Positions 1 to 64,000 of a stretch of 64,000 nucleotides of DNA are shown here, piece after piece. How positions within the stretch are numbered: the stretch's first letter is position 1; the number at the start of each line of letters is the position of its first letter. This DNA is from Clostridia bacterium (GTDB lineage: Bacteria; Bacillota; Clostridia; Monoglobales; Monoglobaceae): contig JAFYXL010000025.1 of NCBI GenBank assembly GCA_017546165.1, positions 1 to 64,000 of the forward strand. Reading direction: 5' to 3'. The notes beneath the pieces were generated by a model, which had not been told where the DNA came from, did not search any database, and saw nothing but the letters and a program-made list of their open reading frames with translations. A program made the position numbers and the translations under genes.

Positions 1-1086
1 CCAATTCAAATAATATTGCTCTTTATTAGAATACATAATTGCATCAGCTTTTTTCAAAGCGACGTGAAAAGGTTTTGCGTTATTGAAGTCCACCTCTGAA
101 CAACCGTGAGATAATGTAACATTAATTAAATTAACTAATTCTTCATTCAGCTTTACAATTAGATTCTCGACATAAGATAATTGTATATCTTCTATCAGCA
201 AAACAAATTCATCGCCACCAAATCTAAAACTTTCACAATTATAACTCTCAAAATATTCAGTAATAACCTTACCTACTTGTTTTAAAATTTCATCCCCTGC
301 GACATGTCCTCTTGTATCATTGATATTTTTAAATCCATTGATATCAAGCATAACAAAAATAAACTGTGCACCGGGATTCTTTCTGTGGTTTAATACTTGT
401 CTTCTGGTAAATCTCTCATATGCTGCTCTATTTTTCATATTTGTCAAAGCGTCTGTGTACGCAACATTTTTCAGTTCATCATTTTCATATGTTTTTTTAT
501 TCATTTCGGCGCTATCTTTTACTAAATTAAAAATCAAAATTAATGTTAAATAAAAAATAATACTGAAAATAACAAAATCAAAAACTATATCACGAGCATT
601 GCTCATATCAATACTGAAAGCATATTGATTCAAAAACTGTATGAAAAAGAAAACTAATATAACATTAAGTTTCCACCAACCAGAAGAAAAGAACACCCTG
701 GCTTTTTGATAACTCGGAAGCAAAATCTTGTATAGAAACAGATGCATTAATACCACTATTCCTATTCCATAAACAGATATATGAGCATTGTTACTCAGAA
801 GATCTGATAAAATCAAGTTTGCTCCAATACATATGCAAAATGAATTCGAGTATGTAAGAAACAAAAAGGTTTTTTCTCCTAAAGAACCTATTGTTGTTAT
901 AAAAAAGATAACAGCATGCATAAAAAGCAAACTGAAAAATCCGTACATTACATTTTCTTGAAATACCATAATACATACAGCAAAAATTGCATATGCACCC
1001 CAAAAACAAGCCGTAACTAATTTTTTATATTTTTGTTTTTGAAGATATAAAGCCGCAATAATATGCGATAAAATCGTTACTACCAT
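1..1086 (-). CDS. Membrane-bound diguanylate cyclase (GGDEF), C-terminus cut by window edge
   Basis: The reading frame is open from a start at 1086 to the left window edge, about 362 residues. The N-terminal half is hydrophobic with several predicted membrane helices. The C-terminal half is a GGDEF domain: it opens with a DALTNMKNRAAYE-like motif, then has a LDINGFKNINDTRGH-like stretch, and an intact GGDEF signature at 205-219 (about residue 290). Such domains make cyclic di-GMP from two GTP. The RxxD inhibitory site usually five residues before GGDEF is absent, so product inhibition through that site is unlikely. The ADAIMYSNK motif near the edge shows only a few residues are missing. I chose the ATG at 1086 because AAGGAG lies about 12 nt upstream and a promoter at 1144-1172 places the transcript start close to the alternative ATG at 1137. 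Enzyme activity is inferred from the motif. Confidence 0.9.
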   Translation of the reverse strand, partial: MVVTILSHIIAALYLQKQKYKKLVTACFWGAYAIFAVCIMVFQENVMYGFFSLLFMHAVIFFITTIGSLGEKTFLFLTYSNSFCICIGANLILSDLLSNNAHISVYGIGIVVLMHLFLYKILLPSYQKARVFFSSGWWKLNVILVFFFIQFLNQYAFSIDMSNARDIVFDFVIFSIIFYLTLILIFNLVKDSAEMNKKTYENDELKNVAYTDALTNMKNRAAYERFTRRQVLNHRKNPGAQFIFVMLDINGFKNINDTRGHVAGDEILKQVGKVITEYFESYNCESFRFGGDEFVLLIEDIQLSYVENLIVKLNEELVNLINVTLSHGCSEVDFNNAKPFHVALKKADAIMYSNKEQYYLNW

Positions 1087-1143
1087 ATTAATACATATCT
1101 CCTTCATTGATTCTTTTACCAGATTAAAAATATGCATGAATTA

Positions 1144-1172
1144 ATTATATCATATTTTTTAACAAAATTCAA
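1144..1172 (-). promoter_or_regulatory. Promoter of the diguanylate cyclase
   Basis: On the minus strand TTGAAT (1172-1167) is followed after 17 nt by TATAAT (1149-1144), a near-consensus sigma-A promoter. It lies directly after the terminator of the tRNA transcript and points into the cyclase gene. Confidence 0.7.
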
Positions 1173-1185
1173 TATTATAACAAAA

Positions 1186-1225
1186 AAACCGAACAATCCA
1201 GACTGTCATCTAAATCATTCGGTTT
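1186..1225 (-). terminator. Intrinsic terminator after the tRNA region
   Basis: Arms AAACCGAA and TTCGGTTT close a loop of about 24 nt. On the minus strand they are followed by a run of T, so the hairpin should end the tRNA transcript that comes from higher coordinates. The large loop makes it weaker than the other terminators here. Confidence 0.55.
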
Positions 1226-1228
1226 CTA

Positions 1229-1257
1229 TGGGTGCAGGGGCCGGATTTGAACCGACG
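1229..1257 (-). pseudogene. 3' fragment of an initiator tRNA gene
   Basis: These 29 bases are identical to 1615-1643, the T-arm, acceptor 3' strand and tail of the intact tRNA-fMet gene. The copy stops at the variable loop and runs into unrelated sequence, so it cannot make a tRNA. It looks like a remnant of a duplicated tRNA gene broken by the hairpin-rich segment that follows. Confidence 0.8.
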
Positions 1258-1582
1258 CCGTAACGTTAAGAAAACAGTCCTGTGGACTGTTTTTAGTGTA
1301 GGGTTGCAAAATGCGAAAGCATTTTGAAAATATTAAAAACGCAAAGCGTTTTATACATTGGGAGGAGGTTCCGGGTTATCTTTCCTTCGGAAAGCCGCCT
1401 TGCGGTTCCCGAAAAATCTTCGGGCGGTCTTCCGCTTTCCCTTGATTTTTCGACCGCTGCGGTACTCGCCCAGTGCCTTTATCTGCCACCGGCAGCGGCA
1501 CTTTGCGAGTCCCAACGAACTACGCTCGTCGGCCTCATAACCCGGAGGTCAGCTACTTCACTTCTGTCACTGTATGCAAAAT
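1258..1582. repeat. Hairpin-dense non-coding segment between tRNA fragments
   Basis: About 325 bp filled with small perfect or near-perfect palindromes one after another. Examples are AAAACAGTCC/GGACTGTTTT near 1273-1296, AAAATGC-GAAA-GCATTTT near 1307-1325, AAAACGC-AAA-GCGTTTT near 1336-1353, CTTTCC-TTCG-GGAAAG-like near 1380-1394, CCCGAA/TTCGGG near 1408-1425, and nested CTCGC..GTGCC / GGCAC..GCGAG near 1466-1509. Base composition is visibly richer in G and C than the surroundings. Frames across it are open only because palindromic sequence has few stops; I see no start with a ribosome site and no protein family. It probably is a non-coding repeat of the REP/hairpin type inserted in or derived from a tRNA copy. 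Confidence 0.6.
1524..1550 (+). pseudogene. Inverted anticodon-arm fragment of initiator tRNA
   Basis: These 27 bases match the anticodon arm and variable loop of tRNA-fMet in the sense direction of the plus strand, with one substitution, while the intact gene is on the minus strand (matching segment 1643-1669). The two segments are therefore an inverted repeat that could form a 27-bp stem with one mismatch around a loop of about 92 nt. Confidence 0.75.
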
Positions 1583-1610
1583 TAAAAGGACGCCTAAAGG
1601 CGTCCTTTTA
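1583..1610. terminator. Bidirectional intrinsic terminator beside tRNA-fMet
   Basis: TAAAAGGACGCC, loop TAAA, GGCGTCCTTTTA is a perfect 12-bp stem with A and T tracts on both sides. It lies just downstream of the minus-strand initiator tRNA gene and probably ends its main transcript. Confidence 0.85.
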
Positions 1611-1614
1611 ATTT

Positions 1615-1691
<77 letters not shown>

Positions 1692-1708
1692 ATATCTAAT
1701 TAATTTTG

Positions 1709-1797
1709 TGGTGCCGGAAACCGGGATCGAACCGGTACGGGAAATTAATCCCACAGGATTTTAAGTCCTGGGCGTCTGCCAGTTCCGCCACTCCGGC
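1709..1797 (-). tRNA. tRNA-Leu (UAA)
   Basis: The minus strand reads GCCGGAG ... CCGGCA followed by an encoded CCA. It has the long variable arm of a class II tRNA and an anticodon loop CTTAAAA with anticodon TAA, giving tRNA-Leu decoding UUA/UUG. It is the first gene of the transcript; tRNA-fMet follows 17 bases later. Confidence 0.96.
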
Positions 1798-1820
1798 ACA
1801 TCGTTGTCACCAACTACTAT

Positions 1821-1849
1821 ATATTAGCACATCAAATCAATTTTGTCAA
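1821..1849 (-). promoter_or_regulatory. Promoter of the tRNA-Leu/tRNA-fMet transcript
   Basis: TTGACA (1849-1844), a 17-nt spacer and TAATAT (1826-1821) on the minus strand. The start would lie about 17 bases ahead of tRNA-Leu, as expected for a strong tRNA promoter. Confidence 0.85.
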
Positions 1850-1883
1850 TACAAAAGTATTATTTTTTTAAGAAAATTTGGTT

Positions 1884-1916
1884 TTGTTGCCGCACAAAAC
1901 AACCGTGCGGCAACAA
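1884..1916. terminator. Hairpin after the M18 aminopeptidase gene
   Basis: TTGTTGCCGCAC and GTGCGGCAACAA form a perfect 12-bp stem with a 9-nt loop just after the peptidase stop codon. The T-tract on the minus side is weak, so it may be an imperfect terminator or an mRNA-end stabiliser. Confidence 0.6.
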
Positions 1917-1928
1917 ATTTTGACAAAC

Positions 1929-3311
1929 TTAACTATTCATAAATGCTTTGTAACCCTTGTATGCCATATATACATCAAACTTGCCTGCAACTTCATATGG
2001 TGCGTGCATTGCAAGGAGAGGTACCCCAACATCAATTACTTCAATATCAAGGTTTGCAAGATAGCAAGCGATTGTTCCTCCGCCGCCTATATCAACCTTA
2101 CCAAGCTCTGCGCACTGCCATTTTACCTGTGCATCATCCATTATCTTGCCAACCTTTGCAACAAACTCGGCATTTGCGTCGCTTGCAGAACTCTTGCCCC
2201 TTGCTCCTGTGTATTTAGTAAGAACAATTCCCTCATTTATATATGACGCATTTCCCTTTTCATACACTTCAGCAAAGTTTGAATCATAAGCTGCAGCTAC
2301 GTCAGCTGAAAGACAAGCTGAATTTGAAAGACAGTTGCGCAACTTTAATTCACTATATTGGGTACTGCATTTGTCACATATTCTTGCAAGGGTGTTTTCA
2401 AAAAATCTTGATTGCATTCCCGTATTTCCCTGACTACCTATTTCTTCCTTATCAACAAGCATACAAACCGCTGTCTTTTTAGGATTTTTAGTTTCAATTA
2501 TTGCTCTTAGCGCTGTATATCCGCAAGCTCTGTCATCATGCCCATAGCCAAGCATCATACTCTTATCAAAACCAACATCACGTGCAGGAAATGCAGGAAC
2601 AAGTTCAAGCTCACTTGTAACAAAATCATCCTCGCAAATACCATACTTCTCATTGAGGCTATTCATAACTGCATATTTAACCTTGTCCTTGTCAACGTCC
2701 GCAGGAATGTTGCCCACAATAACATTGAGTTTTTCCCCTTCAAATGCTTCAGATAATTTTTTTGTGCTTTGGTTTTGCGCAAGATGTGGCAAAAGGTCTG
2801 CAATGCAGAATATGGGTTCGGACAGGTCTTCTCCGATATTCACCTCAACCTTTGTGCCATCCTTCTTAATAATAACACCGTGAAGTGACAAGGGAATATT
2901 GAGCCACTGATATTTGCGAATACCACCATAATAATGGGTTTTGAAGTATCCCATACCACCATCTTCATAAAGTGGATTGGGTTTTAAATCAAGTCTTGGT
3001 GAATCAATATGTGCCCCAACAATGTTAAGACCATTTTCAATTTCCTCACTGCCGATAACAAAGGCTGTAACGCCCTTACCACGATTTATAGCATAAACAC
3101 GGTCACCCGCGCTCAAACTTGATACTTCTGCAAGATTTTTAAAACCCGCCTTTTCCAAAAGCTCTACTGAAAGGTCACAAAACTCACGCTCAGTCTTGGC
3201 TTTGGTGATAGCATCTTTGTACTCTTCACAAAAACTATAAATTTCAGCCTTGCTTTGTTCGCCTATACCATCAAATCCGTTTTTTCTTTCTCTTAATAAT
3301 CCTGTTGACAT
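1929..3311 (-). CDS. M18-family aminopeptidase
   Basis: Product of 460 residues, the usual length for peptidase family M18 (aspartyl aminopeptidase/LAP4 type), a cytoplasmic dinuclear zinc enzyme that removes N-terminal residues from peptides. Visible metal and catalytic motifs in family order are GAHIDSPRLD (His101), GHDDRACG (Asp259/260), KEEIGSQG (Glu289/290), SADVAAAYD, and MHAPYEVAGKFD near the C-terminus. The start ATG is preceded by AGGAGG at good spacing. It is the last gene of a minus-strand run after coaE and the transglycosylase, 13 bp from the latter, so probably co-transcribed. Substrate preference (acidic versus neutral residue) cannot be read from the sequence. Confidence 0.93.
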   Translation of the reverse strand: MSTGLLRERKNGFDGIGEQSKAEIYSFCEEYKDAITKAKTEREFCDLSVELLEKAGFKNLAEVSSLSAGDRVYAINRGKGVTAFVIGSEEIENGLNIVGAHIDSPRLDLKPNPLYEDGGMGYFKTHYYGGIRKYQWLNIPLSLHGVIIKKDGTKVEVNIGEDLSEPIFCIADLLPHLAQNQSTKKLSEAFEGEKLNVIVGNIPADVDKDKVKYAVMNSLNEKYGICEDDFVTSELELVPAFPARDVGFDKSMMLGYGHDDRACGYTALRAIIETKNPKKTAVCMLVDKEEIGSQGNTGMQSRFFENTLARICDKCSTQYSELKLRNCLSNSACLSADVAAAYDSNFAEVYEKGNASYINEGIVLTKYTGARGKSSASDANAEFVAKVGKIMDDAQVKWQCAELGKVDIGGGGTIACYLANLDIEVIDVGVPLLAMHAPYEVAGKFDVYMAYKGYKAFMNS

Positions 3312-3324
3312 TTATCCATTCCTC

Positions 3325-3897
3325 CTATTCATTAGTTTTATATAGTCTGTTATATATATCAAATGTATTAAACACTTTTTTCACGTATTCCCGTGTTTCT
3401 TTGTAAGGAATCTGAGAAAGACCACCTTTGCCATCAGAAAGCTCCGCATCATTAAGCCACTTGTTGACGTTCCCCGCACCACCATTATAGGCAGTAACTG
3501 CAAGTTCCATATTTTCATAAATCGCCATAAGCTGACTTATGTAATAACAGCCAAGCCGTATATTGCATTCCGGAACATACAGGTCATCGGGTATAGTATA
3601 ACCAAATTCCGCTTTGTTGCTGCAATCTTCTGCAGTTTTGTCCATAAGCTGCATAAGGCCCTTTGCACCGGCAACCGAAACCGCATCTTCTTTAAAGTTG
3701 CTTTCAACCTTTATTATTGAATACACCAGATTTTTATCCAGTGCATATTCCTCAGCATACCTCTCAACATATTCCTGATATTTAATTGGATAGACCTTTT
3801 TCATAATTGTCGTCTTTCCCTCACCTACAGTAAAGTACAGTACAGCAAGCGCCAATAAAACAATTAAGAACGGTCTGAAACAACCTCTTCTCTTCAC
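3325..3897 (-). CDS. Lytic transglycosylase (SLT domain)
   Basis: 190 residues with an N-terminal membrane anchor (about residues 9-24) and a soluble-lytic-transglycosylase/goose-lysozyme-like domain from about residue 45. Catalytic Glu65 sits in VESNF, followed by GAKGLMQLM and AYNGGAGNVNKWL, the three signature blocks of the family. It should cleave the MurNAc-GlcNAc bond of peptidoglycan outside the membrane, leaving 1,6-anhydro-MurNAc ends. It lies between coaE and the M18 peptidase with short gaps, an arrangement common in Clostridia, and is likely a housekeeping wall-remodelling enzyme. Confidence 0.92.
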   Translation of the reverse strand: MKRRGCFRPFLIVLLALAVLYFTVGEGKTTIMKKVYPIKYQEYVERYAEEYALDKNLVYSIIKVESNFKEDAVSVAGAKGLMQLMDKTAEDCSNKAEFGYTIPDDLYVPECNIRLGCYYISQLMAIYENMELAVTAYNGGAGNVNKWLNDAELSDGKGGLSQIPYKETREYVKKVFNTFDIYNRLYKTNE

Positions 3898-3930
3898 ATC
3901 AAAATTCCTCTGCCAAAATATTTTTCACAA

Positions 3931-4503
3931 TCAAAGACATAAACTGTCTGCAAATGCCTTTACCTTTTCTATATCCCCATTATTTTCAAAACATATATCC
4001 GCAAGCTTCTTATAGGTTTCATTATCCATTTGATTTTTCATTCTTGCCCGTGCTGCATCTTCCGATATATTATCTCTATCCATAATACGTCTAAGTCTTA
4101 TCAACGGGTCAGCAATAACTGCAACAGTCACATCACATTTGATAGGAAAATCACAGTTAAACAAAAGCGGTACATCCAGCACTGCAACTTTTGAATCACA
4201 GCTATCCAATTGTCTTTGCATTTCATTAAATATATGTTTATGCGTTATTTTTTCAAGTAATTCCAGTTTTTGGGGATTGTTGAACACAATCTCTCCAAGG
4301 ATTTTGCGGTCAATTTCACCCTTTTGCGTCAAAACTCCCCGTCCGAAACAGCTGACAATTTCATCGAATGCCAAACCGCCAACTGAAGTGACCTGTCTTG
4401 AAATTTTGTCCGCATCAATCAATTTTGCACCGCGTTTTTCAAGTTCAGCAGCGAGGACACTTTTTCCTGCCCCTGTTCCACCTGTTATACCGATAACTTT
4501 CAT
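3931..4503 (-). CDS. coaE: Dephospho-CoA kinase
   Basis: Catalyses the last step of coenzyme A synthesis, ATP-dependent phosphorylation of the ribose 3'-OH of dephospho-CoA. The P-loop GGTGAGKS is at the N-terminus, followed by DADKISRQV (substrate/Mg site), VPLLF and a lid region with RLRRIMDRD. I place the start at the ATG at 4503, four codons inside the longer frame, because GGAG stands six bases before it while the upstream ATG has no ribosome site. The 190-residue product has the family's normal size. It follows polA closely on the same strand, and polA-coaE linkage is common in Firmicutes. Confidence 0.93.
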   Translation of the reverse strand: MKVIGITGGTGAGKSVLAAELEKRGAKLIDADKISRQVTSVGGLAFDEIVSCFGRGVLTQKGEIDRKILGEIVFNNPQKLELLEKITHKHIFNEMQRQLDSCDSKVAVLDVPLLFNCDFPIKCDVTVAVIADPLIRLRRIMDRDNISEDAARARMKNQMDNETYKKLADICFENNGDIEKVKAFADSLCL

Positions 4504-4556
4504 AAAAAGCTCCATTCTACCAAATATTAATACAAACTTAAACTGATTGCTTCTGC

Positions 4557-7187
4557 TTATTTTGTATCAAACCAGGTCTTGCCCGTATTACAATCTACTT
4601 TCAATGGTACTGAAAGTTTCATTGCGTTTTCCATTTCTTGCAGCAAAATGGTCCTTGCACGGCTTTCCTCCTGTGGCTCTGCTTCAACTATAAGTTCATC
4701 GTGTACCTGGAGGATAAGTTTTGATTTTAAACCTTCCTCTTTAAGACGCTTATAAACATTTACCATAGCAATTTTTATAATATCCGCCGCAGTTCCCTGC
4801 ACAGGTGCATTCATTGCAATTCGTTCACCAAACCCCTGTGTAATTTTATTGCTTGCTCTGAGCTCAGGTATATATCTGCGCCTGCCCACAAGGGTTTTGA
4901 CATAGCCACTTGCCTTGCCTTCTGCCACGATATTTTCCATATACTTCTTGATTGACGGATAGGTTCTGAGATAGTCCTCAATATACTGCTTTGCTTCCTT
5001 TATTGAAATTTTCAGGTCCTGAGCAAGAGAAAACTCACCTATTCCGTAAACAATACCAAAATTAACAGCTTTTGCCCCCGAACGCATAGATGGTGTCACC
5101 GCTTCGATAGGAACACCAAAAACCTGTGCCGCCGTTTGAGCGTGGATGTCAGCACCACTGACAAAAGCGTTTCTCATATTTTCATCATTTGAAATATGTG
5201 CAAGTACACGAAGTTCAATCTGTGAATAATCCGCATCAATAAGAATTCGGTTACCTTCTGCCACAAACATTTTACGCATTTCGCGTCCACGCTCGGTGCG
5301 GACAGGTATATTTTGAAGATTGGGCTCCGTACTGCTTATTCTGCCCGTTGCCGTAACAGTTTGATTGAAGTTTGAATGAATCCTGCCTGTCTTTTCAGAT
5401 ATAACAGGAACAAGACCGTCAACATAGGTGGATTGCAGCTTTGCAAGTCCACGATATTCAAGTATATCCTCAATTATAGGGTGAACCCCTGTCAGTTTTT
5501 TAAGCACATCCGCACTTGTGGAATATCCTGTTTTGGTCTTTTTGCCGTGAGGTAATTTCATTTCCTCAAACAAAATCTCCCCAAGCTGTTTGGGTGAATT
5601 TATATTGAATTTTCTGCCGGCAAATTCATATATGCGATTTTCAAGCTCGATAATATTTTCTTTTAGTCCGTTACCAAATTCAATAAGGGCATTTTTGTCC
5701 ACAAACACACCCACATACTGCATATCAGCAAGTACCTCAACTAAAGGCAATTCAATATCATAATACAGTTTTTGCTGTCCATACTCTTCAATCTTCTCAG
5801 CAAAATGTTCCTTTAGCCTGTAAATTACAAAAAGTTCTGTGGCTACTCTATCTTCGTTGTTCTCTCCCTCATCAAAATCAAGGAAAAATTGACCGTTTTC
5901 TTCTTCATTTTGTTTTTTAGGCTGGGTAAATCCTAAAAAGTCAAATCCAAGTCCCGCAACATCATATGTACTGCGGGCAGGCTCCAAAATATACGCAGCT
6001 ACCGCCACATCAAAAGAAAGGTTGCAAAAACTAACACCCCTGTTTTTTAGCAAAAGAATATCTTCCTTTACGTCAAAACCTGTCTTTTTTATATTTTCAT
6101 TCTCAAAAAACATTCGCAGGGTGTCGTCACCTATATTTTCAACATAATAAAACTTTTCATTGTCGCCCGTTAAAGCAAAATCAAGATTGGCGCCGTTTTT
6201 ATACAGTCTGTATGTTGCTGAAGATAAAGAGCCTATTATTTGCTGAATTTCTGTTTCTGAAACCGCTTCGCTCTTACCGTCAAAAGTTACTTCTTCCTTC
6301 TTTTCCACTGTTAAACTGAGCTTACTCAAAAATGATTTAAAGTTAAGGCGTGTAAAAAGCTGTGCCAATTTTTCATCATTATATTTTTTAACCTTTGAAC
6401 TTTCGAAGTCAAAGTCAATGGGTACATCCCTGTTAATTTCAGAAAGAGTGCGACTTAAGTATGCGTCATCTTTGCCCTCTTCCAACTTCTTGCGCACCGA
6501 TGGAGTAACCTCAATTGTGTCAATATGTTCATAAAGTGCATCAAGACTTTTATATTTTTCAATAAGAGAAAATGCTGTCTTTTCACCAATACCTTTGACA
6601 CCGGGGATATTATCCGAACTATCTCCCATAAGTGCTTTTACGTCAATAAATTCCTTTGGAGTAACAGCATACTTTTCAAGCACTTCCTCCTCGCCGTAAA
6701 CAGTTGTGGTGGTTGCGCCCATACGTGTTATAACCAACTTGACTTTTGTAAGATCTGATGCAAGCTGTAGGTCGTCTTTGTCGCCTGTGAGGATATTACA
6801 TTCTATGCCTTTTTCTTCGCATAGTTTTGAAACAGTACCTATAATATCATCAGCCTCATAACCCGGAAGTTCAAGGCGCAGACAATTCATCCCATCAAGA
6901 ACTTCCTTTATCAACGGCAATTGTACCAAAAAGTCTTCAGGTGCAGGCTTGCGCTGAGCTTTGTATAAATCGTACATTTTATGTCTGAAGGTTTTTTCCT
7001 TTACATCAAAGGCAACGCACAAATAGTCAGGCATATCCTCTTCAATATTTTTGAAAAGGATATTTAAAAATCCATACACTGCGTTGGTCGGCGTACCGTC
7101 AGGTGCATTAAGCATACGGATACCATAATATGCACGATTTAAAATACTGTTTCCATCTATTATAAGTAATTTCTTCACTCTTCTCAC
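4557..7187 (-). CDS. polA: DNA polymerase I
   Basis: About 876 residues. An N-terminal 5'-3' exonuclease (FEN-like) domain covers roughly residues 1-290, with DGNSILNRAYYG, GYEADDIIG and GDSSDNIPGVKGIG. The central 3'-5' exonuclease-like domain lacks the DxE metal motif, so proofreading is probably lost, as in Bacillus Pol I. The polymerase domain keeps motif A (DADYSQIELR), motif B (R-x3-K-x3-FGIVYG) and motif C (VHDE). The enzyme fills gaps in repair and removes Okazaki primers. Starts are ambiguous: TTG at 7199, GTG at 7187 with GAAAGG four bases upstream (chosen), or GTG at 7178, which matches the usual MKKLLIIDGNS beginning. Confidence 0.95.
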   Translation of the reverse strand: MRRVKKLLIIDGNSILNRAYYGIRMLNAPDGTPTNAVYGFLNILFKNIEEDMPDYLCVAFDVKEKTFRHKMYDLYKAQRKPAPEDFLVQLPLIKEVLDGMNCLRLELPGYEADDIIGTVSKLCEEKGIECNILTGDKDDLQLASDLTKVKLVITRMGATTTTVYGEEEVLEKYAVTPKEFIDVKALMGDSSDNIPGVKGIGEKTAFSLIEKYKSLDALYEHIDTIEVTPSVRKKLEEGKDDAYLSRTLSEINRDVPIDFDFESSKVKKYNDEKLAQLFTRLNFKSFLSKLSLTVEKKEEVTFDGKSEAVSETEIQQIIGSLSSATYRLYKNGANLDFALTGDNEKFYYVENIGDDTLRMFFENENIKKTGFDVKEDILLLKNRGVSFCNLSFDVAVAAYILEPARSTYDVAGLGFDFLGFTQPKKQNEEENGQFFLDFDEGENNEDRVATELFVIYRLKEHFAEKIEEYGQQKLYYDIELPLVEVLADMQYVGVFVDKNALIEFGNGLKENIIELENRIYEFAGRKFNINSPKQLGEILFEEMKLPHGKKTKTGYSTSADVLKKLTGVHPIIEDILEYRGLAKLQSTYVDGLVPVISEKTGRIHSNFNQTVTATGRISSTEPNLQNIPVRTERGREMRKMFVAEGNRILIDADYSQIELRVLAHISNDENMRNAFVSGADIHAQTAAQVFGVPIEAVTPSMRSGAKAVNFGIVYGIGEFSLAQDLKISIKEAKQYIEDYLRTYPSIKKYMENIVAEGKASGYVKTLVGRRRYIPELRASNKITQGFGERIAMNAPVQGTAADIIKIAMVNVYKRLKEEGLKSKLILQVHDELIVEAEPQEESRARTILLQEMENAMKLSVPLKVDCNTGKTWFDTK

Positions 7188-7221
7188 ATAGCCTTTCAAA
7201 TCTTAAAAATGACATAGTTCC

Positions 7222-7254
7222 ACAAACCCTTTTGCCATACACAAAAGGGTTTGT
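7222..7254. terminator. Hairpin between gerW and polA
   Basis: ACAAACCCTTTTG and CAAAAGGGTTTGT form a perfect 13-bp stem with a 7-nt loop. It separates the scpAB-gerW operon from polA on the minus strand. The T-tract is poor, so termination may be partial. Confidence 0.6.
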
Positions 7255-7269
7255 AACAGTCATAAATTA

Positions 7270-7716
7270 TTATTCAGCTGAAAACTCCGCAGGGTTTGAT
7301 ATGGAGTCATTTTTTGCCTCTTTTTTTGCCATAAAGCTGTCTTTTAGCTCTGCAATCTTGTCAATAGCAACAGGAACCATATCCAAAATTCGGTCATAAA
7401 TATTGTTTTCGGGATTAACAGGCATAAGTCTTATCTGACCCTTGCCAACAACCATAAATGCAACAGGAGTAATTGAAACACCGCCGCCTGCACCGCCGCC
7501 AAAAAGATTCTGCCCTGAATCACTTGCTTTTGCCTTATCGGAAGCATAGTCACTTCCGCCTACGCCAAAGCCCAACCCAACCTTTGAAATTGGTATAATA
7601 ATTGTTCCGTCAGGTGATTCTACCGGATCTCCTACAATTGTATTTACGTCAATCATATCTCTTATGCTCTGCATCGCTGTGTACATAAGGCCCTGAATTG
7701 GATGTTGTTCTGCCAT
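7270..7716 (-). CDS. gerW: GerW-family sporulation protein YtfJ
   Basis: 148 residues matching the YtfJ/GerW family. It starts with HPIQGLMYTAMQSIRDMID, then VGDPVESPDGTIIIPISKV, a Gly-rich segment and SITPVAFMVVGKG. In Bacillus the homologue is needed for normal spore germination; its biochemical activity is unknown. It is preceded by the DUF2953 gene with essentially no gap (stop at 7718), the same neighbour pair (ytfI-ytfJ) as in Bacillus. This supports an endospore-forming host. Confidence 0.92.
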   Translation of the reverse strand: MAEQHPIQGLMYTAMQSIRDMIDVNTIVGDPVESPDGTIIIPISKVGLGFGVGGSDYASDKAKASDSGQNLFGGGAGGGVSITPVAFMVVGKGQIRLMPVNPENNIYDRILDMVPVAIDKIAELKDSFMAKKEAKNDSISNPAEFSAE

Positions 7717-7717
7717 T

Positions 7718-8320
7718 TTAAAACCGCTCCTTTTTTATTTTTAATATATTTTTTCGACTGCGGAACGCCGCAGTAATAATATGCACTAAGCGAGTTGTAA
7801 TTATTCCCTCCGCCTCTATTTCAAATACCTTTTCACCAAATACGGGTTCAAGCTCCAACTCCGGAAACCTGATACGGAAATATCTGCACAAAAATCCATA
7901 AACATTGCCCACAAATGTCCATATAGCACCATAAACCATACCTGTAATGGCAGCATCGCCTGTACCATATTTTACCCTTATATAAATCCCCGAAAATTCC
8001 GCCTTATCTTTAAGCAAGGCAAGAACATCTCCAAGAACATCCTTCATATTGTCATAACCTTTTTTAAGGTTCTTTATTTTTTCGATTACTCCAGGATTTT
8101 CAGTTTTGCCGCCATTGGTGTTTGGAGCCTTTGATTTTTTCCCATTTTTAAAGGTTGAATCATCTATTTTAATCTTTACAAAAAGGCATTTGATGGTAAT
8201 CTTCATCTTACTGTTTCTATACTCTATGCCAATCTTAAAAGGCGCAAACAGCAAGACAAAAATACCTGTTAAAACAATCATTAAAATCAATACAAAATAT
8301 ATCATCAAAATCACCGACAA
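7718..8320 (-). CDS. DUF2953 protein (YtfI-like)
   Basis: 200 residues with one N-terminal membrane helix (about residues 5-27), then a mostly soluble part. The sequence pattern (FAPFKIGIEYRNSKMKI near the start, IRVKYGTGDAAITGMVYGA in the middle) and its place directly before gerW fit the DUF2953/YtfI family. In Bacillus ytfI and ytfJ are co-transcribed during sporulation. The molecular role is unknown. Confidence 0.8.
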   Translation of the reverse strand: MSVILMIYFVLILMIVLTGIFVLLFAPFKIGIEYRNSKMKITIKCLFVKIKIDDSTFKNGKKSKAPNTNGGKTENPGVIEKIKNLKKGYDNMKDVLGDVLALLKDKAEFSGIYIRVKYGTGDAAITGMVYGAIWTFVGNVYGFLCRYFRIRFPELELEPVFGEKVFEIEAEGIITTRLVHIITAAFRSRKNILKIKKERF

Positions 8321-8326
8321 AAGTAA

Positions 8327-8953
8327 TTAAAATTCAGGCGAAGACTCCGCATTCAAAACAGCCTTTGCCATCTCAGCTTCGGTCTGGTCATCAATAGCTG
8401 ACATATATCCGTCCTCACCATCAAGGGAAATCTGTTCTGAACTTATTTTTTCATAGTCAGGTAGGTCTGTCACACTGGCAATACCAAAACATCTCAAAAA
8501 TTCATCATTGGTTCCAAAAAGCATTGGTCTGCCGGGAGTATCAAGCCTGCCAACTTCCTGAATAAGGTTTCTTTCAAGCAAGCGGTTTACCAAAGTGTCA
8601 CAGGACACACCACGAATCTGCTCAATTACCGAACGGGTAACCGGCTGTTTGTATGCAACAATAGACAAAACTTCCATTGCGGCATTTGAAAGAGTTTGCG
8701 CACGCCTTGGCTCTGCAAGTTTGGATATGTACTCGTTATACTCCCCACGTGTACACATTTGATATGAGTCCTCCAGACGGATTATCTTAAGGCCCCGTCC
8801 TTCCTCATCATACTTGTCTATGAGAGCTGTCATAACCGCTCTTGTACTTTTTAAATCAATATCTAATATATCAGATATTCTTTCAATATCCACAGGGTCA
8901 CCTGCGGCAAACAAAATACCTTCTATTATCGCTTCTGCTTCTTTAAGTTTCAT
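8327..8953 (-). CDS. scpB: Segregation and condensation protein B
   Basis: 208 residues with the tandem winged-helix organisation of ScpB: LKEAEAIIEGILFAAGDPVDIERISDIL at the start, AMEVLSIVAYKQPVTRSVIEQIRGV in the middle and GRPMLFGTNDEFL. ScpB dimers bind ScpA and SMC to form the bacterial condensin that organises and segregates the chromosome. It follows scpA by 21 bp in the same transcript. Confidence 0.96.
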   Translation of the reverse strand: MKLKEAEAIIEGILFAAGDPVDIERISDILDIDLKSTRAVMTALIDKYDEEGRGLKIIRLEDSYQMCTRGEYNEYISKLAEPRRAQTLSNAAMEVLSIVAYKQPVTRSVIEQIRGVSCDTLVNRLLERNLIQEVGRLDTPGRPMLFGTNDEFLRCFGIASVTDLPDYEKISSEQISLDGEDGYMSAIDDQTEAEMAKAVLNAESSPEF

Positions 8954-8974
8954 AACTTCACCAAGACTTGAGCC

Positions 8975-9736
8975 TTAGTCCTCCAACTCCTCAAAATTAA
9001 ATTTATCATCATCCGAGATTTTTGTAATGGTATAATCCTTGCCGTCAATGGTTTCATCAACTGCAATTTTATTCAGCTTTATCATTTCAAGCACCGCAAG
9101 AAATGAGGCAACCGCCTCAGGTCTTGACTTTGTCCCTTTGAACACATCTCTAAACAGCACCCTTCCTTTTGCAACGAGTTTGTTCCATATTTTGCGTACT
9201 CGCTCACGGACCGAAACCTTCTCGTGCCCTACAATACCCGAGAATGACCGCTTTGGTGGAGGCAATTTGCGTTCAAGCTTTGCAAATGACATTTTGTATG
9301 CTTCCAATAAATTTTCAACAGTGAGTGCTGAGTAATCAATAACAGCAGCGGGCCTCTCAATCACGTCAGGAAGTTTAAAGAATAATACCGAATCGGAGTT
9401 CTCGTGTTCACGGAAAAAGTCGATACTTTCTTTAATTCGCTGATACTCAACAAGTCGTCTCACAAGTTCAGTTCTTGGGTCTTCGTCTTCGCCTTCTTCA
9501 TCCTCCTGCGGCAACAGCATCTTTGACTTTATCTGAAGAAGCGTGGCCGCCATAACAAGGAATTCGCTTGACATTTCAAGGTCCAATTCCTCCATCTGCT
9601 TCATAACTTCAAGGTACTGCTCCAGTATTTCCGCAATAGGAATATCATATACGCTGACCTTGTTCTTTTTAATCAGCATCAAAAGCAAATCAAGAGGACC
9701 TTCAAAAGAGTCCAGTTTAAATGAAAGTTGAGTCAT
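8975..9736 (-). CDS. scpA: Segregation and condensation protein A (kleisin)
   Basis: 253 residues. The N-terminus FKLDSFEGPLDLLLMLIKKNKV is the hallmark of ScpA, the kleisin that bridges the SMC heads. An acidic linker (residues about 76-88) and a C-terminal winged-helix region with FLAVLEMIKLNKIAV follow. It lies 38 bp after the M50 protease gene and ahead of scpB, an arrangement widely conserved in Firmicutes. Confidence 0.96.
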   Translation of the reverse strand: MTQLSFKLDSFEGPLDLLLMLIKKNKVSVYDIPIAEILEQYLEVMKQMEELDLEMSSEFLVMAATLLQIKSKMLLPQEDEEGEDEDPRTELVRRLVEYQRIKESIDFFREHENSDSVLFFKLPDVIERPAAVIDYSALTVENLLEAYKMSFAKLERKLPPPKRSFSGIVGHEKVSVRERVRKIWNKLVAKGRVLFRDVFKGTKSRPEAVASFLAVLEMIKLNKIAVDETIDGKDYTITKISDDDKFNFEELED

Positions 9737-9774
9737 TAAAATTTCCTCTCATCATATCTAAAATTCACCGTTTC

Positions 9775-10467
9775 TTAAAAGAACGGTATCAAACCTATTA
9801 CCCAAAAGTAAAAACTGAGAATTAAATTTGATATTGTATTCAACAGACTTCCGAATATAGGAGTATTAATAAGAATAATTAAAATTATAAAACCATACTG
9901 TTCATACTGCATAAGTTTGAAGTATGTTCTTGGTGGCAAAACTGCACTGAGTATCTTGGAACCGTCAAGAGGTGGTATTGGAATAAAATTAAATACCGCC
10001 AAACCTATATTCATCGAAATCAGAATATAAAGCATAGTTGTAATTACCGAAAGTATTGTTGCTTCAACCTCACTGCCCAAAGGCACTAAATATACAAGGT
10101 TGAGTAAAAATACTGCAACAAAGGCAACCAAAAGATTGCTGAGAGGTCCTGCAAGGGAAGTTATAACCATCCCGGATTTGCGTTTTCCAACAGCAAAATT
10201 GCCCGGATTTACCGGCACAGGCCTTGCCCATCCAAATCCAAACAAAAAGAGACAAAGGGCACCGATTGGGTCAAGGTGACTTAGTGGACTTAAATTAAGC
10301 CTTCCCATAGATTTTGCTGTATTATCGCCCAGCTTGTACGCCGTATAGCCGTGGGCAAATTCGTGTATTGAGAGCGACAAAAATACGCAAAAGGCAGTCA
10401 TCAAAAGTTCTGCTATACCTATCCAACCACGACCAAACCATTGTTGAAGTCTATTAACCATACTCAC
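9775..10467 (-). CDS. Site-2 protease family (M50) membrane metalloprotease
   Basis: 230 residues with several membrane helices. The zinc motif HEFAH (residues 35-39) lies in the first helical pair and the second metal ligand in NFIPIPPLDGSKIL (about 165-178), as in the YwhC/Rip group of intramembrane proteases. Members cleave transmembrane substrates, but targets of this small subgroup are unknown. It heads the operon with scpA-scpB, as in Bacillus relatives (ypuD region), under the promoter at 10523-10551. Confidence 0.9.
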   Translation of the reverse strand: MSMVNRLQQWFGRGWIGIAELLMTAFCVFLSLSIHEFAHGYTAYKLGDNTAKSMGRLNLSPLSHLDPIGALCLFLFGFGWARPVPVNPGNFAVGKRKSGMVITSLAGPLSNLLVAFVAVFLLNLVYLVPLGSEVEATILSVITTMLYILISMNIGLAVFNFIPIPPLDGSKILSAVLPPRTYFKLMQYEQYGFIILIILINTPIFGSLLNTISNLILSFYFWVIGLIPFF

Positions 10468-10522
10468 CGTCTCCTTAAGTTAACAAAATGGTGTTTCGCA
10501 TATTATAAATATAATCTTATTA

Positions 10523-10551
10523 ATTATACCATAATCGCCCTTTTTTGTCAA
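10523..10551 (-). promoter_or_regulatory. Promoter of the M50-scpAB operon
   Basis: TTGACA (10551-10546), 17-nt spacer, TATAAT (10528-10523) on the minus strand: a full consensus promoter just behind the nhaC terminator. Confidence 0.85.
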
Positions 10552-10585
10552 ACAAAAAGGGGCGTCAGCAAGATGCTGCGCCCCT
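10552..10585 (-). terminator. Terminator of the NhaC-family gene
   Basis: On the minus strand AGGGGCGCAGCA and TGCTGACGCCCCT pair with one mismatch and are followed by TTTTTG. The hairpin lies 15 bases after the antiporter stop codon. Confidence 0.85.
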
Positions 10586-10600
10586 AAATTTATAATTTAT

Positions 10601-12304
10601 TTAAAATTGAACTGACCTTTTTGAGTCTATCTTCTTAACAACAAGCATTGTTGCAACCATAAGAACGATACCTATAGGCAACGATATGGTCCAATTCTGA
10701 ATATATCCCGCTATCACATATGAAACAAAGGATACTGCAGCAACGGTTATTGCGTAAGGAAGCTGTGTTGATACGTGGTTCAGGTGATTACACTTTGCAC
10801 CTGCGGATGACATAATTGTTGTATCCGAGATAGGTGAGCAGTGATCGCCACATACAGCACCTGCAAGACACGCTGACATACCAATAATGAGCAACGGATC
10901 GCCTGCTTCAAAGATAACAGTAACAATCGGAATGAGGATGCCGAAGGTTCCCCATGATGTACCTGTTGCAAAAGCAAGAATACAAGCAACAACAAAGATA
11001 ACAGCAGGGAGAAGATTTGCAAGAGCTCCTGCACTTGCAAGGAGATTTTCAACATATGTAGCGTAGCCAAGGAGACCGTTTACATTTTTGAGTGCTGTTG
11101 CAAATGTAAGAATTGTGATTGCAGGAACCATCGCAATAAAGCCCTTGGGAACACATTCCATTGCTTCCTTGAAGGTAACGAGTCTTCTGCACATAAAGTA
11201 AGCAATAGTAAGAACTAAAGCAATAAGAGCACCCCAAGGAAGACCAAATGTTGCATCTGTGTTACCGAATGCACCGATAAAGTTACCTGCATTATCTGTG
11301 CCACCCCAAATATCTACTCCATAGAATCCGCCAACATAGAGAAGCGAAATAACGCAAATGATAATCAAAACAACAATCGGGAGAATCAGATCAATAACCT
11401 TGCCCTTTGAAGCTACAGCTCCTTCTGGTTCTTCAACACGGTCACCACTTGTAAAGAGATCACCCTTTGTGAGTGCGTTAAATTCGTGAAGCTTCATTGG
11501 ACCAAAATCGAACTTCATCAGGCAAATTGCGATAATGAATACAAAGGTCAAAATTGAATAGAAGTTATAAGGAATTGCCTGAATGAACAATGAAATACCC
11601 TGACCTTCTTCTGCATAGCTTGCAACTGCTGCCGCCCAGGATGAAACAGGAGCAATCATACAAACCGGAGCCGCTGTTGCATCGATAAGATATGCAAGTT
11701 TTGCTCTTGAAATCTTATGACGGTCACAAACAGGGGTCATAACCGAACCAACTGTAAGGCAGTTGAAGTAGTCATCTATGAATATAAGAACACCGAGAAC
11801 AAATGTTGCAAGCATTGCACCTGTACGGGTTTTGATGTGCTTTTCAGCCCATGCACCAAATGCTGCGCTGCCGCCGGCTTTGTTAACAAGAGCAACAAGT
11901 ATGCCAAGAACAACCAAAAAGATAAAAATACCTGCGGTACCGGAAACAGCACCAATAAGACCTGTGTCAAGAAGGTTGTTCATCGCAGCAACCGGATTGA
12001 AGTTCGCAGAGAATAAACCTGCAAGCAGAATCCCGATAAACAATGAAGAATAAACCTCTTTTGTCACAAGTGCCAAAATAATTGCAAGAATTGGTGGCAA
12101 TAGCGAAACAAATGTTGCGTAATAGTTGCTTGGCGCAGGAACCTCTCCTGTCCCTCCACAAGCCTCGCAAATGTCAACAAGACCAGTTTCTGCACAGGCT
12201 CCACAAGCTACAGACACGTCTGTCTTTACGCTTACTGCGCTGACAACAACGGCAACCAATGCCAGCAAAACCACTGCGATTTTGATAATGGTTGATTTTT
12301 TCAT
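10601..12304 (-). CDS. NhaC-family sodium/proton antiporter with extracytoplasmic CxxC insert
   Basis: 567 residues with about a dozen membrane helices. Motifs such as FIDDYFNCLTVGSVMTPV, DATAAPVCMIAPVSSWAA, FATGTSWGTFGILIPI and GDHCSPISDTTIMSS place it in the NhaC branch of the ion-transporter superfamily (Na+/H+ antiport or amino acid-coupled exchange). Unusual for the family, a short Cys-rich segment (Cys34, 37, 46, 49 as CGAC ... CEAC-GGTGE) follows the first helix and resembles the DnaJ-type CxxCxGxG unit. It has its own promoter and terminator. Members next to lysine genes have been predicted as lysine carriers (LysW), and here the dap genes are adjacent, but I found no lysine riboswitch. 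Confidence 0.88.
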   Translation of the reverse strand: MKKSTIIKIAVVLLALVAVVVSAVSVKTDVSVACGACAETGLVDICEACGGTGEVPAPSNYYATFVSLLPPILAIILALVTKEVYSSLFIGILLAGLFSANFNPVAAMNNLLDTGLIGAVSGTAGIFIFLVVLGILVALVNKAGGSAAFGAWAEKHIKTRTGAMLATFVLGVLIFIDDYFNCLTVGSVMTPVCDRHKISRAKLAYLIDATAAPVCMIAPVSSWAAAVASYAEEGQGISLFIQAIPYNFYSILTFVFIIAICLMKFDFGPMKLHEFNALTKGDLFTSGDRVEEPEGAVASKGKVIDLILPIVVLIIICVISLLYVGGFYGVDIWGGTDNAGNFIGAFGNTDATFGLPWGALIALVLTIAYFMCRRLVTFKEAMECVPKGFIAMVPAITILTFATALKNVNGLLGYATYVENLLASAGALANLLPAVIFVVACILAFATGTSWGTFGILIPIVTVIFEAGDPLLIIGMSACLAGAVCGDHCSPISDTTIMSSAGAKCNHLNHVSTQLPYAITVAAVSFVSYVIAGYIQNWTISLPIGIVLMVATMLVVKKIDSKRSVQF

Positions 12305-12379
12305 AAAATCCTCCTTAGTTATAAAATATTTTTCTGTATCCGGACAAATGTGAACAAAACATGTCCAATATATCCCCCA

Positions 12380-12407
12380 TTATTACATAATTTGCCTCAA
12401 AAGTCAA
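12380..12407 (-). promoter_or_regulatory. Likely promoter of the NhaC-family gene
   Basis: TTGACT (12407-12402), 16-nt spacer, TAATAA (12385-12380) on the minus strand. The leader that follows holds a small GGACA/TGTCC hairpin at about 12342-12366. No riboswitch consensus is visible. Confidence 0.5.
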
Positions 12408-12432
12408 TAATCTTACTATAGATTAGCAAAAA

Positions 12433-12478
12433 ATAGCCTGTATCAGAAGTTACACCAGTAATTCCCGATACAGGCTAT
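12433..12478. terminator. Terminator after the ECF S-component gene
   Basis: ATAGCCTGTATC and GATACAGGCTAT form a perfect 12-bp stem with a 22-nt loop and A/T-rich flanks on both sides. It ends the asd-dapA-dapB-ECF transcript. Confidence 0.75.
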
Positions 12479-12488
12479 CCATTTTTAA

Positions 12489-13004
12489 TTAAATACTATC
12501 AATATATCTCTTGACGCTTACATTCGCAGTTAATGCTTTGTAAAGAACAGTTGATGCGATTATTCCAAAAACTGACTGTATTACGCTTCCGTAAATTCCC
12601 GCCGCCGCAGCCGCAACACTGCCTGAAAGCCATATTTCAACAAGAAAGTATCCACCTGCCATTATAATTTCACCCGCTACACCGCTGACAATCAAAATCA
12701 ACCAGCTCTTTGTCCTGAAAGCCTTTGAAAACATCAGGCCTGCTACAAGAGCTACCAAAAATTTTATCACCAGTGTAGGAATTGCAAATGATGTATATCC
12801 TGCAAAAATATCAGCAAGACACGAACCTATCCCAGCAGCAATTGCACCGTTTAAAGGGCCGAGTATGTAGGCAGAAAGAAGAACAACGCAATCACCCATA
12901 TTCACATATCCTCCGCTAAGACCCGAGGGTATTCTTATCGCCATAGTTGCCACACAAGTAATGGCCGCAAAGAGAGATATTGTAATTAGTCTTTTTGTTT
13001 TCAT
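12489..13004 (-). CDS. ECF transporter S component
   Basis: 171 residues, about five to six membrane helices, with the pattern ISLFAAITCVATMAIRIPS ... GYVNMGDCVVLLSAYILGPLNGAIAAGIGSCLADI typical of substrate-binding subunits of energy-coupling-factor vitamin importers. The shared EcfAA'T module is not in this window, as expected for a group II system. AAGGAGGA precedes the start. It follows dapB by 22 bp, so it is transcribed with lysine biosynthesis genes, which may hint at the substrate, but the ligand cannot be told from the sequence. Confidence 0.85.
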   Translation of the reverse strand: MKTKRLITISLFAAITCVATMAIRIPSGLSGGYVNMGDCVVLLSAYILGPLNGAIAAGIGSCLADIFAGYTSFAIPTLVIKFLVALVAGLMFSKAFRTKSWLILIVSGVAGEIIMAGGYFLVEIWLSGSVAAAAAGIYGSVIQSVFGIIASTVLYKALTANVSVKRYIDSI

Positions 13005-13026
13005 AAAATGCGTCCTCCTTAACGAC

Positions 13027-13779
13027 CTACTCCTTCACCAAATCTGACATATTGTAAAGGCCGGGGCCCTTACCATACATAAACACAGCGGCACGGACAG
13101 CTCCCACTGCAAAAACTTCTTTTGAGGTTGCAGAGTGTTTAACCTCAATTACCTCATCACAGCCTGCGAAAATAACAGTATGTTCACCAACTATGTTTCC
13201 ACCACGAACTGCGTGAATACCAATTTCTGCCTTTTCTCTCTTTTGTCTTACTGAGTGTCTGTCAAACATATAATGAGGATTGTAGCTCACTGTATCTGAA
13301 ATAGCATCAGCAATAGCAAGGGCTGTGCCGCTTGGCGCATCAAGTTTTTGATTGTGGTGTTTTTCAACAATTTCAATATCAAAATTGCTTTCCAGAACCT
13401 TTGACGCCTTACACACCAAATCAATGAGGAGATTTACGCCAATTGACATATTTGCTGAAAAGAAAATAGGTGTTTCCCTTGAATAAAATTCCAGCTTTGA
13501 AATTTGCTCCTTTGAAAGTCCGGTTGTGCAAATAATTGCAGGGATTTTATTATTTTTTGCATAATCAAGTATCGCATCTGTAAGTGATGGATGTGAAAAG
13601 TCAATTATACAATCAATCTTTTCACTCACCTTAGCCAAATCATCATAAACCGGAAACTCACAGGGATCAGTATTTACATCAAAGCCTGCAACAATCGAAA
13701 CTAAATCATTGTCATCTGCCACTCTTCTGACTGCGTTACCCATTTTGCCATTAGCTCCGCATAATAAAACATTTATCAT
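13027..13779 (-). CDS. dapB: 4-hydroxy-tetrahydrodipicolinate reductase
   Basis: 250 residues. The NAD(P)-binding motif CGANGKMG is at the N-terminus, and the substrate/catalytic block HHNQKLDAPSGTA lies near residues 150-162. It reduces the DapA product to tetrahydrodipicolinate for lysine, peptidoglycan diaminopimelate and spore dipicolinate. A GTG four codons upstream (13791) overlaps the GAGGTG ribosome site, so the ATG at 13779, nine bases after that site, is the better start. It follows dapA within 16 bp. Confidence 0.95.
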   Translation of the reverse strand: MINVLLCGANGKMGNAVRRVADDNDLVSIVAGFDVNTDPCEFPVYDDLAKVSEKIDCIIDFSHPSLTDAILDYAKNNKIPAIICTTGLSKEQISKLEFYSRETPIFFSANMSIGVNLLIDLVCKASKVLESNFDIEIVEKHHNQKLDAPSGTALAIADAISDTVSYNPHYMFDRHSVRQKREKAEIGIHAVRGGNIVGEHTVIFAGCDEVIEVKHSATSKEVFAVGAVRAAVFMYGKGPGLYNMSDLVKE

Positions 13780-13794
13780 TTGTATTTTCACCTC

Positions 13795-14682
13795 TTATTT
13801 TATCTCTGCTCCGTAACTTTTAAGAGCAGTTTTGAGTTTTTCAACATTTTCCTCACCCATTTTGTAAAGAGGAAGTCTTAATTTGCCCACATCAAAACCC
13901 ATAATATTCATCGCTGTTTTTACAGGGATAGGATTTACTTCAATAAACATCGCATCCATAACTTTGAGCATAGACAGGAATTTTTTTTGTGCCAATTCAA
14001 ATTTTCCCTTTTGAAAGTCCATACAAAAATCGTGGACATCTTTGGGAAAAATGTTTGCTACAACCGAAATAACGCCACTGCCACCCACTGCCATAATAGG
14101 AAGTGTAACATCATCATTGCCTGAATATATAACCAGGTCTGTTTCAGCCTTTATTTTGGCTGCAAAGGCAACATCGCCACTGGCTTCTTTTATTCCTATT
14201 ACGTTTTTACATTTTTTGTCCAGGTATTTTAGAGTGTCAAGAGATATGGAAACCCCCGTCCTGGAGGGGACATTGTACAAAACAATTGGGATATTGGCAC
14301 CTTTTGCAATAGCCTCATAATGTTCGCAAAGTCCCTTTTGGGTAGTTTTGTTGTAGTATGGTGTCACAATTAGTGCCCCGTCATAACCCAAAGTTTCAGC
14401 AAACTTTGTCATCCTTATTGCCTTTTCGGTGTTGTTGCTCCCTGTTCCTGCTATCATTTTTATTCTGCCCTTCATCTTTCCTATGCAGAATTCAAGAACA
14501 TCCTTTTGTTCATCCTCGCTCAAAGTCGAGGACTCACCTGTTGTTCCGCAAACCACGATTGCATCAGTTTCATTTTCCAAGTGAAATAAAAGCAACTCCT
14601 CAAGCTTTTGGTAATTTATTCCGGATTCAATAAAAGGAGTAACGATTGCCACGCCTGAGCCTTTAAAAATAGGTTTTTTCAT
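13795..14682 (-). CDS. dapA: 4-hydroxy-tetrahydrodipicolinate synthase
   Basis: 295 residues. It condenses pyruvate with aspartate semialdehyde, the committed lysine/DAP step. Family blocks are GTTGESSTLSEDE, the YNVPSRTG motif with the catalytic tyrosine and IGIKEASGD with the Schiff-base lysine (about residue 164). I use the ATG at 14682 (MKKPIFKGSGVAIVTPF) rather than the upstream GTG at 14706, because AAAGG precedes it and the protein then has normal length. It lies between asd and dapB; a hairpin at 14777-14807 separates it from asd and may lower its expression. Confidence 0.96.
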   Translation of the reverse strand: MKKPIFKGSGVAIVTPFIESGINYQKLEELLLFHLENETDAIVVCGTTGESSTLSEDEQKDVLEFCIGKMKGRIKMIAGTGSNNTEKAIRMTKFAETLGYDGALIVTPYYNKTTQKGLCEHYEAIAKGANIPIVLYNVPSRTGVSISLDTLKYLDKKCKNVIGIKEASGDVAFAAKIKAETDLVIYSGNDDVTLPIMAVGGSGVISVVANIFPKDVHDFCMDFQKGKFELAQKKFLSMLKVMDAMFIEVNPIPVKTAMNIMGFDVGKLRLPLYKMGEENVEKLKTALKSYGAEIK

Positions 14683-14776
14683 AATACACACAGCCTTTCT
14701 GCCCACCAGATAAGGAACATTTTAATGCGTGCCGTGGGCGACACACACCTCTTTTGCTGTCGGTATATTAATCCAA

Positions 14777-14807
14777 ATTGCGGCAAGACCAAGAGCCTTG
14801 CCGCAAT
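14777..14807. terminator. Hairpin between asd and dapA
   Basis: ATTGCGGCAAG and CTTGCCGCAAT form a perfect 11-bp stem with a 9-nt loop, 10 bases after the asd stop. The minus-strand T-tract is short (ATTTGG), so it may be a partial terminator setting the asd:dapA ratio. Confidence 0.6.
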
Positions 14808-14816
14808 ATTTTTCAA

Positions 14817-15896
14817 TTAATCAAGATAACCCTTTGCCGCCAAGAGTTCTGCCATTAAAACAGCACCGCCTGCTGCACCACGAAGGGTATTGTGTGAAAG
14901 ACATACAAACTTGTAATCATACTGGCTATCTTCACGAAGACGTCCGATTGACACAGCCATTCCGCCTTCCATATCACGGTCAAGCTTTGCCTGAGGACGG
15001 TTATCTTCTTCAAAATAGTTAAGGAACTGTTTTGGAGCTGAAGGAAGTTCCAAATCCTGTGGTTCGCCCTTAAAATTCTTCCAAGCCTCTTTGATTTCAT
15101 CAATACTTGGTTTTTTGTCAAAGCTTACAAATACGGCTGCAGTGTGACCATCTGAAACAGGAACACGGAGACACTGTGTTGTAATTGCGGGAGTAGTTGC
15201 ATCAACAATCTTTCCGTCCTGGATTTTACCCCAGATTTTAAGTGGTTCAATCTCGCTCTTCTCTTCTTCTCCGCCGATAAAGGGAATAACGTTGTCAACC
15301 ATCTCGGGCCAGGTTTCAAAAGTTTTACCTGCACCTGAAATTGCCTGATATGTACAAGCAAGAACATTTTTAACACCAAACTTCATCAGCGGATGAAGTG
15401 CCGGAACATAACTTTGAAGTGAACAGTTTGACTTAACCGCAACAAAACCGCGTTTTGTACCAAGACGTTTTTTCTGAGCCTCGATAATTCCAGCGTGCTC
15501 AGGGTTGATTTCAGGTACAATCATAGGTACATCATCTGTATGTCTGTGTGCAGAATTGTTTGATATAACAGGGCATTCAGCTTTTGCATAAGCTTCTTCC
15601 AAAGCACGGATTTCATCCTTCTTCATATCAACTGCGCAGAAAACAAAGTCAACCTGTGATGCAATCTTCTCAATATCAGCAGTGGCATCATACATAATCA
15701 TATCCTTAACTTTTTCAGGCATTTCAGCCTTCATAGCCCAACGACTGCCTACCGCTTCAGTATATTTTTTGCCTGCACTCCTTGGAGATGCTGCAAGAAG
15801 TACAATGTTAAACCACGGATGGTCTGCAAGAAGAGTAATAAATCTCTGACCTACCATACCTGTAGCTCCGATAATTCCTACATTAAATTTTTTCAT
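14817..15896 (-). CDS. asd: Aspartate-semialdehyde dehydrogenase (archaeal/fungal-type)
   Basis: 359 residues with [10 protein letters not shown] (NADP-binding loop, residues 10-19) and catalytic Cys158 in [16 protein letters not shown]; His in the [10 protein letters not shown] region near the C-terminus. It reduces aspartyl phosphate to the semialdehyde, the branch point to lysine, methionine and threonine. Sequence pattern and length fit the long archaeal-like class common in Clostridia. It is the first gene of the lysine operon, with a consensus promoter at 15938-15966. Confidence 0.95.
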
Positions 15897-15937
15897 TTAA
15901 AGTATCCCCCTACGTAATTAGTCTATTCTCTTTAAAT

Positions 15938-15966
15938 ATTATATGCTATCATTAAATGAATGTCAA
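15938..15966 (-). promoter_or_regulatory. Promoter of the asd-dapA-dapB-ECF operon
   Basis: TTGACA (15966-15961), 17-nt spacer, TATAAT (15943-15938) on the minus strand. The short leader (about 35 nt) leaves no room for a lysine riboswitch. Confidence 0.85.
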
Positions 15967-16072
15967 TTATTTTTTGTAACACAATTTTAACATTTATTCA
16001 AAGGAATTTCGTCTATTTTTGTCGAATTTTTAATAAGGAAAATTTTTATTTTTACATTAAGGATTGATTTTG

Positions 16073-17677
16073 ATGAAATTTTTAAGTAAACTTACTGTTA
16101 TAAATATAATCATGGCTTTAACTTTATATTGTCCTTCTGCCTTTGCGGCAGAATATACCGACACTCTCAGAGTAGGCATTTACTACGGTTCTGCTACGGT
16201 TAAAAATCTTGACCTTAAAAGCGATGACGGTTTTGCATTTGGCATCTTTAAAGACAGAGAATTCATTCAGATAAGCACAACCGATTGTGCTTCCGTCAGC
16301 GTTGTCCCCGATATAACCGAAAACGTGCCATCATATCACGTTGATTACGCAAGCTATTCTACAGCAGAAGAGGCAAAAACCGCCGCTGAGGAACTTAAAG
16401 CAATAGGGATCGATGCTTTTACCGCATATTATAAATCACAATTTCACACAATGAGTGGCAACTACAAAAACAACAACGATGCATTATGGGCAGCAGAAAA
16501 CCTGGCGGTTAAAGGAACTGTCGCAACTGTTTCTGACACTGCACTTCGTCTTGTTGATGGCTTGGGTGCAACACTTTTTGTGGCAGATGATAAAACATTT
16601 GGTGTAACTGTTTACCCTAAGCATTACGAAAATGCGGATAGCCTAATCAGCATCTCGGGCAGTGCAAAAGGTACATATCGAGGCGGTTTTGAATGTCGCG
16701 AACTTACTGACAGCGCAATTACTGTAGTAAACACCGTGCCTGTTGAATCATACCTATACAGTGTAGTATGTCGTGAAATGTCCCCTTCTTGGGAGGTTGA
16801 AGCCTTGAAAGCACAGGCAGTATGTGCAAGAAATTTTGCATTGGGCAGAATAAACTATCACAAGCAATATGGATTTGACGTATGCCGTACCGTATGCTGC
16901 CAGGCATATTCTACTTCTGCAGACCAGTCCCAAAGTGTCCACACCGCAGTTGATGAAACCCGTGGGGAACTTCTATTCTACAACAACACACTTGTTCAGG
17001 CAGTTTACTCCTCTTCTATGGGTGCATATACCGAAAGTGTTGAAAATGTATGGGGAACACCATTTCCCTACCTGGTTAGTGTAGAAAATCCTTATGAAGA
17101 TACCGAAAATGTCTATAACGGCAAGTGGACAAAAAGCCTTACCAAAGCCCGCGCAACAGAGATAATGAATTCGCGGGGTTATAACATTGGTGACGTAACT
17201 TCTATAACGGTACTCCAGCGCACACCTGCCGGAGGTGTTTTAAAACTTCAGGTAACTGGCACAAACGGCAGTAAAATCTTTGAACGCGAAAGCTGTCGCA
17301 CAGTATTCAGCGAAGCAACATACAGCCAAAGATATACCGTTACACTAGGTGGACAAGCAGTATATCCTACAGTTTACACCTACAATGGAAATAAAACATC
17401 TTCAGTAGCACTTTCATTCGTTTCAGTACTTGGCGGAAACAATACTACAACTACTCTGAAAGGCTCCTGCATAGCCTATGACGGAAATACTAAAACCAGC
17501 TATACTTCAACCACAACATCAGGAGACTCAAATACATTTGTATTCAGTGGCGAAGGTTGGGGTCACGGTGTCGGTATGAGTCAATATGGCGCAAAAGGTA
17601 TGGCAATGGCAGGATTTGATTATGAAGAAATCCTTACTCACTACTACACAGGCACCCATATTGAAAAAGCATATTAA
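16073..17677 (+). CDS. SpoIID/LytB-domain protein
   Basis: 534 residues with an N-terminal signal peptide (about residues 1-25, ending near AFAAE), a SPOR-like segment (about 95-165) and a SpoIID domain from about 200 to the end. SpoIID features seen are VPVESYLYSVVCREMSPSW, EALKAQAVCARNFAL, the CxxxC-like VCRTVCCQAYS segment, and the C-terminal GEGWGHGVGMSQYGAKGMA. SpoIID enzymes strip peptide-free glycan during engulfment or spore wall remodelling. ATG at 16073 with AAGGA nine bases upstream is preferred over the TTG at 16064. As a single gene divergent from asd it is more likely a SpoIID paralogue than the core spoIID of the spoIIID locus. Confidence 0.88.
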   Translation: MKFLSKLTVINIIMALTLYCPSAFAAEYTDTLRVGIYYGSATVKNLDLKSDDGFAFGIFKDREFIQISTTDCASVSVVPDITENVPSYHVDYASYSTAEEAKTAAEELKAIGIDAFTAYYKSQFHTMSGNYKNNNDALWAAENLAVKGTVATVSDTALRLVDGLGATLFVADDKTFGVTVYPKHYENADSLISISGSAKGTYRGGFECRELTDSAITVVNTVPVESYLYSVVCREMSPSWEVEALKAQAVCARNFALGRINYHKQYGFDVCRTVCCQAYSTSADQSQSVHTAVDETRGELLFYNNTLVQAVYSSSMGAYTESVENVWGTPFPYLVSVENPYEDTENVYNGKWTKSLTKARATEIMNSRGYNIGDVTSITVLQRTPAGGVLKLQVTGTNGSKIFERESCRTVFSEATYSQRYTVTLGGQAVYPTVYTYNGNKTSSVALSFVSVLGGNNTTTTLKGSCIAYDGNTKTSYTSTTTSGDSNTFVFSGEGWGHGVGMSQYGAKGMAMAGFDYEEILTHYYTGTHIEKAY

Positions 17678-17702
17678 AATCAACGAAAGGTAAGATTGAG
17701 AT

Positions 17703-18728
17703 TTGGATATAAAGGACTTTTATTACGATTTACCACAAGAATTAATTGCGCAAAAACCGCTTAAGGACAGAACCTCATCAAAACTTATGGTACTTGACCG
17801 CAAGGGGGGTACAATTAATCACAAACATTTTTACGACATTGTTGACTACTTAAAAGAGGGCGATTGTCTTGTAATGAACAACACTCGTGTTATCCCTGCC
17901 AGACTTTACGGTTCAAAAGAAGGCAGCGGTGGAAAAATTGAGTTTTTGCTGTTAAAAAGGCTCAATATTGACACCTGGGAACTCATACTCCGTCCCGGCA
18001 AAAAGGCAAAGGTTGGCAGTAGATTCACCTTTGGCGACGGCAGACTTAAAGCTGAAGTAATTGAAGTTAAAGAAGACGGAAACCGTATTGTCCGTTTTGA
18101 ATTTGATGGAATATGGGAAGAGATTTTGGATTCATTGGGGGAGATGCCTCTGCCACCATATATAAAAGAGAAGTTAGAGGATAAAAACCGTTATCAAACT
18201 GTTTATTCAAAGATTGAGGGTTCAGCCGCTGCACCCACTGCGGGGCTGCACTTCACTGATGAATTAATAGAAAAACTTCATCAAAAAGGCGTAAAAACCG
18301 CATTTGTAACACTACACGTAGGTCTTGGAACATTTCGTCCGGTGTCTGTTGATAAGATTGAAGATCACAAAATGCACACTGAGTTTTATCAGATTTCAAA
18401 TGAAACTGCAGATATCATCAATGAGACCCGAAAAAATGGAGGCAAAATAATCTGTGTAGGCACCACCTCCGTGCGCACCTTGGAGAGTAGTTCCGAGAGT
18501 GACGGAACCGTGCTTGCAGGTTCGGGAGATACCTCTATTTTTATATACCCCGGCTATAAATTTAAAACTGTAGATTCTCTCATTACCAACTTTCATTTGC
18601 CTGAATCCACCCTTCTTATGCTAATTTCAGCACTTTATGACCGAGATTCAATAATGAAAGCATACAGCGAAGCAATAAATGAAAAGTACCGCTTCTTCAG
18701 CTTTGGCGATGCAATGTTGATACTTTAA
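17703..18728 (+). CDS. queA: S-adenosylmethionine:tRNA ribosyltransferase-isomerase
   Basis: 341 residues. It starts [19 protein letters not shown], has the diagnostic [28 protein letters not shown], and [18 protein letters not shown] blocks. It transfers the ribosyl moiety of SAM to 7-aminomethyl-7-deazaguanine in tRNA to form epoxyqueuosine. The start is a TTG at 17703 with AAAGG upstream. It follows the SpoIID gene by 25 bp and precedes tgt by 15 bp, forming the queuosine pair. Confidence 0.96.
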
Positions 18729-18737
18729 GAAAGGTAA

Positions 18738-19874
<1,137 letters not shown>

Positions 19875-19904
19875 TGAATAATTTATTAATTTTTAAACTT
19901 TCAC

Positions 19905-19933
19905 TTGCAATATTATACAAATAAGGGTATAAT
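19905..19933 (+). promoter_or_regulatory. Promoter of yajC
   Basis: TTGCAA, 17-nt spacer, TATAAT, followed by a GGAGG ribosome site before the yajC ATG. It can give yajC expression independent of queA-tgt. Confidence 0.7.
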
Positions 19934-19967
19934 AACAAAAGTAATTCAATTTTAGGAGGTAAACAAA

Positions 19968-20366
19968 ATGTTTTCATTATTTATTACAGCTTATGCGGAA
20001 CCTGCTGCAGCTCAGGCACAAGCCGGTGCAGGCGGTATGCTCACATCACTGCTTCCGCTTATCATTATGATTGCAGTCTTCTATTTCTTACTTATAAGAC
20101 CTCAGAAGAAAAAGGAAAAAGAACTCAAAAATATGCTCGCTGCCCTCAAAGTGAATGACGAGGTAGCAACAATCGGCGGTATTCACGGCAAAATCGTAAG
20201 AATCAAAGACGATTTATTTGTTCTTGAATCAGGTATTGGTACTAACAAATCATTCATCACAGTTGACAGATCTGCTGTAAGCCGTTTTATAAAGCGTGGC
20301 GAAGAGGAAAACAAGCCAACACCTATCCCCGGTGAAGTTTCAGAAGCTGAAACAACAGAAGAATAA
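19968..20366 (+). CDS. yajC: Preprotein translocase subunit YajC
   Basis: 132 residues with one membrane helix (about residues 22-44, ending FYFLLIRPQKKKEKE) and the domain LKVNDEVATIGGIHGKIVRIKDD. YajC binds SecDF and the SecYEG holotranslocon, and its exact role is not settled. The acidic C-terminal tail rich in Glu is longer than in some homologues. Confidence 0.95.
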   Translation: MFSLFITAYAEPAAAQAQAGAGGMLTSLLPLIIMIAVFYFLLIRPQKKKEKELKNMLAALKVNDEVATIGGIHGKIVRIKDDLFVLESGIGTNKSFITVDRSAVSRFIKRGEEENKPTPIPGEVSEAETTEE

Positions 20367-20441
20367 AAAATTAATAGGTAATATACCCCCTCCCCTTTTC
20401 ATATATTTACTTTGAGTAAATTTATAAGAGGGGGTATTTTT

Positions 20442-20858
20442 TTGTTAAAATCAAGTCAGAATGCGGCTACGTCAAATCCTGTCTCGGCTTTACTGTTTAT
20501 GCTGAAAACGGTCTTTATTTCCTACATAATTTCACTGCTACTGCTTTTTGTGGGAGCCTTGATTGCCACATATGGGGCATTCTCCGACACAGCTGTGCGA
20601 ATTCTCGCAAATATTGTTACCGCACTTGGCACACTTATTGCAGGATTTATGGCAGGAAGGCACTTCTTTAGCAAAGGTATTTTCTTTGGTGCAGGATGTG
20701 GCATAATCTACACAATTTTGCTCTGTATCATAGGAAATATATTCTCAGGGAATATAAATCTTGGGGCAAGCTTTCTTACAGCCTTGCTTATAGGAATTCT
20801 CTGTGGGGCGGTAGGCGGAATTGCAGGAATAAATACAAAGCGAACCCGTCGCAGATAG
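20442..20858 (+). CDS. TIGR04086-family membrane protein
   Basis: 138 residues with four predicted membrane helices and Gly-rich turns (FLTALLIGILCGAVGGIAGINTKR at the end). Genes of the TIGR04086/YrzE family sit between yajC and secD in many Clostridia, as here. I place the start at the TTG at 20442 because AGAGGGGG stands seven bases before it; the longer frame from 20412 would begin inside that leader. Function unknown. Confidence 0.7.
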   Translation: MLKSSQNAATSNPVSALLFMLKTVFISYIISLLLLFVGALIATYGAFSDTAVRILANIVTALGTLIAGFMAGRHFFSKGIFFGAGCGIIYTILLCIIGNIFSGNINLGASFLTALLIGILCGAVGGIAGINTKRTRRR

Positions 20859-20892
20859 ATCCTTTATTTAACAAAAAGTTTACGTCAATCTA

Positions 20893-20921
20893 TTGACTAT
20901 TTTGCAAAAAATAGGTATAAT
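20893..20921 (+). promoter_or_regulatory. Promoter of secDF
   Basis: TTGACT, 17-nt spacer, TATAAT. Transcripts would carry a leader of about 95 nt to the secD start. Confidence 0.8.
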
Positions 20922-20927
20922 GAATAA

Positions 20928-20999
20928 GTATGCAAAAAGCATACTTTAAGCTTAGTAAAATAATTAAAACACATATAAATAAACCTTGATTTTTCAAGG
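20928..20999 (+). other. secDF leader with two small hairpins
   Basis: AGTATGC/GCATACT around AAAAA (about 20928-20946), then CCTTGA-TTTT-TCAAGG (about 20984-20999). Neither has a T-tract, so they are not terminators. They may be plain mRNA structure; no known riboswitch consensus is visible. Confidence 0.35.
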
Positions 21000-21022
21000 C
21001 AAGACACAAGGAGGAAAAAACA

Positions 21023-22315
21023 GTGTCAAGAAGTATTATCAAATTTACAGCTATCATCGCTGTAATCGCAGCACTTCTGTTTGTTGCACTGTACGGACTC
21101 GATTTTACTGATTCAGTGAGATTCCCTGGTGTACTTGACCCTGACGGTGTTGTTCAGGGGCTCGACCTTAAGGGCGGTTCAGTAATCGTGTTTGAAGCAC
21201 AAGAAGCTAACCCGTCAGAAGAACAGATGAATACTGTGGCAAATATGATGAGAACTCGTCTTGACGGACTTGGCTATTCAGAAGCTACCGTTACAAGACA
21301 AGGTACAAAAAAGGTAAGAATTGAAATCCCTTCAATTTCTGACCCTGAAAAAGCGGCAGAAAGCCTTGGCGCTACTGCACAGCTGAAATTTGTTGATTAT
21401 GAGGGTAATGAAGTAATCAACGGCAACGACGTAAAAACCGCTGCTGCTCAGTACGGTCCTGTCAGCGAAATGGGTGCAAGTGAACACTATGTTTCACTTA
21501 CTCTCACAGCAGACGGCGCAAAGAAGTTTGCCGATGCAACTGAAAGAGTTGCAGCCCTTGCATCAAGCGGCAACAATTATATCGCAATCATGATGGATAA
21601 TATGATTATTTCAGCGCCCAGTGTATCACAGAGAATTGATAGCGAAGACTGCATCATCTCAGGTTCATTCGATGCTGAATCCGCAAAGGCACTTGCCGGC
21701 AACATCCGTTCAGGACAACTTCCTTTCTCACTTGCACAGGTTGAACTTCGAGCAATCAGCGCAACACTTGGTGATACAGCACTTAAGACTTCTCTCATTG
21801 CAGGTCTTATTGGTCTTATCCTCGTTATGCTTTTTATGCTCTTCTTCTATCGTCTGCCCGGTTTCCTTGCAGACATCGCACTTGCAGGTTATATCGCAAT
21901 TGTTGGTATCATCCTTGCAAACCTCCACGTCAACCTTACTCTACCGGGTATTGCGGGTATTATACTTTCAATCGGTATGGCGGTTGACGCGAACGTAGTT
22001 ATTTTTGAAAGAATCAAGGAAGAGCTCCATTTAGGAAAAACAGTTCGTTCAGCAGTAGATTCAGGCTTTAACCGTGCTCTCACTGCAGTTGTTGACTCAA
22101 ATATCACAACAATCATCGCAGCTGTTATCCTTATCTGGCTTGGCACAGGTACAATCAAAGGCTTTGGTGTAACTCTCCTTATTGGTGTTATCGTAAGTAT
22201 GATTTCTGCTATTTTTGTTACCAAATTCCTTCTTAAGCAGACAATTGGTATGAATATCAAAAATCTCTGGCTTTACGGTCTGAAAAAATCAAAGAAAGAG
22301 GAGGGCGCAAACTAA
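21023..22315 (+). CDS. secD: Protein translocase subunit SecD
   Basis: 430 residues. GLDLKGGSVIVFE (about 47-59) is the D1 motif; a periplasm-facing P1 domain of reduced size follows, then six membrane helices with IAGIILSIGMAVDANVVIFERIKEEL, the conserved block that uses ion gradient to complete protein export. Start is a GTG with GGAGGA ten bases upstream. Its stop overlaps the secF start (TAATG), so the two are translationally coupled. Confidence 0.96.
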   Translation: MSRSIIKFTAIIAVIAALLFVALYGLDFTDSVRFPGVLDPDGVVQGLDLKGGSVIVFEAQEANPSEEQMNTVANMMRTRLDGLGYSEATVTRQGTKKVRIEIPSISDPEKAAESLGATAQLKFVDYEGNEVINGNDVKTAAAQYGPVSEMGASEHYVSLTLTADGAKKFADATERVAALASSGNNYIAIMMDNMIISAPSVSQRIDSEDCIISGSFDAESAKALAGNIRSGQLPFSLAQVELRAISATLGDTALKTSLIAGLIGLILVMLFMLFFYRLPGFLADIALAGYIAIVGIILANLHVNLTLPGIAGIILSIGMAVDANVVIFERIKEELHLGKTVRSAVDSGFNRALTAVVDSNITTIIAAVILIWLGTGTIKGFGVTLLIGVIVSMISAIFVTKFLLKQTIGMNIKNLWLYGLKKSKKEEGAN

Positions 22316-23229
22316 TGTTTAACTTCAACGGAAATAAAAAGATTTTCTTTGCAATCTCTCTTATTCTGATAATTGCAAGTGCTGCTTCACTTCTCATCCA
22401 GGGCTTTAACCTTGATACAGACTTTGCCGGCGGTATGGCTGTTACTTATGAAATTAAAGCTGATTGCGAAGTTAAAGACATTGAGGCTGTTGTGTCTGAA
22501 GCTCTTGGTGCAAACAAAAAAGCTTCTTCAGTTCAAAAATCAGACAATGGTGAAGTAATTATCAAGTTTGGTTATGACAACAACCTTAAAACAGATGCAG
22601 AAAGAGCTACTTTCAGTGCTGAAAAAATCGAAGCAATCACCAAACATCTTACTGAAAAGTACACAAACGTAGAACTTAAGAACAAAGACGTAGTTTCACC
22701 TTCAACAGGTAAGGAACTTGCAAGAAGCGCAATATGGATGTCCATTTTCACAGCTCTCGCAATTCTCATTTATGTAACCTTCAGATTTGAATTTGTTTCA
22801 GGTGTGTGCGCTGTATTCTGTCTTTTCCACGACGTGCTTATTCTTTGCGGTATCTACTCAATCACAAGACTTGCTGTTGATACAAACTTTATAGCAGCGG
22901 TCCTCACTGTACTTGGTTATTCAATCAATGCTACAATCGTTGTGTTTGACCGTATCCGCGAAAACACACGCCACGCAAAGAAACAAACCTACGGCGAAAT
23001 TGCAAATACAAGTATAAACCAAACTCTTATGCGTTCAATCAACGCAACAATTACAACACTTCTTACAATTGGTATGGTTTATCTGCTGGGTGTTACTTCA
23101 ATCAAAGTGTTTGCACTTCCTATTATCATTGGTATTTTTGTTGGTACCTATTCATCAATCTGTGTTGCAGGTACAGTGTGGGCAATCTGGAAAGATACTG
23201 GTGTTAAAGCAAAATCAAACCGTAAATAA
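22315..23229 (+). CDS. secF: Protein translocase subunit SecF
   Basis: 304 residues, six membrane helices. The FAGGMAVTYEI block near residue 38 and VLGYSINATIVVFDRIRENTRH are the SecF signatures. It partners SecD, with which it overlaps by one base. A strong terminator follows. Confidence 0.96.
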   Translation: MFNFNGNKKIFFAISLILIIASAASLLIQGFNLDTDFAGGMAVTYEIKADCEVKDIEAVVSEALGANKKASSVQKSDNGEVIIKFGYDNNLKTDAERATFSAEKIEAITKHLTEKYTNVELKNKDVVSPSTGKELARSAIWMSIFTALAILIYVTFRFEFVSGVCAVFCLFHDVLILCGIYSITRLAVDTNFIAAVLTVLGYSINATIVVFDRIRENTRHAKKQTYGEIANTSINQTLMRSINATITTLLTIGMVYLLGVTSIKVFALPIIIGIFVGTYSSICVAGTVWAIWKDTGVKAKSNRK

Positions 23230-23267
23230 TCAAAAATCCTTCCCTATTTATATGGGTTAAACAAAAG

Positions 23268-23305
23268 AAGAGCGGTTCTCTAATCAAAGAGGACTGCTCT
23301 TGTTT
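23268..23305 (+). terminator. Terminator of secDF
   Basis: AAGAGCGGTTCTCT and AGAGGACTGCTCTT pair over 14 bp (with G-T pairs) around a 6-nt loop, followed by TGTTTTAT. Confidence 0.8.
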
Positions 23306-23340
23306 TATAATACTATGGTTTTCAAAACATCTACAATTAA

Positions 23341-23369
23341 TTGACAGATTATTGGTTTTATGATAAAAT
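23341..23369 (+). promoter_or_regulatory. Promoter of the DUF975 gene
   Basis: TTGACA, 17-nt spacer, TAAAAT, about 45 bases ahead of the start codon. Confidence 0.8.
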
Positions 23370-23421
23370 CAACCTGTAATACATATCAAAATATGTAATT
23401 TTTTTAGAAAGAGGTGTTCTT

Positions 23422-24042
23422 ATGGACAGAATTTCACTTAAAACAGCCGCAAAAGAACAAATTAAAGGCAAAATTGGGATCTTATTTATAATTTCAATTA
23501 TTGTGGTAGGCATTTCCTTTATTGCCGGTATGATTTTGGGCTTTATCCCATTCATTGGCGGTATTATCTCTTCTATCTTTATAACCCCTGCATTCTCACT
23601 TAGCATAGTATTAGTTTACTTAAAAGTGGCTGACGGCAAAACGCCAGTTGCAGGTGATGCCTTTGAAGGCTTCTATGATTTTTGGAGCGCATTTAAGGTA
23701 ACCTTTTTTGTAAATCTTTTTACAACCCTTTGGTCACTACTTTTTATTGTTCCCGGAATCATAAAGAGTTTTTCATATTCAATGGCTATGTATATACTGG
23801 CTGAGAACAAAGGTATGAGCGCCCTTGAAGCAATTAACAAATCCAAAGCTATGATGGACGGCAAAAAGATGGATCTTTTTGTATTGGGTCTTTCATTCAT
23901 TGGTTGGAGTCTGCTTTGCTTCATTACGTTTGGTATCGCAAGTATTTGGGTTGTTCCTTATATGTCAGCTACATATACAAACTTTTATAAGGCTTTGAAA
24001 CCTGTTGAAACAATTGAAGCCACTGAGACTGTTGTTGAATAA
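23422..24042 (+). CDS. DUF975-family membrane protein
   Basis: 206 residues with four to six membrane helices. The pattern ISLKTAAKEQIKGK at the start, LFIVPGIIKSFSYSMAMYILAENKGMSALEAINKSKAMMDGKKMDLF, and LSFIGWSLLCFITFGIASIWVVPYMSATYTNFY fits DUF975. The family is common in Firmicutes and has no established function. It stands alone between its own promoter and a bidirectional terminator. Confidence 0.85.
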   Translation: MDRISLKTAAKEQIKGKIGILFIISIIVVGISFIAGMILGFIPFIGGIISSIFITPAFSLSIVLVYLKVADGKTPVAGDAFEGFYDFWSAFKVTFFVNLFTTLWSLLFIVPGIIKSFSYSMAMYILAENKGMSALEAINKSKAMMDGKKMDLFVLGLSFIGWSLLCFITFGIASIWVVPYMSATYTNFYKALKPVETIEATETVVE

Positions 24043-24056
24043 TTAATTAAATTTAT

Positions 24057-24093
24057 AAAAATAACCCGAGAGAAAAACTCTCGGGTTATTTTT
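24057..24093. terminator. Bidirectional terminator, DUF975 gene / pheT
   Basis: ATAACCCGAGAG and CTCTCGGGTTAT form a perfect 12-bp stem around AAAAA with A-rich and T-rich flanks, serving the two convergent genes. Confidence 0.9.
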
Positions 24094-24098
24094 ATATT

Positions 24099-26459
24099 TT
24101 ACTTTTTCATCTGTATTCCACTATTTTCAAGTTTCATTGTAATTGAATCAACAACTGCCATTGTTTCTTCTTTGGTGAGAGTCCTTTCAGGATGAGAGAA
24201 TACAATTCTTACTGTAATGGACTTTCCGTGTTCATCTGTGTAAGTATCAACAACAGATATACTTTTGATAAGATCGCAGTTCTCAGACTTGATTGCCTCG
24301 CCAATGGGCGCAAACTTATCTGACACAAATGACAAATCAATTTCCATTTCCGGATAACGTGAAGGCTCAACATATGAAATACTTGCATTTTTGATTTCAG
24401 CAAAATCTGCTACATCAATTTCCGCATATACAATAACTGCCTTTTTATCTATCTTCTTTGAAACCACAGGATGAACAACACCAATTTCACCAATCTCTTT
24501 TCCACCACAGAAAATCTTGTTTAAATTCTTAAGATGTTGATAAGACTTTGTTGCTTCTATTCTTTCAAAGCTCAACTCCTGATGTCTGATATCTTCAGTC
24601 GCAACTGCCAAAATATCACGAAGTTCAAAGTAAAGCTGTTCAACCGACTTTGTCTTTGAGAATAATGTAATCGCAAGCTTTTTATGCTCATCACAAAGTC
24701 CTTCCGCATTTACTCCATTTACGACTCTGCCTACCTCAAACACTCCAAAGTTTGCACTATAACCTGTGTTATATTTAACCTGACAAAGCTGTGTAGGTAT
24801 GATAGACTTACGGATAGTTTCAATATTAGGGTTTGTTGCATTTATAAGCTTTATATTATCCTCAATCTCAATGCCAAGAGCTTTATACTCATCATAATAT
24901 GCCCAAACATATGAATGAAGTTCGTGTAGTGAATATCTCTTAACCAAAATATCTTTTAGTCTGTCCTCCACTGTTTTTTCTTCATCTGCGCGAACAGGAT
25001 AAAGGGGCGCAAGAGCTGTATGAACATCAAAGTTGTCATACCCGTAAATTCTGGTAATTTCCTCAATAATATCAGCTTTGATTGTTACGTCCTTTGTAGC
25101 TCTCCAGCTTGGAACGATAACTTTAAAATCGTCACCCTTCAGTTCTACCTCAAAACCAAGTGATTTGAGAGTTTTTACAATTGTATCGTTGCTGATTTCA
25201 ATACCTGTATATCTGTCCACAAATTTTTTATCAAAATCAAGTGTTACTGTGTCATACTTAAAAGCGTACTCATCAGTAAGAGCAGATACAACCTTTACTC
25301 CGCTGTCAATATCGGTAAGGAGTTTTAAAAATCTACCAATAGCTGTAACTGTCATTTCAGGGTCAAGGCATTTTTCATATCGCATTGATGCATCTGTTCG
25401 GTGTGCCAGACGAACTGTTGATTTTCTGATTGACACTGCGTCAAATGTTGCAGATTCAAGAGTAAGCTTTGTTGTATCTTCAACTATTTCTGAATCCAAA
25501 CCACCCATAATACCCGCAATTGCAACCGGTTCGTTATTATTGCAAATCATAAGAGTGTTTTCGTCAATGTTTCTGTCAACACCATCAAGAGTCTTGAAGG
25601 TAAAAGGCTTATCAAATTTCTTTATTCTGAGACATTCAACTTTTCGTGAATCAAATGCGTGCATAGGCTGACCCATCTCAAGCATCAGGTAATTTGTAAG
25701 GTCAGCAAGGAGGTTAATACCTCTCATTCCGCAATAGAAAAGACGGATGCGCATATTAACAGGGCTCACGGTTTTTGTTATATTTTCAACCTGAATACAG
25801 GAATATCTCTGGCAAAGCTCATCCTCAATCTTCATATCAAGTTTGGGAAGATTTTCAAAAGCTTCAAGATTTACACACTCAAGTGGCTTTAACTCTCTAC
25901 CTGCAAGTGCTGCAAATTCACGGGCAATACCATAATGTCCCCAAAGGTCAGGACGGTTTGTAAGAGACTTGTTATCAACTTCAAAAATAATATCGTCAAT
26001 TTCATAAAGGTCTTTAATATCCGTACCAGGTGCAACATCCTCGCAAATATCCATAATGCCTGCGTTGTCATCAGAAATACCAATTTCTTTTTCGCTGCAG
26101 CACATACCATATGATGTAAAGCCGGCCAAATCTCTTGGTGTGATATCAATCTCGCCGATTTTTGCACCTACCTTTGCAAAGGCAGTCTTCATACCTACTC
26201 TTACATTTGGTGCACCACAAACCACGTCTGTAAGTTTGCCATCACCTGCATCAACCTTTAAAAGATGAAGTTTTTTCGACTCCGGATGATCTGCAATCTC
26301 CTTGATTTCTGCAACTACAATGCCTGAAATTTCACTGCCCTTATTGAAAATCTCGTTTTCAACCTCTGCTGTGGAAAGTGAAAAACGGCTGATAAGTTCC
26401 ATTTTGTCAAGACCCGTTAAATCAACAAAGTCTGAAATCCAATTCATTGATAAAAACAT
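24099..26459 (-). CDS. pheT: Phenylalanine--tRNA ligase beta subunit
   Basis: 786 residues. It has an EMAP-like tRNA-binding OB domain (about 40-150), the B3/B4 editing domain (about 210-390, GMRGINLLADLTNYLMLEMGQPMHAFD), B5 (about 400-475) and a C-terminal anticodon-binding FDX-ACB domain (about 690-786, SRYPEMEIDLSFV). With PheS it forms the alpha2-beta2 enzyme that charges tRNA-Phe. It follows pheS by 24 bp under T-box control. Confidence 0.97.
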   Translation of the reverse strand: MFLSMNWISDFVDLTGLDKMELISRFSLSTAEVENEIFNKGSEISGIVVAEIKEIADHPESKKLHLLKVDAGDGKLTDVVCGAPNVRVGMKTAFAKVGAKIGEIDITPRDLAGFTSYGMCCSEKEIGISDDNAGIMDICEDVAPGTDIKDLYEIDDIIFEVDNKSLTNRPDLWGHYGIAREFAALAGRELKPLECVNLEAFENLPKLDMKIEDELCQRYSCIQVENITKTVSPVNMRIRLFYCGMRGINLLADLTNYLMLEMGQPMHAFDSRKVECLRIKKFDKPFTFKTLDGVDRNIDENTLMICNNNEPVAIAGIMGGLDSEIVEDTTKLTLESATFDAVSIRKSTVRLAHRTDASMRYEKCLDPEMTVTAIGRFLKLLTDIDSGVKVVSALTDEYAFKYDTVTLDFDKKFVDRYTGIEISNDTIVKTLKSLGFEVELKGDDFKVIVPSWRATKDVTIKADIIEEITRIYGYDNFDVHTALAPLYPVRADEEKTVEDRLKDILVKRYSLHELHSYVWAYYDEYKALGIEIEDNIKLINATNPNIETIRKSIIPTQLCQVKYNTGYSANFGVFEVGRVVNGVNAEGLCDEHKKLAITLFSKTKSVEQLYFELRDILAVATEDIRHQELSFERIEATKSYQHLKNLNKIFCGGKEIGEIGVVHPVVSKKIDKKAVIVYAEIDVADFAEIKNASISYVEPSRYPEMEIDLSFVSDKFAPIGEAIKSENCDLIKSISVVDTYTDEHGKSITVRIVFSHPERTLTKEETMAVVDSITMKLENSGIQMKK

Positions 26460-26483
26460 AATTTTCTCGCTCCTTTCCCTTTC

Positions 26484-27536
26484 CTACTCATCATCGGTAA
26501 ACTGTGACAAACTCTTAAGACTGCCACTGTTTAAATCACGAATGTCTTTAACGCCATACTTCATCATAGCAAGACGCGTAAGACCAAGACCAAACGCAAA
26601 TCCTGTATATTCTTCAGGGTCAATTCCGCCGGCTTTCAGCACCTCAGGGTGAATCATACCACAGGGGCAAAGTTCCAACCAACCGCTATGTTTACAAGAC
26701 GGACAACCCTCGCCGCCACAAATAAGGCAGCTTATGTCAAGTTCAAATCCCGGTTCCACAAATGGGAAAAAGCCCGGACGAAGACGAACCCTGATATCTT
26801 TTTGAAATACTTCCGAAAGCATTGTCTTCATAAAGAAGATAAGATTTGAAATGGAAATGTTTTTGTCAACCATCACGCCTTCCATCTGAAAAAATGTATT
26901 TTCGTGACAAGCATCCGTTGCTTCGTTTCTGAAACATCTTCCGGGGAAAATCGCCTTAATGGGAACACCATCATTTACAAGTGCATCCTTATATTTTTTA
27001 TAAATTGCATTCTGCGCAGCAGATGTCTGTGATTTAAGGAGCTGACCATTTTCCAGATAATAGGTATCTTGCATATCACGGGCAGGGTGATGTTTTGGAA
27101 TATTCAATGATTCAAAACATTCATAATCAGTAACTACCTCACTGTAGTCCTCAACTGTAAAGCCCATTGATTTGAAAATCTTTTCACACTGGCGCTGAAC
27201 CAAAGTGATTGGATGATATGAACCTCTGTCCAAAGTTCCCGGCATTGAGATATCAAAATCAGGCATAGCATTTATCTCAGCCATAATTTCAGCATTTTTA
27301 AGTTCTTCACCTTTGTCGGCAATCAATTCCGCCGCTTCAGTTTTAAGCACATTAACCTCCTGTCCAAAGGTCTTCTTCTCTTCAATTGACAGGTCCTTCA
27401 TACCCTTTAAAAGGCCTGTGATCAGACCGTTTTTGCCCAGAAATTCAACCCTTATCTGTTCAAGTTCCTGAACATCTTTAGCTAAACGAAGTTTTGATTC
27501 AAGCTCTTCTTTTAGCCTAATTGTTTGTTCTGCCAT
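26484..27536 (-). CDS. pheS: Phenylalanine--tRNA ligase alpha subunit
   Basis: 350 residues starting MAEQTIRLKEE at 27536, where AAGGAAGG stands ten bases upstream; the longer frame to 27581 would run into the T-box terminator stem and is rejected. N-terminal coiled coil (about 1-90), then the class II catalytic core with HPITLVQRQCEKIF, SLNIPKHHPARDMQDTYYL, FRNEATDACHENTFFQMEG and GFAFGLGLTRLAMMKYGVKDIR. A CxxCGGEGCPSC-like cysteine motif (about 265-285) lies where many bacterial PheS proteins carry it. Confidence 0.97.
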   Translation of the reverse strand: MAEQTIRLKEELESKLRLAKDVQELEQIRVEFLGKNGLITGLLKGMKDLSIEEKKTFGQEVNVLKTEAAELIADKGEELKNAEIMAEINAMPDFDISMPGTLDRGSYHPITLVQRQCEKIFKSMGFTVEDYSEVVTDYECFESLNIPKHHPARDMQDTYYLENGQLLKSQTSAAQNAIYKKYKDALVNDGVPIKAIFPGRCFRNEATDACHENTFFQMEGVMVDKNISISNLIFFMKTMLSEVFQKDIRVRLRPGFFPFVEPGFELDISCLICGGEGCPSCKHSGWLELCPCGMIHPEVLKAGGIDPEEYTGFAFGLGLTRLAMMKYGVKDIRDLNSGSLKSLSQFTDDE

Positions 27537-27569
27537 TTTAAATTTTCCTTCCTTTATATAAAATGAAAA

Positions 27570-27815
27570 ACTCGTCCCCAAGATTTCTCAGGGACGAGTA
27601 TAATTTACCCGCGGTACCACCCAAATTCAGAAATATATTCTGCACTTTCGGCACATTTGTCGTGCGTGCAACACTCTGCTTAGCTCATTTGATTTTCGCA
27701 GAACGCTCCAATGCTGAAATTCACAAGCATCCTTACCGCAACCGCTCCCAGCCTTTGACGGTCACTCTCTTTTGGTGCACTATACTTGCTACTTACACAT
27801 TTTCTTTGCGTGAAC
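27570..27815 (-). ncRNA. T-box leader controlling pheST
   Basis: On the minus strand the leader has the exact T-box sequence GGGTGGTACCGCGGG (27622-27608). An intrinsic terminator follows: CTCGTCCC paired with GGGGACGAG, then TTTTT, at 27598-27566. A Stem I with the AGAGAGTG element near 27768 lies upstream. A UUC triplet at 27718-27716, in the AATTTCAGC context of a specifier loop, matches phenylalanine. Uncharged tRNA-Phe should stabilise the antiterminator and allow pheST transcription. Confidence 0.95.
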
Positions 27816-27821
27816 TGTATT

Positions 27822-27851
27822 ATTATACCATCTAAAATAATCTTTTGTCAA
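27822..27851 (-). promoter_or_regulatory. Promoter of the pheST T-box transcript
   Basis: TTGACA (27851-27846), 18-nt spacer, TATAAT (27827-27822) on the minus strand. Confidence 0.8.
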
Positions 27852-27871
27852 GACGGTTTTTAAAGTTTAAG

Positions 27872-28990
27872 TTAATTAAATCCCAATGGACTTTCTCCGT
27901 TTAAATCATCTCTGATAATGCGATAAATTGCAGCTGCCACCGGAACTCCCAAAAGCATACCTAAAACACCGAATATTCCACCGCCGATTGTGACAGCAGC
28001 AAGCACCCATATTCCCGGCAAACCTATTGACCTTCCTACTACTTTGGGGTATATAAGGTTTCCCTCTATTTGTTGGAGAATTATCAGGAATATAATAAAT
28101 ACTAAGGATTTAACAGGTGACACTGTGAGTATCATAAGTGCGCCAACAGCAGCACCTATATAAGAACCTGCTATGGGAATAAGTGCTGTAAATGCTACAA
28201 GAGCGCCAATCATTGGGGCATAAGGAAGTCGCAAAATCCACATTCCCAATGTGCAAAGAATGCCCAGAACCACAGCCTCGGTACACTGTCCAACAATATA
28301 TCGATGGAAGCAGTTATCTAACGTTTTTAACACATAAAACCCTTTTTCGCACCACTTCGGCCTTAAGTAGTGTCTTAAGGCTCTTACACTTTGACTCTTG
28401 AGCTTATCCTTGGATGAAAGCAGATAAAAAGCAAAAATTACGCTGAGCAAACTCGTCACAATGCCTGAAAACACTGTAGAAATCGCCTTTACCGCAACAT
28501 TCATTACATTGCCCACCCCGGATGTCAGCACTCCAACAATTTCGCCTATTCTTGAATTCCAATCTATTTGCATTAAAAGGTCCGCGATATTATCGGGAAT
28601 AATGTTTAATTCACCGGCCTTAGCTGCAAGATACATAAGTGCTGCAGGCAACTCCTTGAAAAGCAACTGTACGCACAAAATAAGCTGCGGAACAACTATC
28701 CTTGCAACAAGTGAAACCATTGCAAGTACTGTAAGAAATGCCAGAATCATACATACCGGTCGCCTTGTTTTTACTACTACCACATTGGTCCTTTTGGTAA
28801 AATAGAATTTTTCATAGAAAGACATCAGTATATTAATAAAATATGCAATGACTCCGCCGCATACAAGTGGCGATGCTGCACCGATTATCATTGATAGAAT
28901 ACTCGCCACATTCTTCCAGTAATTAATACACAAATACAGGAGAAAAATCGCAGAACCTACTTTCAGACAATCCTTAAAACTTATTTTCAT
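27872..28990 (-). CDS. AI-2E family transporter
   Basis: 372 residues with seven or eight membrane helices. The C-terminal half has the family pattern GILCTLGMWILRLPYAPMIGALVAFTALIPIAGSYIGA and IGLPGIWVLAAVTIGGGIFGVLGMLLGVPVAAAIYR. Members include the AI-2 exporter TqsA and Na+/H+ exchangers, so the substrate is open. The ATG at 28990 follows GAAGGA; the longer frame to 29107 passes through the rhaB terminator and overlaps rhaB, so it is rejected. Confidence 0.85.
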   Translation of the reverse strand: MKISFKDCLKVGSAIFLLYLCINYWKNVASILSMIIGAASPLVCGGVIAYFINILMSFYEKFYFTKRTNVVVVKTRRPVCMILAFLTVLAMVSLVARIVVPQLILCVQLLFKELPAALMYLAAKAGELNIIPDNIADLLMQIDWNSRIGEIVGVLTSGVGNVMNVAVKAISTVFSGIVTSLLSVIFAFYLLSSKDKLKSQSVRALRHYLRPKWCEKGFYVLKTLDNCFHRYIVGQCTEAVVLGILCTLGMWILRLPYAPMIGALVAFTALIPIAGSYIGAAVGALMILTVSPVKSLVFIIFLIILQQIEGNLIYPKVVGRSIGLPGIWVLAAVTIGGGIFGVLGMLLGVPVAAAIYRIIRDDLNGESPLGFN

Positions 28991-29014
28991 TTTTCCTTCA
29001 CCTTTTACTTTAAT

Positions 29015-29049
29015 TTTAAAGGGCGCCCGCATTTTCCGCAAGCGCCCGA
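29015..29049 (-). terminator. Terminator of the rhamnulokinase gene
   Basis: On the minus strand GGGCGC and GCGCCC, extended by inner pairing (TTGC/GCGG region), are followed by TTTAAAATT. It lies directly after the rhaB stop codon. Confidence 0.65.
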
Positions 29050-29054
29050 TATTA

Positions 29055-30491
29055 TTATAACAACTTTTCAAATCTCTTATAGGCTTCATTCCAAGCGGCC
29101 TCATCACAAGGTGTATATTCCTTTATTTCAGATGAATTCATAATAACCTCTGTTATATCGCTGATTTCACCCTTTGCATAAAGTTGAACTGCAATGTTGC
29201 CAAGAGCAGTTGCCTCAATAGGACCGGCAATCACCTTTGCCCCTGTTGAATTTGCAGTCATCTGACAAAGGAGCTTATCTTTTGTTCCGCCGCCAACCAT
29301 ATGTATTGAACCATATTCCTTGCCGGTACAATCTGCTATCATCGTAAATGCTTTTCTATACTTAAGAGCAATGCTCTCATAAATACATCTTACAATCTCA
29401 CCATCACTCTGTGGTGTACCCTGGCCGGTCTTCTCGCAATATTCGCGAATTCTGCCGGGCATATCACCGGGAGTTACAAATACCTGGTCATCAGGATCAA
29501 TGAAGTATTTAAATGGCTCTGCCTTGAGTGCCATTTCTTCCATATCAGCGTAGCTGTAGTTCTTTCCTTCTCTTGCATACTGACGCTTGGTTTCCTGAAT
29601 AAGCCAAAGGCCGATTATATTTCTTAAAAATCTTATTTTATCCGCAAAACCAAACTCATTTGTAATATTATACTTGTTTGATTTTTCTGAAATCACAGGC
29701 GTATCTGTAACTGTACCAAAAAGTGACCAGGTTCCACAAGAAATAAATATGAAGTCCTCATCCTTTGAAGGAACCGCAGCAACAGCACTTGCTGTATCGT
29801 GGGATGCAATTGCAATAATCTCCTTTGGAGTAACACCAAGCTCTTTGGCAAGGTCTTCCTTCATCATTCCTACAACAGTGCCGGCCTTAATTACTTCAGG
29901 GAATATACTTCTAGGATAACCGAATTTATCAATAACTTCCCAATTCCAGTCGTGTGTTTTCTGGTCAAACATCTGTGTGGTTGAACAGTTTGTGGCTTCA
30001 CAGTATTTTTTGCCTGTAAGCATATAATTGAAAAGGTCAGGCATAAGCAAAATCTTATCAATATTGCTCTTATCCTCAACCGTCAACAGCTGAAAAACTG
30101 TATTGAAGTTCATAATCTGAATACCGGTCATATTATAAAGTTCTTTTTCCGGTACGATTGAAAATGCCTTTTCGAGAATATTATCTGTTCTTGTATCTCT
30201 ATAATTGAAAGGATTTTCAGCAAGCTTGCCATCCTTATCTATTATACCATAGTCAACACCCCAAGTATCAATGGCGATGCTGTCAAAATCTGAAACTTCC
30301 TTTGCTTTTTTAATACCGGTTTTAATTTCATTAAATAACTTTTCTGCATTCCAACGAAGCTCGCCGTTTTCAAAATTAGGATCATTGGAAAATCTGTGGA
30401 CCTCTGTAAGTTCAATCTTTTTACCATCAAACGAGCCCAAAATTGCTCTTCCGCTTGATGCACCAAAGTCAATCGCTAAAACCTTACTCAA
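29055..30491 (-). CDS. rhaB: Rhamnulokinase
   Basis: 478 residues of the FGGY carbohydrate kinase family. Start block LAIDFGASSGRAILG, the WNAEKLFNEI segment, DTWGVDYGIID, RDTRTD, and the C-terminal ATP site MVGGGTKDKLLCQMTANSTG closely follow RhaB. It phosphorylates L-rhamnulose. I use the TTG at 30491 because the GTG at 30500 lies inside the GAGGTG ribosome site. No rhamnose isomerase, aldolase or transporter gene is adjacent, so it is an isolated kinase here and its sugar is inferred from similarity only. Confidence 0.88.
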   Translation of the reverse strand: MSKVLAIDFGASSGRAILGSFDGKKIELTEVHRFSNDPNFENGELRWNAEKLFNEIKTGIKKAKEVSDFDSIAIDTWGVDYGIIDKDGKLAENPFNYRDTRTDNILEKAFSIVPEKELYNMTGIQIMNFNTVFQLLTVEDKSNIDKILLMPDLFNYMLTGKKYCEATNCSTTQMFDQKTHDWNWEVIDKFGYPRSIFPEVIKAGTVVGMMKEDLAKELGVTPKEIIAIASHDTASAVAAVPSKDEDFIFISCGTWSLFGTVTDTPVISEKSNKYNITNEFGFADKIRFLRNIIGLWLIQETKRQYAREGKNYSYADMEEMALKAEPFKYFIDPDDQVFVTPGDMPGRIREYCEKTGQGTPQSDGEIVRCIYESIALKYRKAFTMIADCTGKEYGSIHMVGGGTKDKLLCQMTANSTGAKVIAGPIEATALGNIAVQLYAKGEISDITEVIMNSSEIKEYTPCDEAAWNEAYKRFEKLL

Positions 30492-30529
30492 AATTAACAC
30501 CTCATTCTTACATCATTTAATGTATATCT

Positions 30530-30558
30530 AGAATAACATATTCTAAAAGCTATGTCAA
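30530..30558 (-). promoter_or_regulatory. Promoter of rhaB
   Basis: TTGACA (30558-30553), 17-nt spacer, TATTCT (30535-30530) on the minus strand. It is back to back with the rpsB promoter; no clear operator repeat was recognised. Confidence 0.65.
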
Positions 30559-30603
30559 GGTTGACAAATCTCAAAAATTAACGATTTTTTTCTATCTATA
30601 GTG

Positions 30604-30632
30604 TTGACAAACCATTTTTTGCGTGCTATAAT
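30604..30632 (+). promoter_or_regulatory. Promoter of rpsB-tsf
   Basis: TTGACA, 17-nt spacer, TATAAT: a full consensus promoter suited to a ribosomal protein operon. Confidence 0.9.
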
Positions 30633-30639
30633 GTTTTGG

Positions 30640-30778
30640 TTAAGTGTGGAATTATGCACATTTAACACATATAAAAATACGCACATCATACGATTGCCGG
30701 GGCGGTGCTAGATTACCCATGACAGTTCCCTTGCAAAGTGACTATGATGGAGGTGTAAACTTTTGGAGGTGTAAAATC
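30640..30778 (+). promoter_or_regulatory. rpsB leader with duplicated ribosome site
   Basis: A leader of about 140 nt. Two copies of GGAGGTGTAAA lie 16 bases apart (30749-30759 and 30765-30775); only the second has correct spacing to the rpsB ATG at 30779. The first would serve a three-codon frame TTG-GAG-GTG-TAA that overlaps the second site. CATCATA (30684-30690) can pair with TATGATG (30743-30749), closing a large stem-loop next to the first site. This could be the target of S2 autoregulation; I do not recognise a named Rfam family. Confidence 0.45.
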
Positions 30779-31525
30779 ATGGGAGTTATTCAAATGAAGC
30801 AGTTGCTTGAAGCAGGTGTTCACTTCGGACACCAGACACGCCGTTGGAATCCTAAAATGGCGGAGTACATTTTTACAGAAAGAAATGGTATCTACATCAT
30901 TGATTTGCAGAAGACTGCAAAGAAGATCGAAGAAGCTTACTATTTCGTACGTGACATCGTTGCAGACGGTGGTACAGTTCTCTTTGTTGGTACAAAGAAG
31001 CAGGCTCAGGACGCTATCCGTGAGGAAGCTGAAAAGACCGGTATGTACTACGTAAACGCAAGATGGCTCGGCGGTATGCTCACAAACTTCAAGACAATCA
31101 AGAGAAGAATTGACAGACTTTATCAGCTTAAGAAGATGAACGAAGACGGTACAATGGAACTTCTTCCTAAAAAAGAAGTTTTGAAGCTCAACCTTGAAGA
31201 AGAGCGTTTGGAAAAGTACCTCGGCGGTATCAAAGAAATGAAAGATATTCCTGCCGCTATGTTTGTTGTTGACCCAAGAAAAGAAAGAAATGCTATTGCA
31301 GAAGCACACAAGCTTGGTATTCCTGTAATTGCTATCGTTGATACAAACTGCGATCCTGAAGAAGCTGATTACCCAATCCCGGGTAATGACGATGCTATCC
31401 GTGCCGTTAAACTTATTGTTTCAACAATCGGTAACGCAATCATCGAAGGCAAGCAAGGCGAACAGATTACTGTTGAAAGCACCGAGGAAGCTGAAGAAGT
31501 TTCTTTGGATATGATTGAAGAATAA
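30779..31525 (+). CDS. rpsB: 30S ribosomal protein S2
   Basis: 248 residues starting [27 protein letters not shown], the invariant S2 N-terminus, and containing [32 protein letters not shown], and [21 protein letters not shown]. It binds 16S rRNA at the head-body junction. The start is set by GGAGG and the family N-terminus; the longer frame upstream runs through the leader. Confidence 0.98.
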
Positions 31526-31563
31526 TCTAAACTAATCGAAATTTTAGAAAGCGAGTGAAAAAA

Positions 31564-32475
31564 ATGGCATTTACTGCACAAGATGTTAAAAATCTCAGAG
31601 AGATGACAAACTGCGGTATGATGGACTGCAAAAAGGCTCTCACCGAGACAAACGGCGATATGGACAAAGCCGTTGAATTTTTAAGAGAAAAAGGTCTCGC
31701 AACAGCAGCTAAAAAAGCCGGCAGAATTGCAGCAGAAGGTCTTGTTACCTCAGCTGTATTTGGTAATGTTGGTGTTGTTGTAGAAATCAACACTGAAACA
31801 GACTTTGTTGCAAAGAACGCAGACTTCCAGAACTTTGTTATGGATGTTGCTGAATGCATCGCAAAGACAAACCCTGCTGATGTTGAAGCACTCAAGGCTG
31901 CTCAGTTTAACGCAACACAGACTGTTGGCGATGCTTTGACAGAAAAGATCGCTACAATTGGTGAAAACATGAACCTCCGTCGTTTCGAACGTTTTGAAGG
32001 CGTTAACGAAGCTTATATTCACGGCGGCGGCAGAATAGGTGTTCTTGTTAACTTCAAGCTTGGTGATGAATCAAAGGCAAACGAACCTGCTTTCAAGGCA
32101 GCAGCAAAAGATATTGCTATGCAGATTGCAGCAGTTATGCCTCGTTACGTAAAAAGCGATGAAGTTCCTGCAGACGTTTTGGAAAAAGAAAAGGAAATTC
32201 TCAAGGCTCAGGCTCTTAATGAAGGTAAGCCCGCACAAATCGTTGACAAAATGGTTGCTGGTCGTATCCAGAAGTTCTTTAAGGAAGTTTGCCTTATTGA
32301 ACAGCCTTACGTAAAAGATGGTGATTTGTCAGTTGCTAAGTTCCTCAAGAACGTTGCAAACGAAATCGGCACTGACATTGAAATCGTTAAGTTTGCACGT
32401 CTTGAAAAAGGCGAAGGTCTCGAAAAGAGAGTTGACGATTTTGCAGCAGAAGTTGCAAAAATGACTGGTAAATAA
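31564..32475 (+). CDS. tsf: Elongation factor Ts
   Basis: 303 residues, GDP-GTP exchange factor for EF-Tu. N-terminal UBA-like domain [26 protein letters not shown] and the TDFVAKN motif are clear, followed by two dimerisation subdomains. The ATG at 31564 gives the canonical N-terminus; an in-frame GTG nine bases upstream is rejected. It follows rpsB by 38 bp, the universal rpsB-tsf order. Confidence 0.97.
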
Positions 32476-32488
32476 ACCCTAGATTTTT

Positions 32489-32522
32489 AAAAAGCCTTTT
32501 CCGATACGGAGAAGGCTTTTTT
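32489..32522 (+). terminator. Terminator of rpsB-tsf
   Basis: AAAAAGCCTTTTCCG and CGGAGAAGGCTTTTTT pair around ATA with a T-run. The stretch from here to the PFOR promoter (32523-32642) is very AT-rich and shows nothing else. Confidence 0.9.
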
Positions 32523-32642
32523 ATGTTGTAAAAAATTTTTTCCTAATATTTTTTATCCGTTACAAATAAAGCAATTTTTCGATTATTTTGTAATATTTTC
32601 ATAATTTTTTTAATTTTTTTTCATTTTTTTTGGAAAAAATAT

Positions 32643-32671
32643 TTGAATTTATATTGTATATATGTTATACT
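32643..32671 (+). promoter_or_regulatory. Promoter of pyruvate:ferredoxin oxidoreductase
   Basis: TTGAAT, 17-nt spacer, TATACT, with AAGGAGG before the start codon at 32745. Upstream A/T tracts may act as an UP element. Confidence 0.75.
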
Positions 32672-32744
32672 GTAAATCAGGTGATTAATTTATGCCTGAA
32701 AATATTGAAATTAATAAAATTCACATATTTAAGGAGGCTTTTAT

Positions 32745-35700
32745 ATGGCTAAAAAAATGAAAACAATGGATGGCAACAGTGCTGCTGCACATTGCGCCTA
32801 TGCATTTACAGAAGTTGCTGCTATCTATCCTATCACTCCATCTTCAAATATGGCCGAAAATGTTGACCAGTGGAGTGCAGATGGTCTAAAGAACATCTTC
32901 GGCGAAACCGTTGACGTTGTAGAGATGCAGTCTGAAGCCGGTGCTGCGGGTGCAGTACACGGTTCGCTCCAGGCAGGTGCTCTTACAACAACTTTTACAG
33001 CATCACAGGGTCTTCTTCTTATGATTCCAAATATGTATAAAATTGCCGGAGAACTTCTCCCTACAGTTTTCCACGTAAGTGCCCGCGCACTTGCTGCGCA
33101 CGCTCTCAATATCTTTGGTGACCATCAGGACGTTATGGCTTGTCGTCAGACAGGCTTTGCGATGCTCGCTTCAGGCAGTGTGCAGGAAACAATGGATCTT
33201 GCCGGAGTAGCTCATCTTGCTTCAATCAAGGGTAGAGTTCCTTTCCTCCACTTCTTTGATGGTTTCAGAACTTCACACGAAATCCAGAAAGTCGAAGTTA
33301 TGGATTACGAAGATCTTAAAGGACTTCTTGACTGGGATGCACTCAAAGCATTCAAGGATAACGCACTCAACCCTGAGCATCCTGTTCTTCGCGGTACAGC
33401 TCAAAATGCTGATATCTACTTCCAGGGCAGAGAAGCTGCCAACAAATTCTACGAAGCAATTCCTGATATTGTTGCAGACTATATGAAAGAAATCACAAAA
33501 ATCACAGGCAGAGAATATAAGCCATTTAACTACTACGGTGCACCTGATGCAACAAAGGTTATCGTAGCTATGGGCAGTGCGTGTGAAGCTATTGAAGAAA
33601 CTGTTGATTACATCAATGCACGTGGCGGCAAAGTTGGTGTTGTTAAAGTTCACCTTTACAGACCTTTCTCTGCTAAATACTTCTTTGATGTAATTCCCAA
33701 AACCGTTGAAAAGATTGCTGTTCTCGACAGAACAAAGGAACCAGGTTCACTTGGCGAACCTCTCTATCTTGACGTTTGCAACCTCTTCTACGGCAAGGAG
33801 AATGCTCCAAAAATTGTGGGCGGTCGTTATGGTCTTGGTTCAAAAGACACAACACCTACACAGATTATGGCTGTATTCAACAATCTTGATTCAGACACTC
33901 CCAAGAACAACTTTACTATCGGTATCGTTGATGACGTTACCAATCTCTCACTTGAGCTTCCTGAAAAAATCAATGCAGCTCCTGAGGGAACAACACGTTG
34001 TAAGTTCTGGGGCTTTGGCTCAGACGGTACTGTCGGCGCTAACAAAGACGCTATTAAGATTATCGGTGACAACACAGACCTTTACGCTCAGGCATACTTT
34101 GACTATGACTCAAAGAAGTCAGGCGGTGTTACAATGTCTCACCTCCGCTTTGGTAAAAAGCCAATCAAGTCAACATATCTTCTTGACGAAGCTGATTACA
34201 TTGCTTGTCATAAGCCTGCATATCTTACACAGTACGATGTACTTGAAGGTCTGAAAAAGGGCGGTACATTCCTCCTCAATTGCGTATGGACACCTGAAGA
34301 ACTTGAAGAACACCTCCCTGCAAACGTTAAAAAATATCTTGCAGAAAACGAAATTGAATTCTATACAATCAATGCTGTAGATGTTGCTGTCAAGGTTGGT
34401 CTTGGTCCAAATCGAATCAACATGGTTACACAGAGTGCTTTCTTTAAACTCGCTAACGTAATCGACTTTGATAAAGCTGTTGAGCTCATCAAGAACGCTA
34501 TCAAAAAGACATACGGCAAGAAGGGTGACGAAATCGTTAAGATGAACTGCGATGCAGTTGACGGTGCTATCGAAGCTCTCGTTAAGATCGATGTTCCTGC
34601 TTCCTGGAAAGATGCTGTTGACAAGAATGTTAAGGAAAACAACGTTCCTGACTTCATCAAGAACATCGTTCAGCCTGTAAATGCCCAGGCAGGTAACAAA
34701 CTCCCTGTAAGCACTTTTGCAGGCATTGAAGACGGTACTTTTGAAACAGGCACTTCAAGATACGAAAAACGCGGTGTTGCTGTAAACGTTCCTTCTTGGG
34801 ATATCAGCAAATGTATCCAGTGTAACCAGTGTTCACTTGTTTGTCCTCACGCTGCTATCCGTCCTGTTCTGCTTAATGTTGACGAAGCTGCAAAGAAACC
34901 TGCAACTTTTGAAACAAAGGCTGCTACCGGTTTTGCCGGTATGGAGTACAGAATTCAGGTATCACCTCTTGACTGTCTTGGTTGTGGTGTTTGTGCTCAG
35001 GTTTGTCCTGCTAAGGAAAAAGCACTTACAATGATGCCAATCGCAGAAGTTGAATGTGAAGCTCCTAACTGGGATTTCGCTATGACTGTTTCTTCAAAAC
35101 AGGATGAAATCGATATCACAAAGAGCACAAAGAACTCACAGTTCGCCGTGCCTATGCTTGAATTCTCAGGCGCTTGTGCAGGTTGTGGTGAAACACCTTA
35201 CATCAAGCTTATCACTCAGCTCTTCGGTGACAGAATGATGGTTGCAAATGCTACAGGTTGTACATCAATCTGGGGTGGCAGTGCTCCTTCAATGCCTTAC
35301 TGCAAGAACGCTGAAGGCAAAGGTCCGGCTTGGGCTAACTCATTGTTCGAAGACAATGCTGAATTTGGTCTTGGTATGGTTCTCGCTAACAAGAAAATCA
35401 GAAACACATTGGTTTCAAGAATGAATTCAGTTATGGATACAGTTAAGCCTGAACTCGCTAACGCATTCAAGGCTTGGATTGAAGGTAAGGATAACGCTGA
35501 TGCATCAAAGAAGGCTGCAAAAGAAATCACTGCACTCATCAAAGATGCTGATATGACAAATCCTGCAATTAAGGAAATCGCTGATCGTACCGACTTCCTC
35601 ATTAAGAGATCACAGTGGGTATTCGGCGGTGACGGTTGGGCTTACGATATCGGTTATGGCGGTCTTGACCACGTTATCGCATCAGGCGAAGACATCAATA

Positions 35701-36257
35701 TATTTGTTGTTGATACAGAGGTTTACTCGAATACAGGCGGCCAGGCATCTAAGGCTACACCTACAGCTGCTGTTGCTAAATTCGCAGCTTCAGGTATGAA
35801 GACAAAGAAGAAAGACCTTGGTATGATTGGTACAACTTATGGATACGTTTATGTAGCTCAGATTGCTCTTGGTGCTGATATGAATCAGGCACTCAAGGCT
35901 ATCAAAGAGGCAGAAAGCTATCCTGGTCCATCACTTATCATTGCATATGCGCCTTGTATCAACCATGGTATCAAGACAGGTATGGCAAACACTATTGCAG
36001 AGGAAAAGAAAGCTGTTCAGACAGGTTATTGGCATCTCTGGAGATACAATCCGCTTCTGAAAGCGGAAGGCAAGAACCCATTCATCCTTGATTCAAAAGA
36101 GCCAACAGGCACAATTAAGGAATTCTTAGAGGGCGAAAACCGTTATCTTATGCTTAAGAAAGCATTCCCTGAGGTTGCAGTACAGCTCTTTGACAAGGCT
36201 GAAAAAGACCTTATCGAAAGATACGAGATCTACAAAAAGAAAGCTCAGGAAATTTAA
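32745..36257 (+). CDS. nifJ: Pyruvate:ferredoxin (flavodoxin) oxidoreductase
   Basis: 1170 residues, the single-chain homodimeric form. It oxidises pyruvate to acetyl-CoA and CO2 while reducing ferredoxin, the central anaerobic energy step. Domain I begins MDGNSAAAHCAYAFTEVAAIYPITPSS. Domain V has two ferredoxin-type clusters, CIQCNQCSLVCP (about 687-698) and CLGCGVCAQVCP (about 743-754). Domain VI has the proximal cluster/TPP part with CAGCGETPYIKL, NATGCTSIWGG and the TPP motif GDGWAYDIGYGGLDHV. Codon use is strongly biased, like rpsB and tsf, suggesting high expression. Monocistronic between its promoter and a strong terminator. Confidence 0.97.
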   Translation: MAKKMKTMDGNSAAAHCAYAFTEVAAIYPITPSSNMAENVDQWSADGLKNIFGETVDVVEMQSEAGAAGAVHGSLQAGALTTTFTASQGLLLMIPNMYKIAGELLPTVFHVSARALAAHALNIFGDHQDVMACRQTGFAMLASGSVQETMDLAGVAHLASIKGRVPFLHFFDGFRTSHEIQKVEVMDYEDLKGLLDWDALKAFKDNALNPEHPVLRGTAQNADIYFQGREAANKFYEAIPDIVADYMKEITKITGREYKPFNYYGAPDATKVIVAMGSACEAIEETVDYINARGGKVGVVKVHLYRPFSAKYFFDVIPKTVEKIAVLDRTKEPGSLGEPLYLDVCNLFYGKENAPKIVGGRYGLGSKDTTPTQIMAVFNNLDSDTPKNNFTIGIVDDVTNLSLELPEKINAAPEGTTRCKFWGFGSDGTVGANKDAIKIIGDNTDLYAQAYFDYDSKKSGGVTMSHLRFGKKPIKSTYLLDEADYIACHKPAYLTQYDVLEGLKKGGTFLLNCVWTPEELEEHLPANVKKYLAENEIEFYTINAVDVAVKVGLGPNRINMVTQSAFFKLANVIDFDKAVELIKNAIKKTYGKKGDEIVKMNCDAVDGAIEALVKIDVPASWKDAVDKNVKENNVPDFIKNIVQPVNAQAGNKLPVSTFAGIEDGTFETGTSRYEKRGVAVNVPSWDISKCIQCNQCSLVCPHAAIRPVLLNVDEAAKKPATFETKAATGFAGMEYRIQVSPLDCLGCGVCAQVCPAKEKALTMMPIAEVECEAPNWDFAMTVSSKQDEIDITKSTKNSQFAVPMLEFSGACAGCGETPYIKLITQLFGDRMMVANATGCTSIWGGSAPSMPYCKNAEGKGPAWANSLFEDNAEFGLGMVLANKKIRNTLVSRMNSVMDTVKPELANAFKAWIEGKDNADASKKAAKEITALIKDADMTNPAIKEIADRTDFLIKRSQWVFGGDGWAYDIGYGGLDHVIASGEDINIFVVDTEVYSNTGGQASKATPTAAVAKFAASGMKTKKKDLGMIGTTYGYVYVAQIALGADMNQALKAIKEAESYPGPSLIIAYAPCINHGIKTGMANTIAEEKKAVQTGYWHLWRYNPLLKAEGKNPFILDSKEPTGTIKEFLEGENRYLMLKKAFPEVAVQLFDKAEKDLIERYEIYKKKAQEI

Positions 36258-36266
36258 AGAAAATTT

Positions 36267-36306
36267 AACCCCCAACTCTCGCAAACCGAGAGTTGGGGGT
36301 TTTTTA
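36267..36306 (+). terminator. Terminator of PFOR
   Basis: AACCCCCAACTCTCG and CGAGAGTTGGGGGTT form a 15-bp stem with a 5-nt loop and T-run, the strongest hairpin in the window. Confidence 0.95.
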
Positions 36307-36320
36307 TATATGCTTAAACA

Positions 36321-36527
36321 TTATTTCTCATTAATTTTCCCCATAAGGAAGCGCTTCTCTTTAGTTTTCCTTACAGTTTGCGGAACCACTACTGTTTCGT
36401 CATATATATACATAGCACATTTGTCATTTTTATACATTTCTATATAAGGACAAAAAGGTGCACGGCTGTCTAGTTCAAATGCCTTTCTTCCAGTCTTACA
36501 TCTCATACACAAATTGTTTTTACACAT
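36321..36527 (-). CDS. Small cysteine-rich protein of unknown function
   Basis: 68 residues, starting MCKNNLCMRCKTGRKAFELD at the ATG 36527, which has AAGGAAGTGA six bases upstream; the longer frame to 36584 crosses a stable hairpin and lacks a ribosome site. Cysteines at 2, 7, 10, 25 and 36 (CMRC, CPY, CAMY) could bind a metal or cluster. The C-terminal third is basic. I recognise no family. It is read from the strand of the SLH gene, separated by a hairpin, and converges on PFOR. Confidence 0.6.
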   Translation of the reverse strand: MCKNNLCMRCKTGRKAFELDSRAPFCPYIEMYKNDKCAMYIYDETVVVPQTVRKTKEKRFLMGKINEK

Positions 36528-36551
36528 TGAAGTCACTTCCTTATTTTGTCC

Positions 36552-36582
36552 GGGAGTTGCGGAAAATAATGCCGCAACTCCC
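36552..36582. terminator. Hairpin between the SLH gene and the small Cys-rich gene
   Basis: GGGAGTTGCGG and CCGCAACTCCC form a perfect 11-bp stem with a 9-nt loop. It lacks a T-tract on the minus side, so it may be a leaky terminator after the SLH gene or a processing/stability structure. Confidence 0.5.
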
Positions 36583-36646
36583 ACGGGGGTGTTTTATACA
36601 TTCTTTACACAAATTTAGTGTAAAGTTTGTACCTAATTAAGTTTTA

Positions 36647-39600
36647 CTATTTCTCAAACTTTGTCCAGTCAGGACTGTCTGTTAACTTTATCCATTTCTC
36701 GCAAACACCATCAGCCTTAATTTCATAATTATGACTATTGGTAGCTTCTTGCACCGCAAGATAGTACCAAGCATTCTCGTCACTGTTGTCTTTCCAGGTT
36801 ATCATACCGTCAAGCAAATCTTCTTTGCTTTCAGGCACACGATTAAGCACACGGTTAACAAGTGTCATAACCTCTGCTCTTGTAATGTTATCATCAGGAC
36901 GAAAACTTCCGTTTTCACCAATAATCCATCCAAGATTTGCAGCTGTATTTATATATTCTTTTGCCCAATGGCCGTCAATATCCTTAAAGAAGCTTTCTCC
37001 CTTGTAAACACCGTTTGAAAATCTTGCCGCAATAGTAGTAAACTCTGCTCTGGTAATAAACGCATCAGGTTCAAAAGCTTTTTCCGTTCTGCCGTTCAGA
37101 ATTTCAAGCTGTGTAAGTGTTGAGATTGCGGTGTTATACCACTCATCAGCCGCTACATCACCGAATTCATTTTCCTTTGTCAAACTTTCTTTTCTTACTT
37201 CCTCGGTCAAAAGACGGAAGAAAATTGTTGCCACTTCGGCTCTTGTTGTTTCTGCATTAGGATAAATATATCCTCCGTCACGTCCAAAAATGTACGCACA
37301 GTGTTTATCTGTAAGCATTTGTATCCTATCACTTATATCTTCAACCCACTTAGCATAAATTGTTATATTTTTTATCAATTTTATACTTGTTATCTTGTGA
37401 CTGAGTTCCTTGTCGATATACCAACCCTCAAAGTTGTAACCTTCTTTTTCAGAAACGTAATTTGCTAAATCAACAATGTCATTTTTATTTTTTACAACCT
37501 TGCTTATCGCAGAACCACCGTTTGTATTGAATGTAATAGTATAATTTGTAACGCCCGAACCTCCACCGTACGTTACATTTGCATTCCATTTTGCATAAAC
37601 GGTTTTTGCATCATCGAGAATGACCGACGATATACTTTGTGTTAAACCTGCATCGCTGTACCAACCTGCAAATGTATAACCCGTTTTTTCAGGTCTGTAT
37701 GCCGACAAATCAACAACACTATTTACCTCTTTGTCCGTAACCGAAGGAATCAAATTACCGCCATTTGTTTCAAATGTAAGTGTGTTGTAAACTGCACCGC
37801 CTTCAATATAAATTATAGAATCAATTACTGAATTTGTATCTGCAAGTTTTTCACGTCCGGTAAGATATATACCTGCATTGTCAGTTGAGTTTTGTGCGTT
37901 TATTACTGTGATTTTAGACCCTGCAACAGTGAGCTTATCGCATTCGACTGTATTTTTGATACCATACTCAACACCATCAATGATAATTGTAGAATTTACG
38001 ATGTTTCCTGCTACGTTTCTAAGTGCATTATCATCTAGATTTTTAAGTACAATTGTCGATTCTTCTATATCAAACTCTACTGAAAGAATACCTCGCGTTT
38101 CTGTGCCGTTATTGTCTCCGTCATAAACAAGCTTTGTACCTACTTCCATTGTAAGTTTAGGATTAGCCCCATCACCGTATATAACAGCTGTTGCGTCAAC
38201 ATCTGTAAGGTTAATTTCAGCGGCGTTAACCAGTGTCAATTCACCAGCAGACCCGATCACAACAATTCCCTGGTTTGCAATCACATTTCTACCTACAATC
38301 TTTGCATTATCAAGAGTAAGTTTACCCATTACTGTGAACGGCACAGCATATATCCCTGCTTCATCAACAAAACCACTTGCTGTTGCATCTATATTTGTGA
38401 GATCAATTGTACCGTCCTTGATTATAAAATTCTCATCATTTTCTATTACTATAGCTTTTGTAGGTGTAATTGTATTGCCTAAAAGGTTAATTTCAACAGG
38501 TCCTGTCATTTCTTTTGCTCTATCAAGAGCATTTTCTAATGATGTGTAACATAAACCATCAACGGATGCAGCTATATCACTAACAGGAGGATTGGAATTA
38601 CCCTGTGCATCGAAGGTGATATTCTCAATAGTAATATTGGTCAAGATGCTTGTAGGGTTACCGCCATAAACATATCCCAAAGCATATTCTGCATAGGAAT
38701 TTCCGTACGCACCAATATATGTCTGGATTAGAATATTCTTTGCCACAAGGTTGCTACCTGCAATGGGTTGTGTACCATTGTTGTCTTCAGCCATACCTAC
38801 AATCGAACCAAGACCCCCTGCGGCAGACCTTATTACAAGGCCGTTTCCTGTTCCCTCAACTATGGAGTTTTTAACATTGGTTGTACCTTCGCCTGCATAT
38901 CCAACCATACCGCCTGCACACCAAAAGGTAGAATTGATTGTGCCTTCAGCTTTTACAGAACTGTTGTCTATCACAACATAGCCATGGCCAACAATTCCGC
39001 CAATGTAACCGCGTCCTGAGATATCAATCTTGCCGGTTATATGAACATTGGTAATCTTTGTGCTTGCAAAAGCATTACCTACCACACCACCAACATAATT
39101 GCTGTTATTTGTAGATTTTACTGTAACATTATTAAAAGTAAGATTTTTGATTTCGGCATTGCCTGTTGTGTAAGCAAAGAAACCGAGCCCATTCCCTGTT
39201 GTCTGTACGTTGAGGTTAGAAATCGTATGACCGTTACCGTCAAACACACCCTTGAATGAACCGTGGTCACCTGCCATACTGCCAATAGGGTTCCAATTCT
39301 CGCCAATACCATCGCCATCTTCATCAAGGTCAATATCAGCGTTAAGTTTAATATATTTTCCTGTAAACTGGCTGGCTCCGTCAGATGCCTGTTCATCAAC
39401 CTTATCTCTGAATAACTTCAAATCATCAATATTATTGATTTGATATGGGTCTGCTGCTGTACCTTGACCTATAAGAACTTTTTTAATTCCCAAAGTTTCG
39501 TCACCGTTATCTACTGTTTCAAAAGGAAGACCCTCTGCAACAGAAACGTTTGTTGCCTTGATAGAACTGCTACCATCAATATTAAGAGTTAAATCTGCAC

Positions 39601-40744
39601 CTGCAAAAATACTGAAATCGCGAACATCCTCGATAACAGAGCCATTCTTCAGCGTAACAGATGCTTTGTCATCAATAATAAAGCTGTCCTGTGTATCTGT
39701 TGTTCCAACAACCTTAATAGAGGAATTGTCGAGAGTGAGACCTACGTTTGCGTAATTATCGTCGTCATAAGAATTCTTAAGCAAGAAATACCCGGTTTGG
39801 ATATTTGCATCTTCTGCATAGAATGTGCCGGAATATGCGCCAATATAGTAATCGCAATCAAATTCTATAGTTGAATCATCATCGTCACCGTAGATGTATA
39901 GACCTGCATCTGCAGTTTCATTATAACGCAGAATAGTAGTGCCATCCACATCTATTCTTCCACCATTGTCAACCGTGGTCTTTGCATCATAGCCGTGATA
40001 GAAAGTTTCAGCTACTTCCAAAGTACCCTCAATCGTGTTTACACCATCTGTGTCATAGAAGAGGTTGCCGGCCTTAACAGTAACGCCACTGCCGATATTG
40101 AAATCATTTGCATAAATCCAATCATCATAAGTACTTGTAACAGTAACTCCGCCTTCAACATTTGTGGTTAAAGTACAGCCGTTAAAAGATTCAATAGACT
40201 CGGTTACATCGCGTACAACATTTACTTTGCGGCCGTTAAAATCACCAATAGCTTCATCAAGCGTTTTGTAAGCTACGACACCACCGGTAAATCCCTCTGC
40301 AATGGCAACTATCTTATTAAGATTGTCGGGGCCATTGAAACGAACATCGTTTTCAGCAACCTCAACTCCGTCGGCGAACAGTTTAACCAAAGTGGGGTTC
40401 ATATCATATTTGGGATAGCCCTCTGCCCACTCAACATTCCAGTATTCGTCATTATTTTCACCAAAGTTGATGTTCCATGTAACATATACATCGCCGTTGA
40501 TTATGCCACCAACATCGTTCAATGATGTAGATGCAATCTTTGTTTCACCCTCGTAAAGTTCAACTACTAAACTTTCGGTGGAATTGGATGTAGCCTCACC
40601 CCAGAAACTATTAGCATCTGTATAACAGGGAGTAATAGTTCCGAAATCTTCTGAGGTTTGATCTTCAGCGAAAACATTAAAGTTCATCGTGCCCAATACC
40701 ATTGCAACGCAAAGGATTGAGACTAATACTCTTTTTACCTTCAT
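36647..40744 (-). CDS. Large SLH-anchored surface protein with InlB-type repeats
   Basis: 1365 residues from ATG 40744 (GAAGGA seven bases upstream), which begins with a signal peptide MKVKRVLVSILCVAMVLG ... VFAE. The longer frame to 40873 has a charged N-terminus and is rejected. The body is rich in Asn, Asp, Thr and Gly, with beta-helix-like stretches and GLUG-like segments (VGGVVGNAF, IGGIVGHGY, AGGMVGYAG near residues 590-680). Two Listeria-Bacteroides (InlB B) repeats follow, each ending in GWY ... VYAKW or IYAKW (about 1005-1135). Three SLH domains then anchor it to wall polysaccharide (about 1140-1310; TRAEVAT, TRAEFTT, TRAEVMT). It looks like an adhesin or S-layer-associated protein. 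Its promoter lies in a segment flanked by inverted repeats next to a recombinase gene, so expression is probably phase-variable. Confidence 0.88.
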   Translation of the reverse strand: MKVKRVLVSILCVAMVLGTMNFNVFAEDQTSEDFGTITPCYTDANSFWGEATSNSTESLVVELYEGETKIASTSLNDVGGIINGDVYVTWNINFGENNDEYWNVEWAEGYPKYDMNPTLVKLFADGVEVAENDVRFNGPDNLNKIVAIAEGFTGGVVAYKTLDEAIGDFNGRKVNVVRDVTESIESFNGCTLTTNVEGGVTVTSTYDDWIYANDFNIGSGVTVKAGNLFYDTDGVNTIEGTLEVAETFYHGYDAKTTVDNGGRIDVDGTTILRYNETADAGLYIYGDDDDSTIEFDCDYYIGAYSGTFYAEDANIQTGYFLLKNSYDDDNYANVGLTLDNSSIKVVGTTDTQDSFIIDDKASVTLKNGSVIEDVRDFSIFAGADLTLNIDGSSSIKATNVSVAEGLPFETVDNGDETLGIKKVLIGQGTAADPYQINNIDDLKLFRDKVDEQASDGASQFTGKYIKLNADIDLDEDGDGIGENWNPIGSMAGDHGSFKGVFDGNGHTISNLNVQTTGNGLGFFAYTTGNAEIKNLTFNNVTVKSTNNSNYVGGVVGNAFASTKITNVHITGKIDISGRGYIGGIVGHGYVVIDNSSVKAEGTINSTFWCAGGMVGYAGEGTTNVKNSIVEGTGNGLVIRSAAGGLGSIVGMAEDNNGTQPIAGSNLVAKNILIQTYIGAYGNSYAEYALGYVYGGNPTSILTNITIENITFDAQGNSNPPVSDIAASVDGLCYTSLENALDRAKEMTGPVEINLLGNTITPTKAIVIENDENFIIKDGTIDLTNIDATASGFVDEAGIYAVPFTVMGKLTLDNAKIVGRNVIANQGIVVIGSAGELTLVNAAEINLTDVDATAVIYGDGANPKLTMEVGTKLVYDGDNNGTETRGILSVEFDIEESTIVLKNLDDNALRNVAGNIVNSTIIIDGVEYGIKNTVECDKLTVAGSKITVINAQNSTDNAGIYLTGREKLADTNSVIDSIIYIEGGAVYNTLTFETNGGNLIPSVTDKEVNSVVDLSAYRPEKTGYTFAGWYSDAGLTQSISSVILDDAKTVYAKWNANVTYGGGSGVTNYTITFNTNGGSAISKVVKNKNDIVDLANYVSEKEGYNFEGWYIDKELSHKITSIKLIKNITIYAKWVEDISDRIQMLTDKHCAYIFGRDGGYIYPNAETTRAEVATIFFRLLTEEVRKESLTKENEFGDVAADEWYNTAISTLTQLEILNGRTEKAFEPDAFITRAEFTTIAARFSNGVYKGESFFKDIDGHWAKEYINTAANLGWIIGENGSFRPDDNITRAEVMTLVNRVLNRVPESKEDLLDGMITWKDNSDENAWYYLAVQEATNSHNYEIKADGVCEKWIKLTDSPDWTKFEK

Positions 40745-41006
40745 TCGGAAATCCTTCTTTCTTGTTAATTTTTTTGTGTGCGTCTTCGAATGTGCAGATA
40801 ATTCTCTTTCCCTCCTCTTTTTGCTTTCTACTCTAGTACTGTTCTTTTTAATAGGGTCAATGCCTTTTCCCACGGATAGTTATTTAATAATTATGCTTAC
40901 TAATTAGCCCAAAACTTCACATCTAAATTTGTGAAATGAAAAGAATTCTATTTTTGAAATCTTCCTTTTTAGCAAACCGATTATTTATAATAAAACTAAA
41001 AACACC

Positions 41007-41030
41007 TACCACATAATCTGAATTATGTGG
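41007..41030. repeat. Left inverted repeat (recombination site) of the switch
   Basis: 24 bp built of arms CCACATAAT and ATTATGTGG around the asymmetric core CTGA, preceded by TA. It is identical to the reverse complement of 41320-41343. The outer flank AAACACC (41000-41006) also occurs on the inner side of the right site. Palindromic arms with an asymmetric core are typical of tyrosine recombinase crossover sites. Confidence 0.85.
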
Positions 41031-41066
41031 CAAATGATATAGTTCTTACATAAAATTTATTGAGTC

Positions 41067-41095
41067 ATTTTAACATTGTAATCAACTTTTGTCAA
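41067..41095 (-). promoter_or_regulatory. Switch promoter facing the SLH surface gene
   Basis: TTGACA (41095-41090), 17-nt spacer, TAAAAT (41072-41067) on the minus strand. The transcript would start near 41060, cross the left repeat and have a leader of about 315 nt to the SLH start at 40744. I see no comparable promoter between the left repeat and the gene, so the orientation of the segment should decide expression. Confidence 0.75.
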
Positions 41096-41102
41096 TGTTT
41101 TG

Positions 41103-41131
41103 TGGACAATTATTATAAATTTCATTAGAAT
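41103..41131 (+). promoter_or_regulatory. Weak opposing promoter inside the switch
   Basis: TGGACA, 17-nt spacer, TAGAAT on the plus strand, pointing away from the SLH gene in the present orientation. After inversion it would face the surface gene. Confidence 0.35.
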
Positions 41132-41155
41132 ATAACAAAAAAACATAGCAAAAGA

Positions 41156-41187
41156 AGACCAATGTTATATTTTTTTATCATTGGTCT
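41156..41187 (-). terminator. Hairpin inside the switch
   Basis: AGACCAATG and CATTGGTCT form a 9-bp stem with a 14-nt loop. On the minus strand it is followed by TTCTTTTG, so it may shield the switch promoter from read-through out of the recombinase gene. Confidence 0.5.
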
Positions 41188-41319
41188 AGGAAATTAGTGC
41201 GTTTTTTTAGATGAATATAAAATTTTAGAATTGCACAATAGAATTTAAAAAAATAGTAAAATCAGACTTATTATTTGTGAAATATTAAAAGAATTAAATT
41301 ATAAAAAGTCAAACACCTA

Positions 41320-41343
41320 CCACATAATTCAGATTATGTGGTA
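41320..41343. repeat. Right inverted repeat (recombination site) of the switch
   Basis: Same arms as the left site, but the core reads TCAG, the reverse complement of CTGA, so the two sites are inverted relative to each other. On the plus strand the stem is followed by ATTTTTTATTTT and could act as a terminator for transcription leaving the segment. Confidence 0.85.
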
Positions 41344-41361
41344 TTTTTTATTTTCAAAAAC

Positions 41362-42201
41362 TTAACAGCGTAGCAGACCCAGCTTTTGAATTTGTGCACG
41401 ATGGATTTCCCCTGTTTCCATAGTATAAATCCGTGTTGTGTTTATGCTTGTATGACCCAAAATATCCGCTAGACGCACAATATCTTTTTGAACCGAATAA
41501 AAGGTTCTTGCGAAAAGATGTCTTAAATTATGGGGAAAGACCTTTTCTTTTGCAACGTTAGCACTTTCACAAAGTTTTTTCATAGCTTTCCATACATTGC
41601 TCCTATCGAGAGGACTTCCGTTCCTTGATACAAAAACCGGTCCACTTGAAATCCCAACAGTTTTTGAATATTTCATTAGTGCTTTACACAGCGAACCTGG
41701 GATTATCACAACTCTCATTTTACCTTTCAGATTTATATTTGCACGCATCTTTACAAGAGCTTCAACCGTTATAAACTTAAGTTCTGATATTCTGATTCCG
41801 CAGGCACAAATTGTTTGCATAAGCAAATACAACTTTTGATTGCCTTTGTTTTTTGCAGCAGTTAAAAGTCTTTCATACTCCGCTTTAGTAATCTCCTTGT
41901 CACGACTGGCAAAAATCTGACGTTGGATTTTGAGAGTTCTGACTCGTAGGTTATGCCACTCATTATACACAAAAAAACTGTTTAACGATGAAATAATTGA
42001 ATTTACACTTGCAGGGGCAAAATTCTCAATCAAGTGTTGTTTGTAGTCTAAAACAAGTGATTTATCTACCTCGCAATTGCCCACCCACTTTGAAAACACA
42101 TATATATCGTGTATATATTTTTCGATAGTCGCAACTGACTTTTCTTCATTGATTAGGTGAACTCTGTATTTTTCTATTAGACTTTCGGTGATTCGTGTCA
42201 T
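41362..42201 (-). CDS. Tyrosine site-specific recombinase
   Basis: 279 residues with an N-terminal SAM-like core-binding domain (about 5-90) and a catalytic domain (about 105-279). All catalytic residues are visible: Arg137 in CGIRISEL, Lys159 or Lys161 in NLKGKMR, His224 and Arg227 in HNLRHLF, His250 in GHTSINTTR and the nucleophile Tyr259 in IYTMET. The start follows AAAGGAG. Size and domain plan are those of stand-alone Xer/RecV-like integrases. No phage, integron or transposon genes surround it; its neighbour is the repeat-flanked promoter segment, so it probably acts there as the invertase. Whether it also recombines distant sites is unknown. Confidence 0.92.
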   Translation of the reverse strand: MTRITESLIEKYRVHLINEEKSVATIEKYIHDIYVFSKWVGNCEVDKSLVLDYKQHLIENFAPASVNSIISSLNSFFVYNEWHNLRVRTLKIQRQIFASRDKEITKAEYERLLTAAKNKGNQKLYLLMQTICACGIRISELKFITVEALVKMRANINLKGKMRVVIIPGSLCKALMKYSKTVGISSGPVFVSRNGSPLDRSNVWKAMKKLCESANVAKEKVFPHNLRHLFARTFYSVQKDIVRLADILGHTSINTTRIYTMETGEIHRAQIQKLGLLRC

Positions 42202-42283
42202 ACAATAACAACTCCTTTCTATATTAGTATCGTAATTTAAGGATAATAATATTCAAAGGATTTGTCAAGACCCTTGAAAGGTT

Positions 42284-43561
42284 TTATTGTCCTACATCAA
42301 ACATATAATCAAGGAGTGACCAGTTTTGCTGGAATGGTCTCATTAAGTTCCAATATCCTGCTCCCCGCAAACCTTTTTCGTTTATGAGATTAAACTTTTG
42401 CTGTATGCTGCGGACATCTTCAAACCATACTTCATGTACTCTGCCTTGATTATCCGTATATCTGAACCAGGGCGATTGCGAAACTTCATCAAATTGTATT
42501 TCCGCACCGTTTGAAGCCGCAATCTGTATGGCTTCTACATTTGAAATGGAATCCGCCCTTGATTCACCCTTTACATAAGGAAGTGTCCAGTCATAACCAT
42601 AGTTGGGTATGCCCAAAAAAATCTTTTCAGGCGGTATAATTGTGAGTGCATAATCCACCACTTGACGAACATTTCTGATTGGCGCAACAGCTAAAGGCGG
42701 CCCGTAAGTATATCCCCATTCATATGTCATAAGCAGTACTGCATCTGCATTGTCACCTATTGCACGATAATTATGTCCCTCATACAAAAGTCCCCTTTGA
42801 GTATCAGAGGTCTTTGGTGCAAGGGCAGCAATAACCTCATAACCAAGAGGATTTAATGCCGCCCTCAATTTCCCTACGAATTCTCCATACAAAAGGCTGT
42901 CTTCGGGATATACAAACTCAAAATCAATGTCTAGTCCCCGGTAGCCTTTTTGCTCCATATTAGCAATTATTTCATCAATCAGAGTTTCTTGAATGTCAGG
43001 ATTATTAAGAACCAAACTGGCAAGTTCATTACTAAAACCGCCGCTTTCTGTTAATGTTGATAAGTGCATAAGGGGCAAAACCCCATAATTTAATGATATA
43101 TCAATCAGTTCCTCGTCATCAAGCTGGACAAGATTTCCCTCGTTGGTTATTCCATATGTAAACGGTGTCATATAATTTATGTAAGGAAGTGTTTTCCGTA
43201 GCAGATTTTTATCAATATATGGATATGCATATCCATTTACGTCTATTGCCCCATTGGGTTCACGTTCAAACTCAATTATCAGCGTCTGACCCGGATATAC
43301 AAGGGGTCTGCCACCAAGATTAGGATTGTTGCGGTAAATTCTGTTAAGGTCAATTCCATATCTCTGCGCGATTGAGAACAATGTTTCATTTGCCTGTACG
43401 GTATGGTATCTTAAAGGTCTTAAGATAAGCAACGCCTGACCTACTACCAGGTTTGAAATTTCATCAAGATTATTAAGTGCTTTCAAAACAAATGTTGGTA
43501 TATTATATTGCTGAGCAATACTCTCTTGGGTATCTCCTGATTTAACAATATAGATTTCCAT
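42284..43561 (-). CDS. sleL: Spore cortex-lytic enzyme, LysM-GH18 (SleL/YaaH type)
   Basis: 425 residues: two LysM domains (about 1-47 and 51-96, starting IYIVKSGDTQESIAQQYNI and YHTVQANETLFSIAQRYGI), then a glycoside hydrolase 18 barrel with the catalytic motif GLDIDFE (Glu215). There is no signal peptide, as in YaaH/SleL proteins that are made in the mother cell and load onto the spore coat or cortex. These N-acetylglucosaminidases degrade cortex fragments at germination. The gene is isolated, downstream of nothing obvious and followed by the recombinase gene. Confidence 0.9.
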   Translation of the reverse strand: MEIYIVKSGDTQESIAQQYNIPTFVLKALNNLDEISNLVVGQALLILRPLRYHTVQANETLFSIAQRYGIDLNRIYRNNPNLGGRPLVYPGQTLIIEFEREPNGAIDVNGYAYPYIDKNLLRKTLPYINYMTPFTYGITNEGNLVQLDDEELIDISLNYGVLPLMHLSTLTESGGFSNELASLVLNNPDIQETLIDEIIANMEQKGYRGLDIDFEFVYPEDSLLYGEFVGKLRAALNPLGYEVIAALAPKTSDTQRGLLYEGHNYRAIGDNADAVLLMTYEWGYTYGPPLAVAPIRNVRQVVDYALTIIPPEKIFLGIPNYGYDWTLPYVKGESRADSISNVEAIQIAASNGAEIQFDEVSQSPWFRYTDNQGRVHEVWFEDVRSIQQKFNLINEKGLRGAGYWNLMRPFQQNWSLLDYMFDVGQ

Positions 43562-43660
43562 ACTTGCACCTCCATTTATATAGTATATTATGCAAATAAA
43601 AAAATGCCACCCTGATATAAATACACATAATGAAAGCTAAACATAACCTTTGAATATATA

Positions 43661-43697
43661 AAACCCCCTGCAGCACTTATGTGCTACAAGGGGCTTA
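43661..43697 (-). terminator. Terminator of the nfnAB-like pair
   Basis: On the minus strand GCCCCTTGTAGCAC and GTGCTGCAGGGGGT pair with one mismatch around ATAA, followed by TTTTATAT. Confidence 0.85.
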
Positions 43698-43711
43698 TCT
43701 TTAAAGACCAA

Positions 43712-45103
43712 CTATTTGTTTTTTAAATACTCATCAATTGCTTTTGCCGAAGACTTACCTGCTCCCATAGCCAGGATAACCGTTGCGGCTCCCGTAACTG
43801 CATCTCCGCCGGCATAAACACCCTGACGCGATGTAAGACCGCTTTCATCTCTCACAATGATACAACCGCGACGGTCGGTTTCAAGTCCCTCTGTTGTACT
43901 GCGTATAAGCGGATTTGGTGATGTTCCGATTGCCATAACAACTGCATCAACATCCAAAACATACTCTGACCCCTTAACCTCAACAGGTCTGCGCCTGCCT
44001 GATGCATCCGGCTCCCCAAGTTCCATCTTTATACACTTTATACCTTTGACGAAATTGTCTTCTCCGCCAATAATCTCTGTTGGATTATTGAGTGTAAGAA
44101 AAATTATTCCCTCTTCCTCTGCGTGCTCCACTTCTTCAAGTCGGGCAGGCATTTCCTCCATTGAACGTCTATATACTATATAAGTTTTTTCTGCGCCAAG
44201 ACGTTTTGCGCATCTTGCCGCATCCATAGCAACATTTCCGCCGCCAACCACAGCAACCCTTTTAGCCTTCATTATCGGTGTCTGCGAGTTTTCCTTATAG
44301 GCTTTCATAAGGTTTGTCCTTGTCAAAAACTCATTGGCCGAATATACACCGTTCAAATTTTCACCGGGAATATTCATAAATCTTGGCAGACCTGCGCCGG
44401 AACCAATAAATACCGCATCAAATTCCATTTCAAAAAGTTCATCCACGGTTAAGGTCTTACCTATTACAACATTGGTAACCACCTGGACACCCAGTCTCTT
44501 TAAGTTATCAATTTCTTTTTTTACAATTTCCTTAGGGAGTCTGAATTCAGGTATTCCATAAACCAAAACTCCGCCTGCAACGTGCAGCGCCTCATAAATC
44601 GTGACGCTGTAACCCATTTTTGCCAGGTCCCCTGCACAGGTAAGACCTGATGGTCCTGACCCTATAACCGCTATTTTTTTGCCATTTGGCTTGATGTCGC
44701 AGTTTGATTTGTCACTTCCATTTTTCATATGCCAGTCCGCAACAAAGCGTTCAAGCCTTCCGATTGCAACAGGTTCACCTTTGATACCCCTTACGCAATC
44801 CTTTTCACACTGTTTTTCCTGAGGACAAACTCTGCCGCAAACAGCCGGGAGCGAGCTTGATTTATAAATCACGTCGTAAGCACCTTCAAAATCACCCTTT
44901 GCCACTTTTTTGATAAAGTCGGGGATATGTATCTGCACGGGGCAGCCGCTAACGCAAGGCATATTTTTGCAATTAAGGCAACGCTTTGCCTCATCTATTG
45001 CTTGTTCATCTGTATAACCAAGTGCAACCTCATCAAAGTTTTTGTTTCTTACATTGGGGTCCTGCACCGGCATCACATTCTTATTTAGTGACATATTAGC
45101 CAT
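43712..45103 (-). CDS. NfnB/GltA-type NADPH-dependent flavoprotein (glutamate synthase small-subunit family)
   Basis: 463 residues. The N-terminal Fe-S region has CLNCKNMPCVSGCPVQIHIPDF and CGRVCPQEKQCEKDCVRG. An FAD site GSGPSGLTCAGDLAKMG and an NADPH site GGGNVAMDAARCAKRLGAE follow. Annotated as gltA when alone, but next to the partner below it matches the NfnB subunit of the electron-bifurcating NADH-dependent ferredoxin:NADP+ oxidoreductase. I use ATG 45103 after AAAGGGGGT; it overlaps the end of the partner gene by 8 bp, indicating translational coupling. No glutamate synthase large subunit is nearby. Confidence 0.88.
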   Translation of the reverse strand: MANMSLNKNVMPVQDPNVRNKNFDEVALGYTDEQAIDEAKRCLNCKNMPCVSGCPVQIHIPDFIKKVAKGDFEGAYDVIYKSSSLPAVCGRVCPQEKQCEKDCVRGIKGEPVAIGRLERFVADWHMKNGSDKSNCDIKPNGKKIAVIGSGPSGLTCAGDLAKMGYSVTIYEALHVAGGVLVYGIPEFRLPKEIVKKEIDNLKRLGVQVVTNVVIGKTLTVDELFEMEFDAVFIGSGAGLPRFMNIPGENLNGVYSANEFLTRTNLMKAYKENSQTPIMKAKRVAVVGGGNVAMDAARCAKRLGAEKTYIVYRRSMEEMPARLEEVEHAEEEGIIFLTLNNPTEIIGGEDNFVKGIKCIKMELGEPDASGRRRPVEVKGSEYVLDVDAVVMAIGTSPNPLIRSTTEGLETDRRGCIIVRDESGLTSRQGVYAGGDAVTGAATVILAMGAGKSSAKAIDEYLKNK

Positions 45104-45944
45104 TGGTATTACCCCCTTTGAGCAAGTTGCAACTTTCTTCATATTTATGTCGCTGAGCTTCCTTATACATACCGGAACGTCTTATAACCTCATCAAAATC
45201 AACCAAGTGTCCGTCAAAATCAGGACCGTCAACACAGGCAAACTTCATCTCACCGCCAACAGTCAACCGGCAACCGCCGCACATACCTGTACCGTCAATC
45301 ATTATGGGATTCATACTAACAACTGTTTTTATGTCAAATTCTTTAGTTAAAATAGCAACAAATTTCATCATAACAAGGGGTCCTATGGCAATAACCCTGT
45401 CATACTCTTCGCCGCTTTCAACAAGTTTGCGAAGAGCATCCGTCACAAGGCCTTTTTCCCCATATGAACCATCATCAGTCATAATGATAAATTTATCTGA
45501 CACGGCCTTGAATTCATCCTCCAAAATAACTAAATCCCTATTTCGGAAACCTACAATTGAGTGGACCTCCACGCCGTTTTCCTTTAACGCTTTTGCTGTT
45601 GGATATGCAATTGCGCAACCAACACCGCCACCGATTACTGCAACCTTTTTAAAGCCTTCAACCTCTGACGGTCTGCCAAGAGGACCAACAAAATCACAGA
45701 TATAGTCGCCCTCAGCAAGCTGATTAAGCTGGTTTGTAGTTGCACCAACTATTTGAAAAATTATTGTAATTGTTCCCTTTTCCCTGTCATAATCCGCGAT
45801 AGTAAGGGGGATACGCTCACCCTCATCGGTGGCACGAAGTATAATAAATTGTCCTGCTTTTGCAGATTTTGCCACAAGAGGTGCTTCCACTTCCATTAAA
45901 ACAACAGTAGGATTAAGCACTTCTTTTCTTATAACACGAAACAT
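45096..45944 (-). CDS. NfnA-type FAD/NAD-binding subunit
   Basis: 282 residues of the dihydroorotate-dehydrogenase electron-transfer/NfnA family. It has an FAD-binding beta-barrel start, an NAD-binding motif GGVGCAIAYPTAKAL and a C-terminal [2Fe-2S] site MCGGCRLTV ... FACVDGPDFDGH. With the gene that overlaps its 3' end it forms a predicted NfnAB complex that links NADH, NADPH and ferredoxin pools. In a PFOR-based fermenter this would supply NADPH. It has a promoter at 46104-46132 and a 150-nt leader in which I recognise no riboswitch. Confidence 0.9.
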   Translation of the reverse strand: MFRVIRKEVLNPTVVLMEVEAPLVAKSAKAGQFIILRATDEGERIPLTIADYDREKGTITIIFQIVGATTNQLNQLAEGDYICDFVGPLGRPSEVEGFKKVAVIGGGVGCAIAYPTAKALKENGVEVHSIVGFRNRDLVILEDEFKAVSDKFIIMTDDGSYGEKGLVTDALRKLVESGEEYDRVIAIGPLVMMKFVAILTKEFDIKTVVSMNPIMIDGTGMCGGCRLTVGGEMKFACVDGPDFDGHLVDFDEVIRRSGMYKEAQRHKYEESCNLLKGGNTNG

Positions 45945-46103
45945 AATTTCTCCATTCTGCCACGTTGGCCTAACTCAGTAATAGTTTAAAATTCTCTTAT
46001 CAGCAAGGTAAAAAATAATGAAAGATTACTCCATCAACCCTGCCACACAAAGCTCTTCTTGTAAAATTTTTATAATGTATTTAAAAACTCCCGTAGATAT
46101 TTT

Positions 46104-46132
46104 AGGATATCACATATCAAATAAATTGTCAA
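46104..46132 (-). promoter_or_regulatory. Promoter of the nfnAB-like pair
   Basis: TTGACA (46132-46127), 17-nt spacer, TATCCT (46109-46104) on the minus strand, immediately after the topB stop codon. Confidence 0.65.
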
Positions 46133-46137
46133 ACTTT

Positions 46138-48228
46138 TTAGAATTTAAATACAACTCTTCCATCTTGAATCTCAAGACTTGCAGAAAACTCTTTGCCTGA
46201 TTTTTTTGAAACAAACCCTGATATAACCGGTGTGGACCCTGTTTCAAGCAACTTCTTCATATTATCAAGAGAAATTACTTTCCCGCAAATCACATTTCCG
46301 GATGAAAACTTGCATCCGCTGCGATATTCACTGCATCCGTAACCAAACCGTGTCCTCACTACATTCCCACCGCAAACAGGACATTTGCCTGCAACATCAC
46401 CTATAAATCCGTCAAAATTTGCATCGCTTTGATTGGCCCTGTCAAATATGCCAGAAATCTCGTTTTTAACTATATCCACCGCTTCTTCAACCGTGCTTTC
46501 ACCACGATACACACGTTTTAACGCCATACCCATCTGTGAAGTTTTAAATTTGTCCATACTTATATTCATTCTCGCAAGGGACTCAATCAGATTTTCACCG
46601 GCAGGCATGATTGTATATGTGTCCTTCTTGAGCAAAATATATCCGCTGTGCCGTGCATTATCAATTATCCCTGTACGGGTGGCTTCAGTGCCAAGCTCAA
46701 GTCCCTCAAACATAGCACGGTATTCCTCTTCTTCACTTTCCTGCTCGCTCAAATTTGCCTTTTCGTCTTTGAATGGGTTCTTAAGATAATTATTTAAAGT
46801 TTCAATGGTGTAGTGCCTTGGCGGACTTGTTTCTTTTTCAACAGGAACAAAATTTATATTTACCTTATCCCCTTTTTCAAGTTTAGGTAGTATTTTATCC
46901 TTTTTTGTGTAACTGTCAAAAGTAGTCCAACCCGGCTCGGATATAACTGTACCTTTAAGTGAAAACTCCTCAAGTCCACCAACAGAAACAGTGATTTCTG
47001 TTTTTTCAACTATACATTCTTCACTGCAAAATACTGCCACAAAACGGCGCATAATACTGCTGTAAACTTTCATTTCATTCTCCGAAAGTTTGGTTTTGTC
47101 AGGTATCTTGTATGTAGGAGTCAGCGCTGAATGGGATTCGATCTTTGAGTCATCAAAGATCTTTTTGTCATCCTTAAATACAACAGGATATCCCAGCCCC
47201 TTAACAGCCGTCAGGATTGCTTTTATTTTATCTTTTTCAGCGGTGGCAAGATACTCAGAGTTTGTTCTTGGATATGTTACATAGCCTTTTTCATACAACC
47301 CCTGGAGTATTTCAAGGCTCTCCGCCATTGACATCTTGTATTTTTTACCTAAAAAGTTCTGCAATTTTGTAAGTGAATACAATTTTCCGGGGGCAAGCTT
47401 GTCCTTTTTCTTTTTCTTAGCGGTAACAATTGCCTCCAAGCTATTGTACTTTTGGCAAAGTTCTTCCGCTTTTTTAATATCCTTTTTTTCAAACTTCTGT
47501 TTGCTGGTAAGTTCAATTTCTTCACCGTTTGTTTTAGCCTTACTGACAACCGCATAGTAAATGTCCGGAACAAAATTTTTGATTGCCATATCACGGTCAT
47601 ATATAGCTTTTACAATGGGGACAATAACGCGTCCCACACGGAGAAGTGTACCGCTTCTCAAAGTTGCATATCGTGTCAGATTTACGCCATAAAGCCAATC
47701 GGTAAAAGTGCGGGCATAACCCTCATTTGCCAGATTATCATATTCACTTTCATCCTTTAAAGCTTTCATCGCCTCCTGCACCGTTTGCGGGGTCTGGTCA
47801 GGAAGCCATATGCGTTTTAATTTTTTTGTGCACTCCAAAGCTTTTTCTATACAAGTTCTTACGATAATTTCACCCTCACGGTCAGCATCTCCGGCGTTGA
47901 TTATTGTATCAACATCACTGCGATTACACAAAGCTTTTATTGTTTCAAACTGTTTGCGCACACCATCATCTGTCTGCTTATTCTTATCTTTTTTAAGTTC
48001 AAACCTGAACTTTTCAGGAAAACAGGGGAGATTTTCCATAGTCCAGCGTGGCTTTTCCTCAGTGGTTTCGGTATAACTTTCAATATCTGCAAGAGAGAAT
48101 AAATGACCAAAGGCCCAGGTAATAATATAACCCCCGCCCTCAAAATATCCATCTTTTTTTGTCATCTTGCCAATGCCTGCCATAATATTTCTGGCAAGGC
48201 TTGGTTTTTCTGCAATTATAAGTACCAC
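46138..48228 (-). CDS. topB: DNA topoisomerase III
   Basis: 696 residues, type IA topoisomerase. The Toprim domain opens MVLIIAEKPSLARNIMAGIG and has NAGDADREGEIIV. The active-site tyrosine is in GYVTYPRTNSEYL (about residue 317), and EATRTGIIDNA is the family's helical motif. A C-terminal zinc-ribbon-like segment CPVCGGNVVRTRFGYGCSEYRSGCKF follows. TopB decatenates and unlinks recombination intermediates. Topoisomerases III of this type are also carried by integrative elements, but no element genes are seen around this one. Confidence 0.94.
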   Translation of the reverse strand: MVLIIAEKPSLARNIMAGIGKMTKKDGYFEGGGYIITWAFGHLFSLADIESYTETTEEKPRWTMENLPCFPEKFRFELKKDKNKQTDDGVRKQFETIKALCNRSDVDTIINAGDADREGEIIVRTCIEKALECTKKLKRIWLPDQTPQTVQEAMKALKDESEYDNLANEGYARTFTDWLYGVNLTRYATLRSGTLLRVGRVIVPIVKAIYDRDMAIKNFVPDIYYAVVSKAKTNGEEIELTSKQKFEKKDIKKAEELCQKYNSLEAIVTAKKKKKDKLAPGKLYSLTKLQNFLGKKYKMSMAESLEILQGLYEKGYVTYPRTNSEYLATAEKDKIKAILTAVKGLGYPVVFKDDKKIFDDSKIESHSALTPTYKIPDKTKLSENEMKVYSSIMRRFVAVFCSEECIVEKTEITVSVGGLEEFSLKGTVISEPGWTTFDSYTKKDKILPKLEKGDKVNINFVPVEKETSPPRHYTIETLNNYLKNPFKDEKANLSEQESEEEEYRAMFEGLELGTEATRTGIIDNARHSGYILLKKDTYTIMPAGENLIESLARMNISMDKFKTSQMGMALKRVYRGESTVEEAVDIVKNEISGIFDRANQSDANFDGFIGDVAGKCPVCGGNVVRTRFGYGCSEYRSGCKFSSGNVICGKVISLDNMKKLLETGSTPVISGFVSKKSGKEFSASLEIQDGRVVFKF

Positions 48229-48310
48229 TCTAAACTCCGCCTAACGTATAGAAAACTTACTCCAAAATTAAGGGACGATTTTTCAACCGTCCCAAAACTT
48301 TTTTGTGTAA

Positions 48311-48622
48311 TTAGTCCTCAAAATCAAAAAGATCTGCATTTCTTTCCTTAAAGATTTCATAAGCCTTATCAAGAACCTCTAAATCTTCTTCAGGAACAAG
48401 AATATAATCATCATTTTCATCATATTCCATTTTAAGAATAATTACTTCATCAACTTCATCGTCTTCTTCCTCTTTGTAAGGAATACAAATAACATAATCC
48501 GAATCATTAACCTTAACTGTGTCAAGATGCTCCACAGTCTGTTTGTTACCTTCATCATCAAAAAGGTCAACTAAAAATTCATTTTCGTTCTCGTTTTGAA
48601 TATTATCAAAATTTTCTGCCAT
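48311..48622 (-). CDS. DUF1292 protein (YrzB-like)
   Basis: 103 residues, very acidic. The segment FLVDLFDDEGNKQTVEHLDTVKVNDSDYVICIPYKEEE and ILKMEYDENDDYILVPEEDLEVLDKAYEIF is the DUF1292 pattern. In Bacillus the yrzB gene also follows yrrK (ruvX). Function unknown. Confidence 0.88.
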   Translation of the reverse strand: MAENFDNIQNENENEFLVDLFDDEGNKQTVEHLDTVKVNDSDYVICIPYKEEEDDEVDEVIILKMEYDENDDYILVPEEDLEVLDKAYEIFKERNADLFDFED

Positions 48623-48657
48623 TTTAAAGTCTCCTTTACTTGCTAATAATATTTATT

Positions 48658-49068
48658 TTAAATTTTATTACTATCCAGATATCCTTGAAGGATAAAGGCA
48701 GCGGCAATCTTGTCAACGCTTTCTTTCCTTTTTTTGCCTCTGACATTTGTTTCATTCATAAGATTATGTGCTGAAACAGTAGTGAGCCTTTCATCCCACA
48801 TTACTATCTCAATGCTTATAAGTTCCCGAAGCATCTTGGCAAAAACTTTGGTCTTTTTCCCTCGCTCACCAATAGTGCCGTTCATATTTCTAGGAAGTCC
48901 AAGAACTATTTTTTCAGCACCCAACTTTAAGGCAAGTTCTGCCGTATGTTCAGCAACCTTTTTCATATTCTTCTCACTATAAACTTCAAGAGTGTGTGCC
49001 GAAAATCCAAGGGCATCAGATGTTGCGTAACCTGTGCGGCTGTCTCCAAAATCCACGCCGAGAATCAT
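48658..49068 (-). CDS. ruvX: Putative pre-16S rRNA nuclease / Holliday junction resolvase-like YqgF
   Basis: 136 residues with an RNase H-like fold. ILGVDFGDSRTGYA carries the first acidic residue, LGLPRNMNGTIGERG the middle motif and WDERLTTVSAHNLM the later acidic residues. In E. coli YqgF matures the 5' end of 16S rRNA. It is followed by the DUF1292 gene at 35 bp, the usual ireB-ruvX-yrzB neighbourhood, though ireB is not here. Confidence 0.93.
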   Translation of the reverse strand: MILGVDFGDSRTGYATSDALGFSAHTLEVYSEKNMKKVAEHTAELALKLGAEKIVLGLPRNMNGTIGERGKKTKVFAKMLRELISIEIVMWDERLTTVSAHNLMNETNVRGKKRKESVDKIAAAFILQGYLDSNKI

Positions 49069-49165
49069 ACTCCGGTTGCCTCCTTCCTATAACTTCAAAC
49101 ATAGATATTGTACCATACTTCTCCTATTATATCAAGTGTTTTTTGCGCTGTAATCCTTTTTAAGG

Positions 49166-49275
49166 TTTTCCACACTTATATTTAACAAATCCTGCTGTAT
49201 AATGTTGAAATATGAAAAAATTCCCTATATTACTACAGTTTACCCTGTGGATAAGTCTGTGGATACAGTGGATTG
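49166..49275. promoter_or_regulatory. DnaA-box-like cluster upstream of acn
   Basis: The divergent 360-bp gap between ruvX and acn holds 9-mers matching or close to the DnaA box TTATCCACA. These are TTTTCCACA (49166-49174), TGTGGATAA (49246-49254, exact on the minus strand), TGTGGATAC (49258-49266) and a poorer AGTGGATTG (49267-49275). No dnaA, dnaN or other origin genes are near, so this is not shown to be oriC. Confidence 0.4.
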
Positions 49276-49353
49276 TAACAATTATGTAAACTTAAGAGCA
49301 AAAACATAACCAAAATTTTAGTATCTAACCTTGATATTCCGTTACTTTTACTA

Positions 49354-49371
49354 TTGTGAAAGTCTTGACAA
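49354..49371. promoter_or_regulatory. Candidate Rex operator over the acn -35 box
   Basis: TTGTGAA, AGTC, TTGACAA: compared with the Firmicute Rex consensus TTGTGAANNNNTTCACAA, 13 of 14 fixed positions agree. It covers the -35 hexamer at 49365-49370. The rex gene is the third gene of the operon, so NADH-responsive autoregulation is likely. Confidence 0.6.
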
Positions 49372-49393
49372 AGACACTTATTTTTTGTAAAAT
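49365..49393 (+). promoter_or_regulatory. Promoter of the acn-icd-rex operon
   Basis: TTGACA, 17-nt spacer, TAAAAT, then GGAGGA before the acn ATG. Confidence 0.85.
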
Positions 49394-49430
49394 AGTAAAG
49401 ATAAATAAGTAATACGGAGGACAAATAGAT

Positions 49431-51365
49431 ATGGGACTTACACTTTCACAAAAAATCATCAAAAATCATTTGGTTTCAGGTGAAATGATACCAGGTCAGG
49501 AAATCGGAATTAAAATTGACCAAACACTTACTCAGGATGCTACCGGTACAATGGCTTATCTGGAATTTGAGGCTATGGGAGTGCCTAGAGTAAAAACTGA
49601 AAAATCAGTTGCATATATTGACCACAATACCCTGCAAAGCGGATTCGAAAATGCAGATGACCACAGATTTATCGGCAGTGTCTGCAAAAAGCACGGTATT
49701 TACTTCTCACGCCCCGGTAATGGTATTTGTCACCAGGTTCACCTTGAGAGATTTGGCGTTCCTGGCAAAACCCTTATCGGTTCTGACAGCCATACTCCAA
49801 CAGGCGGCGGCATAGGTATGCTTGCAATTGGTGCCGGAGGTATGGACGTTGCTGTTGCTATGGGTGGAGGTACATACTACATTACCTGTCCAAAAATCGT
49901 TAAAGTTGAACTCACAGGAAAGCTCCAGCCTTGGGTTGCTGCAAAGGATGTTATCTTGGAAGTTTTGCGCAGGCTTTCAGTTAAAGGAGGCGTTGGCAAA
50001 ATAATCGAATATACAGGTGAAGGCGTTAAAACCCTGTCTGTTCCTGAACGTGCTACAATCACAAATATGGGTGCAGAGCTCGGTGCAACAACATCAATCT
50101 TCCCATCTGATGAAACAACTCGTGAATTCCTAAAAGCACAGAAAAGAGAACAGGACTTTGCACCTCTTGAAGCCGATGCTGACGCAGTATATGATGAGGT
50201 TGTTGAAATTAATTTAAGTGAACTTGTTCCCCTTGCTGCTTGTCCTCATTCTCCTGATAATGTCAAATCAGTTGCAGAAATCGGCGAAATGAAGATTGAC
50301 CAGGTTTGTATTGGTTCTTGCACAAACTCTTCACTTTTGGATATGCTCAAAGTCGCATATATCTTAAAGGGCAAAACTGTTCATCCTGATGTTTCACTTT
50401 CAATCGCTCCCGGCTCAAAACAGGTACTCAATATGCTTGCTGCTTGCGGGGCCCTTTCAGATATGATTGACGCAGGTGCAAGAATTTTAGAAAGTGCTTG
50501 CGGTCCTTGTATAGGTATGGGACAATCACCAAATTCAGGTGGTATTTCACTCCGTACCTTTAACAGAAACTTCGAAGGTCGTTCAGGTACAAAGGACGGA
50601 CAGATTTATCTTGTATCTCCTGAGCTTGCAGCCGCTTCTGCACTTTCAGGAAAGCTCACTGACCCAAGAACTTTGGGTGATATGCCTGACTTTGAACTTC
50701 CTGAATTCTTTACAATTAATGACAATATGGTTGTACCTCCTGTTGATGAAGAACTTATGGATACAGTTGAAGTTCTTCGTGGTCCAAACATCAAGCCTTT
50801 CCCTGTATCCGAGGCAATGAGTGATGAAATCAATGCAAAGTGTAGTCTTAAGGTTGGCGATAATATCACTACAGACCACATTATGCCTGCCGGTGCAAAA
50901 ATTTTGCCGCTTCGCTCAAATATTCCAAAGATTTCAGAATACTGTTTTGCCGTATGCGATGAAAAGTTCCACGACAGAGCTTTGGAATTGGGTAAGAGTA
51001 TTATCATAGGTGGTTCGAACTACGGTCAGGGTTCATCAAGAGAACACGCAGCACTTGCTCCTTTGTATCTTGGAGTTAAAGCTGTAATTGTTAAATCCTT
51101 TGCGAGAATTCATATGGCAAATCTGATAAATGCAGGTATCATACCTATGACCTTTGCAAATGAAGCAGACTATGACAAGATTGACCAGATGGATGAACTT
51201 AAAATGACCAATCTTAAAAGTGTTATCCTCAAGGATAATGAACTCACCGTTACCAATGTAACAAAAGGATTTGACTTCAAAGTAAAGATTGACCTCTCCG
51301 AACGTCAGAGAGAAATGATTAAAGCAGGCGGTTTGCTTAACTATACAAAAGAAACCAGCAAGTAA
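49431..51365 (+). CDS. acn: Aconitate hydratase
   Basis: 644 residues, the short clostridial/mitochondrial-like form. Cluster ligands appear in IGSCTNSSLLDML and ACGPCIGMGQSP. Active-site blocks include DSHTPTGGGIGMLAIGAGGMDVA, a GGSNYGQGSSREHAALAP swivel-domain motif and FARIHMANLINAGIIPM. It isomerises citrate to isocitrate through aconitate. The downstream isocitrate dehydrogenase supports this over a 3-isopropylmalate role. With icd it forms the oxidative arm to 2-oxoglutarate; no citrate synthase is in the window. Confidence 0.94.
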   Translation: MGLTLSQKIIKNHLVSGEMIPGQEIGIKIDQTLTQDATGTMAYLEFEAMGVPRVKTEKSVAYIDHNTLQSGFENADDHRFIGSVCKKHGIYFSRPGNGICHQVHLERFGVPGKTLIGSDSHTPTGGGIGMLAIGAGGMDVAVAMGGGTYYITCPKIVKVELTGKLQPWVAAKDVILEVLRRLSVKGGVGKIIEYTGEGVKTLSVPERATITNMGAELGATTSIFPSDETTREFLKAQKREQDFAPLEADADAVYDEVVEINLSELVPLAACPHSPDNVKSVAEIGEMKIDQVCIGSCTNSSLLDMLKVAYILKGKTVHPDVSLSIAPGSKQVLNMLAACGALSDMIDAGARILESACGPCIGMGQSPNSGGISLRTFNRNFEGRSGTKDGQIYLVSPELAAASALSGKLTDPRTLGDMPDFELPEFFTINDNMVVPPVDEELMDTVEVLRGPNIKPFPVSEAMSDEINAKCSLKVGDNITTDHIMPAGAKILPLRSNIPKISEYCFAVCDEKFHDRALELGKSIIIGGSNYGQGSSREHAALAPLYLGVKAVIVKSFARIHMANLINAGIIPMTFANEADYDKIDQMDELKMTNLKSVILKDNELTVTNVTKGFDFKVKIDLSERQREMIKAGGLLNYTKETSK

Positions 51366-51403
51366 TCAATTAACATATTATTCTACTGAAAGGAATTTTC
51401 AAT

Positions 51404-52615
51404 ATGGAAAAGATTAAAATGACTACCCCTCTTGTTGAGATGGACGGGGACGAAATGACCAGAATCATCTGGAAAATGATTAAGGATATCCTTATTAACC
51501 CATATGTTGATTTAAAAACTGAGTACTATGACTTGGGTCTTGAATACAGAAATGAAACCAATGACAAAGTTACTTTTGACTCAGCCTATGCTACAAAAAA
51601 ATACGGCGTTGCCGTTAAGTGTGCGACCATTACACCTAATGCCGACAGAGTAAAGGAATATAACCTCAAAGAAATGTGGAAGTCACCAAATGGTACTATC
51701 CGTGCAATCTTAGACGGAACCGTTTTCCGTGCCCCAATCATTGTTAAAGGCATCACTCCTTACATTCCTACCTGGACAAAACCTATCACTATTGCTCGTC
51801 ACGCCTATGGCGATGTTTACAAAAACACTGAAATGCAGGTTCCGGAGGGTTCAAAATGTGAAATTGTTTGTACCGATAAAAACGGAAACGAAATTCGTCA
51901 GACAATTCACGAATTTGACGGAAGTGCAGGCATCATCCAGGGCCTTCACAACGTTGACAAGTCAATTATGAGTTTTGCCCGTTGCTGCTTTAATTACGCA
52001 CTGGACACTAAGCAGGATATCTGGTTTGCAACAAAAGATACTATTTCCAAAAAATATGACCATAGATTTAAGGACATTTTCAACGAAATCTTTGAAGCAG
52101 AATATAAAGAAAAATTCGACAATGCGGGTATTGAATATTTCTATACTCTTATCGACGATGCTGTTGCTCGTGTTGTTCGTTCTGAAGGTGGTTATATCTG
52201 GGCTTGCAAAAACTACGATGGTGATGTTATGTCAGATATGGTTGCAACCGCTTACGGCAGTCTTGCTATGATGACATCTGTTCTTGTATCACCTGACGGA
52301 ACTTATGAGTACGAAGCAGCTCACGGCACCGTGCAGCGTCACTACTATAAGCACTTAAAAGGCGAAGAAACTTCAACAAACAGTGTTGCCACATTGTTTG
52401 CCTGGACAGGGGCGCTCCGTAAAAGAGGCGAGCTTGACGGTCTTTCTGACCTTTGCGCTTTTGCAGACAAGCTTGAAAACGCAACCATTCAGACAATTGA
52501 GGACGGCATAATGACAGGAGATTTGTATCTCCTGTCAAGCCTTGAAACCAAGAAAAAAGTTAACACAGAAGAATTCTTGCTTGCAGTAAATGACAGGCTC
52601 AAGGTAATGCTTTAA
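51404..52615 (+). CDS. icd: NADP-dependent isocitrate dehydrogenase (eukaryote-like type)
   Basis: 403 residues beginning with [22 protein letters not shown], the type II homodimeric form found in eukaryotes and some bacteria. Substrate and metal blocks are visible in [40 protein letters not shown] and [15 protein letters not shown]. It oxidatively decarboxylates isocitrate to 2-oxoglutarate with NADP+, giving NADPH and a glutamate precursor. It follows acn by 38 bp. Confidence 0.94.
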
Positions 52616-52654
52616 TTTTCCGCTAACCTTGTCCCACAAATGGAGGAAAAATCA

Positions 52655-53302
52655 ATGGAAAAGAAAGTATCGTCATCTGTTATCAACAGGTTGCCCAGAT
52701 ATTACAGATATCTGACAGATCTTGAAGCAAACGGAATTGATCGTATTTCTTCGAAAGAACTTAGTGAAAAAATGGGCATTACTGCTTCACAAATCAGACA
52801 AGATCTCAACTGTTTTGGCGGATTTGGGCAACAGGGTTATGGCTATAATGTCAAACACCTCTACAATGAAATAGCCGGAATTTTGGGGTTAAAATCCCAA
52901 TACAAGGCTATTTTGGTCGGTGCAGGTAATATGGGGCAGGCTCTCATCCAAAACACTACTTTTGAAAAACGTGGTTTTTCCCTTATTGGCGTATTTGATA
53001 TTGACACAGCAAAAATTGGTAAAAAGATAAAAGGAATTACCATTTCGGACTATAATAACATCAAGAACTTTGTTGAAGAAAATCACCCAACCATGGCTAT
53101 CATTTCAACTCCACGAACGGTGGTAAATCAGGTAGTCAGTGATCTTACAGATTTGGGGATCAAAGCTTTTCTCAACTTTTCATATGCCGAAATACCGCAT
53201 AGCGAAGACGCTGTGGTTGAAAATATACATTTAAGTGACAGCCTTATGCGTCTTTGCTACAAGATTTCTGCAAAAAGCGATAAAACAAATAATAAAAATT
53301 AG
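52655..53302 (+). CDS. rex: Redox-sensing transcriptional repressor Rex
   Basis: 215 residues. A winged-helix DNA-binding domain comes first (about 1-80; INRLPRYYRYL, ISSKELSEKMGITASQIRQDLNCFGGFGQQGYGYNV), then an NAD(H)-binding Rossmann domain with VGAGNMGQAL and a C-terminal swapped helix. Rex leaves its operator when NADH binds, inducing fermentation and reductive genes. ATG 52655 is chosen because GGAGG lies just upstream; the longer frame from 52640 starts inside that site. Its position behind acn-icd, and the matching operator ahead of acn, suggest autoregulation. Confidence 0.95.
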   Translation: MEKKVSSSVINRLPRYYRYLTDLEANGIDRISSKELSEKMGITASQIRQDLNCFGGFGQQGYGYNVKHLYNEIAGILGLKSQYKAILVGAGNMGQALIQNTTFEKRGFSLIGVFDIDTAKIGKKIKGITISDYNNIKNFVEENHPTMAIISTPRTVVNQVVSDLTDLGIKAFLNFSYAEIPHSEDAVVENIHLSDSLMRLCYKISAKSDKTNNKN

Positions 53303-53370
53303 TTTACACATTCATTCCCAGGATGTTTTAATAATCTTGAATGACTATTATGGATAGAGAGGCTATAAGT

Positions 53371-54174
53371 ATGAAAACCTTTGCACTTGTCGGAAAATCT
53401 GGAACAGGCAAGAGCTTTCGTTCTCTTGATATTGCCCATAAAAATAATATTGAGGCCGTTATTGATGACGGTCTTCTTATTTCTCACAACCGTGTTCTGG
53501 CAGGCAAGTCTGCAAAACACGAAAATTCCCGTATGGCATCGGTAAAACGAGCTATCTTTGCAGAGGATAGTCACGTATTTTCAATCAAGTCTGCGATTTT
53601 AAGTAATAATATTGGTTCGGTCCTTATCCTTGGCACATCAGAGAAAATGGTTAACCAAATTGCACAACGTCTGGATCTCTTACCGATTGAAAAAATATTT
53701 TATATTGAGGATATCGCAACCCCTGAAGAAATTAAACTTGCATCAAATATGCGCAATATTCAAGGCAAGCACATAATACCTGTGCCTGTTTTTGAAGTGA
53801 AAAAACAGTTTTCAGGATACTTTTTGCGTTCGTTGTTTCCCCATGGCCGCCGTGATAAAGAGCTTGAAAAAACCATTATGCGTCCAACATACAGCTACTT
53901 GGGGAATTTTAGAATTGCACCTAAAGTTTTTTCAGATATATGCAAATACGAAGTTTCAAAAATTGATGACGTGAGTGATGTTCTAAAAGTAAAGAGCATT
54001 TCTGACACCGATAACTGTATTGATATTTATATTGATGTTTGCCTGGACTTTCCTTGTGACATACCGCAAATATCAACGGATATTCAAAGCAGAGTTTCTG
54101 CAGCAATTGAGGATAGTACCTCAATTATTGTAAATAATGTAAATGTTTTTATTAAATCTCTCAGCAATATGTGA
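53371..54174 (+). CDS. P-loop ATPase-like protein with Asp23-like C-terminus
   Basis: 267 residues from ATG 53371 (AGAGAGG upstream). A Walker A motif GKSGTGKS lies at residues 8-15, with KTFALVG before it. The middle has VLILGTSEKMVNQIAQRL, resembling a nucleotide-binding fold without an obvious Walker B partner. The last 70 residues (VKSISDTDNCIDIYIDVCL ... IPQISTDIQSRVSAAIEDSTSIIVNNVNVFIKSL) resemble the Asp23/Gls24 envelope-stress domain. The family has no known function. It lies between rex and the DNA glycosylase gene, 68 bp after rex and 11 bp before the latter's start. Confidence 0.65.
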   Translation: MKTFALVGKSGTGKSFRSLDIAHKNNIEAVIDDGLLISHNRVLAGKSAKHENSRMASVKRAIFAEDSHVFSIKSAILSNNIGSVLILGTSEKMVNQIAQRLDLLPIEKIFYIEDIATPEEIKLASNMRNIQGKHIIPVPVFEVKKQFSGYFLRSLFPHGRRDKELEKTIMRPTYSYLGNFRIAPKVFSDICKYEVSKIDDVSDVLKVKSISDTDNCIDIYIDVCLDFPCDIPQISTDIQSRVSAAIEDSTSIIVNNVNVFIKSLSNM

Positions 54175-54185
54175 GGATAATAGCT

Positions 54186-55034
54186 ATGATAAAATTATAT
54201 AACATTGACCACTTTAACTTGGAGCAAACGTTTTTATGCGGTCAGGCTTTTCGTTGGGAAAAAGATGCAAACGGAGTCTTTTACGGTGTTGTGGCAAACT
54301 GCGCCGCAAAGGTGTACCACTACGACCAAAACACTATTTATATTGAAAGTTCAAATCCCGACTTGGTTTTTTGGAGCAACTATCTCAATTTCTCCTTTGA
54401 TTACAACAAAGCTGAAGAACTTTTATCAAAAGATAAGTCCTTGCTTGCTTGCATCAAAGCAGGCAACGGAATCAGAATTCTCCGCCAGGATTTATGGGAG
54501 ACCATTGTTTCATTTATAATTTCTGCAAACAACAATATCCCCCGTATTAAAAAAATTATCAATAAAATGTGTGAACTTTTTGGCGAAGAAATCCAATTTG
54601 ACGGCAAGGTTTTCTATGGTTTTCCAACCCCTGAAGTTCTTGCTAAACTGGACCTGGCGGACCTGGCACCTATCCGTGCAGGGTTCCGTGATAAATATAT
54701 ACTTGATGCAGCAAAAAAGGTGGCATCAGGTGAAGTAAACTTGGGTCAGGTAGCCAAGCTAAACAATAAAACAGCAAAGGCTGAACTTATGAAAATAAAA
54801 GGTGTAGGGACAAAGGTTGCAGACTGCATCCTCCTCTTTTCACTCGGTCGCCACGATGTATTTCCTTTGGATGTCTGGACAAAGCGTATTGTTCAGGAGC
54901 TTTATGGCATAGATGAAAAATCTGTACCAGACTTTGTTTGCAAAAAGTTTGGTAATAACGCAGGCATTGCACAGCAATATCTTTACTATTATTATGCAAT
55001 TGAAGGCAACAAACTGCAATCAAGTGCAGTCTGA
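54186..55034 (+). CDS. 8-oxoguanine DNA glycosylase (OGG1 type)
   Basis: 282 residues. An N-terminal OGG-N domain (LEQTFLCGQAFRWEKD, FYGVV) is followed by a helix-hairpin-helix-GPD core with KIKGVGTKVADCILLFSLG (catalytic Lys in GTK) and FPLDVWTKRIV (catalytic Asp). It excises 8-oxoguanine opposite C and nicks the abasic site. This AlkA/OGG1-like form is usual in Clostridia in place of MutM. The ATG at 54186 is preceded by GAGGAT. Confidence 0.9.
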   Translation: MIKLYNIDHFNLEQTFLCGQAFRWEKDANGVFYGVVANCAAKVYHYDQNTIYIESSNPDLVFWSNYLNFSFDYNKAEELLSKDKSLLACIKAGNGIRILRQDLWETIVSFIISANNNIPRIKKIINKMCELFGEEIQFDGKVFYGFPTPEVLAKLDLADLAPIRAGFRDKYILDAAKKVASGEVNLGQVAKLNNKTAKAELMKIKGVGTKVADCILLFSLGRHDVFPLDVWTKRIVQELYGIDEKSVPDFVCKKFGNNAGIAQQYLYYYYAIEGNKLQSSAV

Positions 55035-55072
55035 CTAAATATTGAAAATTTAAATATCATATAATCCAAACA

Positions 55073-55106
55073 AAAAAACACGGAAATGTAAATTTCCGTG
55101 TTTTTT
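55073..55106. terminator. Bidirectional terminator, ogg / zinc-ribbon gene
   Basis: AAAAAACACGGAAAT and ATTTCCGTGTTTTTT are perfectly complementary around a 4-nt loop and serve the two convergent transcripts. Confidence 0.92.
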
Positions 55107-55111
55107 CATAT

Positions 55112-55513
55112 TTAATCTTTATTTTTAAGCATCTCTATAGTTTCGCCCAATCGTTTGGGGAAACTCGGCTTTAAGTCATACTTTTTACCGCAAACACATT
55201 CTACATAGAATGAATAGTTTTTAACACGTTCATCAATCACGCCAAACATGGGCACATTGCATACACCACAAACAGCAAGACCATTCTTCGCTTTTGGCAT
55301 ACGGTTTATCACCTCATATGGGTCAGATGTGCTTGTCTCTTTGGCAATTTCAAGATTTCCAAAACTTCCGCAGCTGCAAGTAATACTCAAGTTTATATAT
55401 CTATACCCCTGCTTGTTTATACTCGCCACAATCTTTTCACAATTCTTGCAAAAGACTAAACTGCCATTGGGTGAAAGTGTTTTGAGTCCATTTGCGTTGT
55501 AAACCTTTTTCAT
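55112..55513 (-). CDS. Protein with four Cys-pair motifs downstream of guaB
   Basis: 133 residues with paired cysteines CKNC, CSCG, CGVC and CVCG spaced as two zinc ribbons (about residues 22-48 and 82-110). No enzyme motif or signal peptide is seen. Its start overlaps the guaB stop by one base (TAATG), so it is translationally coupled to IMP dehydrogenase. I do not recognise the family; a structural zinc-ribbon or nucleic-acid-binding role is plausible. Confidence 0.75.
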   Translation of the reverse strand: MKKVYNANGLKTLSPNGSLVFCKNCEKIVASINKQGYRYINLSITCSCGSFGNLEIAKETSTSDPYEVINRMPKAKNGLAVCGVCNVPMFGVIDERVKNYSFYVECVCGKKYDLKPSFPKRLGETIEMLKNKD

Positions 55514-57021
55514 TATTTAGAAGGTGTAATACCTTTATCCTTTAACACGACGTCGTGTGCTCCACCTTCAACAATGCTTGTAGCTGAAACAAGTGTCATT
55601 TTTGCATTCTTCTGGAGCTCAGGAATTGAAAGTACACCACAGTTACACATTGTTGATTTAACCTTATTAAGTGTAAGTGCTACATTATCTTTAAGGCTGC
55701 CTGCATATGGAACATATGAATCAACACCCTCTTCAAATGAAAGCTTACTTGCGCCACCCATATCGTATCTCTGCCAGTTTCTTGCACGGGCAGAACCTTC
55801 GCCCCAGTATTCCTTCATATAATTACCATTTACTGATACTTTGTTTGAAGGGCTTTCGTCAAATCTTGCAAAGTATCTGCCGAGCATTACAAAGTCAGAA
55901 CCCATAGCAAGGGCAAGTGTAATATGGTAATCGTGAACAATACCGCCGTCTGAACAGATAGGAATATAAATACCTGTCTTTTCAAAATATTCATCACGAG
56001 CAGCCGCAACCTCCTGTACTGCAGTTGCCTGACCTCTGCCGATACCTTTTTGTTCACGAGTGATACAAATCGAGCCACCGCCAATACCAATTTTGATAAA
56101 GTCTGCACCGGCTTCAGCAAGGAACATAAATCCCTCACGGTCAACTACATTGCCTGCACCAACCTTTACTGTATCGCCATATTTATCACGAATGTACTTG
56201 ATTGTTCTGAGCTGCCATTCAGAAAAACCTTCTGATGAATCAATACAAAGAACATCTGCACCGGCCTCGATTAAAGCAGGAACACGTTCCTCATAGTCAC
56301 GGGTATTGATACCTGCACCAACAACATATCTCTTTGATGCGTCCAAAAGTTCCATCGGATTTGATTTGTGTGCATCATAGTCCTTTCTGAAAACAAAAGC
56401 AACAAGCCTCTGATTGCTGTCAACAATAGGAAGTGAATTGAGTTTGTTATCCCATATAATATCGTTTGCTTCCTTAAGGCTTGTACCCTCAGGTGCATAT
56501 ACAAGCTTTGAAAAAGGCGTCATAAAATCTTTAACCAAAGTATTAGGATCCATACGGCTTACACGGTAGTCACGTGGTGTAACAATACCCAAAAGCACGC
56601 CCTCAGCAGTGCCATCCTCAGTAACTGCAACAGTGTTGTGACCACTCTTCTCTCTTAAAACAAGAAGTTCTGCCAAGGTCTGGTCAGGTCTTATATTTGA
56701 ATCACTTGCAACAAATCCGGCTTTATGATTTTTAACACGTCTTACCATTGCAGCCTCATCCTCAATTGACTGTGAGCCATAGATGAATGAAACACCGCCT
56801 TCTTTTGCAAGGGCAATAGCCAACTTTTCACCTGAAACTGACTGCATAATTGCAGAAACCATAGGTATGTTCATAGTAATTGCAGGTTCTTCACCCTTCT
56901 TGAATTTTACAAGAGGTGTCTTAAGACTTACGTTATTTGTCATACATTCAGATGAAGAATATCCCGGTACAAGCAGATATTCACTGAAAGTGTGTGAAGG
57001 TTCATTAAAGTAATACGCCAT
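55513..57021 (-). CDS. guaB: Inosine-5'-monophosphate dehydrogenase
   Basis: 502 residues. It oxidises IMP to XMP with NAD+, the committed guanine nucleotide step. The TIM-barrel core is split by two CBS domains (about residues 105-230), with [24 protein letters not shown] before them. The catalytic cysteine is in [22 protein letters not shown] and the flap region in the [17 protein letters not shown] segment. Gene is led by a promoter at 57077-57105 and coupled to the Cys-pair protein. Confidence 0.95.
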
Positions 57022-57076
57022 TTTTCAAAATCTCCCATCTATTTTATTTTCAAACGCTTTTTTATATATTCTTTAC

Positions 57077-57105
57077 ATTATACACTAATATTCGCTAAAA
57101 ATCAA
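57077..57105 (-). promoter_or_regulatory. Promoter of guaB
   Basis: TTGATT (57105-57100), 17-nt spacer, TATAAT (57082-57077) on the minus strand. No purine riboswitch or PurR-box is evident. Confidence 0.75.
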
Positions 57106-57131
57106 GTGTTCATAAAGTTTTTTTCAATTAA

Positions 57132-58274
57132 TTAATAGTCAAGGCAATCTGTATTATAGCCATCAAATACATCCTCCACTATTTTGCGAAATCTTTGTAC
57201 GCTGACCGCGCCATCACGGGATGCTACACCGTGACCGCTAGCAAGGGCATCAGTATAGTTTTTGAGGGCATACACTCCAAATCCTGAGAATTCGGTGTTA
57301 TAATGAGTCACTATAGGCATAAATGAATAGTCGTGAATATATACCCTCTCACCATTAAATTTAAGTTCAATATTTGCAAGACCCCCAAGAAGATTTTTTG
57401 CTTCCAACTGTCTTGATACATAATTGCCCAGGGAATAATATACAAGCATTTCGTTTCCGTTTTCCGAGCTATACCATTCAACAGGTTCAATAACGTGCGG
57501 ATGTGAACCGATTACAAGGTCAACACCCCAACTGCACATATCCTCACAAAGTGCCTTTTGGTTTTCATCAGGAGACATGGAATATTCTGTCCCCCAGTGC
57601 ATAAATGCAATTGTGAAATCCGCATTACTTTCCCCAAACTCCACATCCTGCTTTATTTTCTCATTATCAATATAATTCACCAGATACTTTTTGTCACCGG
57701 GCAAAGTGAGCCCATTTGTGCCATAGGTATAGTTAAGCACAGCTAGTTTCGCTCCTTTAACCTCTACAATATCAACTGATTTTTTATCCTCTTCACTTTT
57801 GTTGATACCAAGAACCGTAACCTGAGGGTAACCCTCCCAGAATTTAATGGTATTCTCTATCCCCTCAGCCCACTTATCCGCAACGTGGTTTGATGCGTGC
57901 AAAACAATATCAAAGCCTTCATTCACCAAAGTTTTTCCCATATCTGACGGAGAATTAAAAAGTGGATATCCCGAATAGCCTAAATGTTCACCGCCAAATA
58001 CAGTCTCCTGACCTATGACAGCAAGATCAGCATCTTTAAATATTGGCTGAAGCTTCTCAAAAATATGTGAATATTCATAAGTCCCGTCAGACTTTTTGCC
58101 ACTATTGATAACAGGCATATGCAGCAGATTGTCCCCAACAGCAACAATGGATATAGTCTCATTTACAGGCTTTTTTTCCTTGAAAACAGGTTCTTCATTA
58201 TTGTTTTTTCCACAACCTGAAATAATCAAAGTCAATATTAAAATCAAAGGCAAAATCAGTTTAATTTTTTTCAT
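57132..58274 (-). CDS. CapA-family lipoprotein (poly-gamma-glutamate synthesis type)
   Basis: 380 residues. A lipoprotein signal with lipobox LIISGC (Cys about 21) is followed by a CapA/PgsA metallophosphoesterase-like domain. Family blocks are VAVGDNLLHMPV, LAVIGQETVFGG, HASNHVADKW, FAFMHWGTEY-like FTIAFMHWGTEYS, and VIGSHPHVIEPVEWY with YYSLGNYVSRQ. It is outside the membrane, lipid-anchored. No capB/capC/pgsBCA genes are near, so it is a stand-alone CapA-like protein; a role in wall or capsule metabolism is inferred, not shown. Confidence 0.9.
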   Translation of the reverse strand: MKKIKLILPLILILTLIISGCGKNNNEEPVFKEKKPVNETISIVAVGDNLLHMPVINSGKKSDGTYEYSHIFEKLQPIFKDADLAVIGQETVFGGEHLGYSGYPLFNSPSDMGKTLVNEGFDIVLHASNHVADKWAEGIENTIKFWEGYPQVTVLGINKSEEDKKSVDIVEVKGAKLAVLNYTYGTNGLTLPGDKKYLVNYIDNEKIKQDVEFGESNADFTIAFMHWGTEYSMSPDENQKALCEDMCSWGVDLVIGSHPHVIEPVEWYSSENGNEMLVYYSLGNYVSRQLEAKNLLGGLANIELKFNGERVYIHDYSFMPIVTHYNTEFSGFGVYALKNYTDALASGHGVASRDGAVSVQRFRKIVEDVFDGYNTDCLDY

Positions 58275-58342
58275 AACACAATACTCCTTTGCATTTAATT
58301 TTACTACCTTATCCCCAGGATTTCAAGCTTTTATCCAAAAAT

Positions 58343-58371
58343 TTGACAATTAATTTTTCAAGTGATATAAT
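58343..58371 (+). promoter_or_regulatory. Promoter of the anion permease gene
   Basis: TTGACA, 17-nt spacer, TATAAT, with an extended TG element one base before the -10 box. This is the most complete consensus promoter in the window. Confidence 0.88.
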
Positions 58372-58405
58372 TGTTGCGATTTATGCTAAAATTGGAGAAT
58401 AAGCT

Positions 58406-59506
58406 ATGACCTTTATCAAGAAAAATCCTGTTATGTGCATCGCAATTTGTGTTGCACTCATTTCAACAATATCAGTACCCCCCGATATTAAATATCTTGA
58501 GTATTTTGACCTTAAAACCTTAACCTGCCTTTTTTCCACCCTGGCAGTTGTTTGTGCCCTTAAAAACATCTACTTTTTCAGAATCATCTCATCAAAAATT
58601 ATATCAATTTTCAAGACTACCCGTTCTGCGGTTATTGCACTGGTTTACATTACATTTATTGGTTCGATGCTGATTGCAAATGATATGGCTTTGATTACGT
58701 TTTTGCCCCTTGGATACTATGTAATAACATCCACCAATAACCACAAGTTCCTTGCATTTACCTTTATTATGCAAAACATAGCGGCAAATTTGGGTGGTAT
58801 GCTTACTCCCTTTGGCAACCCTCAAAACCTCTATATGTATAATTATTTTAACATTCCTAGTGGGGAATTTGTAAGCATTATGCTTTTGCCATTTTTAATT
58901 TCCATTACACTTATTACACTTTGTTGTATGTTTATAAAAAATGAACCACTTGTTATTCAACGCAGCTACGAGGCTGTTCTTGATATAAAGCGCACTATTC
59001 TCTACTCAATACTCTTTGCCATTTCTATAATCATTGTCTTCGGAGTGATTCCATATTGGCTGGGGCTCTTGGTAATAACTTTGGCTTTGATATTTTTAGA
59101 CCGTGATGCTCTTAAATCTGTTGACTATCCGCTTCTTATTACCTTTTGTGCCTTTTTTATATTTTCAGGAAACGTAGCCCGTATCCCAATGGTAATCAAT
59201 CTTGTAGGCGACCTTGTCAACAGTCATCCGTTGATTTTTGGAACAATATCCTGCCAGTTTATCAGTAATGTTCCCAGTGCTATCTTGCTTTCCCATTTCA
59301 CTGAAAACTATCCTCCGCTGCTTGTTGCAGTAAATATAGGTGGAACAGGAACACTTATCGCATCTCTTGCCAGTCTTATAACTTTTCGCGAATATCTCAA
59401 AAGTGACCCCGAAAACATAGGTATATACCTCAAAAAGTTCACTCTTTATAACTTTGCATTTCTTATCATTCTGCTTATAACAATGGGGCTTATAATTGGA
59501 TTTTAG
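58406..59506 (+). CDS. Ion-transporter superfamily anion permease (SLC13/ArsB-NhaD-like)
   Basis: 366 residues with ten to eleven membrane helices. Re-entrant-loop signatures are LIANDMALITFLPLG and LGGMLTPFGNPQNLYMY in the first half, and CQFISNVPSAILLSHF and NIGGTGTLIASLASLI in the second, the inverted-repeat pattern of the IT superfamily. Substrates of close groups include citrate, dicarboxylates and arsenite, so the ion is not certain. No operon partner; it is divergent from capA. Confidence 0.8.
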   Translation: MTFIKKNPVMCIAICVALISTISVPPDIKYLEYFDLKTLTCLFSTLAVVCALKNIYFFRIISSKIISIFKTTRSAVIALVYITFIGSMLIANDMALITFLPLGYYVITSTNNHKFLAFTFIMQNIAANLGGMLTPFGNPQNLYMYNYFNIPSGEFVSIMLLPFLISITLITLCCMFIKNEPLVIQRSYEAVLDIKRTILYSILFAISIIIVFGVIPYWLGLLVITLALIFLDRDALKSVDYPLLITFCAFFIFSGNVARIPMVINLVGDLVNSHPLIFGTISCQFISNVPSAILLSHFTENYPPLLVAVNIGGTGTLIASLASLITFREYLKSDPENIGIYLKKFTLYNFAFLIILLITMGLIIGF

Positions 59507-59512
59507 TGTATA

Positions 59513-59545
59513 AAAGAAGCCGTACCCTCTGGGTACGGCTTCTTT
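59513..59545. terminator. Bidirectional terminator, permease / EF-G-like gene
   Basis: AAAGAAGCCGTACCC and GGGTACGGCTTCTTT form a perfect 15-bp stem around TCT between the convergent genes. Confidence 0.93.
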
Positions 59546-59549
59546 ATTT

Positions 59550-61616
59550 TTATTTATCTTCTTTGGCTTGTGCTATGATTTTGTCAACAATATTCTGGGG
59601 TGCATCCTGATATCTCTCAAACTCAAATTCATAATTACCCTTTGCCTGGGTCATTGAACGAAGGTCTGAAGAATAAGTGTGCATTTCAGCCATAGGAACT
59701 TCCCCTTCAATCATTGTGATTCCATCACCCTGAGGTGTCATACCAAGCATCTGTCCGCGACGTTTGTTTATGTCGCCAATAATATCGCCTGTGTAACTGT
59801 CAGGAACATAAACCTTGAGATGACCAATAGGTTCCAAAAGAACCGGACTTGCCTGTTCCATACCTGCTTTGTAAGCAAGAGATGCAGCTGTTTTAAACGC
59901 CATTTCAGATGAATCCACAGGGTGGTATGAACCATCCATAAGTGTAGCCTTGAGGCCCACCATTGGATATCCTGCCAGGATGCCCTGCTTCATACTTTCC
60001 TGAAGACCCTTTTCAACTGCAGGGAAGTAATTCTTTGGAACACTGCCGCCGAATACCTTTTCTTCAAACAACAATCCATCATCATGAGGAGCAAATTCAA
60101 TCCATACGTGACCGTATTGACCGTGACCGCCTGATTGCTTTTTGTGTTTACCTTCAACCTTAACAGTTTTGCGAATAGCTTCACGATATGCAACTTTTGG
60201 CTCTGTCAATGTTACATCAACACCAAACTTGTTTTTAAGCTTGCTAACCAAAATATCAATATGCTGTTCGCCCATACCTTTGATAACCATCTGGTGAGTT
60301 TCAACATTATTTTCAATCACAAATGTCTTATCCTCGTCCATAAGCTTTGAAAGGCCCTGGCTTATCTTTTCTTCGTCACCCTTTGCCTTTGGAACAACAG
60401 CAAGGGTAGTGTTGGGTCTGGCAAACTCAATACCGTCAATCACAATACGGTCTGTAAGGCTGCAGAGTGTGTCACCTGTTCCTGTGTTTGCAAGTTTTGT
60501 AACAGCACCAATATCACCTGCATTGAGCTTTTCAACCTCTACCTGTTTCTTTCCTACAACAGCAAAAATCTTACCCACTCTCTCACTATTCCCTGTAACT
60601 GCATTGTAAACAGTTGTATCAGGAGTCATAATGCCTGAATATACCTTGAAATATGAAAGTTTTCCAACATATGGGTCAGCAACAGTCTTGAACACAAGGG
60701 CCGCAAGCGGGTCATTTACATCCACCTTGCGTCTTGCGTCTGCTCCATCTTCCTTCTTTGCAATAAAGAAATCCTCTGATGAATCAGGTGCCGGAAAGTA
60801 TGCGTTGATTGCATTCATAAGGGATGAAATACCAAGCTTGTGATAAGCACTGCCACAAAGCACAGGTACAATATCCCCTGCAGCAACCCCTGCACGAAGT
60901 GCCGCATAGGTTTCAGCCAGTGTAAAACTTTCACCTGCAAAGTATCTGTCCATAAGCTCTTCAGAGCTTTCGGCAACCGCTTCATTAATCATTTCACGGA
61001 TTGGAGCAATATCATCCTCCATACCCTCAGGTATAGCCGCTGTAACTGTTCTGTCGCCGTCAAATTGTCTTGCTTCGCCTTCAACCACGTTTACAAAACC
61101 TGTAATCTTCTCACCTTCACGGATAGGAACCTGAAGCGGAGCAATTTTTTTGCCGTATTTTTCACGGAGCTGGTCAAGGACACCATAATAGTTTACTCTT
61201 TCGTCATCAACCTTGTTGATGAATACCATCTTGGGTATGCCACGCTCATCAGCATATTTCCACGCCTTTTCAGCGCCTACAGTAAGTCCTGATTTACCGC
61301 TAAGTACAATAATTGCAGCATCTGCAACTTTGATACTTTGCTGAACTTCGCCAACAAAGTCAAAGAATCCGGGAGTATCTATAATATTAAACTTTGTGCC
61401 GCTCCAATCACAAGTTGCAACTGCCGCACTAATGGAAAATTTACGTTTTATTTCCTCCGGGTCAAAATCCATAACTGTGTTGCCGTCCTGGGTTCTTCCC
61501 ATTCTTTCAACCGAGCCTGCTGTGTATAGCATAGCTTCTGCCAGCGATGTCTTTCCTGAGTTTCCGTGTCCTAATAGACAAAAGTTTTTGATTTTTGATG
61601 TTTCATACAGTTTCAA
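59550..61616 (-). CDS. EF-G-like translational GTPase (second EF-G homologue)
   Basis: 688 residues. G1 is GHGNSGKT (17-24), G3 is DTPGF, G4 is NKVD, followed by domains II-V with the KKQSGGHGQYGHVWIEF and GYPMVGLKATLMDGSYHPVDSSEMAF blocks. The sequence is of the divergent EF-G2-like group often present beside canonical fusA. It lacks neighbours rpsL, rpsG and tuf of the normal fusA operon. The likely role is in ribosome recycling or an auxiliary translational function, but this is not established. Confidence 0.9.
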   Translation of the reverse strand: MKLYETSKIKNFCLLGHGNSGKTSLAEAMLYTAGSVERMGRTQDGNTVMDFDPEEIKRKFSISAAVATCDWSGTKFNIIDTPGFFDFVGEVQQSIKVADAAIIVLSGKSGLTVGAEKAWKYADERGIPKMVFINKVDDERVNYYGVLDQLREKYGKKIAPLQVPIREGEKITGFVNVVEGEARQFDGDRTVTAAIPEGMEDDIAPIREMINEAVAESSEELMDRYFAGESFTLAETYAALRAGVAAGDIVPVLCGSAYHKLGISSLMNAINAYFPAPDSSEDFFIAKKEDGADARRKVDVNDPLAALVFKTVADPYVGKLSYFKVYSGIMTPDTTVYNAVTGNSERVGKIFAVVGKKQVEVEKLNAGDIGAVTKLANTGTGDTLCSLTDRIVIDGIEFARPNTTLAVVPKAKGDEEKISQGLSKLMDEDKTFVIENNVETHQMVIKGMGEQHIDILVSKLKNKFGVDVTLTEPKVAYREAIRKTVKVEGKHKKQSGGHGQYGHVWIEFAPHDDGLLFEEKVFGGSVPKNYFPAVEKGLQESMKQGILAGYPMVGLKATLMDGSYHPVDSSEMAFKTAASLAYKAGMEQASPVLLEPIGHLKVYVPDSYTGDIIGDINKRRGQMLGMTPQGDGITMIEGEVPMAEMHTYSSDLRSMTQAKGNYEFEFERYQDAPQNIVDKIIAQAKEDK

Positions 61617-61714
61617 TTTTCAACCCTCCAATAATGTATATACCTTTTTTAAAACGGCTATACCGTCTAAAAGTTTACTATGCCCAAAGCCTAAAGACTA
61701 TGCAACATACATTA

Positions 61715-61743
61715 ATTATACTTTAAATCTCTCAACTTTTCAA
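61715..61743 (-). promoter_or_regulatory. Promoter of the EF-G-like gene
   Basis: TTGAAA (61743-61738), 17-nt spacer, TATAAT (61720-61715) on the minus strand. Confidence 0.7.
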
Positions 61744-61803
61744 CCAAAAACCCTACAATATTTTTTGTTTTTTTTGGTTGTTTTGACTAAAATTAAAAAT
61801 GTG

Positions 61804-61832
61804 TTGTGTTTTCGGGATTTACGTGATATACT
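61804..61832 (+). promoter_or_regulatory. Promoter of the structured leader RNA
   Basis: TTGTGT, 17-nt spacer, TATACT with an extended TG element one base before the -10. The expected start, near 61838-61840, coincides with the first base pairs of the leader's closing stem. Confidence 0.7.
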
Positions 61833-61835
61833 ATT

Positions 61836-62002
61836 GTTGCGACAAATTTTTTGAATAATTACTCTGCCGAGAGATACGCTATAGTAAAAAGCGTACCTCT
61901 GATTTTGTCATCTCGGTTGAGTATGTTCAAAAGAGTTTGTCGCAGAACTTGTCAGAGTGATACGTTTTTTGAGTGTGTCGCTTTGGCGACACACTTTTTT
62001 TT
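61836..62002 (+). ncRNA. Structured leader RNA, possible attenuator or riboswitch
   Basis: A stem of TGCGACAAA (61838-61846) with TTTGTCGCA (61936-61944) encloses further helices: ACTC/GAGT, CCGAGA/TCTCGG and TACGCT/AGCGTA. An intrinsic terminator follows at 61973-62002. The arms of the outer stem and of the terminator share GCGACA and TGTCGC, so each could pair with the other structure. CAGAGT at 61953-61958 could likewise compete for ACTCTG at 61861-61866. The terminator's T-run adjoins a GGAGGT ribosome site and an ATG. I recognise no known riboswitch consensus; an independent small RNA (6S-like) is the alternative. Confidence 0.5.
61973..62002 (+). terminator. Terminator adjoining a ribosome site
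   Basis: GTGTGTCGC, loop TTTG, GCGACACAC, then eight T. The next base opens GGAGGT, the ribosome site of the small gene at 62016. Confidence 0.92.
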
Positions 62003-62015
62003 GGAGGTAATATAA

Positions 62016-62237
62016 ATGGATTCAAAATTTTTGAAAGATATTTTGACTATCGCTGTATAAAACGAAATCTCAAATCTGGATTTGGACTACACCGCCCTTG
62101 CCGAAAAACACGCATTAAAAATGTTGGAACAAATAAATGTCATTCTGGATACAAACTGGGATGACGACAAAAAGGTAAATGAGATTTTAAAAATTATGGT
62201 TTTTTGTCCTGTACCTCCACATATAGATAATATATAA
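62016..62237 (+). pseudogene. Small gene interrupted by an in-frame TAA
   Basis: From ATG 62016 (GGAGGT eight bases upstream) the frame codes MDSKFLKDILTIAV, meets TAA at 62058-62060, and continues in the same frame for 58 codons. It reads NEISNLDLDYTALAEKHALK onwards to HIDNI and a final TAA at 62235-62237. The uninterrupted product would be 73 residues, amphipathic and acidic, with no signal or membrane helix. A single CAA to TAA change would explain the break. I know no family. It lies behind the structured leader and before a strong terminator. Confidence 0.55.
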
Positions 62238-62270
62238 AATGATGGTTACCAAAACCGGTAACCATCATTT
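62237..62270. terminator. Terminator after the interrupted small gene
   Basis: AAATGATGGTTACC and GGTAACCATCATTT form a perfect 14-bp stem with a 6-nt loop. It is probably bidirectional, as the phosphatase gene converges from the right. Confidence 0.9.
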
Positions 62271-62363
62271 ATAATATTACTCCGTTTATCACTTATGATA
62301 TAGCCGCTTATCTTAATATACCCCTGTATCGTCTAAGTCGTTTTTTATCATTATTTAAACTTA

Positions 62364-63536
62364 TTAAAAATAACTTACTTTGATTCTTTTGCCCATATGT
62401 TTGAGGCACTTTGAAAGTTCCTCTACTAAATTCATTTTAATACTGAACGTTATGGGCAAATCCGGGTTTTGATGTGCCGGATTTATAGCGCGCCCAACAT
62501 AAAAGTTAATATCTGTTGCTTCCTCAAACAATAATCTGCAAATAAGCGATGCCCCATCGCGCTTATAATTCCAATGTTCATACATTTCATTTTCAGCCAG
62601 ATAGTCTCTTGCATATTCCAGTACTTTGTTGACGGTGATAACACCTTCAGTAACCAAATCAACACCTTCAATCTTTGCGATTGGCGGAACATCAGATTTT
62701 TCAAAGTTAAGCGTTGCCTCCAGTGGCCTTCCCAAATACTTTGCCGCAATAGAAGAAGTTGTTCCTCCACATATGATATGCTTGCCTTCTTTAGAGAAGA
62801 AAAGTGACATCATACGTTCTGCGTCATCACGATTTGACGGAGGGCCAAACAGGATATTCATAGGTTCACGTTTTCTGATTTTAACAATGCACGCCGTTGC
62901 GTCGTCACCGGGTTTTTGTCCATAGAGCCTGTCGCATTCATCCACAAGTACGGTAGAAAGATTTTTTGCCGTAAGACCGCTTAATGAAATAGTCTCCATA
63001 AATTCAATGATGTCTTCCCGCTTCCAACCAAAGTTGTGTTCCATACCAATCCCTGCGTGAGGACAACCGTCACTCATAGCTATAAAAATATCATCTTGCT
63101 GCAAACGAATAACAGACTTATATATTTTCTTTCCGTCAATATTCATCTCGGTTTTTGGATAATCATAGTTCTTATTGTCACGAAGAATAATAACCTGAGG
63201 ATTGTCATACTGAATTATTTCAGCGATTTCATTATTAATAAGATGAATAATTGTAAATGTTGAATACGCAACTCCACGAACTGAGCAAACGGGCAATGTT
63301 GTCGCAATCGTTGACACGCACTCTTCAATAGGAAGTCCTGCCGCCATCATAGTTGAAATTATCTTTGATGTAAGTGTTGAAAGGATACTGGCCTTAACAC
63401 CGCTTCCAAGCCCATCTGCAAGCACAATAACTGTTGAATTGTCGCTTTGCTCAACGATATCTACGTGGTCACCACAAAGCTGTTCTCCGTAATGGTTGAT
63501 ACTTTTCCAGCCGATATCTGCACATAAATCATTCAT
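62364..63536 (-). CDS. SpoIIE-family serine phosphatase (hydrogenase-linked type)
   Basis: 390 residues. A PP2C-type SpoIIE phosphatase domain covers about residues 1-225: VIVLADGLGSGVKAS, VAYSTFTIIHL, IFIAMSDGCPHAG, and GDDATACIVKIRK, the metal-binding aspartates of the family. The C-terminal part (about 230-390; NILFGPPSNRDDAERMMSLFFSKEGKHIICGGTTSSI) matches the extra domain of SpoIIE-like proteins found in clostridial [FeFe]-hydrogenase gene clusters. Its start overlaps the preceding PAS gene by 8 bp, so the two are translationally coupled and probably form a signalling module. It is not SpoIIE itself: no membrane helices are present. Confidence 0.82.
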   Translation of the reverse strand: MNDLCADIGWKSINHYGEQLCGDHVDIVEQSDNSTVIVLADGLGSGVKASILSTLTSKIISTMMAAGLPIEECVSTIATTLPVCSVRGVAYSTFTIIHLINNEIAEIIQYDNPQVIILRDNKNYDYPKTEMNIDGKKIYKSVIRLQQDDIFIAMSDGCPHAGIGMEHNFGWKREDIIEFMETISLSGLTAKNLSTVLVDECDRLYGQKPGDDATACIVKIRKREPMNILFGPPSNRDDAERMMSLFFSKEGKHIICGGTTSSIAAKYLGRPLEATLNFEKSDVPPIAKIEGVDLVTEGVITVNKVLEYARDYLAENEMYEHWNYKRDGASLICRLLFEEATDINFYVGRAINPAHQNPDLPITFSIKMNLVEELSKCLKHMGKRIKVSYF

Positions 63537-64000
63537 CTTGTATCGACTCCTTTAGCTTTGAAAGTGCAATTTTTGTTTCTGCTGCTGTCTCGCCTAAAAG
63601 GGAAGCAATTTCCTGAACAATACGCATCTGCTTGTCAACAACCTTATCCGCAACCTCTATTGTCTGACGGCTGATATTTTCTTTTTTCTCACGCTCGTTT
63701 TCTTCATCGGTAACATCACGCATAATACCAATTAAAAGATGTGAGTCTTTATCATATATAACAGATTGTTCCACATACCGCTTATATTCCGCAAGATACA
63801 CACGCTTGTTTCGGATATCTCTGCCGGTATTTTTCACTTCCACAAAGTCGCTTGGATCCATAATCCTGACAACCATATCACCAAGGACATCTGCGCTTGA
63901 GCGGATGTTCATTATTTTTTTTGCAGCTTCATTTATCTGTTGAACTTCGAATTCCTCATTAAGAACAATAAGTCCATTTGGAGTGTTCTTGACAATAGCA
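63529..64000 (-). CDS. PAS-domain protein, C-terminal part (probable hydrogenase-like sensor); N-terminus beyond window
   Basis: The frame is open to the right edge, giving about 156 visible residues: VKNTPNGLIVLNEEFEVQQINEAAKKIMNI is a PAS fold start, followed by RIMDPSDFVEVKNTGRDI, YAEYKRYVEQSVIYDKDSHLLIGIMRDVTDEE, then a coiled coil (KKENISRQTIEVADKVVDKQMRIVQEIASLLGETAAETKIALSKL). In Clostridia the same tail ends proteins that carry a [Fe] hydrogenase-large-subunit-like domain plus PAS. That assignment rests on context, because the N-terminus is not visible. Coupled to the phosphatase gene. Confidence 0.65.
   Translation of the reverse strand, partial: AIVKNTPNGLIVLNEEFEVQQINEAAKKIMNIRSSADVLGDMVVRIMDPSDFVEVKNTGRDIRNKRVYLAEYKRYVEQSVIYDKDSHLLIGIMRDVTDEENEREKKENISRQTIEVADKVVDKQMRIVQEIASLLGETAAETKIALSKLKESIQDE

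Follow-up and report, generated by a model that had tools for sequence, protein, structure and literature searches.

An apparent invertible promoter with an adjacent Xer-like recombinase at an SLH surface protein gene belongs to a clostridial switch family with matched, variable cores and helically phased segment lengths

In the 64,000-nucleotide stretch of DNA from a gut Clostridia bacterium analyzed here (hereafter the window), a gene for an SLH surface protein is preceded by a short segment bounded by inverted repeats and adjoined by a recombinase gene, which raises the question of whether this segment is a promoter switch that can flip and, if so, what governs its recombination. The repeat at 41007-41030 (TACCACATAATCTGAATTATGTGG) is the exact reverse complement of that at 41320-41343, and the two enclose a putative invertible segment of 289 bp (41031-41319; 311 bp core to core). 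Each 24-bp repeat is itself palindromic, with 9-bp arms around a 4-bp core: the left, gene-side site reads TACCACATAAT-CTGA-ATTATGTGG (core 41018-41021) and the right, recombinase-side site CCACATAAT-TCAG-ATTATGTGGTA (core 41329-41332). The left palindrome is also given as CCACATAAT-CTGA-ATTATGTGG. Because the repeats are palindromic, orientation is carried by the core, and the two cores agree in the inverted alignment only. The first-pass annotation had described both the identical inverted repeats around 289 bp and the cores that pair only when inverted, and the window sequence bears it out on each point. A pattern built from the arms alone matches the whole window twice, against 0.06 matches expected by chance.

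That annotation had also placed a TTGACA-17-TAAAAT promoter inside the segment, aimed at the SLH gene. It is indeed there (41067-41095, minus strand), called by its consensus score of 11/12 and with a TG ahead of the -10, which stops 36 bp short of the left site, a spacing shared by many relatives. The gene it points at (36647-40744, minus strand; predicted ON state) encodes a 1365-residue protein that appears to have a signal peptide and contains List-Bact repeats, with SLH domains at its C terminus, and a consensus scan found no second promoter-like site on the minus strand in the 5′ leader (40745-41006) between the left site and the SLH start. A dyad, AGACCAATG-N14-CATTGGTCT (41156-41187), lies 60 bp upstream of the -35; dyads at about this distance recur in about half of the family segments described below and show compensatory, paired changes (for example AGACCGATG/CATCGGTCT). 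We considered the dyad as a simple terminator and rejected this, as its T-run is weak and present in one direction only.

On the other side of the segment lies an intact gene for a Xer-like tyrosine recombinase (41362-42201, minus strand; 279 amino acids), separated from the right repeat by an 18-bp gap, so that its stop codon ends 19 bp past the repeat, as originally noted. All six catalytic residues are present, again as first proposed, and R137, K161, H224, R227, H250 and Y259 are invariant among 11 family sequences. The protein matches Pfam PF00589 (Phage_integrase; E 1.2e-25) and scores below the cut-off of every NCBIfam Xer equivalog (best XerA_Arch, 125.7 against 220; XerD, 114.8 against 329.6), which places it outside XerC, XerD and XerA as defined there. 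Phage and plasmid collections yielded only relatives at ~51% identity or less.

Although the first-pass annotation was right to read a switch here, it treated as a single case what proves to be one member of a family of 124 loci (118 non-redundant). Relatives were drawn from 60 related genomes (19 positive) and 25 viral contigs, from named genomes (80 loci), for the most part Clostridia MAGs of ruminant and gut origin, and from 392 well-assembled genomes of the class, 40 of which carry the recombinase. The family site is CCACATAA-TNNNNA-TTATGTGG, with the ATAA-6 bp-TTAT layout of Xer dif sites and a free 4-bp core: most arm positions carry 1.4-1.9 bits of information and the four core positions 0.04-0.32 bits. 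The window locus has such a pair, with an inverted-identical core, directly after its recombinase gene; where enough downstream sequence is available, the pair mostly follows the recombinase within 0 to about 110 bp. In an arms-only census of 110 loci, 74 had two sites, 11 three or more, 10 one and 15 none at the stringency used, several of the one-site and no-site loci being contig ends or distant homologues. The genes behind the switches are varied, and include those for SLH, cohesin/dockerin, collagen-like, BspA, SPFH, TetR, Rrf2 and GGDEF proteins as well as an acyltransferase, an Hsp70-like protein, a helicase and TIR proteins.

When sites are located by their arms alone, which avoids biasing a test of the cores, the cores are inverted-identical in all 74 two-site loci, with none direct-identical and none different, whereas shuffling gave a mean of 2.1 and a maximum of 10 (10,000 shuffles). 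This result also upholds the earlier argument that the core mismatch in direct alignment favours inversion over deletion. Across the larger set, a matched pair occurs in 124 loci and a mismatched pair of good sites in none. The cores themselves are diverse, with 55 distinct sequences (strand-collapsed) among the 118 non-redundant loci, and self-complementary cores are absent (0/118 against 6.4 expected, P = 0.0014). Recombinases that are 91-95% identical use different cores (CGTG and CGAC, for example), each pair still matched, so it seems that the enzyme needs its partner cores to agree but not to have a particular sequence. The Acinetobacter pXerC/D spacers are reported to behave in this way: reversible recombination was observed only when both sites had the same centre (PMC9947245). 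A separate idea, that cores are selected to differ between the switches of one genome, was set aside as unproven. Of 34 pairs of loci within single genomes, two have a core in common (TCTG at L194/L196, TCGC at L064/L071), where 0.7 would be expected.

The genome to which the window belongs (assembly of 1.34 Mb, 88% complete) contains exactly three exact site pairs, with cores CTGA, ATGG and CGTG that each match only when inverted, and each pair lies directly behind its own recombinase, the two paralogues being 65-69% identical to that of the window. One paralogous switch is followed by a BspA/cohesin surface protein and then an SLH protein, and the other by a protein, cut by the contig end, that is identified as SPFH by its similarity to the corresponding proteins at L059 and L115. 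The window promoter faces away from its recombinase (ON), those of the other two switches toward theirs (OFF), so that one genome appears to display the architecture in both states. A global alignment of the window segment with the two paralogues is only weakly better when flipped, which leaves promoter direction and the dyad as the basis of this comparison. Other genomes provide more convincing flipped pairs. A comparison of homologous loci, as the first-pass annotation had proposed, identified three orthologous pairs from different genomes (L017/L043, L106/L111 and L117/L128) in which homologous recombinases and downstream DNA accompany segments in opposite orientation. At L017/L043, which has a TetR-like gene downstream, the left site has the same outer halves in both orthologues, whereas the inner halves, TGTGG and TGTTG, have changed places between the two sites, which indicates a crossover inside the core. 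Promoter positions, called by consensus scores on which these orientation assignments depend, class 78 of the 118 loci as OFF and 24 as ON, the window being in the ON minority.

The lengths of the segments carry a further signature. Core-to-core distances range from 147 to 534 bp across the family (usually 209-305) and cluster at 219-222, 229-231, 239-243, 248-252, 260-264, 270-275 bp and so on; when periods from 6 to 20 bp are scanned, the strongest signal is at 10.45 bp (R = 0.62, Rayleigh p ~3e-20, n = 118), whereas jittered distances reach R of at most 0.35. The periodicity is present separately in loci above and below 55% identity, and in 46 disjoint nearest-relative pairs, a contrast that reduces shared ancestry without fully removing it, length differences tend towards whole turns (mean cosine 0.51, z = 4.9). 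Control distances are not comparably phased (recombinase to site, R 0.27; site to gene, R 0.11). The spacing from the -10 to the site is also quantized, with clusters near 24, 35 and 46 bp, as expected if only whole-turn insertions and deletions survive. The simplest reading of these distances is that the short segment is bent into a loop at synapsis, and that this twist-sensitive loop needs both sites on the same helix face.

Against this grid the window segment is unusual. Most of the 124 loci depart from the 10.45-bp grid by no more than about 2.5 bp, which is a tendency rather than a strict criterion, whereas the window distance of 311 bp sits 2.8 bp off (offset -2.8) and those of its paralogues, 230 and 251 bp, within 0.2 bp. 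Being off the preferred phase, the window switch may flip slowly. A stronger version of this idea is that a formerly active switch is now locked ON, the segment being out of helical phase or the recombinase silent; the contrast with the paralogues, and the fact that neither of them has so long a segment, would both fit. We nevertheless consider this unlikely, since the recombinase is intact, all 24 bp of the repeats still agree, twist is better tolerated in longer loops and other family members are off phase too. A functional, possibly slow switch is the reading we prefer, and 41007-41343 is very probably an invertible promoter with its own adjacent recombinase. Here the argument is comparative, with activity and SLH transcription inferred, and the earlier proposal of an ON-state phase switch draws strong support from the paralogues, the flipped orthologues, core matching and length quantization.

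The two sites also look as though they act on transcripts. Directly past the right site the plus strand reads TTTTTT, forming a terminator-like element (41318-41343) toward the recombinase gene, and among closer relatives a T-run lies outside the recombinase-side site, in the direction of the OFF transcript, in 72% of cases, against 15% on the gene side and 1-3% inside. Since the T-run follows it, the recombinase-side site probably doubles as a terminator-like element that ends OFF transcripts before they run antisense through the recombinase. The gene-side site is likewise a hairpin followed by several T, near the 5′ end of the SLH leader in the ON state; this hairpin folds better than shuffled sequences, and it is possible that it partially attenuates the ON transcript. 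No Rfam family was found in 36200-43600.

These features bear on three further explanations. Inversion could be real but have the recombinase or the antisense side, and not the SLH gene, as its main target, given that the opposite orientation aims the promoter at the 3′ end of the recombinase gene; the T-run just past the recombinase-side site would stop such a transcript, however, and many relatives have secreted or surface genes directly past the gene-side site, which makes this highly improbable. We give still less credence to the palindromes being no more than intrinsic terminators on either side of an SLH promoter of fixed orientation, with the integrase gene unrelated: both do score as terminator-like with T-runs, and the leader hairpin outfolds its shuffles, but terminators need neither shared arms nor matched private cores, and in 124 loci these arms lie next to a member of this recombinase family, with cores that match perfectly, spacing that follows the helix and segments in both orientations. 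Equally hard to credit is a role in integration or excision, whether the sites act as direct repeats in a deletion or are remnants of att sites, for although tyrosine recombinases frequently excise and the window sites align directly over 44 nt at 80% identity with AACACCTA on the same side of both, that alignment mismatches the cores (CTGA against TCAG), none of the 74 two-site loci has a direct-identical pair, and orthologues retain the segment, flipped.

Promoter inversion, the favoured explanation, would proceed as follows. The adjacent Xer-like recombinase would bind the CCACATAA and TTATGTGG arms of both sites, the short segment would loop so that the sites pair facing each other on the helix, and strand exchange would take place within the central 6 bp (T-NNNN-A), where the partners would need only to be identical; the asymmetry of the core would then fix the outcome as inversion. 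In the present orientation transcription from the promoter would cross the left site and enter the SLH gene (ON), and after inversion the promoter would face the recombinase gene, where the recombinase-side hairpin and U-tract would stop the transcript (OFF).

The fim switch of E. coli employs two recombinases together with host factors. Its fimS element is a 314-bp invertible promoter segment, flipped by a linked tyrosine recombinase, that controls a surface structure (PMC9993118). The window shares this arrangement, with a consensus promoter inside a short segment bounded by inverted recombination sites, a linked tyrosine recombinase and a surface protein, so that fimS with FimB/FimE is a better analogy than CwpV; the site sequence and the recombinases differ, and the window family has one recombinase per locus. 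The first-pass annotation had offered CwpV as its example of promoter inversion, which does not fit that system: in C. difficile, the tyrosine recombinase RecV inverts about 200 bp upstream of the gene for a large surface protein, with the promoter outside the inverting segment, OFF set by a terminator, and recV unlinked (PMC2784873). Both systems are clostridial and pair a tyrosine recombinase with a large surface protein, but in the window the promoter is inside the segment and the recombinase 18 bp away, so that the locus is not of the RecV/CwpV type. XerCD/dif and Acinetobacter pXerC/D resemble the window family in having arms around a 6-bp centre and, for the latter, in reversible recombination observed only where the centres are identical (PMC9947245), and the window recombinase is Xer-like; the family differs in its single recombinase, near-symmetric arms and apparent purpose of promoter inversion. 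A record annotated psrA is 30% identical to the window recombinase, and PsrA of Streptococcus, likewise a tyrosine DNA invertase, inverts hsdS gene parts between 15-bp repeats (PMC7096588) rather than a promoter.

A published group, inverton group 139 (with invertase group 35), may include the window family. According to the passages on it, this group comprises 33 invertons, 32 of them from Clostridia, with a tyrosine-type recombinase nearby and orientation shifts measured in culture, and from the two coordinate sets printed there the centre-to-centre distances are 231 and 241 bp, each no more than 0.8 bp away from a preferred length (PMC11892184). The agreement with that material concerns lengths and recombinase linkage. 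Those passages make no mention of core variability or length quantization (PMC11892184), a search that covered few subscription journals found no literature linking helical phasing with such switches, and the family motif, searched as text, returned no relevant paper among the matches listed. Core variability and helical quantization thus look undescribed in the literature searched. The mechanism itself is known; what would be new, at the level of the family and as judged from sequence, are the free but matched core, the helical quantization and the dual use of the site.

What began as a single suspected switch thus becomes a family with more than 100 members in Clostridia of the gut and rumen, where the switches accompany surface proteins, regulators, an Hsp70-like protein and a TIR effector. 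Tentatively, and with rather less than even confidence, we suggest that these are widespread gut-Clostridia cassettes of recombinase, promoter segment and interchangeable gene, in which partner choice would depend only on a drifting, self-matched 4-bp core and length would be tuned in whole turns, twist setting the flip rate and the window being a slow, out-of-phase variant. If so, natural segment lengths would predict switching rates and natural cores would be a ready set of mutually exclusive sites. The quantized lengths look like a comparative trace of synapsis in vivo, making the role of twist in inversion rate directly testable, and the matched free cores reveal bases that the enzyme apparently need not read, offering natural orthogonal sites for genetic engineering. 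The genomic context of the window locus suits a self-contained cassette that brings or captures genes, given the varied genes behind the switch elsewhere and its absence from congeners: in four of these (G002, G005, G006 and G008) the LysM-GH18 gene adjoins the PFOR gene directly, with neither SLH gene nor recombinase between them, whereas in the window the two are separated by ~5.7 kb (approximately 36585-42283) holding the SLH gene, the switch and the recombinase.

The 4-bp core enclosed by the conserved arms of the recombination sites varies freely, and when the recombinase-proximal sites are compared across the 118 non-redundant loci of the family, one end of it proves to be biased. The first base of the core, on the outer side of this site, is a pyrimidine in 99 loci, and the opposite end of the core is almost without base bias. 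This preference possibly reflects the order of strand cleavage. Some loci (L015, L022, L024, L043, L066, L069, L087, L089, L099, L119, L200, L205, L208, L212, L214 and L224) have, on one side, a further site or two in tandem that share the core, usually spaced 32-46 bp from the first.

Both sites of the window are preceded by AACACCTA in direct orientation (41000-41030 and 41311-41341), an arrangement that was not found in the two paralogous switches of the same genome. Inversion would turn the gene-side site of the window into a perfect palindrome with 17-bp arms. The contig carrying the third switch (C52 of genome G000) ends 122 bp beyond it, within its downstream gene (L006, 9574), and the assembly may have broken there because the orientation of the switch could not be resolved.

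The same recombinase and switch are also present on viral contigs (L115-L129), three of which (L116, L117 and L128) have a similar gene (MRIQIDKIKVSPGRREALPEH...) approximately 800 bp downstream. Elsewhere, the switch adjoins a TIR protein of the CAP12/Pycsar effector type (L062, 6266-7810) or a helicase with eight helicase-associated domains (L036, 7139-10054), possibly representing phase-variable defence.

A more distant branch, 41-43% identical, comprises at least six recombinases in genome G286 (L220-L223); its site reads GACATTAT-TGAT-ATAATGTC, with the same core common to three copies. At L230 (G001, C11, 2900-5900), two different family recombinase genes, both C-terminally truncated, converge head-on with an overlap of a few bases, which represents either an inversion scar or an assembly error. 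At L007, a dif-like palindrome, TTGCACATAATAAAAATTATGTGCAA (2668-2693), lies immediately 5' of the start codon of a XerC/D-like gene.
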